Virus record (IMG/VR): IMGVR_UViG_3300008119_001286
Coordinates: 1 to 33,863 of that record
Length of the DNA: 33,863 nucleotides
Source of the DNA: a virus
Reading direction: 5' to 3' (one strand)
The number at the start of each line of letters is the position of its first letter. The stretch's first letter is position 1. The notes under the pieces were generated by a model. That model did no database searches, was not told where the DNA came from, and worked only from the letters and a program-made list of their open reading frames with translations. Below, one piece after another: positions 1-33,863 of this stretch. The position numbers and the translations under genes are program-made.

Positions 1-38
1 ATATATTATATCTTTATTTTTTTCTTATATATTATATA

Positions 39-160
39 CTTATTCACCTTATTCACCTTATTAACAAAATATATATAAAATAAAGGGTTAAAAGTATGTG
101 AATAAGGTGAATAAGGTGAAGAACTACTTATAAATTTGTGAATAAGGTGAATAAGGTGAA
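39..160. repeat. Iteron-like 9-bp repeat cluster (candidate origin or operator)
   Basis: The unit GTGAATAAG occurs head-to-tail at 98-106 and 107-115, followed by a partial GTGAA at 116-120. The whole block recurs exactly 40 bp later at 138-146, 147-155 and 156-160. A 30-bp stretch (97-126) is identical to 137-166. Three inverted units (CTTATTCAC) lie at 39-47, 48-56 and 57-65, the last with one mismatch. The AT-only DNA between the arms would melt easily. Two direct arrays plus one inverted array upstream of the first early promoter is typical of replication-initiator iterons or of cooperative repressor sites. Which of the two it is cannot be told from sequence. Confidence 0.8.
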
Positions 161-206
161 GAACTATTTACATAAAATATTTTTTAAAATTTAATAAAAA
201 TAACTA

Positions 207-235
207 TTGACAGCTATTAAAAACTATTGTATAAC
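207..235 (+). promoter_or_regulatory. Early promoter, sigma70-type
   Basis: TTGACA at 207-212 is separated by exactly 17 bp from TATAAC at 230-235, close to the sigma70 consensus. The expected transcription start is near 242. It lies directly downstream of the repeat cluster and is the only strong promoter before the long rightward gene block, so it probably drives the early operon. The nearest GTG (256) would leave a leader of about 14 nt, which favours the later start at 319. Confidence 0.75.
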
Positions 236-318
236 ATATTTATCAAGAAATTTATGTGCAATCTTTTCTTGTAGAAGTAAAGTTAAATACAATCAACAAT
301 TTAAAAAGAGATAAAATT

Positions 319-882
319 ATGTTAAGCAAACAATTTTCAGGAATACATATAGAAGCTTTTTACACTAAACATTACTTACCTAGATTTGAATTAAACAAGA
401 GATTTGACGAGGGTAAAACAGAGTTGATTATCCCTGATTTCATTCTTGAAAATAATTTAAAGGATGGTTACGACATTAAACTCAAATACAACACAAATAA
501 ATACGATAGCTTTTTGGATTATGTACAGGATAAGTACAATGATGAGTATTACGATGCTAAATACTCTCTAGAAGAATATTGTTTAATGTATAACTATGTG
601 TATGAGCCTCTTATATATGATGAAGAAATTGCCCACCTTTGTAGATTTATACCTTTTGAGATACAGACTGAAGATGAAGACTTACAGCTATTGTCTTTCG
701 GAGGTTGCGGTATGGATATGACTTACAAACTTGAAGCATACCAATTATTAGCTGACGGCTCTTATGATGAACGCTCTTACTTTGCCGAAAAAGGTATTAG
801 CTACTTCGAATATTATTACGGCAAGGATAGTGAAGTAGTAAAAGAGATTAACAAATTACTTTTGAATAAGAAAGTAGCTTAA
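319..882 (+). CDS. Hypothetical early protein with a GCGMDM motif
   Basis: First gene of the rightward block, 187 residues from ATG 319. That start follows a purine-rich AAAAAGAGA. The frame is open back to a GTG at 256, but that start has no clear ribosome-binding site and sits right next to the expected transcription start. The protein is acidic and rich in Tyr, and contains GGCGMDMTYKLEAYQL near residue 130. GCGMDM followed by a predicted helix is a pattern I recall from several phage hypothetical proteins without known function. Its codon use is less extreme than that of the next gene. I cannot assign a role; its position suggests a first-expressed early protein. Confidence 0.75.
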   Translation: MLSKQFSGIHIEAFYTKHYLPRFELNKRFDEGKTELIIPDFILENNLKDGYDIKLKYNTNKYDSFLDYVQDKYNDEYYDAKYSLEEYCLMYNYVYEPLIYDEEIAHLCRFIPFEIQTEDEDLQLLSFGGCGMDMTYKLEAYQLLADGSYDERSYFAEKGISYFEYYYGKDSEVVKEINKLLLNKKVA

Positions 883-908
883 ATAAGAAAACAAATAATA
901 AAATAAAA

Positions 909-1448
909 GGAGGTATAAATATTATGAAAAATAAATTGTATAGTGAATATTTAGTAGATGGTGAATGTGAATATTATATTTATAGGAATTTTAATAAAAT
1001 ATCTGAAAATTTTGAATGTTTGTGTAAGAATAACTTACTAAAAAAATCAAATTATGTTGATAAAGACGGATTACAATTAGTGGTAGGTCGTGATTATTTA
1101 GCAATAAGAAAATCTGATGATAGGGGAATAATTTGTGAAGTTGAAAATAAAAATATCAATGGAATAACTAGAAATATACCTATTTCATGTTTATTTAACG
1201 TTACTGCAAAATCAGATAAATTTATAGAAATTTCAAATAATTTAAAAGATTTAATATCTGCCGATAATCTTTTTATAAAAAAATGTAGAGGTTTTAAAAA
1301 ATATAAATTTGTTAAGTTTTTATTAAATAGTCAGAAGAAAGAACATAAAGAGATGTACGACCATTTAAAGCAATTTTTATATTTTTTACATAAAGAATTA
1401 GAAGTTAAGTGGAATTTTTAAAAAATTAATGGAGGTATAAATATCATG
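909..1448. repeat. Direct repeat of translation-start region bounding gene 924-1421
   Basis: GGAGGTATAAATATTATG at 909-926 recurs as GGAGGTATAAATATCATG at 1431-1448, with 17 of 18 bases identical. Each copy contains a perfect Shine-Dalgarno sequence and the start codon of the gene that follows. The gene at 924-1421 therefore sits exactly between two copies of the same translation-initiation region. This fits insertion of that gene next to the start of gene 1446, or duplication of the leader. Confidence 0.7.
924..1421 (+). CDS. Hypothetical protein (cassette-like early gene)
   Basis: 165 residues, basic in its C-terminal half (KKCRGFKKYKFVKF around residue 115) and rich in Asn, Lys and Tyr. 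The start is set by GGAGG at 909-913, an optimal ribosome-binding site. No membrane segment or known motif is visible. Third-position A/T use is more extreme than in gene 319-882 or the replication genes, which could mean a different origin. The gene is flanked by two copies of the same leader sequence (909-926 and 1431-1448). Function unknown. Confidence 0.7.
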   Translation: MKNKLYSEYLVDGECEYYIYRNFNKISENFECLCKNNLLKKSNYVDKDGLQLVVGRDYLAIRKSDDRGIICEVENKNINGITRNIPISCLFNVTAKSDKFIEISNNLKDLISADNLFIKKCRGFKKYKFVKFLLNSQKKEHKEMYDHLKQFLYFLHKELEVKWNF

Positions 1449-1634
1449 TATACAAATACTAAAGGAAATAAGGCTAAATACGACTATATTGACGATAATT
1501 ACACTCTGGCAGAAATAGATGCTGAAGAAAGATACGATGAGAAACAGGCATTAGCAAGGTATAGAAAATTGGTAGAGAATAGAAAGCAGATTAAAAATAC
1601 TCCTTGTGATAATCTTTTGTACTTTTTAAATTAA
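1446..1634 (+). CDS. Small hypothetical protein
   Basis: 62 residues, highly charged, mixed acidic and basic, with a probable helix around residues 20-50 (LAEIDAEERYDEKQALARY). No Cys cluster, membrane segment or catalytic motif is visible apart from one Cys near the C-terminus. It is preceded by the same GGAGGTATAAATAT leader as gene 924-1421. The next small gene starts 16 bp later. Function unknown. Confidence 0.65.
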   Translation: MYTNTKGNKAKYDYIDDNYTLAEIDAEERYDEKQALARYRKLVENRKQIKNTPCDNLLYFLN

Positions 1635-1650
1635 TAAGTAGGTATATAAA

Positions 1651-1749
1651 ATGAGCGATATTGAATTAATTATACTAGTCCACGAAATACTAATTATTGT
1701 TGGACTAATAGGACTTGGTTTTAACTTTTACTATAATTTTAAGGATTAA
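1651..1749 (+). CDS. Small single-pass membrane protein, 32 aa
   Basis: Frame of 32 codons from ATG 1651 to TAA 1749, preceded by AGTAGGT. The product starts MSDIELIILVHEIL and is almost wholly hydrophobic (LIILVHEILIIVGLIGLGF), ending in a short polar tail FYYNFKD. It is one of several tiny membrane proteins in the early block. Its start MSDIE resembles that of the next gene (MSDLQ). The call rests on spacing, ribosome-binding site and composition only. Confidence 0.5.
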   Translation: MSDIELIILVHEILIIVGLIGLGFNFYYNFKD

Positions 1750-1759
1750 AGGAGTGATT

Positions 1760-1987
1760 ATGAGTGATTTACAAGCAGAAAATAGAAGAATAGCTACTAT
1801 TGCTTATGAGCAAATAAGATTAAGTATAAGAAGAGACATGGATGATTATAAATTATTGCTTAGTGGTGGTCCTGATAATAAATACTTATTTAATGGTAAA
1901 GAGTTGAGAGATAAATTTGGCACGTATTTATTGCGTAGAATAAGTAATAATATTTTGAAATTAAATATTAAAGAGGAAATAAAATGA
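1760..1987 (+). CDS. Small hypothetical protein
   Basis: 75 residues from ATG 1760, chosen because AAAGGAG lies 6-8 bases upstream. The frame extends further upstream, but that part overlaps gene 1651-1749. The protein looks helical and charged, beginning MSDLQAENRRIATIAYEQIR. It ends ...IKEEIK with its stop inside the ATGA shared with gene 1984, so the two are translationally coupled. Function unknown. Confidence 0.6.
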   Translation: MSDLQAENRRIATIAYEQIRLSIRRDMDDYKLLLSGGPDNKYLFNGKELRDKFGTYLLRRISNNILKLNIKEEIK

Positions 1988-2100
1988 ATATGAAATACAT
2001 AATAGCTATCGTGATTATAGCAATAACAGGTTTTTACTTTGAGTTTTATCACAATAAAGATAAGGTAGTTGACGATAATTTTCTAGAATATGTGAGGTAA
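1984..2100 (+). CDS. Small membrane-anchored protein, 38 aa
   Basis: The start overlaps the preceding stop as ATGA. The product begins MNMKYIIAIVIIAITGFYF, one N-terminal membrane segment, followed by a short charged tail (HNKDKVVDDNFLEYVR). The ribosome-binding site GAGGAAAT sits in the end of the previous gene. That junction (AAAGAGGAAATAAAATGAA, 1970-1988) recurs at 2572-2590. Probably a small inner-membrane peptide; role unknown. Confidence 0.5.
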   Translation: MNMKYIIAIVIIAITGFYFEFYHNKDKVVDDNFLEYVR

Positions 2101-2104
2101 TTAA

Positions 2105-2341
2105 ATGAATTTATTTAATAACATAACAAGACTTAAGGAAGCTTTGAAAATACAAGCTGATAGAGAATACAGACAATTAATCGAAAAGGCAGTTAATCTT
2201 GACATTAACGACTTTGATTACTCTAGCTATGACCCACAAGGATTAAGACATAAGATAGGTGAGAAGTTGAATGAGATAGCTGTTAATGAGAATAGAAATC
2301 TAAGAATGGATTTTTACAATTTAAATAGTAGGGGGTGTTAG
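2105..2341 (+). CDS. Small hypothetical protein
   Basis: 78 residues, helical and charged, starting MNLFNNITRLKEALKIQADREY. The ribosome-binding site GAGG overlaps the end of gene 1984-2100. No membrane segment or recognised motif is present; the protein ends NSRGC. It sits in the dense row of small early genes with spacing under 10 bp, so it is probably co-transcribed and co-translated with them. Function unknown. Confidence 0.65.
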   Translation: MNLFNNITRLKEALKIQADREYRQLIEKAVNLDINDFDYSSYDPQGLRHKIGEKLNEIAVNENRNLRMDFYNLNSRGC

Positions 2342-2343
2342 TT

Positions 2344-2430
2344 ATGTTGGCATTTTTGTTTTGTGTTTTCATATTGCCACCATTACTTGCTATATGTTTG
2401 ATAATTATAGTTGAAATAGGAGGTTTTTAA
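2344..2430 (+). CDS. Small membrane peptide, 28 aa
   Basis: 28 codons from ATG 2344, two bases after the previous stop, with GGGGGTG upstream as ribosome-binding site. The product MLAFLFCVFILPPLLAICLI... is one hydrophobic span with two prolines in the middle. Its last codons (ATA GGA GGT TTT) provide the AGGAGG ribosome-binding site for gene 2431, which ties the two genes together. Very short, so the call is tentative. Confidence 0.45.
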   Translation: MLAFLFCVFILPPLLAICLIIIVEIGGF

Positions 2431-2589
2431 ATGATTTTAGAAGCAGAATTATTACACAATTTAAGAGAATTAAAGAACTATCACAAACTTGAAATTCTCA
2501 TGTCGTACTATAAAAAATCACCGATTGAGATGATAGACGACATACTTGGTAAACTAGAAATTAATGTAGAAAAAGAGGAAATAAAATGA
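2431..2589 (+). CDS. Small hypothetical protein, 52 aa
   Basis: 52 residues from ATG 2431, directly after the preceding TAA and 5-6 bases after AGGAGG. Helical and charged: MILEAELLHNLRELKNYHKL, then a second helix SPIEMIDDILGKLEIN. It ends ...KEEIK, with its TGA inside the ATGA shared with gene 2586. The same C-terminal KEEIK and junction end gene 1760-1987. Function unknown. Confidence 0.6.
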   Translation: MILEAELLHNLRELKNYHKLEILMSYYKKSPIEMIDDILGKLEINVEKEEIK

Positions 2590-3035
2590 ACAACAAATTT
2601 GAAGATATGTTTTGGAATTTTTTAAGAAAAAATAAAGGATCAGTTAATAAAGGTGAAAATGAAGAATCAGTTAATAAAGGTGAAAATGAAGAATCAGTTA
2701 ATAAAGGTGAAAATGAAGAATCAGTTAATAAAGGTGAAAATATTAATAACAGAAATTTTTATATTGATTTTTACAACAGTTTAAAATTTTTATCTAAAAT
2801 AAATTATTTGTGTGTAAAAAACTTAATACCTCAAGAGTTAAAAGAAGATGTATATAAACTAAAGAGGCAAAAACATGCTGGTTTATTTGTTAAATATAAA
2901 AATTTACCTGATGAATATAAAGAAATAATAAAAAGAAAATATAATATTGATGAAGAAAGAACTGAAGATATAATTGATCTTTTAATGTTTTATGTAACAT
3001 TTAGTTATATACTTGAAGAAAATTTTAGGATTTAA
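2586..3035 (+). CDS. Hypothetical protein with 9-residue tandem repeats
   Basis: 149 residues. Residues 1-7 (MNNKFED) are identical to those of gene 3037, encoded by a perfect repeat. Residues 19-52 hold four copies of SVNKGENEE (the last truncated to SVNKGEN), encoded by a perfect 27-bp tandem repeat. The remaining part (about 55-149) is a probable helical domain, rich in Lys and Tyr, with no motif I recognise. The start overlaps the previous stop (ATGA). The repeat number could vary by slippage without shifting the frame. It may be a recent insertion; function unknown. Confidence 0.65.
   Translation: MNNKFEDMFWNFLRKNKGSVNKGENEESVNKGENEESVNKGENEESVNKGENINNRNFYIDFYNSLKFLSKINYLCVKNLIPQELKEDVYKLKRQKHAGLFVKYKNLPDEYKEIIKRKYNIDEERTEDIIDLLMFYVTFSYILEENFRI
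2640..2740 (+). repeat. 27-bp tandem repeat, four copies, inside gene 2586-3035
   Basis: Copies start at 2640, 2667, 2694 and 2721. The first three are full units with identical sequence; the fourth is truncated after 20 bases (2740). The unit begins TCAGTTAATAAAGGTGAAAA and keeps the reading frame, encoding SVNKGENEE. The core GTTAATAAAGGTGAA resembles GTGAATAAGGTGAA of the repeat cluster at 98-160. Confidence 0.9.
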
Positions 3036-3036
3036 A

Positions 3037-3159
3037 ATGAACAACAAATTTGAAGATTGGATGAATAACCAGTTTGCCCCATGGGCATTAAAAGTAGTAC
3101 TTGGAACTAATTTTTGTTTATTCATGTTAATACTTGGACAATTAGCTTTTGGTATATGA
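3037..3159 (+). CDS. Small membrane protein, 40 aa
   Basis: 40 residues from ATG 3037 to TGA 3159. It begins MNNKFEDWMNNQFAPWALK, then one membrane segment of about 20 residues (VVLGTNFCLFMLILGQLAF) and ends at GI. The first seven residues and their DNA are shared with gene 2586. This gene is probably the original owner of that start region, because the repeat copy in front of it would be the one left after excision. Function unknown. Confidence 0.5.
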   Translation: MNNKFEDWMNNQFAPWALKVVLGTNFCLFMLILGQLAFGI

Positions 3160-3162
3160 GTT

Positions 3163-3399
3163 ATGAAAAATTTTGAAAGAGAAGTTGCTAAATTAACATC
3201 CGATAGTATATTGGATGACACACCTAAAAACTCTACTGGTGGATATAATAATCAACCTGTAGGGGTTTCTTTAGATCAGATAGCTATCTTAAGAGGTTTA
3301 AGTATTATTAGAAGCAATGATACTGGTTATAAGGTAACAATAAGTGCGTTGGTTCGTGAAGCTATCAGGGATTTATTCATCAAATATAATATCAATTAA
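3163..3399 (+). CDS. Ribbon-helix-helix-like DNA-binding protein
   Basis: 78 residues. The C-terminal half, from about residue 33 (GVSLDQIAILRGLSIIR...KVTISALVREAIRDLF), has the beta strand plus two-helix pattern of Arc/CopG/MetJ-type repressors. TISALVREAIRDL matches the second helix and IAILRGLSI the first. The N-terminal 30 residues look flexible. Such proteins bind as dimers to short inverted or tandem DNA repeats, so it could act on the 39-160 cluster or be an early regulator. It is directly upstream of the primase gene (5-bp gap). The family call is inference from pattern. Confidence 0.55.
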   Translation: MKNFEREVAKLTSDSILDDTPKNSTGGYNNQPVGVSLDQIAILRGLSIIRSNDTGYKVTISALVREAIRDLFIKYNIN

Positions 3400-3404
3400 A
3401 TAAT

Positions 3405-5654
3405 ATGAAATACGCAATTACAACGTTTCCCCACGTAAAAATATCTTATGTGGGGCAGGATGGAGTACAATTTAATGAACTCACATCTAAAAACATTTAT
3501 ATGAATTTTCTTAAATACAAGGAAAAGTCAAATAGTGAAAAGGAAGAGCAGAAACATTTTATATTAGCTAGATATAAGGACACATCACTATCTAGAACAA
3601 CCGAGAATATTGACTATTATAGCGGACTGGTAATTGATTTTGATAGCTATGCCAAGAATTATAGTTATTTGAAAGAAGAATTGAAACAATCTTTAGGCAG
3701 TTATGAGTATTTGCACTATACAACATCTTCTCATAGTTTTGAAGCTCCTAGAGTAAGACTTATTGTATTTACCGATAGAAATTTTAAAGTAGAAGAGAAA
3801 TCAAACATACTTGTTAATCTTACCCAGAATTTTAATAATGATTTGATGATGGCAATAGACCAACATAATACTTTTGGCAATAATTCATTATCAAGATTGC
3901 CCTATAATTCACCTGAATTTGAAATGGTTTACAATGAGGGATTAACATATTGCTTAGGCGGTGATTTAACAATCAATACTTCAAACGCCAATGAAAATCA
4001 GGAATCAGAGGAATTAGCTTTAAAGAAAACATTTAACAATATCCCAGTTCAGGATTTGAGCATAGATAGAATAAAAGAGTTATTAATAGAGTATAAAAAC
4101 ATAGTAGGGTTTGATGAGGTAAAAGGTTGGTTTAATGATTATAAAACTTGGGTTGAAGTTGGTAGTATTCTCCATCATCAGTTTAAAGGAGGTGATGAGG
4201 GATTATCTTTGTGGAAAGAAATATCCTGTGAAGATGGACATACTATAGAATACACTTATGAAAAGTTTTCTAATGACAAGGAAAATCCCAAGACTTTCAA
4301 AACCATAATGAAAGTAGTTAGGGATAATCAATTAGCAGTTAAGGCATCAATGCTTGACCCTAATGCACCACCTCTTAAAGTAGATAAAAGTGATACTGTA
4401 CCTCTAGATACGTTCCCCCATATACATTATGGTAAAACAGTTGCGAAACCTAAGGATACTTACGATAACTTTGTACACATAATGAAGTTTTACAAAATTG
4501 ATCTAGGTGTTGATATCATAACCAAGAAAGTAACTTTATTCGGCAATGGTGATCAGAACGCAAACCAAGAAGATATTCTGGACTTGATGGAAATAAATAA
4601 TATGTCAAGTAAAAGCAGAGGTATAAGATATATTAACAAATATGCTAATGAAAATAGATATAATTCGTTTTACAACCTGCTAACTAAAACAGAATGGGAT
4701 GGTAAATGTAGGTTAAAAGATTTCTATAATACTTTGAAAGTAAAACCTGAATACACAGAATTACGTAATGTTTATTTACTTACTTGGCTTAAGCAGTTTA
4801 TTTACATAAGTTGTTTTAGTAGCAAATATCCTTATAAGAGTAAAGATATAGCTAAACGTCTTTTAGTATTGCAATCAAAACAGGATGGAGGTAAGTCAAC
4901 ATGGGTAAAAAATCTTTTACCCTATGATATGGAAAAACAATATATATCTATAGGAGCAACTCTTAAAACGGATGATGATAGACATATGTTAGGGCTTGTG
5001 AATAAACTTATTGTAGAATTGGCAGAATTGGAAAAGTCGTTTAAGCATAGCGATATAAACGCTTTCAAGGCTTTTTATGGTAGAACTATGGATACTCTCA
5101 AAATGATATATGTAAGTTTTCCTGTGGATTTTGAGAGAACAACAAGTTTTATAGCAACAACTAACGACTTCTATTTTCTAAAAGATAATACCGGTGCTAA
5201 TAGATTTATGATTATCCCTTTAGATGATGATTATAAGGATGAAAAAGGATTATCCATACATTGTAACGGCAGACATGGGATAGATATGCTTATGCTTTAC
5301 AGACAAATTTTTGAAGATACAGATTGGCTTAATTTTGATTTAAATAAGGATAATAAAGAAATTCAAAAGGAATTAAATAGTCAATTTTTTATGAATGATG
5401 TTATGGAAGATTTATTTTATGAAGAATTTTCTAAAGATATTGATTATAAAGCCCCTTTGTATAGCTGTAAGGATATATTACAAAAACTTGGTTATACAAC
5501 AAATCAGATAAGTAAAAAATTGAAAAATGATTTAGCAACATTTTTAAGATTAAAGAATTATCCATATTTAAAAAGAGAGGGTAAATTCAGATTAGTATCA
5601 ATTAGAAAAGAGGTTAAATTAAATGATAGTGAAATACAGAAAGAAGCTTATTAG
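3405..5654 (+). CDS. Prim-pol / PriCT / VirE-type primase-helicase
   Basis: 749 residues. An archaeo-eukaryotic primase-like N-domain shows LVIDFD (acidic pair D78, D80), then TTSSH (H110) and PRVRLIVFTDR (115-125). A PriCT-2-like segment covers about 240-310 (WVEVGSILHHQFKGGDEGLSLW). The C-terminal part is a VirE-type P-loop ATPase: WDGKCRL at 431-437, Walker A SKQDGGKST at 491-499, Walker B-like VNKLIVELAELE at 532-543, sensor FIATTND at 582-588 and arginine finger GANRFMIIPL at 597-606. Such proteins prime and unwind phage replication forks. The ribosome-binding site is weak. The end overlaps gene 5623 by 32 bp. Confident for the ATPase, good for the primase. Confidence 0.9.
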   Translation: MKYAITTFPHVKISYVGQDGVQFNELTSKNIYMNFLKYKEKSNSEKEEQKHFILARYKDTSLSRTTENIDYYSGLVIDFDSYAKNYSYLKEELKQSLGSYEYLHYTTSSHSFEAPRVRLIVFTDRNFKVEEKSNILVNLTQNFNNDLMMAIDQHNTFGNNSLSRLPYNSPEFEMVYNEGLTYCLGGDLTINTSNANENQESEELALKKTFNNIPVQDLSIDRIKELLIEYKNIVGFDEVKGWFNDYKTWVEVGSILHHQFKGGDEGLSLWKEISCEDGHTIEYTYEKFSNDKENPKTFKTIMKVVRDNQLAVKASMLDPNAPPLKVDKSDTVPLDTFPHIHYGKTVAKPKDTYDNFVHIMKFYKIDLGVDIITKKVTLFGNGDQNANQEDILDLMEINNMSSKSRGIRYINKYANENRYNSFYNLLTKTEWDGKCRLKDFYNTLKVKPEYTELRNVYLLTWLKQFIYISCFSSKYPYKSKDIAKRLLVLQSKQDGGKSTWVKNLLPYDMEKQYISIGATLKTDDDRHMLGLVNKLIVELAELEKSFKHSDINAFKAFYGRTMDTLKMIYVSFPVDFERTTSFIATTNDFYFLKDNTGANRFMIIPLDDDYKDEKGLSIHCNGRHGIDMLMLYRQIFEDTDWLNFDLNKDNKEIQKELNSQFFMNDVMEDLFYEEFSKDIDYKAPLYSCKDILQKLGYTTNQISKKLKNDLATFLRLKNYPYLKREGKFRLVSIRKEVKLNDSEIQKEAY

Positions 5655-5832
5655 AAATCTAGGTAATTATGAAAACATAACTGTTGAGATAGAACTTGAG
5701 GACAATGTTGTCTATGAGAGAGGTGAGACCTACGAAAGTGTTTATGATAAACTGCGTAACTCTGTTGCCAAATCCATGATGGAAGAGAATAAGAAAATAG
5801 ATGAATATTTGAAAACAAGAGGTGTGAAATGA
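5623..5832 (+). CDS. Small hypothetical replication-region protein
   Basis: 69 residues, MIVKYRKKLIRNLGNYENIT..., followed by a beta-rich stretch (VEIELEDNVVYERGETYESV) and a charged helix. The pattern GNYEN...VE(I/V)...LED...GET is one I recall from small conserved phage proteins encoded beside replication genes; no activity is known to me. It starts inside the primase gene after AAAGAGG and ends in the ATGA of gene 5829. The last codons belong to a 22-bp direct repeat. Confidence 0.6.
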   Translation: MIVKYRKKLIRNLGNYENITVEIELEDNVVYERGETYESVYDKLRNSVAKSMMEENKKIDEYLKTRGVK

Positions 5833-6037
5833 ATAAATTTACAATGGAGTATCCTGAACAAATAACAAGTAGTTATGAGTATAATAAAGATGAGAACGGA
5901 AAATATTATGTAATAAAAAAAGAATGGTTAAGACATGATACTTTTGAAGTAATAACTGAAAAAGAATATATTAAACAATTAAATAAGTTTGAAAAATTAA
6001 AGCAACAAGTATTAGGAAAACAAGAGGTGTGAAATGA
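5811..6037. repeat. 22-bp direct repeat bounding gene 5829-6032
   Basis: A perfect 22-bp repeat lies at 5811-5832 and 6016-6037. It contains AAGAGGTGTGAAATGA: the end of one gene, the Shine-Dalgarno sequence and the ATGA or ATG of the next. Gene 5829-6032 sits exactly between the copies. A third, near-identical junction (AAGAGGTGTGAAAATGA) precedes the membrane protein gene at 11943, 6 kb away. Confidence 0.85.
5829..6032 (+). CDS. Small hypothetical protein (cassette-like)
   Basis: 67 residues, rich in Lys, Glu and Tyr (MNKFTMEYPEQITSSYEYNK...), with a charged C-terminal helix. The start overlaps the previous stop (ATGA). AGAGGTG upstream is the ribosome-binding site, and the same sequence is reused for the following gene because both copies of a 22-bp repeat include it. 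No motif recognised. Confidence 0.6.
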   Translation: MNKFTMEYPEQITSSYEYNKDENGKYYVIKKEWLRHDTFEVITEKEYIKQLNKFEKLKQQVLGKQEV

Positions 6038-6381
6038 GAGTATATCGTAGAGAAGATTTTATAAAATTACCTGCTGGCACTTTTTATTGCGAGATAAATG
6101 ATAACGATGTTATGTTATCAATATGTAAAAAAGGTGAAACTTTTGATCAAACTGATGATTGGTTTTATACGGATTTAGGTGATATTGAAGCTAAAAGTAG
6201 TGAACATAGGTTTGATTATCTTATTGATAGTGAAGAAAACGGAACTAGTTATGATTTGAATAAAACGCAAGGCGGCGATGGTTTGTTTGGTAAAAAATCA
6301 AGATATTTAGTTTATGAGAAAAAAGATTTATTAGAGTTAAAAAAGTATATTGAAAATTCATTAGCTAATATTGAGGAATAA
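6034..6381 (+). CDS. Hypothetical protein
   Basis: 115 residues, acidic: MRVYRREDFIKLPAGTFYCE, then IKLPAGTFYC-like beta structure, a DxxDDWFYTDLGD stretch near residues 49-60, and a Lys/Glu helix at the C-terminus. The opening resembles a group of small phage proteins with a (F/Y)(M/I)KLP.GT.Y motif, for which I know no function. It follows the second copy of the 22-bp junction repeat. Its first codons (ATGAGAGTATAT) resemble those of gene 6383 (ATGAGAATATTT). Confidence 0.65.
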   Translation: MRVYRREDFIKLPAGTFYCEINDNDVMLSICKKGETFDQTDDWFYTDLGDIEAKSSEHRFDYLIDSEENGTSYDLNKTQGGDGLFGKKSRYLVYEKKDLLELKKYIENSLANIEE

Positions 6382-6382
6382 A

Positions 6383-6574
6383 ATGAGAATATTTAGTGTG
6401 TTAACAATTATATCAATAGCTTTATTTTTTACACTCAAAACTGTTAACGACAGAAATAATGACGATATAAAACTTTATCTAATTGGTGTTGTGTTGGAAA
6501 ACAACCCTGATTTGTCAGAATTTGAGTTAGAAGCAAGAGTTAATAAGTTATTTGAAATAGTAAAAAGTAGGTAG
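6383..6574 (+). CDS. Small membrane-anchored protein
   Basis: 63 residues from ATG 6383; TTGAGGAATAAA supplies a GAGG ribosome-binding site, and the in-frame upstream TTG is not needed. An N-terminal hydrophobic segment (IFSVLTIISIALFFTL) is followed by a soluble helical tail (LYLIGVVLENNPDLSEFELEARV). No cleavage site or lipobox is evident, so it is probably an inner-membrane anchored peptide facing one side. Function unknown. Confidence 0.6.
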   Translation: MRIFSVLTIISIALFFTLKTVNDRNNDDIKLYLIGVVLENNPDLSEFELEARVNKLFEIVKSR

Positions 6575-6578
6575 TGAG

Positions 6579-7034
6579 ATGGTTTATGATAGTTTTGAAA
6601 AATTTTGGTGTGATTTTTCAGATTTAAAAGGCAAATTTATAAAATGGGCTTCATTTGATAAAGATATAGTTAAATTTTGTTGTTCTACAAATGTTATAGA
6701 TGAGGAGGACGATAGTTTAGAAAATTTATTTTATTTTATTATGGAACATTCACAAAATTGTTGTGAATGTGTGTATTTAGATGAGGAATCTATAAAAGAT
6801 GAAGATGAGTCAGTATTAAACTATGCAATAGTTTTAGAAACAGAAAAAATATCTGAACTTAAAGATGAAGGTTGGTTACAATATACTTACTATAAAATAA
6901 GAACAGATAAAGGTTATTTTAGTTTTCATTTTAGAGGTGAGGGTGATAGTAACTATTATACTTTGGACGTTGATTGTATTATTGAATATAGACCTAGCGA
7001 GTTTAATATAAATGATATAGTGAAAGATATGTAA
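6579..7034 (+). CDS. DUF7448-like phage protein
   Basis: 151 residues. The order of motifs fits the phage DUF7448 pattern as I recall it: MEHSQNCCECVYLDE (residues 51-65) parallels the family's H.QDCCESV.IED. Later LQYTYYKIRTDKGYFSFHFRGEGDSNYYTLDVD parallels its TFYK..T.KG...RW.GESNGYYS..V. The paired Cys residues (C35, C36, C58, C59, C61) could bind a metal. Function of the family is not known to me. It stands just before the Tad2-like pair. Confidence 0.5.
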   Translation: MVYDSFEKFWCDFSDLKGKFIKWASFDKDIVKFCCSTNVIDEEDDSLENLFYFIMEHSQNCCECVYLDEESIKDEDESVLNYAIVLETEKISELKDEGWLQYTYYKIRTDKGYFSFHFRGEGDSNYYTLDVDCIIEYRPSEFNINDIVKDM

Positions 7035-7038
7035 TAAA

Positions 7039-7440
7039 ATGAATATAATAGAACTAGCAGAGATTGGTAAAAAAGATAATAAAATAAAGGTGCGTAGAAT
7101 GAATAATATTATAAATGAAAATATATTGCCAGATTATTCTCTTATTTCAACAATAAATTATAAATTAGCTGATATATCAGAACAACTAATAAACGGTAAA
7201 ATAAAACTTGAAAAAATTATTTTTGCAATAGCTACAAAAGATAAAGACATAATTGATATATATTTATCTAATAAAAATATTATAGAAAGGTTAAAAAATT
7301 ATATATGGGGAATACAAGGTTGTGAAATAAAACTAATACATGAGTTTTATCCTAAAGAAAAGTTTTTTGATGGTACTGAAAGCGAAGCAAGAATAGAAAT
7401 AGGCATTATAATAACCCCAGATAAAATGAGGGATAAATGA
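7039..7440 (+). CDS. Hypothetical protein (cassette-like)
   Basis: 133 residues, basic, rich in Ile, Asn and Lys. It starts MNIIELAEIG; the next gene starts MNIIEAF, and the shared 13 bases AAATGAATATAAT (7037-7049 and 7435-7447) bracket it. The middle is predicted helical (YKLADISEQLINGKIKLEKI) and the end beta-like (ARIEIGIIITP). No motif identified. The stop overlaps the next start (ATGA). Confidence 0.6.
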   Translation: MNIIELAEIGKKDNKIKVRRMNNIINENILPDYSLISTINYKLADISEQLINGKIKLEKIIFAIATKDKDIIDIYLSNKNIIERLKNYIWGIQGCEIKLIHEFYPKEKFFDGTESEARIEIGIIITPDKMRDK

Positions 7441-7637
7441 ATATAATTGAAGCATTTAATAAATTAAAGGAAAATCCTAATTCGGTAATAAAGTGTAGAG
7501 GTTTAAATTATAAACAGATGTTAGGTGATATTTATTCCAAAATACCGGATAGTAATATTTATTCCAAAATTGACATAGAAGAACCTTATTTTAGCCTTGA
7601 AGAAGTGTTATCAAATGACTGGGAGTTAGTAGAATGA
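7437..7637 (+). CDS. DUF2829/Tad2-like small protein, copy 1
   Basis: 66 residues: MNIIEAFNKLKENPNSVIKCRG...LSNDWELVE. The beginning (MN.IEA...LK...) and the ending (DWE(L/V)VE) fit the shape of DUF2829, the fold of the Tad2 anti-Thoeris sponge, which usually runs about 80-100 residues and ends in a DWEIV-like motif. This copy is short and lacks the usual Arg-x-x-Trp after the first helix (it has CRGLNY). It contains an internal duplication of IYSKI (7528-7543 and 7555-7570, 27 bp apart). Coupled by ATGA overlaps to both neighbours. Family call is inference. Confidence 0.45.
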   Translation: MNIIEAFNKLKENPNSVIKCRGLNYKQMLGDIYSKIPDSNIYSKIDIEEPYFSLEEVLSNDWELVE

Positions 7638-7834
7638 ATTTTATAGAAGCAGTGCAACAAATGAAAAAAGGTAATCACGTACGATTACCGGATTGGGAAG
7701 AAAGTAAGTTTTTTTGTATTAATTCCGGTATGATATACAGTTCTTGTTGGTGTGGTATAGAACATGCTTACGAAGACCCATATGTGCTTGATGAAACGGA
7801 GTTTTTAAGCAATGATTGGGAGGTAGTGGAATGA
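7634..7834 (+). CDS. DUF2829/Tad2-like small protein, copy 2
   Basis: 66 residues: MNFIEAVQQMKKGNHVRLPDWEES... and the ending FLSNDWEVVE. This matches DUF2829 better than its upstream paralogue: EA...MKKG..VR...W then a hydrophobic strand and the terminal DWEVVE. In Tad2 this small fold forms an oligomer that sequesters the Thoeris NADase signal. There is a CWCG pair of Cys residues near residue 38 that I do not expect in Tad2. Start and stop both overlap neighbours by ATGA. Assignment by pattern only. Confidence 0.5.
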   Translation: MNFIEAVQQMKKGNHVRLPDWEESKFFCINSGMIYSSCWCGIEHAYEDPYVLDETEFLSNDWEVVE

Positions 7835-8001
7835 TTAAATTTCTAATAGGGTTTGGAATAACCATATTATATTTTACTATTTATGAAATAAGTAAAAGAG
7901 TTGATAGTTTTACAAACTTAATTACAACAGTAATCATATCTATTTGTTGTTATTATCTAGGCGATATGGTTGTTTATAAATATTTAGGTAATATATCATG
8001 A
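7831..8001 (+). CDS. Small two-segment membrane protein
   Basis: 56 residues from ATG 7831, coupled to the previous gene by ATGA; GGAGGTAG just upstream is the ribosome-binding site. Two hydrophobic segments (MIKFLIGFGITILYFTIY and FTNLITTVIISICCYYLG) are separated by a short charged turn ISKRVDS, with a polar tail. Its stop overlaps the start of the nuclease gene. Probable inner-membrane protein of unknown role. Confidence 0.6.
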   Translation: MIKFLIGFGITILYFTIYEISKRVDSFTNLITTVIISICCYYLGDMVVYKYLGNIS

Positions 8002-9116
8002 AAAAACATAGTGATTTCTCACCTAGTTCTTTTGAGCGTAGATATTTGTGTCCAGCATCTTATATGATGGAAAAGGATTTACCACCTACTAAAAGCAAAT
8101 ATGCTGACGAGGGTACTTTATTGCATGAACTAGTTACTATTGATATAAGGGACTATTTAAGAATACAAGACGATAAACCTGTACTTGATGCTTATTTACA
8201 TTATTTGGAAAATGTAAAACATAATGAAAATATCAACAAACATCTTATTGTAGATGTTTTTAAGTCTTTTATTGAAATTAAAAAGCAATTATTTGATGTA
8301 GATGTAATTTTAGATAAAAAGTTTGCTCTTGAATATTTAGGTGATAATGAAGCAGGAACAGTAGATTGTATTATTACCGGTAAAGATTTTGATGATAAAC
8401 ATCAAGTCCACGTAATTGATTTCAAGTTTGGCTATGGTGTAAAGGTAGATAGCTATATGAACTATCAATTGCTTAATTATGCTAAAGGTTACATAAAAAG
8501 TAATTACCATACTATAAAGGATTATGACTTACATCTTCACATATTCCAACCGACATTTTCTAACAGTTGTTGGAGTTTGGATGAAGAGGAAAAATACAAA
8601 TGGATTATCAGTGATAACTTTTACAAAAACGTAGTAAGTAAATGTAAAAAGTTAGAACCAGAATTTAATCCTAGTGTAAAAACCTGTAAATTCTGCCGTG
8701 CAAAGTCTATTTGTAAGCCTTTATCTACTAATATTGTTGTCAAGGATAAATACACCTTGACAACGGATGAGATAAAAGATTTCCTTGACAAAAAGGAGCT
8801 AATCCTGTTATATATTAACGGCTTGGAAGATTACGCTAAAAGTATTCTTGAAAACGGCGGACACATAAACGGCTATTCTTTAGTAGACAAATATTCAAAT
8901 AGAAAATGGATATCTGACGCTGAAGATGAGCTTAAGGTTTTGTTAGGTGAAAACGCTTATAATATCAAGAAAACCATTATTGGAATAGGACAGGCAGAAA
9001 AATTATTAAGCAAAGAGCAAGTAGATAAATTAACCGAGAAAGAGTATTTAGGTAAAGTTCTGTCTTCTTGTGATGAAAAGTTAAATGAAATTGTAAAAGA
9101 ATTATTAAAGGAGTAA
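7998..9116 (+). CDS. DUF2800-type PD-(D/E)XK nuclease with Cys cluster
   Basis: 372 residues. FSPSSFERRYLCPAS (7-21) and DEGTLLHEL (37-45) are the N-terminal signature of DUF2800 proteins, phage relatives of Cas4/RecB nucleases. The catalytic core is visible: H43, D123 in GTVDCI, D141-F-K143 in VIDFKFG, and Q157...Y161. Cys18 together with C230, C233 and C239 matches the four-Cys iron-sulphur cluster of such nucleases. It is followed by an Enc34-type gene and a polymerase, the usual order for this replication module. Likely an exonuclease for replication or recombination. GTAATATATC upstream gives a weak ribosome-binding site, so it may depend on coupling. Confidence 0.85.
   Translation: MKKHSDFSPSSFERRYLCPASYMMEKDLPPTKSKYADEGTLLHELVTIDIRDYLRIQDDKPVLDAYLHYLENVKHNENINKHLIVDVFKSFIEIKKQLFDVDVILDKKFALEYLGDNEAGTVDCIITGKDFDDKHQVHVIDFKFGYGVKVDSYMNYQLLNYAKGYIKSNYHTIKDYDLHLHIFQPTFSNSCWSLDEEEKYKWIISDNFYKNVVSKCKKLEPEFNPSVKTCKFCRAKSICKPLSTNIVVKDKYTLTTDEIKDFLDKKELILLYINGLEDYAKSILENGGHINGYSLVDKYSNRKWISDAEDELKVLLGENAYNIKKTIIGIGQAEKLLSKEQVDKLTEKEYLGKVLSSCDEKLNEIVKELLKE
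8736..8764 (+). repeat. Perfect 10-bp inverted repeat within nuclease gene
   Basis: GTTGTCAAGG (8736-8745) and CCTTGACAAC (8755-8764) are perfectly complementary with a 9-nt loop. CCTTGACAA appears again in direct orientation at 8783-8791, where its TTGACA could serve as a promoter -35 box. A 10-bp repeat alone is near the level expected by chance in this much AT-rich DNA; the third copy is what makes it notable. Confidence 0.5.
8785..8814 (+). promoter_or_regulatory. Possible internal promoter ahead of the polymerase genes
   Basis: TTGACA at 8785-8790 and TATATA at 8809-8814 are 18 bp apart, a plausible sigma70-type promoter inside the nuclease gene. It would transcribe the ssDNA-binding remnant and the DNA polymerase. 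The -35 box overlaps one of three CCTTGACAA copies. No other evidence; AT-rich coding DNA produces such matches fairly often. Confidence 0.3.
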
Positions 9117-9120
9117 AGCA

Positions 9121-9575
9121 ATGGAAAATAATAAAAACAAATACGATCTACTTATAAAAAATTCAATTATAGCGACGGCGATGAGTTAGCTGAAGAAGAC
9201 CCAAAACATAGTGTATATAAAGGTTACTATAGGTTATTTGCAAAATCAGGTAAATCACCAGACGGAAGTGTTATAAGACCCCATGTATGTAAAATAAAAG
9301 AGGGTAAGGCAATACCGGTTATGGAAAGCGAAGAGTTAATTTACGGCGGTGCTATTTGCAGCGGATATGTTAATTTTTATTTCTATGGTAAAGGTAAGCC
9401 TAACAAAGGAATAGCTTGTAGTCTTCATACTGTTGTATTTAATAAACACGGAACACGTCTCGGAATTGGTGCTATAGATGCTTCAAGTCAGTTTCTTGAT
9501 ATGGGTGATAGTGAAGAAGTAGTTATACCTAATAATCAGGGAAACACATCAGAAAACGAAGTAGATTTATTCTAG
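9121..9575 (+). pseudogene. Truncated, frameshifted Enc34/DUF2815 ssDNA-binding gene
   Basis: A good ribosome-binding site (AAGGAG) leads to ATG 9121, but that frame stops at 9187-9189 after 22 codons. The -1 frame is open from 9132 to 9575. It encodes SDGDELAEEDPKHSVYKGYY, FAKS...RPHV, LIYGGAICSGYVNFYFYG and NKGIACSLHTVVF...G, matching in order the C-terminal half of Enc34-type (DUF2815) ssDNA-binding proteins. A -1 shift at the A6 run 9156-9161 (A AAA AAT in frame) would join both parts into about 151 residues, still lacking roughly 80 N-terminal residues of the usual protein. The first in-frame ATG of the second part is 9321. Position between DUF2800 and polymerase fits the family. It could be a dead gene, a programmed shift, or a sequence error plus deletion. 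Confidence 0.7.
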
Positions 9576-9584
9576 CATATAAAA

Positions 9585-11372
9585 ATGAAATGGTTCTTGG
9601 ATACCGAGTGTTATCCTAACTATTTTCTTATCGTACTCAAGTCTTTAGATGGTCAGATATTGGAGTTTGAGTACGATCATGAAACTAGTTTTGATAAAGC
9701 ACAACTCGTTAATATATTATCACGCGATCTTACAATAGGTTTTAATTCCAGATTTTATGATATTCCTATGATAATGAGGTTTATTAAGGAAAATGATAAA
9801 CCGACTAATGACCAGTTAAAAAGATTGTCTGATGATTTGATACTTTCTGATAATAGTTTTAACATTATTAGCAATAACTTCTTGTGGACACCTCGCAAGT
9901 GGAATCATATTGATATAATTAGAGTTCTGCCGAGTAAATGTTCACTTAAAATGTATGGGGCAAGGATTCATACTAGAAAATTACAGGATTTACCTTACGA
10001 TCCAGCAAAAGTGCTTACAAGAGAAGAGAAAAATATAGTTAAAGCTTATTGTATTAATGACGTTGATATAACAAGGGATTTGTATTTGCAAATACAGGAT
10101 GAATTAAGAATAAGACATGAAGTAGGTATAAGTATATATGAAAAAATTTCTATAGATTTGCAAAAGTATTATTATGATAGGTTTGGGGTAGATATTAGGA
10201 GTAAATCTGATGCAGATATTGTTGAGATTTGTTTTAAACTCAAGTTTAATGATGTATCCATTCCTAAAGAACAACATTTAAGTTTCAAATATAAACCACC
10301 ACATTATATTTCTTATTATAATGAGAATATAACTAATATATTAAAGGAAATAACAGAATTTGATTTTACTGATAAAACCAATTTGAAGAAAGATGTTAGT
10401 TTTGTCGGTAGGGAAATAAAAACCAAGACAAATAGTTTTACAATAGGAATTGGTGGTCTTCATTCCAAAGAGGAAAGTTTGGCAGTAATTAAAACTGATG
10501 ATGAGTTTCTTATAGATGTTGATGTTACATCATATTATCCAAGTATTATTATAAACAATGGTATATATCCTAGTAATATCGGAAAGGAATTTCTGTATTT
10601 ATATAAATTATGGCGAGATAGACGTCTGAAAATAAAGGATAAAACAAGTACTCCAAGCAAGTTTTACAAGATCGTACTTAATGGAACTTTCGGCAGATTC
10701 GGTTATAGGAAAAGTATTTTGTATGATTTAGAGAAGATGATACAGATTACTATAACAGGTCAATTATGTTTATTAATGCTTATTGAAGAGTTGGAAAAAC
10801 ATGATTTTGAAATAATATCCGGTAATACTGATGGACTTACGGTAAGGGGAAAAATAAAAAATACAGATAAGTTTAATGAGGTGTTGGAAAAATGGGAGTT
10901 TTTGACCGGTTTTGAACTGGAAAAAACACATTACGATAGGATTTACATAAGAGATGTTAATAACTATTTGGCAATAAAGTCAGATGGCGGAGTTAAGACT
11001 AAAGGATTTTTAAGCATGAATGATTTATCAAGGAACGCTCATCTTGGAATAGTAAAGAAAGCCGTAAAGAATTATCTTACAAATGAATATCCAATTGAGA
11101 ATACTATTAGAAACGGAGCAAAAGAAGATTATATACTAACCAAGAAAACAAAGTTTGGTGCTAAGTTTAGAGATGAATATCTAGGTAAAGTAGTTCGTTG
11201 GTATTACAGAACTGACGGGGATTATATTTTAAATATGAAAGGACATAAAGTACCGGATGCAAATGGTGCATATCCAATAATGAACTTGGATGATGAGATG
11301 GTTAATATTGATTATGAAAGATATTATCAAGAGACAATTAAGACATTAAAAATGATAGGGGTTAATTTATGA
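9585..11372 (+). CDS. Compact family B DNA polymerase with 3'-5' exonuclease
   Basis: 595 residues. Exonuclease: Exo I FLDTE (D6, E8), Exo II GFNSRFYDIPM (N54, D59), Exo III YCIND (Y155, D159). Polymerase: motif A DVDVTSYYPSII (D313, S320), motif B KIVLNGTFGRFG (K362, N366, G370), motif C SGNTDGLTV (N414, T415, D416). Motif C has NTD where most family B enzymes have DTD; the catalytic second Asp is kept. The palm-fingers interval is very short (about 45 residues between motifs A and B), so the enzyme is smaller than typical family B replicases. It is probably the replicative polymerase, working with the VirE-type primase-helicase. The stop overlaps the next start (ATGA). Confidence 0.92.
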   Translation: MKWFLDTECYPNYFLIVLKSLDGQILEFEYDHETSFDKAQLVNILSRDLTIGFNSRFYDIPMIMRFIKENDKPTNDQLKRLSDDLILSDNSFNIISNNFLWTPRKWNHIDIIRVLPSKCSLKMYGARIHTRKLQDLPYDPAKVLTREEKNIVKAYCINDVDITRDLYLQIQDELRIRHEVGISIYEKISIDLQKYYYDRFGVDIRSKSDADIVEICFKLKFNDVSIPKEQHLSFKYKPPHYISYYNENITNILKEITEFDFTDKTNLKKDVSFVGREIKTKTNSFTIGIGGLHSKEESLAVIKTDDEFLIDVDVTSYYPSIIINNGIYPSNIGKEFLYLYKLWRDRRLKIKDKTSTPSKFYKIVLNGTFGRFGYRKSILYDLEKMIQITITGQLCLLMLIEELEKHDFEIISGNTDGLTVRGKIKNTDKFNEVLEKWEFLTGFELEKTHYDRIYIRDVNNYLAIKSDGGVKTKGFLSMNDLSRNAHLGIVKKAVKNYLTNEYPIENTIRNGAKEDYILTKKTKFGAKFRDEYLGKVVRWYYRTDGDYILNMKGHKVPDANGAYPIMNLDDEMVNIDYERYYQETIKTLKMIGVNL

Positions 11373-11950
11373 AAAGAAAAAAAGAATTACCTGATATTCC
11401 TGATAAGGAAGTTAAGAATGTAAAATCAATTTTAACTCAAGAAGATGTTAATGAGTTATTTGAGTATAGAGATGGGGGTTTATATTGGAAAATTGATATT
11501 TATACAGGTAAAAATTATAAGATATGTAATGTAAAAATAGGTGATAAAGCAGGTTGTGTTTGGCAAACTAAAGGTAATTATTATGAAACAATACGTTATA
11601 AAAGAAAACTATATTTTACATCTAGGTTAGTATTTTTAATGTTTAATGGGTATTTACCTGAAAGAGTAGTGTTTAAAGATGGTAATACCTTAAACACAAG
11701 AATAGAAAATTTATTAGAAGCAAATTTTTCTCAAGTACAATATAGAACTAAATTAAATTCAAAAAATAAAACAGGTTATAAAGGGGTATTTTTTAATAAA
11801 CAATTAAATAAATATTTAGTATATATTAGCAAAAATCTTAAATGGATATATTTAGGTTATGCTGATACAGCAGAAGAAGCTAATAAATTTTATTTGGAAG
11901 CAAGAGAAAAATATCATGGGGATTTTCTTAAGAGGTGTGAAAATGATTAA
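11369..11950 (+). CDS. HNH-AP2 homing-endonuclease relative, catalytic residues lost
   Basis: 193 residues. The layout is that of phage HNH proteins with a C-terminal AP2 DNA-binding domain: RLVFLMFNGYLPERVVFKDG (86-105) then LNTRIENL (108-115), and AP2 GYKGVFFNKQLNKYLVYI...LGYADTAEEANKFY (136-175), ending HGDF. The usual catalytic Asp-His before KDGN is replaced by Val101-Phe102, so cleavage is doubtful although DNA binding may persist. It sits directly behind the polymerase gene, a favoured spot for homing genes. Its codon use is more AT-biased than the polymerase. The end carries the AAGAGGTGTGAAA junction seen at 5815 and 6020. Confidence 0.8.
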   Translation: MKRKKELPDIPDKEVKNVKSILTQEDVNELFEYRDGGLYWKIDIYTGKNYKICNVKIGDKAGCVWQTKGNYYETIRYKRKLYFTSRLVFLMFNGYLPERVVFKDGNTLNTRIENLLEANFSQVQYRTKLNSKNKTGYKGVFFNKQLNKYLVYISKNLKWIYLGYADTAEEANKFYLEAREKYHGDFLKRCEND

Positions 11951-12140
11951 AATTTTAGCTTGGTTGTTATTGATATTATTCTCACCGCTTATAATCATCA
12001 TAGGTAGTTTAGTGGGTGTTTTTATGTTAATACATGCAATACTTTGTGAAATGGAAAGAATATTTTATTATCAGATAATACCTTATATTAAATTGAAAGT
12101 AAAAATTGTTAGAGATTCCTTTAGAAAAAAAGATAGTTAA
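11943..12140 (+). CDS. Small membrane protein
   Basis: 65 residues from ATG 11943, chosen for the upstream AGAGGTG and the 8-bp overlap with the HNH gene; longer frames into the HNH gene are shadows. A long hydrophobic N-terminal region (ILAWLLLILFSPLIIIIGSLVGVFMLIHAIL) probably forms one or two membrane passes. It is followed by a basic tail (YIKLKVKIVRDSFRKKDS). Function unknown. Confidence 0.6.
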   Translation: MIKILAWLLLILFSPLIIIIGSLVGVFMLIHAILCEMERIFYYQIIPYIKLKVKIVRDSFRKKDS

Positions 12141-12402
12141 TAAAGCTAAAAAGCTTGGTTATCTTACATATAAATTTGTCTCACCTAGTAATAGAGGTGT
12201 GCCTGACAGAATTTTTATAAGTGAAAACGGTAAATTGTTCTTTGTTGAGTTTAAGTCTAAAAAAGGTAAATTGAGCGAGTTACAAAAATTAAAAATTTCG
12301 GAACTAATAGCAAAAAAACAATCGGTATTCGTAGTTAATGATGAGGAATTAGCTATGAAAATATTAACAGAATATATGATTGATGTTACAAACGAAAAGT
12401 GA
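12106..12402 (+). CDS. VRR-NUC domain nuclease
   Basis: About 98 residues, if started at TTG 12106, overlapping the previous gene by 35 bp. No ATG or GTG is available before the domain, and the TTG follows GAAAGTAAAAA. The VRR-NUC core is clear: NRGVPDRIFI (29-38, D34), FFVEFKSKKGKLSELQ (45-60, E48, K50, Q60), and a final VFVVNDEE strand. Phage VRR-NUC proteins are stand-alone nucleases, often encoded next to SNF2 helicases, as here (13332). A structure-specific or Holliday-junction-type nuclease role is inferred from the family. Confidence 0.8.
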   Translation: MLEIPLEKKIVNKAKKLGYLTYKFVSPSNRGVPDRIFISENGKLFFVEFKSKKGKLSELQKLKISELIAKKQSVFVVNDEELAMKILTEYMIDVTNEK

Positions 12403-12416
12403 TATAAGTAGTTTAG

Positions 12417-12527
12417 AATAAAAGGTTACCTCTGCTTGAACCAAGAATAACCTTTAAATATCTTATACTACAAATTAAACACGTAGTCAAATTTAAAGTT
12501 TCTTGGTTCTTAAATAATCCTTTTATT
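12417..12527 (+). ncRNA. Candidate structured RNA: long nested stem-loop with alternative pairing
   Basis: Nested perfect pairings fill this 155-bp intergenic gap. P1 is AATAAAAGG (12417-12425) with CCTTTTATT (12519-12527). P2 is GAACCAAGAA (12438-12447) with TTCTTGGTTC (12500-12509). P3 is CTTTAAAT (12452-12459) with ATTTAAAG (12491-12498). P4 is ACTAC (12467-12471) with GTAGT (12483-12487). A competing hairpin, AAAGGTTA (12421-12428) with TAACCTTT (12448-12455), would break P1 and P3. No T-run follows, so it is not a standard terminator. It lies 30 bp upstream of the antirepressor start, so it may be a leader switch, an RNase III site or a processed RNA. Confidence 0.55.
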
Positions 12528-12557
12528 ATTTATTAATTTTAAATTTATAGGTTATTT

Positions 12558-13331
12558 ATGAATATAACAATAATAGAGCATAAAGAATTAAAAAAAGCTG
12601 TATCTGCTAGAGAATTGTATGAGTTTTTAAAAATAGATACACCATTACATAAATGGATAATAAGAATGATTGAATATTTGGATTTAGAAGAAAATATTGA
12701 TTATATAGTTACGGACAAAATTGTCCAAAACTCCAGTTTATCGGGTGGACGACCATCTAAAGAGTACTTTTTAACTATTGATGCAGCTAAAGAAATTTCA
12801 ATGTTACAAAGAAGTGAGAAAGGAAAAGAAGCTCGTAAATACTTTATTGAATGTGAGAGGAAGTTAAAAGAACATCAATTAGCGATACCTGATTTCTCTA
12901 ATCCATATGAAGCTGCTCTTGCGTGGGCAGAGAGTTATAAAAGAGAACAGCTTGCTATAGAGGAAAGAGACATTGCTATAAAAACAAAATCTCAAATTAA
13001 TAATAAAATAACTGCTACTGCAATGGCTAGAGCGTCCATAGAGACACGAAGAGCAAATAAATTAGCAGATGAACTTGGTATCGGTAAAAAATTCAAACAG
13101 GTTAGAGCTATAGAATGGTTGTCTGATTATTTTGATATTTCAATAGTTAGTTTTTATTCACAGTTTGGTAAAGCACTAAATAAATTCTCAAAAGATAATG
13201 GTTTTGAAGTAAAAATCATAGATGACTCAAAATATGGTAAAGTTAATAATTATCATATAAACGCTATTGAGGGTTTTAAAAAATATTTAGATAATAATCC
13301 TTGTGCATTACCAAAATATAGATTTGCATAA
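12558..13331 (+). CDS. AntA/AntB-type phage antirepressor
   Basis: 257 residues. The N-terminal AntA/AntB domain is recognisable: VSARELYEFLKI (15-26), LHKWIIRMIEY (30-40), NIDYIV, GGRPSKEYFLTIDAAKEISMLQRSEKGKEARKYFIECER spanning 63-101. A helical linker follows (about 115-170). A C-terminal domain (GIGKKFKQVRAIEWLSDYF...) is similar in shape to antirepressor C-terminal helix-turn-helix modules. Antirepressors bind prophage repressors or host regulators. Here no repressor is visible in the window, so it may target a resident prophage or an absent immunity region. It has its own upstream gap with a structured leader (12417-12527), suggesting separate control. Confidence 0.82.
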   Translation: MNITIIEHKELKKAVSARELYEFLKIDTPLHKWIIRMIEYLDLEENIDYIVTDKIVQNSSLSGGRPSKEYFLTIDAAKEISMLQRSEKGKEARKYFIECERKLKEHQLAIPDFSNPYEAALAWAESYKREQLAIEERDIAIKTKSQINNKITATAMARASIETRRANKLADELGIGKKFKQVRAIEWLSDYFDISIVSFYSQFGKALNKFSKDNGFEVKIIDDSKYGKVNNYHINAIEGFKKYLDNNPCALPKYRFA

Positions 13332-14651
13332 ATGTTGAATGAGTCAAACCTTTACCATTATCAACATGAAGTAGTTAATAATATTCTTAAAACAAAAAGA
13401 ATATTTGTTACTCAAGAAATGGGGCTTGGTAAAACAATTGCGTCAATAACTGCTTTTGTTAGAATATTGAACAAAGAAGTTAAAAAATGCCTTATCATAG
13501 CTCCTTTAAATGTTGCTAAGTCTACTTGGGTAAATGAACTTGATAAATGGGAGCATACAAAAAGATTAAGATATTCTGTTGCCGTAGGTAGTGAGAAACA
13601 GCGATTGGAAGCTTTGCAAAAAGAAGTTGATATTTATATTATCAATCAGGAAAACATACCTTGGATGTTTCACAAAGGATTTAAAAAGTATGGTTTTATT
13701 ATTGTAGATGAAAGCACTGGTTTTAAGTCTCATAGCTCTAATCGTTTTAAAGCTTTAAGACATTTTACATCTCTTTATATGGTATTACTTACAGGCACAC
13801 CATATCCTAATGGGTTTATGGACTTATGGAGTCAGATATATTTACTTGATAAAGGTGAGAGACTAGGTAAATACATAACTCATTATAGAAATCAGTATTT
13901 TACTTATGATGAACATAAGCGTAAGTATATCTGTCTCTATCCAAATACCATACTAGATAAAATAAAGGACATTACTATCTCAATGAAAGCTGAAGATTAT
14001 CTGGAATTACCGGATAAAATATCTAATGTGGTAAAAGTTGATATAGATAATTATGATTTGTACAAGAAATTTGAGAAAGAATATTACTTGCGAATTAACA
14101 ATGATGAAATAACGGCAGTTAATGCAGCAGTATTGTATTCTAAATTACTTCAATACTGCAATGGAGCTGTTTATAGCAGTGAAAATGACGGATCATATAT
14201 AATCATCCATAATAATAAAATAGAGTGCTTAAAAGAATTTATAGAGCTTTATCCAGATGAGAATATATTAGTTGCTTATAAGTTTAGATGCGATGAGGAG
14301 AGGATAAAATTAGCTATTCCAACCAGTGTCACCTTAAATAGAAATAACACAATAGAAGTTCAAAACCGATGGAACGACGGGAAGATAAAATTATTGTTAT
14401 GCCAGTGCGGTACTGCTAAAGGGTTAAACTTACAATATGGAGGTAGAATTATTGTGTGGTTTGGGGTTACTCCTGATTTAGAACATTATTTACAATTCAA
14501 TGCAAGACTTCATAGACAAGGTCAAACTAAACCTGTTCTTATTTATCATATTGTAGCTAATAAATGTAAGGATGAACAAATTATTAAAGTTCTTGAAAAT
14601 AAAAATGCTAGTTCTGAAATGATATATGAGGTGTTGAAAAAATCAGAGTAG
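13332..14651 (+). CDS. SNF2-family (superfamily 2) DNA helicase/ATPase
   Basis: 439 residues starting immediately after the antirepressor stop. Superfamily 2 motifs: Q-like LYHYQHE (7-13), motif I EMGLGKT (29-35), Ia IIAPLNV, motif II VDES (125-128), motif III LLTGTPYPN (152-160), motif V CGTAKGLNLQ (359-368) and motif VI QFNARLHRQGQ (388-398). It is close to the minimal phage SNF2 form that accompanies VRR-NUC and VirE-type primase genes. Probable role: ATP-driven DNA remodelling or branch migration during replication or recombination. Its last codons form half of a perfect hairpin (14647-14671). Confidence 0.9.
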   Translation: MLNESNLYHYQHEVVNNILKTKRIFVTQEMGLGKTIASITAFVRILNKEVKKCLIIAPLNVAKSTWVNELDKWEHTKRLRYSVAVGSEKQRLEALQKEVDIYIINQENIPWMFHKGFKKYGFIIVDESTGFKSHSSNRFKALRHFTSLYMVLLTGTPYPNGFMDLWSQIYLLDKGERLGKYITHYRNQYFTYDEHKRKYICLYPNTILDKIKDITISMKAEDYLELPDKISNVVKVDIDNYDLYKKFEKEYYLRINNDEITAVNAAVLYSKLLQYCNGAVYSSENDGSYIIIHNNKIECLKEFIELYPDENILVAYKFRCDEERIKLAIPTSVTLNRNNTIEVQNRWNDGKIKLLLCQCGTAKGLNLQYGGRIIVWFGVTPDLEHYLQFNARLHRQGQTKPVLIYHIVANKCKDEQIIKVLENKNASSEMIYEVLKKSE

Positions 14652-14671
14652 ACTACATTTTGTAGTCTACT
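14647..14671 (+). repeat. Perfect 11-bp hairpin over the helicase stop codon
   Basis: AGTAGACTACA (14647-14657), loop TTT, then TGTAGTCTACT (14661-14671). The stop codon TAG is inside the left arm. No T-run follows, so it is not a classical terminator on its own. It may protect the 3' end of the early messenger or help the terminator 8 bp downstream. Confidence 0.7.
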
Positions 14672-14678
14672 TACCAAT

Positions 14679-14726
14679 AAAAAAGAACTTACTATTGGGA
14701 TTTACCCCAGTAATAAGTTCTTTTTT
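14679..14726. terminator. Bidirectional intrinsic terminator
   Basis: AAAAAAGAACTTA (14679-14691) pairs perfectly with TAAGTTCTTTTTT (14714-14726). The inner bases (TATTGGG with CCCAGTA, near perfect) extend the stem. Read rightward the stem ends in six T; read leftward it also ends in six T. It lies where the rightward early block and the leftward late block meet. Confidence 0.85.
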
Positions 14727-14727
14727 A

Positions 14728-14761
14728 TAACCCTAATTAGATTTTACTCAAACTAGGGTTA
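14728..14761. repeat. Inverted repeat in the convergent region
   Basis: TAACCCTA (14728-14735) and TAGGGTTA (14754-14761) are perfectly complementary around an 18-nt loop. It sits between the bidirectional terminator and the late-strand terminator. No T-run on either side; possibly an accessory stem or a protein site. Confidence 0.45.
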
Positions 14762-14783
14762 CTCCAACAACAATAATAAAAAG

Positions 14784-14802
14784 AGAGGTTATTATTTAAC
14801 CT
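14784..14802 (-). terminator. Terminator of the leftward late transcript
   Basis: Read on the minus strand, AGGTTA (14802-14797) pairs with TAACCT (14791-14786) around a 5-nt loop, and is followed by CTCTTTTTATT. It lies 28 bp after the end of the outer spanin gene, so the leftward late messenger would end here, with 14679-14726 as a back-up. Confidence 0.6.
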
Positions 14803-14829
14803 TTTATGTGCAAATTTAATATAACACAT

Positions 14830-15099
14830 TTATTTAGAAAGTTCAAGTGCGTAAATATCATATTTTAGCTTAAATAAATACAATTCATTTAACCAGTTAT
14901 TAATGTTATCACATTTATTGTAAGGTACACAAAGTTTTTTAAACTCATTGTTAGCTTGATCAGACATTAACGGCAGAGGTGGAAGATTAAGTGTTGGCAA
15001 ACTATTTCTTTGATTTAGGTTTTGACAACCTATCAATAGAAGAGCTAATATCAGTACGCTCAACACCTGTAGTAACTTCCATGACTTTATTTTGAACAT
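14830..15099 (-). CDS. Outer-membrane spanin lipoprotein (Rz1-like)
   Basis: 89 residues. The signal sequence MFKIKSWKLLQVLSVLILALLLIGC has a lipobox LIGC (Cys at residue 25), followed by a proline-containing segment (LPTLNLPPLPL) as in Rz1 proteins. Two further Cys (CVPYNKC) lie later. The gene starts inside the previous gene in another frame, overlapping it by 98 bp, the usual Rz/Rz1 arrangement. It would span the periplasm with the inner spanin and fuse the membranes in the last lysis step. This implies a host with an outer membrane. Confidence 0.8.
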   Translation of the reverse strand: MFKIKSWKLLQVLSVLILALLLIGCQNLNQRNSLPTLNLPPLPLMSDQANNEFKKLCVPYNKCDNINNWLNELYLFKLKYDIYALELSK

Positions 15100-15241
15100 T
15101 TATTACCTTGTCTTTGTTTGTTATAATTCCAGTTAAAGCTTCTTTCTCTGCTTTTAAAGTCTTATTACGATTGAATAAATAAAGTGCGAAGAATCCTACA
15201 ATACCAAGTATAATTTCTTTCAAGTAAGTAAAAATTAGCAT
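15002..15241 (-). CDS. Inner-membrane spanin (Rz-like)
   Basis: 79 residues. An N-terminal membrane anchor (IFTYLKEIILGIVGFFALYLF) is followed by a charged, probably coiled-coil periplasmic stretch (NRNKTLKAEKEALTGIITNKDKVI...) and a basic end KPKSKK. Short for an inner spanin. Identification leans on the anchor plus helix and on the overlapping Rz1-like lipoprotein in a second frame. Confidence 0.75.
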   Translation of the reverse strand: MLIFTYLKEIILGIVGFFALYLFNRNKTLKAEKEALTGIITNKDKVINVQNKVMEVTTGVERTDISSSIDRLSKPKSKK

Positions 15242-15242
15242 A

Positions 15243-15476
15243 TTAATTTACTATATATTCTTGACCACCAATAACCATAGTGTCAGTATTATTTTTACTT
15301 TTAGATTTTTTCTGTTTTTGATTTTGTTCGTGATCCTGATCAATCTTTATTTTATTAGGGTTATCTATTTTATGAAATATCTCAATAGTAGGTGAGAAAA
15401 AATCATCACAAGACATAACAAAATATCCAGCAATTAGTAATAAAATTGCACCAACTATTCTTTTCAAGCTAACCAT
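15243..15476 (-). CDS. Small lipoprotein-like or membrane-anchored lysis-region protein
   Basis: 77 residues. The N-terminal hydrophobic segment (IVGAILLLIAGYFVMSC) ends in a lipobox-like VMSC with Asp next to the Cys; Asp at +2 usually keeps lipoproteins in the inner membrane. The rest is polar and Lys/Asn/Gln-rich (KIDQDHEQNQKQKKSKSKNN). It lies between lysozyme and spanins, overlapping the lysozyme by 13 bp. Its role in lysis, or in exclusion of other phages, is a guess. Confidence 0.55.
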   Translation of the reverse strand: MVSLKRIVGAILLLIAGYFVMSCDDFFSPTIEIFHKIDNPNKIKIDQDHEQNQKQKKSKSKNNTDTMVIGGQEYIVN

Positions 15477-15895
15477 AATTTAATCTCTTCTTCTCTTCTA
15501 TTGAGTAATCCTTTAGAAGCTACTTTATTTATATATTTCCAACGTCTGAACTGATCAGGTACTTTATCAAACAATCTGTCATTAATAAACTTAAGTAATG
15601 TTGATTGTTTAAAGTTTTCAACTCCTATATTGTATATAAGACTTATTAGAGCGTCAAATTGATTTTGAGTTATTTTTACCTTAAGAAATTTGTTTAATGC
15701 TGACTCTCTTGGTTCTAAATCCTTTTTAAGTAATAACTCACCCTCTAATCTTGTCATAGGCACTGGAAAATCCTCGTTAGGTAATATTACATGTCCATAA
15801 CCGATAGTAACTTTACCGGCAGGGCAGATGTATTCCTTATCGCTAAAACCCTCAAATTTTTTGATTAAAGTAAGTCCTTTCTGGGAAGTTTTCAT
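15464..15895 (-). CDS. Endolysin, T4/P21-type lysozyme (GH24)
   Basis: 143 residues. The GH24 catalytic pattern E-x8-C-x5-T is present: E15 in KKFEGF, C24 in YICPAG, T30 in VTIGYGH. Downstream ALISLIYNIG (77-86) and a C-terminal RRREEIKLWL-like sequence (NRREEEIKLWLA) are typical. It cleaves peptidoglycan between N-acetylmuramic acid and N-acetylglucosamine. There is no signal or anchor at the N-terminus (MKTSQKGLTLIKKF), so release should need the holin. The start overlaps the holin stop (ATGA). Confidence 0.9.
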   Translation of the reverse strand: MKTSQKGLTLIKKFEGFSDKEYICPAGKVTIGYGHVILPNEDFPVPMTRLEGELLLKKDLEPRESALNKFLKVKITQNQFDALISLIYNIGVENFKQSTLLKFINDRLFDKVPDQFRRWKYINKVASKGLLNRREEEIKLWLA

Positions 15896-16068
15896 GATGT
15901 AGGTGAGAAGTCTAGTTTTAGTCCTGTTAATATTTGAGTAACAAGCTCACCTAATTGCTCAAGTGCATTATCATTGCCAAATATGTAATGTGAGAATAAT
16001 ACAAAACAGCTAAAAAATCCTATCCAGAAATGTATATTTGTAAGAGTTGTTTTTACAAACTCAAACAT
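15892..16068 (-). CDS. Probable holin, single membrane segment
   Basis: 58 residues from the ATG at 16068, preferred over an in-frame GTG at 16077 because AGGTGA lies 5 bases upstream of it. One membrane segment (IHFWIGFFSCFVLFSHYIF, about 12-30) is followed by an amphipathic helix (DNALEQLGELVTQILTGL). Located directly before the lysozyme and overlapping it. No holin family recognised, so the role comes from context. Confidence 0.6.
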   Translation of the reverse strand: MFEFVKTTLTNIHFWIGFFSCFVLFSHYIFGNDNALEQLGELVTQILTGLKLDFSPTS

Positions 16069-16194
16069 CAATATCACCTAAATCAGTTTCGTCAGATGAT
16101 CCACCTATGCCATGAACAGCTTGTAATAAGGTTACAAGTGATAATGATAATATTATTATATAAATTAGATTTAAGTAAAACTTCTGTTAATCAT
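16061..16194 (-). other. Possible frameshifted small membrane or exported protein gene
   Basis: On the minus strand a frame is open from about 16186 to the TGA at 16063-16061. It encodes a hydrophobic stretch (LNLIYIIILSLSLVTLLQA) followed by VHGIGGSSDETDLGDIDV, which looks like a real small exported protein coupled to the holin start. That frame has no ATG, GTG or TTG. The ATG at 16194 is in the +1 frame and reads MINRSFT then stop. One extra T in the run TTTT (16180-16177) would give an intact 44-residue protein. No clear ribosome-binding site precedes it. Could be a decayed gene, a sequencing slip, or chance. Confidence 0.35.
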
Positions 16195-16273
16195 ATTAAA
16201 GTTAATTTTTTTTATTAACAATGTATTTTTAATAATTGTTGCAATATATAAAAATATAAGTAATAAAAAAATA

Positions 16274-19258
16274 TTAATTATCATATTCAGCAGAATACCT
16301 ATCAAAAGGTTTTGATAAAGAATCTTTGTGCATATCTATAAATTGATTTATGTCATTCTTTATCATAGTTTTACTACCACCAACATCTTTTTTGATAGCA
16401 TCATAAGAATACACATTAGCTTGTTTTAATAAAAATTTCAAGATATTTGTGTCATTTCCTTTCTCAATTAATCCAATTAGCTTAGCAGTTGTTTCAGGTT
16501 TGTCAAAACTGTTAGCTAATCCTCTGTAATATAACTTAACTAACTGATTTGATACAACAGCTCCAGCAAAGCCTCCTACTGGACCAAAGGCAGCATTACC
16601 TATTGTTGCTCCTATACCAGTCTTAGTTGCAAACCTAGTTATTGTTTGTGTGATATCTTTACTACTATCAGAATTTATTTTTATTTTATTACTTATTTCA
16701 CCTACTTTATTTAACACAACAGGTAATTTTTTTATAATAAATTCAGCTTGTTTTTCATCTCTAACCAAACTTCTAATCAGATTTTCATTATCTAAAATAG
16801 TACTTTGTATCTTAAAAGTATTAAAATCAAATCTATTATTAGTTTTTTCGTAATTTATGAAATCATCAAATATCAACTTTTTAAGTTTTATTTGTCTTAA
16901 AGCATCAAAAAGTTCTTTAGCTTTACCATCCATTTTAGATATTAACTCTCTGTTTTCATTAATATCCAAATTGTATTTATGAGCTAAATTAGATAAACCT
17001 TGATCATTACCTGCGTTTTTAAATTCACGTGCTTTTTCCAAATCTTTTTTATTTGGAAACTTAATAACATTACTTGTACTTGTACTTGTATATAATTTAT
17101 TTATTTCATAACCATCTTTATCAACTATAGTGCGTTCACCGGTTAAGGGTCTTTTATTATTTAAACCTTTTCTATATGCAAATAATATCCGATTGTAATA
17201 ATCATCTGCTAATTGTTTATTTTGTTTTAAAATATCTTCTTTAGTATGAAAATTTTTATATTGCTCTGTAGTATTACTTAAAGCTTTTCTTACCTGTTCA
17301 ACACCTCTACTGGTATTCATTATGTTAGATATATAGCCAGTAGGTTCGCCTTGTAATAGTGTTTTAATAATTTCATCTTGAGTAAAAGAGAAATAAACTT
17401 TAGAATCAAAATCTAATGCTTTTCTGTAAGATGTTATAAATTCTTCCGGTAAATTTCCTAAATCCGTGTTTTTCTCAATTATTCTATCAATTAATGATAC
17501 GGCTTTTCTTTGTAATTCTTCAACATTACTATTTCCTCTATATGAAATATCATTTAAACTTTGTCTTTTATTTACAAGCTCTATAGGATTAATTGCATTT
17601 TTTACTATTCTTCCATTTACATTTCTACTTTCAGCAGAAGAAGCAGATTGGAAAAGTCTATTAAAAGTATCTGAAACCTGTTCTATTGCTGAAATTTCAG
17701 CAGTATCATTTCTACTGGTAGGAGAAAATATTTTAAAATCATCTGATAATTGTTTTAATTCAGGTATAAATTCTTCTAAGCTAATAATACTATTTTCATT
17801 ACTACTTAAAATCTGCCGGTATCTATCATGATTTAAATTTCTTTCCTTTGTTAAAACACTATTAAATTGAGGTAAAAGAGTTTTAAAATCTTCAATTTTA
17901 TTAGTATAGGTAAGTTCACCGGCATTTTTAGAAAAATCACCTAAGTTTCTTTTAACAAAATCAATTAAACCTTGTTGCGTATCTTTTAATAATTTTTCTT
18001 TTAATGTATAATCAGGTAAATACAAACCTAATTCTATTGCTTTTGCATTATGTTTTTGTAATGTATAAGCGTTAACTAAATCTTTATTTTTAGTTAACTC
18101 TCTTATAATAGTTTTTTTATCTGCACCGCTATTAAGCATATTAGCAAGTTCTGGGGCTACTGATTCAAGAAATTCCATATCAATAGGATTATCTTTTTTA
18201 TGTAACAACCAAGCAGCAAAACTTGTATTACCTTTGTGCATAATGCCTGTATCAGTTGATACATATTCAATAGCTTCTTTAGACGCTTGTTCTATATCCC
18301 TTAATCTTCTCATGGTTAATTTTCCAACGTCAGTATTTGATTTGAATACTAAACCATTTATCCAATTACCGGCAGTTTCTTGAACAGTATCTAATCCTTT
18401 ATATAATCCCTCTACAAAAGGTTCTTTAAGTTCAGCTACATTTTTCATTAAGTTATTATACATAGTTTTCGGTAGAGCTGTTTTTAACAAATATTTTGCA
18501 GTACCGGTAATAACACCTGTACCACCTCTTACTGAAACATCACCGGCAATATATCCACCTATAGTTCTTGCAGTATCTTCTATTGGAGCTTGCTCTCTTG
18601 CTGTTTCGTCTCGCTCTCTTAAGTTGTTGGACCAATAACCACCAACTGCTGCTGCGGTAGTATTAACAGGATTAACTTCAACACTTACTAAAGTATTTAA
18701 AAATTTTGTAACTTTATTATTTACCAAAAAATTTTTAGCCGTAGGATTGCTAACAAGTGCTGCAACACCTTTTCCTGCTAATTTTAATATAGCACCTGCA
18801 CCAGAAGTTTCAACTAGAGACTCTACTGTATGACCGGCAGATATATAGTTGTCTATTACGTATTGCTGATCAGTACCTTTATATTTTTCTATAGCATCAG
18901 GTTTATAATTATCTTCAACATACTGCTCTGCTACCTTACCATTCCATAGTTTATTAGCATCATCGTAGGCTTGATTTGCTTGAGACCTAAAATCTTTTGA
19001 TGTTTCTTCCATACCTAGATTTTCAGTCAAATTAGCCATTCCACCACTAATTCCACCATAAATAGCATTACCGGCAGCAGCAACACTATCAACTGTTTTA
19101 CCTAACCCTTTATTAAATCCGTAAGCAGCACTAGTAACTTTTTCTTTAAGAGATGGTTCTTCAGGTGAAATACCAATATCTTTTGGATCTATAACTTTCC
19201 ATTCTCCGCTTTCTATTTTTCTTTTCTCAAAAGCTTCAAAATCTTCGCCGTCTTTCAT
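16274..19258 (-). CDS. Large internal virion / DNA-ejection protein
   Basis: 994 residues, largest gene of the window. Early part (about 35-100) and late part (about 875-920: KTGIGATIGNAAFGPVGGFAGAVVSN) are Gly/Ala-rich amphipathic segments able to insert in membranes. The centre (about 300-850) is long, helical and charged. Size, composition and position, last before the lysis genes and after tail genes, match podovirus ejection proteins that leave the head to form a channel across the envelope. No lytic transglycosylase motif seen. The start overlaps the preceding stop (TAATG). Confidence 0.75.
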   Translation of the reverse strand: MKDGEDFEAFEKRKIESGEWKVIDPKDIGISPEEPSLKEKVTSAAYGFNKGLGKTVDSVAAAGNAIYGGISGGMANLTENLGMEETSKDFRSQANQAYDDANKLWNGKVAEQYVEDNYKPDAIEKYKGTDQQYVIDNYISAGHTVESLVETSGAGAILKLAGKGVAALVSNPTAKNFLVNNKVTKFLNTLVSVEVNPVNTTAAAVGGYWSNNLRERDETAREQAPIEDTARTIGGYIAGDVSVRGGTGVITGTAKYLLKTALPKTMYNNLMKNVAELKEPFVEGLYKGLDTVQETAGNWINGLVFKSNTDVGKLTMRRLRDIEQASKEAIEYVSTDTGIMHKGNTSFAAWLLHKKDNPIDMEFLESVAPELANMLNSGADKKTIIRELTKNKDLVNAYTLQKHNAKAIELGLYLPDYTLKEKLLKDTQQGLIDFVKRNLGDFSKNAGELTYTNKIEDFKTLLPQFNSVLTKERNLNHDRYRQILSSNENSIISLEEFIPELKQLSDDFKIFSPTSRNDTAEISAIEQVSDTFNRLFQSASSAESRNVNGRIVKNAINPIELVNKRQSLNDISYRGNSNVEELQRKAVSLIDRIIEKNTDLGNLPEEFITSYRKALDFDSKVYFSFTQDEIIKTLLQGEPTGYISNIMNTSRGVEQVRKALSNTTEQYKNFHTKEDILKQNKQLADDYYNRILFAYRKGLNNKRPLTGERTIVDKDGYEINKLYTSTSTSNVIKFPNKKDLEKAREFKNAGNDQGLSNLAHKYNLDINENRELISKMDGKAKELFDALRQIKLKKLIFDDFINYEKTNNRFDFNTFKIQSTILDNENLIRSLVRDEKQAEFIIKKLPVVLNKVGEISNKIKINSDSSKDITQTITRFATKTGIGATIGNAAFGPVGGFAGAVVSNQLVKLYYRGLANSFDKPETTAKLIGLIEKGNDTNILKFLLKQANVYSYDAIKKDVGGSKTMIKNDINQFIDMHKDSLSKPFDRYSAEYDN

Positions 19259-20157
19259 TATTTACCTACAAAACTATATCCATTATTATATGCGTCCTCG
19301 TAATCTTCTATTGGTATTTCTCTAGTACTTATTATACCAGTATTTTTATCTTTTTTCTGAACAACAATCATTTTTTTAGATGAGTTTTCTTTAACATAAT
19401 TATTAAACTCATCTTCATTAAAGTTTACAACATTTTCATCATAAGGACTTCCTTGATAATTATTAGTTCTTAGATTTTTTTCAATATTATTAAATCTATA
19501 TATATTATTAAGAGCATTAATTTTATCTTTTCTTAATATATTTAATGAAGCTAATAAGTTCTTGTCAGTATTAGGTATTGTTTCTAAAGCTGTTAAAAAT
19601 TCAGTAGTAGATGGGTTACTACCACCAGCTTCTTTAACTCTTGCAAAATATGCAGCTTTAGCCATATCTACAATAGTCATTTCCTTATTGTTACCACTAA
19701 TATATTTACCCCATTTTCTTCTTGCTTGTGCTAATAAATCACTTCCTACCTGTCCTTTTTTAGCGGCTTCTACTAACATTTCTTCTGTCTCATTTAAAGT
19801 TTTCACAAGAACTTTATCTGATATTATTTTTTTACCAACATCTTTTATATATTCTTTATTACTGTCAACATCAGCTTTGAATAATATTTTTTGTTGATCA
19901 TTCATAGGGGGGTTTTTAACGTCATTAATAGTTTTCATCCCCTTAGCTCTACTTAATTCTGCACTAGCTCTACTTGCCTCAATAGCAGCTCTAATCTGCT
20001 CATTTTTTAGGCGTTGTTCTTCAATCTTATTAGCAACAGCTGCTTTTGAATTATAAGTAAGAAGTTCTGGGAAATTCATCTGCTCTTCTTGAGGTATTAC
20101 TCCTTGTAATATATCAGCTATATACTGACCTTTTACATTACCTTGTTTATCTTCCAT
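19258..20157 (-). CDS. Putative internal virion / ejection protein
   Basis: 299 residues, helical and hydrophilic. Coiled-coil-like Ala/Glu/Arg stretches lie near residues 40-75 (KIEEQRLKNEQIRAAIEASR). The start MEDKQGNVKGQYIADILQG suggests no signal peptide. It lies between two other probable ejection proteins and touches the large one (shared A of TAATG). Role by position and composition only. Confidence 0.6.
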   Translation of the reverse strand: MEDKQGNVKGQYIADILQGVIPQEEQMNFPELLTYNSKAAVANKIEEQRLKNEQIRAAIEASRASAELSRAKGMKTINDVKNPPMNDQQKILFKADVDSNKEYIKDVGKKIISDKVLVKTLNETEEMLVEAAKKGQVGSDLLAQARRKWGKYISGNNKEMTIVDMAKAAYFARVKEAGGSNPSTTEFLTALETIPNTDKNLLASLNILRKDKINALNNIYRFNNIEKNLRTNNYQGSPYDENVVNFNEDEFNNYVKENSSKKMIVVQKKDKNTGIISTREIPIEDYEDAYNNGYSFVGK

Positions 20158-20176
20158 GTATATTTTCCCATTAGCA

Positions 20177-20290
20177 CTATCTCTGACCTACATTCATAGG
20201 TCTCATGGAATTAGCTTGATCGGTGAAAGCATCAGCTAATCTATCGGATGTTTTCTTTCTGTTAAGCATGTCGGAGTAATCTTTGCTCAT
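20177..20290 (-). CDS. Small hypothetical protein, 37 aa
   Basis: 37 codons from ATG 20290 to TAG 20177 in the gap between two ejection-protein genes: MSKDYSDMLNRKKTSDRLAD..., polar and helical, ending NVGQR. Its codon use and the tight spacing (5 bp after the upstream stop) fit a real gene, but there is no convincing ribosome-binding site. It may also be an internal virion component. Confidence 0.45.
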   Translation of the reverse strand: MSKDYSDMLNRKKTSDRLADAFTDQANSMRPMNVGQR

Positions 20291-20295
20291 ATAAT

Positions 20296-21666
20296 CTATT
20301 TTTTATTATATTTATTCTTAACATCTACTCCTGCCCACTTCTCACCTAAAGTGCTTCCAAATCCACCACCTATTCCTCCAAGAGTTGTTCCGACAACAGT
20401 ATTCAAAATAGTACCGAAAGGATCACTTTTAGCTGCCTGTTCATTCTTAAATCTTTCCTGCTCTAAACCTGATGCTTGCAATTCATTAGATTGTTTCTTA
20501 TACATAGCATCGTTAGTAATTCCCATTGCATTTACAGCGTTTGTATTGTTATTAGCAATAAAGTTTAACCCCATCTTGCTTGGGTCTCTATTTACAAGCA
20601 TATTTAGGGTTAACTCACGTCTAGCAAGATCTGACTGCCTTTCTGCTTTACCTCTATCAAGTTTTAACCCCTCAAGAGCTACTTCCTGCTGCCTTTCTGC
20701 TACTTGTGCATTTAGTATAGCATTTGCCCTCTGCTGTTCTAACTCCTCAACACCTAAGTCCTGTTGTCTGATTTTAAGCTGGTTATCACTATCTTGTGCA
20801 AATTGTTTATACCTTAAATCCCCCTCTTGTGCTAAAGTACTACCGGACTTAATTAAATTGTCTATTGATTGCTGTTTCAGATTATTTGCAAAGGCATATT
20901 CTTTAAGATTATTTTCTATTTCAGTATCTACTTTCTGTTTTTGCAAACTAATCATAGTTCCAAGAGCAGTTGTTGAATTATTTAAACCCATTTCCCTTAG
21001 TTTAGCATCTAATCCGTTGTATCTGATATCAAAACCCCTATCCATAGCAAGCCTGTTTGCATCCTTAAATGCCCTTATCATTGGACCATATCTCTCAATT
21101 GTCATAGGATTGGATACTTCAAGTCCTGTTATAGTATCCTGTAAATCCCTAAGCCTATTACTTACATCACTAACAGCGGCAGCGTAACGCATCTCAAAAG
21201 GAAGTAACGCTCTTACCTCTGGTAAATTTAAATCAATATTAGGTAAATTAGCTATTTCAGGAAGAATTGACTCAAAAGGAGCATCTAAAGGCACTCTACC
21301 GGATAAATCATTTATTTGAATTTCAGTATCACCTCCAAATCTTTCAAGATTGGAAGCCTCACCCTCTAATTGTGATATCTGACCTTTTAATCTATTTTGC
21401 CTATCTATCCAAAATTGGGTTTTATTACGATTAAATCCATCTTGAGCTTCAGCTAGACGTTTTTGCTTCTGCTTTATCTGACTTTGTAATTTAAGATAAC
21501 GCTCACCTTTAGGAGATTTCTTAAATACAAACTCCTGTCCGCTTACTGCATCAAACATCCTCATATAATTAATAGGAGGATTTCCTTTAGTAGCATCAAT
21601 AGGTGTATAAGGTGTAAAGTTTACCGGTGGTGCTTCTTCATCATCGCCACCAAAGAATCCGCCCAT
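20296..21666 (-). CDS. Putative internal virion / ejection protein, coiled-coil
   Basis: 456 residues. A short acidic and Pro-rich head (MGGFFGGDDEEAPPVNFTPY) is followed by two long coiled coils: about 60-105 (QKQKRLAEAQDGFNRNKTQF) and 255-365, rich in Gln/Glu/Arg/Leu. The tail is Gly-rich and amphipathic (FGTILNTVVGTTLGGIGGGF). This resembles ejection proteins of podoviruses that form helical tubes. The start overlaps the preceding gene's stop (TAATG). Confidence 0.65.
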   Translation of the reverse strand: MGGFFGGDDEEAPPVNFTPYTPIDATKGNPPINYMRMFDAVSGQEFVFKKSPKGERYLKLQSQIKQKQKRLAEAQDGFNRNKTQFWIDRQNRLKGQISQLEGEASNLERFGGDTEIQINDLSGRVPLDAPFESILPEIANLPNIDLNLPEVRALLPFEMRYAAAVSDVSNRLRDLQDTITGLEVSNPMTIERYGPMIRAFKDANRLAMDRGFDIRYNGLDAKLREMGLNNSTTALGTMISLQKQKVDTEIENNLKEYAFANNLKQQSIDNLIKSGSTLAQEGDLRYKQFAQDSDNQLKIRQQDLGVEELEQQRANAILNAQVAERQQEVALEGLKLDRGKAERQSDLARRELTLNMLVNRDPSKMGLNFIANNNTNAVNAMGITNDAMYKKQSNELQASGLEQERFKNEQAAKSDPFGTILNTVVGTTLGGIGGGFGSTLGEKWAGVDVKNKYNKK

Positions 21667-21983
21667 TAGCTAATCCCTAAATAATAATATTTTTCATTAT
21701 ACTTCATAAATCCAAAATGATTAAGTAATCTTAGACTTTTGATGTTATTAAGTCTTGTAATAATCACATCATAACCTACTTTAGAGCATATATCAACAAA
21801 CTTGCTTTTATGGTTAAAATACAAATCCTTATTAAGCCACCTACAGCGATATTTAGAACGGATAAACAAATCAAGTACTCCTTGTTTATCAGTTCGTTTA
21901 AATACCTTTATAATACCTGTTATATTGCCATTATTATATAACAATATGTTTATAGTATCTTTTTTAAAATAAACTTTAATCAT
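21666..21983 (-). CDS. GNAT-like acetyltransferase-fold protein in the virion operon
   Basis: 105 residues from the ATG at 21983, picked because AAGGAG lies 9 bases upstream; earlier in-frame ATGs overlap the ribosome-binding site. Pattern: strands ITGIIKVFKRTDKQGVLDLFIRSKYRCRWLNK, helix, then DVIITRLNNIKSLRLLNHFGFMKYNEKYYYLG. The N...SLRLL..FGF...... ending is the usual GNAT fold C-terminus. The Arg/Gly-rich acetyl-CoA loop is not obvious, so it may be catalytically dead. T7 carries a GNAT-like internal virion protein at a comparable place, which suggests a structural or assembly role here. Confidence 0.6.
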   Translation of the reverse strand: MIKVYFKKDTINILLYNNGNITGIIKVFKRTDKQGVLDLFIRSKYRCRWLNKDLYFNHKSKFVDICSKVGYDVIITRLNNIKSLRLLNHFGFMKYNEKYYYLGIS

Positions 21984-23079
21984 TATCATTAACTCCTTTA
22001 GCAATTAAAGCTGCTCTTACTTCATCGTCAAAATGTCTTAATCTTAATCCCCCAAGAGGTATTAATCTACCCTCCACTCTACAATCAGGTGTTGGATGGA
22101 CGTATCCTTTTTGAAAATATCTAGGTTCTTGAGGATTCCTACCATCATTAAACCAAGGTAAATTATCAATACTTCCTATATTTTCATAAGTATCTAGAAA
22201 ATCATCATCAATAGTTTCAGGAGCTATATTAAAATATTCCAATACCTCATAATTATTTGTGTCATAACTATTTTCTGGAAACTCATTTTTCTCTCTTTCA
22301 AAAAGGTATAAAGGATTATCACTATAATATCTGGAATGAAATAAATTAGGATGTATATTAATATCTATACTATTATCAAGTATTTTACTTGGCAATAAGC
22401 ATTTATTTACAAAGGCATCAAGACTAGCTACTCCGTCTTTGCTACCTCCTACATTATATTTATCAGGTATTAACCCACTATTTATTTCACTTTGTATAGC
22501 AATTCTATCAAGAGATAATGTATTATAAGCTGTTTTTGATATGTCTATTGCATTATCATCAATGTTAACACTATCTATTGTATTATCAGATACAAAATCA
22601 TTAGCAAGATTATCAGTTAGATTTAATTCTGATAATTTATTTATTTTGATACCTGTTATAGTATCCATTTCAATATCATCATTAATAAGTTTACGCCAGA
22701 TATGAGTATTATTGTATCTTGCAAAAAGAATACTGTAATCTTCAATACAAGTTATTGGAAATATCTGCCCAACATTATCACTGCACAATATTGATCTAGG
22801 TGTGATATTTTTTAATTTATTTAATTCAATTGAATCTTCATCTATAATATCAACAATATCAACCCATTTTATTTTACCATCACCAACGTTTACTAAAAAC
22901 TTGTTAGGAACTATTTTTAATGATGTTTGTAAAGCTTCTTCAAATTTTACTTTTAGTTCGTTATTAAAATAATCACCTAAATTATTGAATTCATTATAAA
23001 GATCAATTGATCTTATTATTTTTATTTTTTTAGACTGATTTTTAAAAAATTCCTGATCTCTATTGTAATAATTAAGCAT
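21976..23079 (-). CDS. Fibre-like tail protein 3 (paralogous set)
   Basis: 367 residues from ATG 23079 (the TTG at 23091 overlaps the previous gene). The N-terminus MLNYYNRDQEFFKNQS...YNEFNNLGDYFNNEL matches the openings of the two genes before it. The middle has fibre-like repeats of Asp-Asn-(Thr/Ala)-Ile-Asp type (DNTIDSVNIDDNAIDISK). The end is distinct, Pro/Arg-rich (QKGYVHPTPDCRVEGRLIPL). Probably a tail fibre or minor tail component of host recognition. No known enzymatic domain seen. Confidence 0.65.
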   Translation of the reverse strand: MLNYYNRDQEFFKNQSKKIKIIRSIDLYNEFNNLGDYFNNELKVKFEEALQTSLKIVPNKFLVNVGDGKIKWVDIVDIIDEDSIELNKLKNITPRSILCSDNVGQIFPITCIEDYSILFARYNNTHIWRKLINDDIEMDTITGIKINKLSELNLTDNLANDFVSDNTIDSVNIDDNAIDISKTAYNTLSLDRIAIQSEINSGLIPDKYNVGGSKDGVASLDAFVNKCLLPSKILDNSIDINIHPNLFHSRYYSDNPLYLFEREKNEFPENSYDTNNYEVLEYFNIAPETIDDDFLDTYENIGSIDNLPWFNDGRNPQEPRYFQKGYVHPTPDCRVEGRLIPLGGLRLRHFDDEVRAALIAKGVNDND

Positions 23080-23080
23080 A

Positions 23081-24556
23081 TCAAATACCAAGTAATGTTC
23101 TTAAATTATCATCTAAACGCTCTTTACCTATAAAGTTTTTACTTTTTACATTAGGGCAAGTTATTCTATCAAGAAAATTGTTTAAATTAAACATAGTGCT
23201 ACCTAGATGATGTGATTTTATTACATTCTGTTTTTCTTTTAAAGAATAGGTAACAGTATTTGGAACAAGTTCTAATTGTTCATACTTTATAGGAGGTTGT
23301 GGAGCATAAATATTTATAGGAGTTATATTTATTTGAATTTGCAAATCTTGTTCGTTCTTATAAAGTGCAGGTAATAAGGACTTATTTTTAAGCCAAGTTT
23401 GCCTATAATTATCAAATCTTGCTTTATTATTGTTATAATTTAATTTCTGTGGAACTCTTGCTATGTTAGTAAAAAAATCTACTACAGAGGTGTTATAATT
23501 TTCCAAATAGCTAATATAATTAACTATTACACCACCATAAGCAGTTAATATTGCATCTTTAATTAGTTTAGCATTTACAGTGTTTATCTGTGATATTTTC
23601 TTTTGAACTTTTTTTAAATTTTTAGTAAGACTTATATACACTGGATTTTTATAAACTTGATCAGGTACTGGTTGTTCATACTTTACCAACTTATAAGCGT
23701 TTTTAACTGAATAAACGCATAACAAATAAGGATTAATTTTTTCAGGGAAAGTATTATTTGGTTTAGCAAGTGTAATAGAATTTAAAGGTATTGTGTTTTT
23801 ATGTAATAAACCATCGCCAAATAAAGCTCTATTGTTTCCTATTAGCTTAAAATCAAAAGAATTATCTTTTATTTTATCAGCAAATATTGAATTTGTTTTA
23901 TAAACAAGCCCACTATTTCTTCTGAGTTGTAATATTTTATGATGAAGTTTATTAGCATTTATTTGATATAAATCAAACTTGTCGTTACTTACTGATAATG
24001 TAACAATATTATTAGTTCTTACTAATAGATTTGATAATAAATAGTTTACTCCATCTTGAGATATATGATCTTTAGCAATAGCATTTATATCTATATTATT
24101 ACTTTCAATAGCTCTATCTTCAAAATTATAACCAGATATTTTATTTGAATTTGAATAAGTATCTCTATAAATACTTTTAAATATCCCACCAACACCAAAA
24201 TTATCAACATTTAATTTAAGATAATCAATATTAGTGTTTCTTTTTACAAAAAGAAGTGAGTTGTTTTTTACTAAACTTAATTTAACTAATTCTATGGAAT
24301 TATTAGTATAGTTTATATCTTCAAGTTTACTAAAAACTACCTTACTATTACCTATATTTTTTAATATGTAATTAGTATTATCAACTATTCCATTATAACT
24401 TTGTTCAACTATTGAATTTATTGATGTAACAACTTTTCTATTTAAATATTCAACAAGGTTATTTATTTCATTATCAAAATCTTTATAACTAACATCACTA
24501 TTACTCTCTGATAATGATTGAAAGAAACTAATATCTCTTGTAAAATTACTAATCAT
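23081..24556 (-). CDS. Fibre-like tail protein 2 (paralogous set)
   Basis: 491 residues from ATG 24556, with AGAGGT 6 bases upstream; the in-frame TTG at 24562 overlaps the previous stop. The N-terminus ISNFTRDISFFQSLSE...DFDNEINNLVEYLNRK shares the RD..FF and N.L..YLN pattern with its neighbours. Inner repeats contain DNSFD- and IDINAI-like units, Asn/Ile/Asp-rich. The C-terminal half is different from the other two. Likely a tail fibre subunit or adaptor. Confidence 0.65.
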   Translation of the reverse strand: MISNFTRDISFFQSLSESNSDVSYKDFDNEINNLVEYLNRKVVTSINSIVEQSYNGIVDNTNYILKNIGNSKVVFSKLEDINYTNNSIELVKLSLVKNNSLLFVKRNTNIDYLKLNVDNFGVGGIFKSIYRDTYSNSNKISGYNFEDRAIESNNIDINAIAKDHISQDGVNYLLSNLLVRTNNIVTLSVSNDKFDLYQINANKLHHKILQLRRNSGLVYKTNSIFADKIKDNSFDFKLIGNNRALFGDGLLHKNTIPLNSITLAKPNNTFPEKINPYLLCVYSVKNAYKLVKYEQPVPDQVYKNPVYISLTKNLKKVQKKISQINTVNAKLIKDAILTAYGGVIVNYISYLENYNTSVVDFFTNIARVPQKLNYNNNKARFDNYRQTWLKNKSLLPALYKNEQDLQIQINITPINIYAPQPPIKYEQLELVPNTVTYSLKEKQNVIKSHHLGSTMFNLNNFLDRITCPNVKSKNFIGKERLDDNLRTLLGI

Positions 24557-24558
24557 TA

Positions 24559-25644
24559 TCAACCTCTAATTTTATTAGCAATAGCAGTAGTTAAATGGTC
24601 AATAGTAATTGATTTTGGTGCAATTATCGTATTTATATTGTGAGCATGTTTGTAATTACCTTTAGCATACCAATATACAAGTCTATTAGGATTTATTGAA
24701 TTTGGTTTAAACAGATTTGAACTTAATATATACCTTTTTTCTATACATACTTTTTTTCCATTTGGTGTTGTTAATGATAGATCAACAATATTAGTATTAT
24801 TAGAATAATATTTTATAATATTTTTTACTCTAAATGTGGATAATTTATTAACAGGAATAGTATATGGGTTAGATAATTTTCTACCTGCTGGAGAATTAGA
24901 ACTTAACATTCTTTTTAATAAATCCCTATTCCAATCTCTATTTATATAAACTTTATTTAATCTACTATTTAAATCTACATAACCATTAGGAATTATTGAA
25001 GACCAGATATATTTTTGTAAATGTTCCTTAGCATTATCATCAAATCTATCAAGTTTTAATGAATTATCTGTTATGTTACGTGTTTTTATAGAATTGTTTT
25101 TAAAATATCTTCCAACAATAGTATTTATTCCTATTGTTGGTGTTATTTCTGATAGATTATAAGAATCTATTATATTTTCCTTTATTTTATTACCTGTTAT
25201 TTTACTTAATGGATCAATATAATCTTTTGATATTCTACCAAGTTTTATAGACATATTATCACAAAGAATAGTAAATAAATCTAAAGCGTTTCTATTATTA
25301 AAACCAAGTTGTTTTATTTCACCATTATTATTTGATATAAAAAATGAATTTTTAATATCTTTATGATTAATTTTTTTAATATTTATTGTATTGTCAACAA
25401 AATCATCATTAGATATTTTTTTCCAAAAATAAGTGTCATCATTGCTTTTTAAAATACTATTTATATCTGCTTGAATAGTTGAACCAATAATTATTTCATT
25501 ATTATAATTATTAAGTTTAAAAATAATTTCATCATTCAAATAATTAACAATATCATTAAATCTAGTATCAATTTCTACTGATTTAATAACATTATTAGGA
25601 TATTTAAAATATTCAAGATTCTGTTTTAGTAATTTAATCGGCAT
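24559..25644 (-). CDS. Fibre-like tail protein 1 (paralogous set)
   Basis: 361 residues. It begins MPIKLLKQNLEYFKYPNN...RFNDIVNYLNDEI, matching the N-terminal module of the next two genes. Several beta-like repeats (DNTINIKKINHKDI, GNKIKENIIDSYNL, NNSIKTRNITDNSLK) resemble the DN(S/T)I...KI repeats of phage fibre stalks. The C-terminus (NKLSTFRVKNIIKYY...) is unique. It overlaps the nozzle gene end by 11 bp. Probable role: receptor-binding or fibre attachment. Confidence 0.65.
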   Translation of the reverse strand: MPIKLLKQNLEYFKYPNNVIKSVEIDTRFNDIVNYLNDEIIFKLNNYNNEIIIGSTIQADINSILKSNDDTYFWKKISNDDFVDNTINIKKINHKDIKNSFFISNNNGEIKQLGFNNRNALDLFTILCDNMSIKLGRISKDYIDPLSKITGNKIKENIIDSYNLSEITPTIGINTIVGRYFKNNSIKTRNITDNSLKLDRFDDNAKEHLQKYIWSSIIPNGYVDLNSRLNKVYINRDWNRDLLKRMLSSNSPAGRKLSNPYTIPVNKLSTFRVKNIIKYYSNNTNIVDLSLTTPNGKKVCIEKRYILSSNLFKPNSINPNRLVYWYAKGNYKHAHNINTIIAPKSITIDHLTTAIANKIRG

Positions 25645-27787
25645 TTTTATTAGTTTTTTTCTCTATATTAATACCACCTGATAAATATAAACTATCAAAA
25701 ATAAATTCCTTATAAGCAATACCATTTATTTTTAAAGAAATACTATCAGTATGAAATCTTAGTGTTTCCTGTGGATAAATAGCTTTTTCATTATTTGAAT
25801 ACTCATCAATATCAAATCTGCTTATATCAAATTTACTATCTATCTGATTAACTTTTATTTCTGTTAATTGATAGTCTGACATATCATAATTCAAATATAC
25901 TTTTATTTTAACTAGAATATCCTCACTTGATTGACAACTTAAATATATATTTTCATTATACCAAGTAGCAGTAATATTGAACCAGTTATAATATAAATTA
26001 AATGGTATTGGGTTATTTTCCATATCCATATAATTTTTATATTTTAACTTATCACAATATACTAGAACATTACCTTTATTAGCTAAATACAGGTTTTTAG
26101 AAACAGAATCATAAAGAAAAGTTTTACTATCTGAAAAGTTTTGAGTAAATATTGTCCAAAAACCCTGACCTTTTAATTGATAAATATAACAATTATGAAT
26201 AAATCTGAAACCTATAAAACCACCATAAGGATACACAAAACAATTAAGATTTCTATATTCTCTTTCAGTAGTTAAGTTCTCAAGCTGTTTTCTTATATAA
26301 CTATTTACATTATCAGCAAAAAACAAATCTATATTTAGATTATTGAAACCATCTATCTTTAAACTGCAAATACCGAATTTTGATAGAAAAATAAAAACAT
26401 TAGGTAACTCAACAAACATGTTTTTACTGAAAATTCCAACAGGTTCTGTTTTCTGCCACCTAAAATCACCAAATTCTATATTCTGACCATCATTAATAAC
26501 AGTTGGATCATTTCCTATCCATATTTGTACTGATTCTTTACCCCAAAATAATATTCTTCCCTGATAGGTGTTAAAACACTGCAAATCATCTATTTTATTG
26601 CTATTGGAAGCAAGATTTATAGATTCAATTATTCCTTTCTGATTATACCAATTAAATATTGATTTTCTTTTTTCACAATAATAAACCAACATTGATTTAT
26701 CAGGACTTCTGAATTTCTTATAAAAAGAACCACCGCTATCCAAAGCAAATAATCTATCGTTAATAATATTTACATAACTAAAAGCAGGTATTGATTTTAA
26801 ATATAAAATATTGGTAGGTTCGCCTATAAAATTATCTTCAAAAGTTAAATCTATTTTTACACTATCAGTAACTGTGAATACTACATCAATAATCTTGTTA
26901 GGTGTTTCTAGTTTCAAACCACTTACAACTTTTACTATATTATTAATAACTAAGTTTTCTCTTAATTCAATTTCATAAAGTAAATCTACTACTAAAGATA
27001 AAGTATTGTTTGAAGTCTTTGTAATAGAAGTTTGAGTTATCTGATAATCACTTTTTAATTCTTTTAAATCAGTTCCATCATAATATTGTACTGGATCAAT
27101 TCCATTACATATTATTAAATATCTTTGATAATTTATGTATGAAACAATAACATTAGGGTTAAAATCCAAACCTAATATAATTAAGTTATCCACAATATCA
27201 GAATCTATAAATTTATAAATCCCAGCTCTTTCTATCCACACATTAAAATTATTATCAAAAAAACTTATATCTAAATTTACTTTAAAAAGAATATCATCAT
27301 TATTTTGCTCAACATCAAATATTTCACATTTATCAGAATAACTATCTTGTTCTATAAAAACATAAACATTTTCAAAAAAATATTTATATAAAATAGCTTT
27401 TTGATTTCCATTTAAAGCTCTTATATCAATTGCTATTTGTGTTAAATTATCTAAAAGTCTATTTTTAACAATATCTGTTTGAAAATTTATATAAGGAGTT
27501 TTTATAAAATAAGTTTGATAAGTAAGAATTTCTGAATTACCATTAAAGTTAATATAATTCATTAACTTTAATTGATCATTAAAAATAAAATTAGGATTTA
27601 CTTCTTGACTCGCTACTATTTTTGTACCATTTCTTACAGATAAGTTATTATCTTCATTCAAAATCATATTTTGAATATATTTAGCATATGATAAATTATC
27701 TATTGAATTTGAATTAATACCATTGTTAGCAGCTTTAAATACAACAGCATTCTCTCTTCCTTGAAAATTACTTATTACTTTTGACAT
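25634..27787 (-). CDS. Tail nozzle / DNA-stabilisation protein (P22 gp10-like)
   Basis: 717 residues, beta-rich throughout. It begins MSKVISNFQGRENAVVFKAAN with a turn into DNLSYAKYIQNMILNEDNNLSVRNG, like the start of P22 gp10/T7 gp12-type nozzles (a genome-closing tail tube end). Propeller-like phrases appear: VINDRLFALDSGG, FNTYQGRILFWGKESVQIW, FSKNMFVELPNVFIFLSKFGI. It directly follows the adaptor gene, as expected for tail-hub order. I see no hydrolase motif. Confidence 0.78.
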   Translation of the reverse strand: MSKVISNFQGRENAVVFKAANNGINSNSIDNLSYAKYIQNMILNEDNNLSVRNGTKIVASQEVNPNFIFNDQLKLMNYINFNGNSEILTYQTYFIKTPYINFQTDIVKNRLLDNLTQIAIDIRALNGNQKAILYKYFFENVYVFIEQDSYSDKCEIFDVEQNNDDILFKVNLDISFFDNNFNVWIERAGIYKFIDSDIVDNLIILGLDFNPNVIVSYINYQRYLIICNGIDPVQYYDGTDLKELKSDYQITQTSITKTSNNTLSLVVDLLYEIELRENLVINNIVKVVSGLKLETPNKIIDVVFTVTDSVKIDLTFEDNFIGEPTNILYLKSIPAFSYVNIINDRLFALDSGGSFYKKFRSPDKSMLVYYCEKRKSIFNWYNQKGIIESINLASNSNKIDDLQCFNTYQGRILFWGKESVQIWIGNDPTVINDGQNIEFGDFRWQKTEPVGIFSKNMFVELPNVFIFLSKFGICSLKIDGFNNLNIDLFFADNVNSYIRKQLENLTTEREYRNLNCFVYPYGGFIGFRFIHNCYIYQLKGQGFWTIFTQNFSDSKTFLYDSVSKNLYLANKGNVLVYCDKLKYKNYMDMENNPIPFNLYYNWFNITATWYNENIYLSCQSSEDILVKIKVYLNYDMSDYQLTEIKVNQIDSKFDISRFDIDEYSNNEKAIYPQETLRFHTDSISLKINGIAYKEFIFDSLYLSGGINIEKKTNKNAD

Positions 27788-28399
27788 CTAAACACTCGTA
27801 TAGAAGTTTACAATATCACCTAGTTTTTCTTTATATAATGTGTATACAGTAGATAATTTAGTCATTTGACCATTAGTTGTTAGAAATATGTAAAATACTG
27901 CTCCAAGAACTAGTGTTTGCATTACAAGTTCATCATAAATAACAGTATCTGACTCAATATCAACATTATTTACAACTTCAACTAAATTCTTTAATTTAGG
28001 TATTTGAAATATTTTAACAAAATTATCCCCGTCAGTATCTTTAGGATAATCCTTACAACCCAATATTACTTTATTTTCAGATGGTATTATATAATATTGT
28101 TTTTCAGTTAATGAAAGAGTATCATTTGTAAGTAGATCAAAAGAACTTAATTTAACATCATAATTATAAACTGATCTTAACCTATTATTCTTGAAATCAA
28201 ATACAAAAGAATATTCAAGACCATTTAAAACAACTTTCTGTTCTTTATAAATTAAAAATTCTTTATAATTCCGTAATCTTAAATAAATGTCATTGTTTGC
28301 AAAATTAAGACAACGTAAGTATTCCTTACGTTGTCTTTCAGTAGCTAATGTACCAAAAGCAAATTGAGAAATAGTATCAATAAGTTCTGTAACATTCAT
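27788..28399 (-). CDS. Head-to-tail adaptor protein
   Basis: 203 residues. Helical start (VTELIDTISQFAFGTLATERQRKEYLRCLNFANNDIYLRLRNY, 3-46), a beta-rich centre (QKVVLNGLEYSFVFDF) and a helical C-terminus (DELVMQTLVLGAVFYIFL...). This helix-beta-helix arrangement, length and position between capsid and nozzle genes fit the tail adaptor (P22 gp4 / T7 gp11 type). A 13-bp perfect hairpin sits in its first 100 bases. No clear ribosome-binding site, 6-bp gap to the gene before. Confidence 0.7.
   Translation of the reverse strand: MNVTELIDTISQFAFGTLATERQRKEYLRCLNFANNDIYLRLRNYKEFLIYKEQKVVLNGLEYSFVFDFKNNRLRSVYNYDVKLSSFDLLTNDTLSLTEKQYYIIPSENKVILGCKDYPKDTDGDNFVKIFQIPKLKNLVEVVNNVDIESDTVIYDELVMQTLVLGAVFYIFLTTNGQMTKLSTVYTLYKEKLGDIVNFYTSV
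28307..28337 (-). promoter_or_regulatory. Strong 13-bp intragenic hairpin near the start of the adaptor gene
   Basis: AAGACAACGTAAG (28307-28319) and CTTACGTTGTCTT (28325-28337) are perfectly complementary around a 5-nt loop. On the minus-strand messenger the hairpin begins about 62 bases into the adaptor gene and is followed by AATTTTG. With about 0.29 pairing chance per base, my rough estimate is far fewer than one such 13-bp hairpin expected in this window. Confidence 0.75.
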
Positions 28400-28405
28400 T
28401 TAAAA

Positions 28406-28903
28406 TTAGTTTTTATAAGTTACTCTTATGTTCATAGTTGAACCTGCTATAGTATTTGCAGCAGCTAAAACTGATATAATCAACCTTGATTTACTAGAAG
28501 AAAAACTAATATTGTTTCTAACTGTCAAATGATTTGCAAAAGCTGCTACTAGGTCTGTTTCAGTTCTATTTAAACCTATAAATTCAACACCGCATATATC
28601 GGAATTAATACCTATATTTGATAAAAGTACAGACATATAATTAACAGTAGTTCCGTTAAAAGTAGCTGGAATAGCTATGGCAACTATTTTATCTACATAA
28701 GTACCGCTGGTAGTACTACTAACTGCTGGTAAAATAGTAGCTTTATCAGAGTTATTAGCAGCAACAGCATTACCTAATGCCATTGCTACATCAGTAGCAC
28801 ATCCTACAAAGTTTACTCCAGTAATACCTAAAGCGGTTGCATCATTTGGTAATTGAGCAACGTTAGCTGCTCCGGTTATTGTGTATTTTACAACTAAATT
28901 CAT
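28406..28903 (-). CDS. Possible capsid decoration protein
   Basis: 165 residues, very different in composition from its neighbours: Ala, Val, Thr, Ser-rich (MNLVVKYTITGAANVAQLPN...GNAVAANNSDKATILPAVSS), predicted all beta. No membrane segment or signal peptide. It directly follows the major capsid gene (15-bp gap) with AGGT as ribosome-binding site, so a head-surface or cement protein is likely. Alternative: a head completion protein. Confidence 0.5.
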   Translation of the reverse strand: MNLVVKYTITGAANVAQLPNDATALGITGVNFVGCATDVAMALGNAVAANNSDKATILPAVSSTTSGTYVDKIVAIAIPATFNGTTVNYMSVLLSNIGINSDICGVEFIGLNRTETDLVAAFANHLTVRNNISFSSSKSRLIISVLAAANTIAGSTMNIRVTYKN

Positions 28904-28918
28904 TTTAATACCTATTTA

Positions 28919-30196
28919 TTAAATTAATGTGAAAGAATGTACAATACCAGTTTCAAGATATGGGAATGTATTTACATTTTGGTATCTTTTAGATGGGAAT
29001 TTAACAACTTTCATACCATCAAGAAGTCTTATACCCATTTCATATTGATTTTCATGATCCATTTCTTTTATGGTAATTTTAGGAGTAGTACAAATAGCTT
29101 TTGCAAAAGCCATAGAACCACATAAAGCTCCATAACCTATATCTGCTCCAGCATCAGTTGTAAAGTTCAGATAATCAAACTCATCAATACATACTATATC
29201 AGTACCATTAATTCTACCAATATAATCAGTACCATTAAAGTAAGTAGGTTGCCCATCTTCTCTAAAAGGTCTTATTAACATTTGTTGTACAATAGGGTTC
29301 TTTAAAAATCTTGCTTTAACTCTTGGTCCTATAAAGTATGTATAACCCATACCTTTAAAACCTTGATAATTAACATAGTGCATTGGTTTTATAGCACCCT
29401 CGGTATTTATCTTTCTACCGCCTGTTTTAGCCATTTGAATTAAATTAATTAAATGGTCTATATTACAATAACCACTAGTCCCATCAGCATAATCTGCTGT
29501 TCCTATATTACCATTATTACCCGGAGCGCCAATCGCACATCTTTGTTGAACTGTTTGACCGACAGCAATTACGTTTCTAATTGATTCAGCCCCAAATAAT
29601 ACACGATCAGAACTAATACCATCACCGCTAACATCAATTTGATTGATAACACAATTTTTTATTTTAGATGTAAAATAGTTTTCAAAATCACTTGTTACTT
29701 GACCATCACCTAATAAGTAATCGTAACTTTTATGATCTGCTTTACCTTTACTACCATAAGCAAAACAAAAAGCAAATTGATTAATATTTCTTCTTTTAGT
29801 TAAAAGTTCACGTTTAATTGCAATTTGCTCATTAACGCTTTTAGTAAATTGAAATTTTGCTAAATATTCAGCAATATCATAATCTTTAGCACCTACTGCA
29901 AATCTGGTTTTACCAATATTCATTGTACAGTTTACAGGTGTATCAAGAGTTCCTTTACCCTCTAAAGTATTTTCGTCATAAACTTCATTTACTTTACTAT
30001 TGTAAGTCATGCTAAATACAATTTCAGCACCTTTACCTTTGTCAACATTTTTTTGTAAAGCTATCATGGAATTACCGGTAGAACCCATATATTTATTAAA
30101 AGGGTCTTCTGCCAACATTTCTTTCCAAAATGGGTCTAATACGTCTCTTTGAAATTTATTCTGATCTTTTGGTTGACTAAAATTAAATATAGCCAT
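28919..30196 (-). CDS. Major capsid protein, N4-gp56-like
   Basis: 425 residues. HK97-fold phage capsid of the N4 gp56/DUF4043 style: MAIFNFSQPKDQNKFQRDVL, GKGAEIVFSMTYN, TLEGKGTLD...MNIGKTRFAVGAKDYDIAEYL, then RVLFGAESIRN, INTEGAIKPMHYVNYQGF and a C-terminal SFTLI. The Ala/Gly-rich composition and balanced codons are typical of a highly expressed gene. Clear ribosome-binding site (GAGGTATTTAAAATG). The 119-bp gap in front carries repeat elements that may give it separate control. The portal and scaffold genes lie upstream, as expected. Confidence 0.85.
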   Translation of the reverse strand: MAIFNFSQPKDQNKFQRDVLDPFWKEMLAEDPFNKYMGSTGNSMIALQKNVDKGKGAEIVFSMTYNSKVNEVYDENTLEGKGTLDTPVNCTMNIGKTRFAVGAKDYDIAEYLAKFQFTKSVNEQIAIKRELLTKRRNINQFAFCFAYGSKGKADHKSYDYLLGDGQVTSDFENYFTSKIKNCVINQIDVSGDGISSDRVLFGAESIRNVIAVGQTVQQRCAIGAPGNNGNIGTADYADGTSGYCNIDHLINLIQMAKTGGRKINTEGAIKPMHYVNYQGFKGMGYTYFIGPRVKARFLKNPIVQQMLIRPFREDGQPTYFNGTDYIGRINGTDIVCIDEFDYLNFTTDAGADIGYGALCGSMAFAKAICTTPKITIKEMDHENQYEMGIRLLDGMKVVKFPSKRYQNVNTFPYLETGIVHSFTLI

Positions 30197-30239
30197 TTTA
30201 AATACCTCGTTATTTATTAATTAATACTAATTGTTTATT

Positions 30240-30298
30240 AATATTATTTAGGTAAATAACTAATAATATTTAAAGTAAGTTTACACGCTTTAAAGTAA
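30240..30298 (-). promoter_or_regulatory. Repeat elements upstream of the capsid gene (possible late promoter)
   Basis: Two TTTAAAGTAA copies (30269-30278 and 30289-30298, TTACTTTAAA on the coding strand) are exactly 20 bp apart. They are followed by a 9-bp inverted repeat AATATTATT (30240-30248) with AATAATATT (30262-30270). A two-turn spacing suggests an activator or phage polymerase site. This is one of the few gaps in the late block, and it precedes the most abundant structural gene. Confidence 0.45.
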
Positions 30299-30315
30299 TA
30301 TTAATTATGTCTATT

Positions 30316-31239
30316 TTACATATCAAATAAACTTTGTAAATGATCATCATATTTTTTACTATTTACAATATTTGATGATCTATACTTTATCTGTTTATTA
30401 TCGTTTTTATCAAAACTATTGTCAATACTTTCTTTATTTGTGTTAATTTGTTCATTTAATCTTGATATTTCATCTTGCAAGCTGTTAACAAACGCAAATA
30501 TATTTTTATGTTTTTTTAATCCTTTTTCAAAAACATTTCTATAATCTTGACCAAGCATTAATAATTTTTCTATAGCATCAGTCGGTTCAGCTTCTTCCAG
30601 ATATTCCAATAAACTTTCTCTTTCATCAATATTTAATAAATGAACTGAATCATAAAAAGCCTTATAATTATTATCTATTTCTTTTGATTTATTATATTTT
30701 TTAAAGTTTTGGAATTCATTCTCAAGTTTTTCAAGAATTGTTTTTGATTTATTATCACCTTTAGAAACCTCATCTTTTACTTCTAATTCATCTTCTTTAA
30801 AATCAAGTATTGATGTAAGTTTATTAACAGCATCATTAAACTCTTCCACATCAAGATATGTATTATCAGGATCAAGTATAGATTTTTTTAATTCTTCAAT
30901 TGTTGATTTGAATTTCTTTTTAAACAAAACATTTTCTTGATTTTTTACTTGATAACTTTTTTTAGTATCATTTAATGCTTTTTCCAGACTTTTTATTTGT
31001 TTTTCAAGATCAGGTTTAACTTCTTCCTGTTTTTTATCTTCTTTATTTTGTTTTTCTAAATCTTCAATTTCAGATTCATCTTTTACAAATTCTTCTTGTA
31101 ATTTTACACTTTCTTTTTGATTGTCTGTATTAATCTGTTGTTTTGTATTAACAACATCTTGTTTATGTTCTTCTTTTTTAGAATCTTTAATCTTATTATG
31201 TATTTCACCTAATACATTATCTAAATCATTATCACTCAT
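30316..31239 (-). CDS. Scaffolding protein
   Basis: 307 residues, highly charged and nearly all helical. Long coiled coils run from about residue 50 to 120 (EEVKPDLEKQIKSLEKALNDTKKSY) and 140-220, with Lys/Glu/Asp very abundant. The C-terminus is short and basic (KQIKYRSSNIVNSKKYDDHL) as in head scaffolds, whose end binds the coat. It lies between portal and major capsid, overlapping the portal end by 8 bp. No protease motif seen. Confidence 0.8.
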   Translation of the reverse strand: MSDNDLDNVLGEIHNKIKDSKKEEHKQDVVNTKQQINTDNQKESVKLQEEFVKDESEIEDLEKQNKEDKKQEEVKPDLEKQIKSLEKALNDTKKSYQVKNQENVLFKKKFKSTIEELKKSILDPDNTYLDVEEFNDAVNKLTSILDFKEDELEVKDEVSKGDNKSKTILEKLENEFQNFKKYNKSKEIDNNYKAFYDSVHLLNIDERESLLEYLEEAEPTDAIEKLLMLGQDYRNVFEKGLKKHKNIFAFVNSLQDEISRLNEQINTNKESIDNSFDKNDNKQIKYRSSNIVNSKKYDDHLQSLFDM

Positions 31240-32995
31240 TATTTACCTCTTGTTGATTTGGCAATATTCCTTGTTGTAATTGCATTTTTTCAATTACAAC
31301 TCTTTTATATTCAGCAGCTAATTTATAGCTTGATACTTCACCTATACCTTCTTGTTGTAAGAAATAAGGTGATGATAATAACATATCGGCAAGCCCACTA
31401 CCCAAAATAGTATTAAATATTTCTTTTTCTTCTTCAATACTAGAACTAAAATTAGGTGAGGTTGTAGGATAAACTTCAAAATTAAGTAATGATATATTGC
31501 TATCTATCACTGCACTATCTTGCTTACCTTCGTTATAAAATGATATTACCTGTTTAAAATTCTCAATACCTTTTAAAGTATCAAGCATTATTCTTCCCTC
31601 GGAAGTAAGCATATACTCATAAGCAAGTACTAAAGGATTTTGAGCATTCAAAGTTGTATTTATTCTATTTTGTATAGCAACACCGCTTTCAGCATTAGTT
31701 GGTTTACCTGCAAAATCATCAAATAATCCAGACAGATTTTGAAATTCCCTATTTAACATATCAAGTGAGCTAAGTATACCTTTTATATCATTACTATTAT
31801 CAACAACAGTAATATCCTTAGGGTCTACTTGTAAAAACCCACGTTTCTTTTTGGATTCTATATTATACATTTTTACAAATTGTTCATAATCCATACTACT
31901 AGCTTTAGGATTACACATTGTAAGTTTTGAATTTGCATAATGGAATAATTTTGAAATCTCAACATTCCACAAGTTTTGTAATTCTATCATGTAATTTGTA
32001 CTACCTATAAAATCACCATTCATATTTCTTGAATATACCATTGGTACATATGGAAAAAATGTCTGATTAGGAACTTGTTCAGCTATAGCCCCATGATAAA
32101 GTAATATATCATTACAAAATACAGTTTTATAAATTCTAGTACCTGTTTTTACATCAACTTTACCTGTAGCTTTTTTATTTACCAAATCTTCATTAAAAGT
32201 AGTAAATATAGTATCATCAAATTCTTTATAGGTATTATCAATCTGTCTATCATTGTTATCAGTTACTGGTATATCACATGTTGATTCAAAATACTTATCT
32301 GATCTTTTTTCATATAATTCAACAATTCTTATAGATTTGCCATTTACCCAAATATCTGCCGGTATTGCTGTAAAATCTTCTACAGATGTATATTGATTAT
32401 TTTTACTATTAGCTACCATATTATCAAATTCAGTAACATATTTAGGGTATAAATTTTTTAACTTAACAACATTTACAAAATAACTTCTAGCTATAACATT
32501 CTGATTCTCTAGCCTTGGGCTTAAATCATCAGGATCAAAATACATTTCCCTACTATTTACCCATTCATACCAAAATCTGTTATTTTCATAATAAAAATGA
32601 GACCACCCAATTCCACTAGATAAAGCAGATTGGCATTTCAAACTTGATGCAAAACTATGATTATTTTGACTTTGAACATTAAATGCCCAGTTTTTTATAT
32701 AATTAGCTATATTAAAATGATATTGTGAATTAGTTGTTGGCAAAAAACCAACTCTTTTACCGCTTTTTATTAATATGCTTAAATATCTATCAATAATAGG
32801 TTTAATTCTATTAACAGTTATAGGATCACAACCAATTTGTTCTAAACCTACTTTATCTTTATGATTATTCCATTGTTTATTATAATAATAATCATTATTT
32901 ATAATATCGTTTTCAATCCATGTTTTTCTTATTTGTGAATCTGCTAGATATTTAAATAACTCTTTTGAATCTTCTAAAATCTGTCTTTTATTCAT
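31232..32995 (-). CDS. Portal protein, P22 gp1-like
   Basis: 587 residues. P22-type portal features: a start with helical NDYYYNKQWNNH (33-44), GCDPITVNRIKPIIDRYLSILIKSGKRVGF (54-83), SALSSGIGWSHFYYENNRFWYEWVNSREMYFDPDDLSPRLENQ (127-169). Further on come NGDFIGSTNYMIELQNLWNVEISKL and TNAESGVAIQNRIN (residues 440-455). It forms the DNA entry ring at one capsid vertex. The start overlaps the previous gene (ATGA). The terminase gene would be expected upstream, beyond the right edge. Confidence 0.9.
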   Translation of the reverse strand: MNKRQILEDSKELFKYLADSQIRKTWIENDIINNDYYYNKQWNNHKDKVGLEQIGCDPITVNRIKPIIDRYLSILIKSGKRVGFLPTTNSQYHFNIANYIKNWAFNVQSQNNHSFASSLKCQSALSSGIGWSHFYYENNRFWYEWVNSREMYFDPDDLSPRLENQNVIARSYFVNVVKLKNLYPKYVTEFDNMVANSKNNQYTSVEDFTAIPADIWVNGKSIRIVELYEKRSDKYFESTCDIPVTDNNDRQIDNTYKEFDDTIFTTFNEDLVNKKATGKVDVKTGTRIYKTVFCNDILLYHGAIAEQVPNQTFFPYVPMVYSRNMNGDFIGSTNYMIELQNLWNVEISKLFHYANSKLTMCNPKASSMDYEQFVKMYNIESKKKRGFLQVDPKDITVVDNSNDIKGILSSLDMLNREFQNLSGLFDDFAGKPTNAESGVAIQNRINTTLNAQNPLVLAYEYMLTSEGRIMLDTLKGIENFKQVISFYNEGKQDSAVIDSNISLLNFEVYPTTSPNFSSSIEEEKEIFNTILGSGLADMLLSSPYFLQQEGIGEVSSYKLAAEYKRVVIEKMQLQQGILPNQQEVNNE

Positions 32996-33357
32996 GTTTC
33001 CAACAACTCATAACCGGTTAATATACAAGAAAATAATTCACCATAAGACCCACTATAGCAAACAAGATTATCCCCATCTAATAATACATGTTCTGAAATT
33101 TCAGAACTATTACCTTTAATTACCATTAATAAATCCGTTGTCTGATTAGGAGTTAATAATAAATTATAACAGATATATGCTTTTTCTATAGGATTTTTCA
33201 ATAATCTTATATCTTCAACAGTTATACGAATATTATTGTCAGTAATATTCGTACACCGCAAAGAAGTTATAATTGTTTGCTTTTCAGCACTTATTAGAAC
33301 TGTTTTAGTATTAGATATTGACTCAAAATTATTTTTAATATTATTGGTAAAAATCAT
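32992..33357 (-). CDS. Small hypothetical structural-region protein
   Basis: 121 residues, predicted beta-rich: NTKTVLISAEKQTIITSLRCTNITDNNIRITVEDIRL and YICYNLLLTPNQTTDLLMV. No signal or motif. Overlaps the portal gene start by 4 bp and the preceding stop by one base. A minor virion or decoration-type protein is possible, but I cannot assign it. It contains an 11-bp perfect hairpin at 33225-33253. Confidence 0.6.
   Translation of the reverse strand: MIFTNNIKNNFESISNTKTVLISAEKQTIITSLRCTNITDNNIRITVEDIRLLKNPIEKAYICYNLLLTPNQTTDLLMVIKGNSSEISEHVLLDGDNLVCYSGSYGELFSCILTGYELLET
33225..33253 (-). repeat. Intragenic 11-bp perfect inverted repeat
   Basis: TACGAATATTA (33225-33235) and TAATATTCGTA (33243-33253) are perfectly complementary with a 7-nt loop, inside the small gene upstream of the portal gene. 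Borderline against chance for this base composition. No T-run follows on either strand. Confidence 0.5.
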
Positions 33358-33584
33358 TAATATTTAATTATTTTATCAATAATTTCTTTCATTTTAGTAA
33401 ACTTATCATTAAAAATATCTATTTCTTCCAAAGATATTTCTTCTTTTTTACCTTTTTTAATTGAAATATACATTATTGATTGTTTAATAAAATCATTAAT
33501 AACTGAAAAATTAGTAATTAACTCATTTAATTCACAAACTTTTGATATTTCTGATAAATTTTCTATTTTATTTTCTTCATTCAT
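33357..33584 (-). CDS. Small hypothetical protein
   Basis: 75 residues, helical and charged with an acidic start (MNEENKIENLSEISKVCELNEL). Its stop shares one base with the next start (TAATG). The previous gene ends 1 bp before it. Function unknown; likely part of the late transcript. Confidence 0.6.
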   Translation of the reverse strand: MNEENKIENLSEISKVCELNELITNFSVINDFIKQSIMYISIKKGKKEEISLEEIDIFNDKFTKMKEIIDKIIKY

Positions 33585-33585
33585 A

Positions 33586-33765
33586 TTAAGCTAAATCTTT
33601 ACTTAAAATTGCTAAATTATCAGTTATTAACTTTATATCAGCAACAACCATAGCTTTTCTTTCTGGAGTTGATAGTGCTTCATCACCAGACCAATACATA
33701 GAGCCATCATTATATAAAGCGTTTGTGTATTTAGTAATTAGTTGTAAAATTTGAATGTGATTCAT
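33586..33765 (-). CDS. Small hypothetical protein, 59 aa
   Basis: 59 residues from ATG 33765 to TAA 33588-33586, preceded by CAGGTATTACT (AGGT as ribosome-binding site). Sequence MNHIQILQLITKYTNALYND... with two probable helices and GDEALSTPERKAMVVADIKL in the middle. No known domain recognised. Spacing of 1 bp to the next gene supports it as a real gene. Confidence 0.6.
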   Translation of the reverse strand: MNHIQILQLITKYTNALYNDGSMYWSGDEALSTPERKAMVVADIKLITDNLAILSKDLA

Positions 33766-33816
33766 AGTAATACCTGTAAATTTAAATTTATATATTTAAT
33801 ATAGCAAATAATGTTG

Positions 33817-33863
33817 TTATTTTCCAGTGTTATCCACTTTATCGGATAATTCTTGAATAGCTA
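33817..33863 (-). CDS. C-terminal end of a leftward gene, truncated by the window edge
   Basis: On the minus strand the only frame open to the edge encodes AIQELSDKVDNTGK and stops at TAA 33819-33817. Too short to identify. Its position upstream of the portal region would suit a terminase subunit or a small late gene. Confidence 0.35.
   Translation of the reverse strand, partial: AIQELSDKVDNTGK

Follow-up and report, generated by a model that had tools for sequence, protein, structure and literature searches.

The C4 RNA of phages P1 and P7 (RF01695) blocks the ribosome binding site (RBS) of the antirepressor operon (PMC5320573, PMC12197685) and is processed by RNase P to give a 77-nt RNA (PMC5320573). 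This antisense RNA shares with the element described here a size of ~80-110 nt, a position directly 5' of the antirepressor gene on the same strand, and a segment complementary to the RBS (PMC5320573), but our element is one nested stem whose complementary segment is buried in stems P2 and P3 and for which no favourable loop contact is predicted. In phage P22 the antirepressor gene (ant) is also under RNA control at its translation start, although the sar RNA responsible is a separate antisense transcript of 68-69 nt (PMC12197685), and none is indicated at our locus. The prophage and phage RNAs IsrK (Gifsy-1) and 24B_1, which have been tied to the control of antirepressors or of antitermination (PMC12197685, PMC4426718), are alike in purpose only. 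Shine-Dalgarno-sequestering leaders and riboswitches, as a general class, have in common with the element that a leader segment able to pair with the Shine-Dalgarno sequence is kept elsewhere by a competing stem; our element, however, comes without a ligand or conserved aptamer, and its competing fold lies ~7 kcal/mol apart at equilibrium. The element's resemblance to the known RNAs that control antirepressors is one of location and presumed purpose and does not extend to sequence or layout.

The element lies in a 33,863-nt stretch of viral DNA (IMG/VR record IMGVR_UViG_3300008119_001286, positions 1 to 33,863; hereafter the window), in which a 155-nt gap (12403-12557) separates the stop codon of a VRR-NUC gene (12402) from the ATG of an antirepressor gene (12558). 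A preliminary description had taken the gap to be non-coding and 155 bp long; the length was right, and the gap contains no plus-strand ORF of at least 20 aa. The features of the locus are listed in Table 1. Among those proteins of the record that were tested, which may be an incomplete record, none was an integrase or a repressor. (Elsewhere in the window, the gene at 2586-3035 repeats a unit of 9 residues, SVNKGENEE, four times in tandem.)

Table 1. Positions in the window of the structured element, its stems and the features that surround it.
Feature	Position	Strand	Evidence or remark
VRR-NUC nuclease gene, 5' neighbour	12106..12402	+	Pfam VRR_NUC 1e-5
Promoter-like site	12380..12408	+	-35 TTGATG (12380-12385), 17-nt spacer, extended -10 TGaTATAAG (hexamer 12403-12408)
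Structured RNA element	12417..12527	+	MFE -24.2, z -6.22; same nested fold in L002
P1 5' arm	12417..12425	+	partner 12519-12527; one pair broken in L002
Alternative-hairpin arm AAAGGTTA	12421..12428	+	partner 12448-12455; perfect inverted repeat
P2 5' arm	12438..12447	+	partner 12500-12509; pair probability ~1.0; C12442T gives U-G, pair kept
Anti-Shine-Dalgarno segment AATAACCTTTAAAT	12446..12459	+	13/14 complementary to antirepressor Shine-Dalgarno region
P3 5' arm	12452..12459	+	partner 12491-12498; probability 0.997, window and L002 alike
P4 5' arm, 11-nt loop	12467..12471	+	partner 12483-12487; probability 0.93 in both sequences
P4 3' arm	12483..12487	+	pair probabilities
P3 3' arm	12491..12498	+	fold prediction and pair probabilities
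P2 3' arm	12500..12509	+	fold prediction and pair probabilities
P1 3' arm	12519..12527	+	C12520A in L002
Shine-Dalgarno region ATTTATAGGTTATT	12543..12556	+	AGG 6 nt 5' of ATG; conserved in L002
AntA-type antirepressor gene	12558..13331	+	Pfam AntA 1.3e-20; PHROG anti-repressor Ant
SNF2-type helicase gene, 3' neighbour, right border of variable slot	13332..14651	+	Pfam SNF2-rel_dom 1.4e-24

On the plus strand, the minimum free energy structure of 12417-12527 coincides with the centroid at -24.2 kcal/mol (z -6.22), and none of 200 dinucleotide shuffles folded as well. The four nested stems of 9, 10, 8 and 5 bp (P1-P4) that the preliminary description had drawn from the letters are exactly the predicted fold. 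Pair probabilities are ~1.0 for the nested core of P2 and P3 both in the window and in a homologue, L002, and range from 0.93 to 1.0 across P2-P4; P1 is the weakest stem, at 79% in the window ensemble and ~0 in the leader context of L002. The element had been held not to be a plain terminator for lack of a T-run, and no intrinsic-terminator sites were found in 12000-13400. Note that in the window the minus strand of the element folds well too (z -4.95), and that a genome-wide fold scan (27.5% GC) gave equal or lower z-scores at 14637, 37, 17997 and 28305; the fold signal of the element is unusual for the genome, and not unique. At 14637-14747, two adjoining perfect terminator-like hairpins between convergent gene halves (-43 kcal/mol, z ~-11) are probably a bidirectional terminator, and at 28305-28415 a perfect 13-bp hairpin with a 5-nt loop (z ~-6) lies in the coding start of the gene at 27788-28399 (minus strand).

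One homologue of the element was found, in L002 (contig IMGVR_UViG_3300042453_004345, the same contig as L085, L100, L161 and L167), with 93.5% identity over 155 nt. Beyond L002 the element was not found in protein scans with the antirepressor, VRR-NUC and SNF2 proteins, in four DNA-pattern scans of viral contigs, in an antirepressor scan of bacterial genomes, in a distant blastn search of phages and plasmids, or when 179 sources were searched with a covariance model. The plus strand of L002 adopts the same nested fold (z -3.72) whereas on its minus strand the fold is lost (z -1.20). Since P2-P4 persist on the plus strand of L002 and its minus-strand fold is gone, the plus strand is likely to be the product. 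Moreover, 71 of the 72 bases of the core (12438-12509; 98.6%) are identical in the window and L002, the single change, C12442T, converting a C-G pair into a U-G pair and leaving P2 intact on the plus strand. The adjacent VRR-NUC, antirepressor and SNF2 genes, by comparison, are 86-87% identical to L002 at the DNA level and 74-79% identical at third codon positions. Between these two sequences there are no two-sided compensatory changes, one one-sided change (the C-G to U-G) and one broken pair, which results from C12520A in P1. These findings point to a constrained plus-strand core of P2-P4, although recent exchange between the two phages could mimic constraint because identity between the window and L002 is mosaic, with blocks of 97-100% in coding sequence as well (e.g. 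12980-13519). (A leader peptide was considered and rejected: among plus-strand starts, a TTG at 12436 alone has a Shine-Dalgarno-like sequence, AAAAGG, and its product, which reads MNQE in the window but MN in L002, is not conserved.)

The preliminary description also proposed that the element has two mutually exclusive folds, the second being an 8-bp hairpin (12421-12428/12448-12455). This hairpin is indeed a perfect inverted repeat and is also conserved in L002; further 8-bp repeats are present in the same AT-rich stretch. In a 218-nt context the fold containing it reaches -28.9 kcal/mol as against -34.6 kcal/mol for the nested fold, and a fold in which the Shine-Dalgarno sequence is covered reaches -27.7 kcal/mol, 7 kcal/mol worse than the nested one. 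In growing transcripts the alternative hairpin is the best structure only as long as the RNA ends somewhere from ~12456 to ~12504, after which P2 and P3 replace it. Since it is ~6 kcal/mol worse at full length, with an equilibrium probability of ~0.0001, the alternative hairpin would be at most a transient co-transcriptional intermediate. Given that it is disfavoured to this extent in both sequences, the exclusive folds are true as geometry, and a two-state switch, which calls for exclusive folds of comparable stability, is not supported.

Within the folded core, AATAACCTTTAAAT is complementary to the Shine-Dalgarno region of the antirepressor gene (duplex -13.9; p 0.006 to 0.037 against shuffles), a complementarity that ranks first among the 18 genes of the window and is moderately significant; in L002 it is weaker and not significant (p 0.09 and 0.23). 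The segment is buried inside P2/P3, and the best accessible contact comes to a net ~+1 kcal/mol in the window and L002 alike. Antisense pairing in trans through accessible contacts is unfavourable at this energy, and a trans mechanism is not favoured by these models. A role in antirepressor control is the likeliest one for the element.

A distance of 8 nt separates the promoter-like site from the 5' foot of the element, and the site predicts a transcript start at ~12415, two bases 5' of P1. Scored with an approximate sigma-70 matrix (of E. coli type, from which the host may differ), the site comes 20th among 33833 positions of the plus strand, and its hexamers are conserved in L002 (TTGATG / TATAAA); a promoter scan requiring T at the final -10 position does not report it. 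In the relatives L082, L083, L086, L087, L117, L120, L121 and L125, the VRR-NUC gene stops a few codons sooner and another gene precedes SNF2. The homology that the window and L002 share with these relatives breaks off right after GAATATATGA, where TTGATG follows, and resumes at SNF2; the last VRR-NUC codons of the window (IDVTNEK and the stop) are part of the inserted cassette, the proteins of L082, L086 and L087 finishing at EYMSK. Because homology stops just before the -35 hexamer and resumes at SNF2, the promoter, structured leader and antirepressor appear to travel together, and they look like one exchangeable unit. The related antirepressors of L003 and L004 are preceded by a different leader or lack one.

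The slot at 12403-13331 is occupied by a different gene in almost all of the relatives (L117, L120, L121, L125) and is a cassette-exchange hot spot. Two further observations concern promoter-like sites. At the left end (37-180), direct and inverted copies of GTGAATAAGGTGAATAAGGTGAAG adjoin the genome's top-scoring promoter-like site (TTGACA-17-TATAAC, with its -10 at 230) and may form an operator array for the early genes. Within the antirepressor gene, at 12713-12726, a perfect 14-bp palindrome, GGACAAAATTGTCC, which is not conserved in L002, overlaps a minus-strand site (12727-12700) that is sigma-70-like at 11 of 12 positions and from which an antisense transcript would run across the leader.

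The fetched regions upstream of AntA genes show more structure than do the control regions, with a non-redundant median best z of -2.6 versus -1.7 (p 0.001): z<=-4.5 is reached upstream of 12 of 56 AntA genes versus 6 of 103 controls, and anti-RBS segments at p<=0.05 precede 29% of 56 AntA genes versus 6% of 145 controls. Rfam C4 occupies this upstream position in 13 fetched antirepressor loci, some of them near-identical. Our element had not been recognized as any known riboswitch, and a search with the 4227 models of Rfam 15 agrees, yielding no match at the gathering threshold and no credible match at E<=10 (the leads MIR169_2, FopS and Ref84 were rejected, being far under their gathering scores). 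Three other AntA loci (L016 4845-4968, L056 4848-4953 and L003 225-344) have a structured upstream RNA complementary to the antirepressor RBS, with contact energies of -5.3, -7.1 and -3.9, respectively; unmatched by Rfam C4, these are candidate unlisted C4-like RNAs. In L041, sRNA-Xcc1 (RF02221) lies directly 5' of an AntA antirepressor gene at the C4 position (2144-2229) and may have a role in antirepressor control.

The fold and the strand it prefers, its position, the borders of the cassette, the promoter-like site and the complementarity are computed or read from the sequence. We put at about 0.5 the probability that an antirepressor mRNA with its own promoter carries the element as its structured 5' leader (5' UTR), within a cassette exchanged as a unit between VRR-NUC and SNF2. 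The leader probably modulates the translation or stability of this mRNA. That the element is a structured RNA belonging to the antirepressor, as first proposed, is supported by retention of the plus-strand fold in L002, a core conserved beyond the flanking genes, the promoter-like site at its 5' foot, co-mobility, and the frequency of structured RNA 5' of AntA genes. We infer the start site, and likewise the direction and trigger of regulation, as follows. Transcription from ~12415 would put the folded P1-P4 at the extreme 5' end of the message, ending ~30 nt before the start codon. There, P2 and P3 would keep AATAACCTTTAAAT off the Shine-Dalgarno sequence, and the fold may also guard the 5' end. 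If P2/P3 did not form, or were pulled apart by a protein, by some other RNA or by a competing or truncated copy, AATAACCTTTAAAT could cover the Shine-Dalgarno sequence and antirepressor synthesis would go down.

We considered whether the ~110-nt element might instead be released from the leader as a C4-like small antisense RNA that targets the antirepressor RBS in trans and confers immunity against related phages. It has the place and size of C4 at the 13 Rfam-identified AntA loci, directly 5' of the antirepressor gene and on the same strand, and 12446-12459 is complementary to the Shine-Dalgarno region. However, the C4 covariance model, which readily detects C4 at other AntA loci, does not match the element at the gathering threshold or even at E<=10; the three stem-loops of C4, a' and b' loops included, are missing from what is a single nested helix; and the best accessible contact near the RBS is ~+1 kcal/mol, versus -2.8 to -12.1 in 8 of 9 C4 loci. 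Because the complement is buried and the predicted trans pairing is weak, we do not count the element as a C4 member, and we regard this explanation as unlikely. Slightly less likely again is a passive mRNA structure, such as an RNase III or 5'-end-protection stem, that serves stability or processing and has no sensing or anti-RBS role. The position of the fold at the predicted 5' end and its essentially monostable nature would suit such a structure, but a mere hairpin needs no constraint of the kind seen in the core, which, internal loops included, is conserved more than the flanking genes in the two sequences available.

The proximity of the element to the 5' border of the exchanged cassette raised the idea that it functions as DNA, either as a palindrome for recombination or protein binding or as a decayed mobile element. 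The actual border, however, is 30-40 nt to the left of the element, pairing survives the C-G to U-G change as RNA only, and aside from the element kept in L002 no other copy was found in the genome, its relatives, or the viral, phage and plasmid collections; a repeat or palindromic mobile element was rejected on its single copy in the genome, and a DNA role overall seems improbable. Finally, coding stretches of this genome at 17997 and 28305 have similar z-scores, and scanning many windows raises the odds of a chance fold in AT-rich sequence; nevertheless, a z-score of -6.2 at an intergenic position, retained in L002 on one strand only, makes chance the least credible explanation by our estimate.

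A structured leader of the antirepressor mRNA could also be viewed more broadly, and more tentatively, as a new, unlisted family of antirepressor leader RNAs in an AT-rich phage group, one that controls antirepressor translation through the holding back of an anti-Shine-Dalgarno segment, travels with its promoter and antirepressor, and is one of several independent RNA solutions alongside C4, sar and the unlisted C4-like RNAs; we consider this possible but doubtful. If this reading, which is drawn from two sequences, is true, RNA control before antirepressor genes would be a recurrent solution that extends beyond P1, P7 and P22, and the DNA 5' of AntA genes would be a good hunting ground for undescribed regulatory RNAs.
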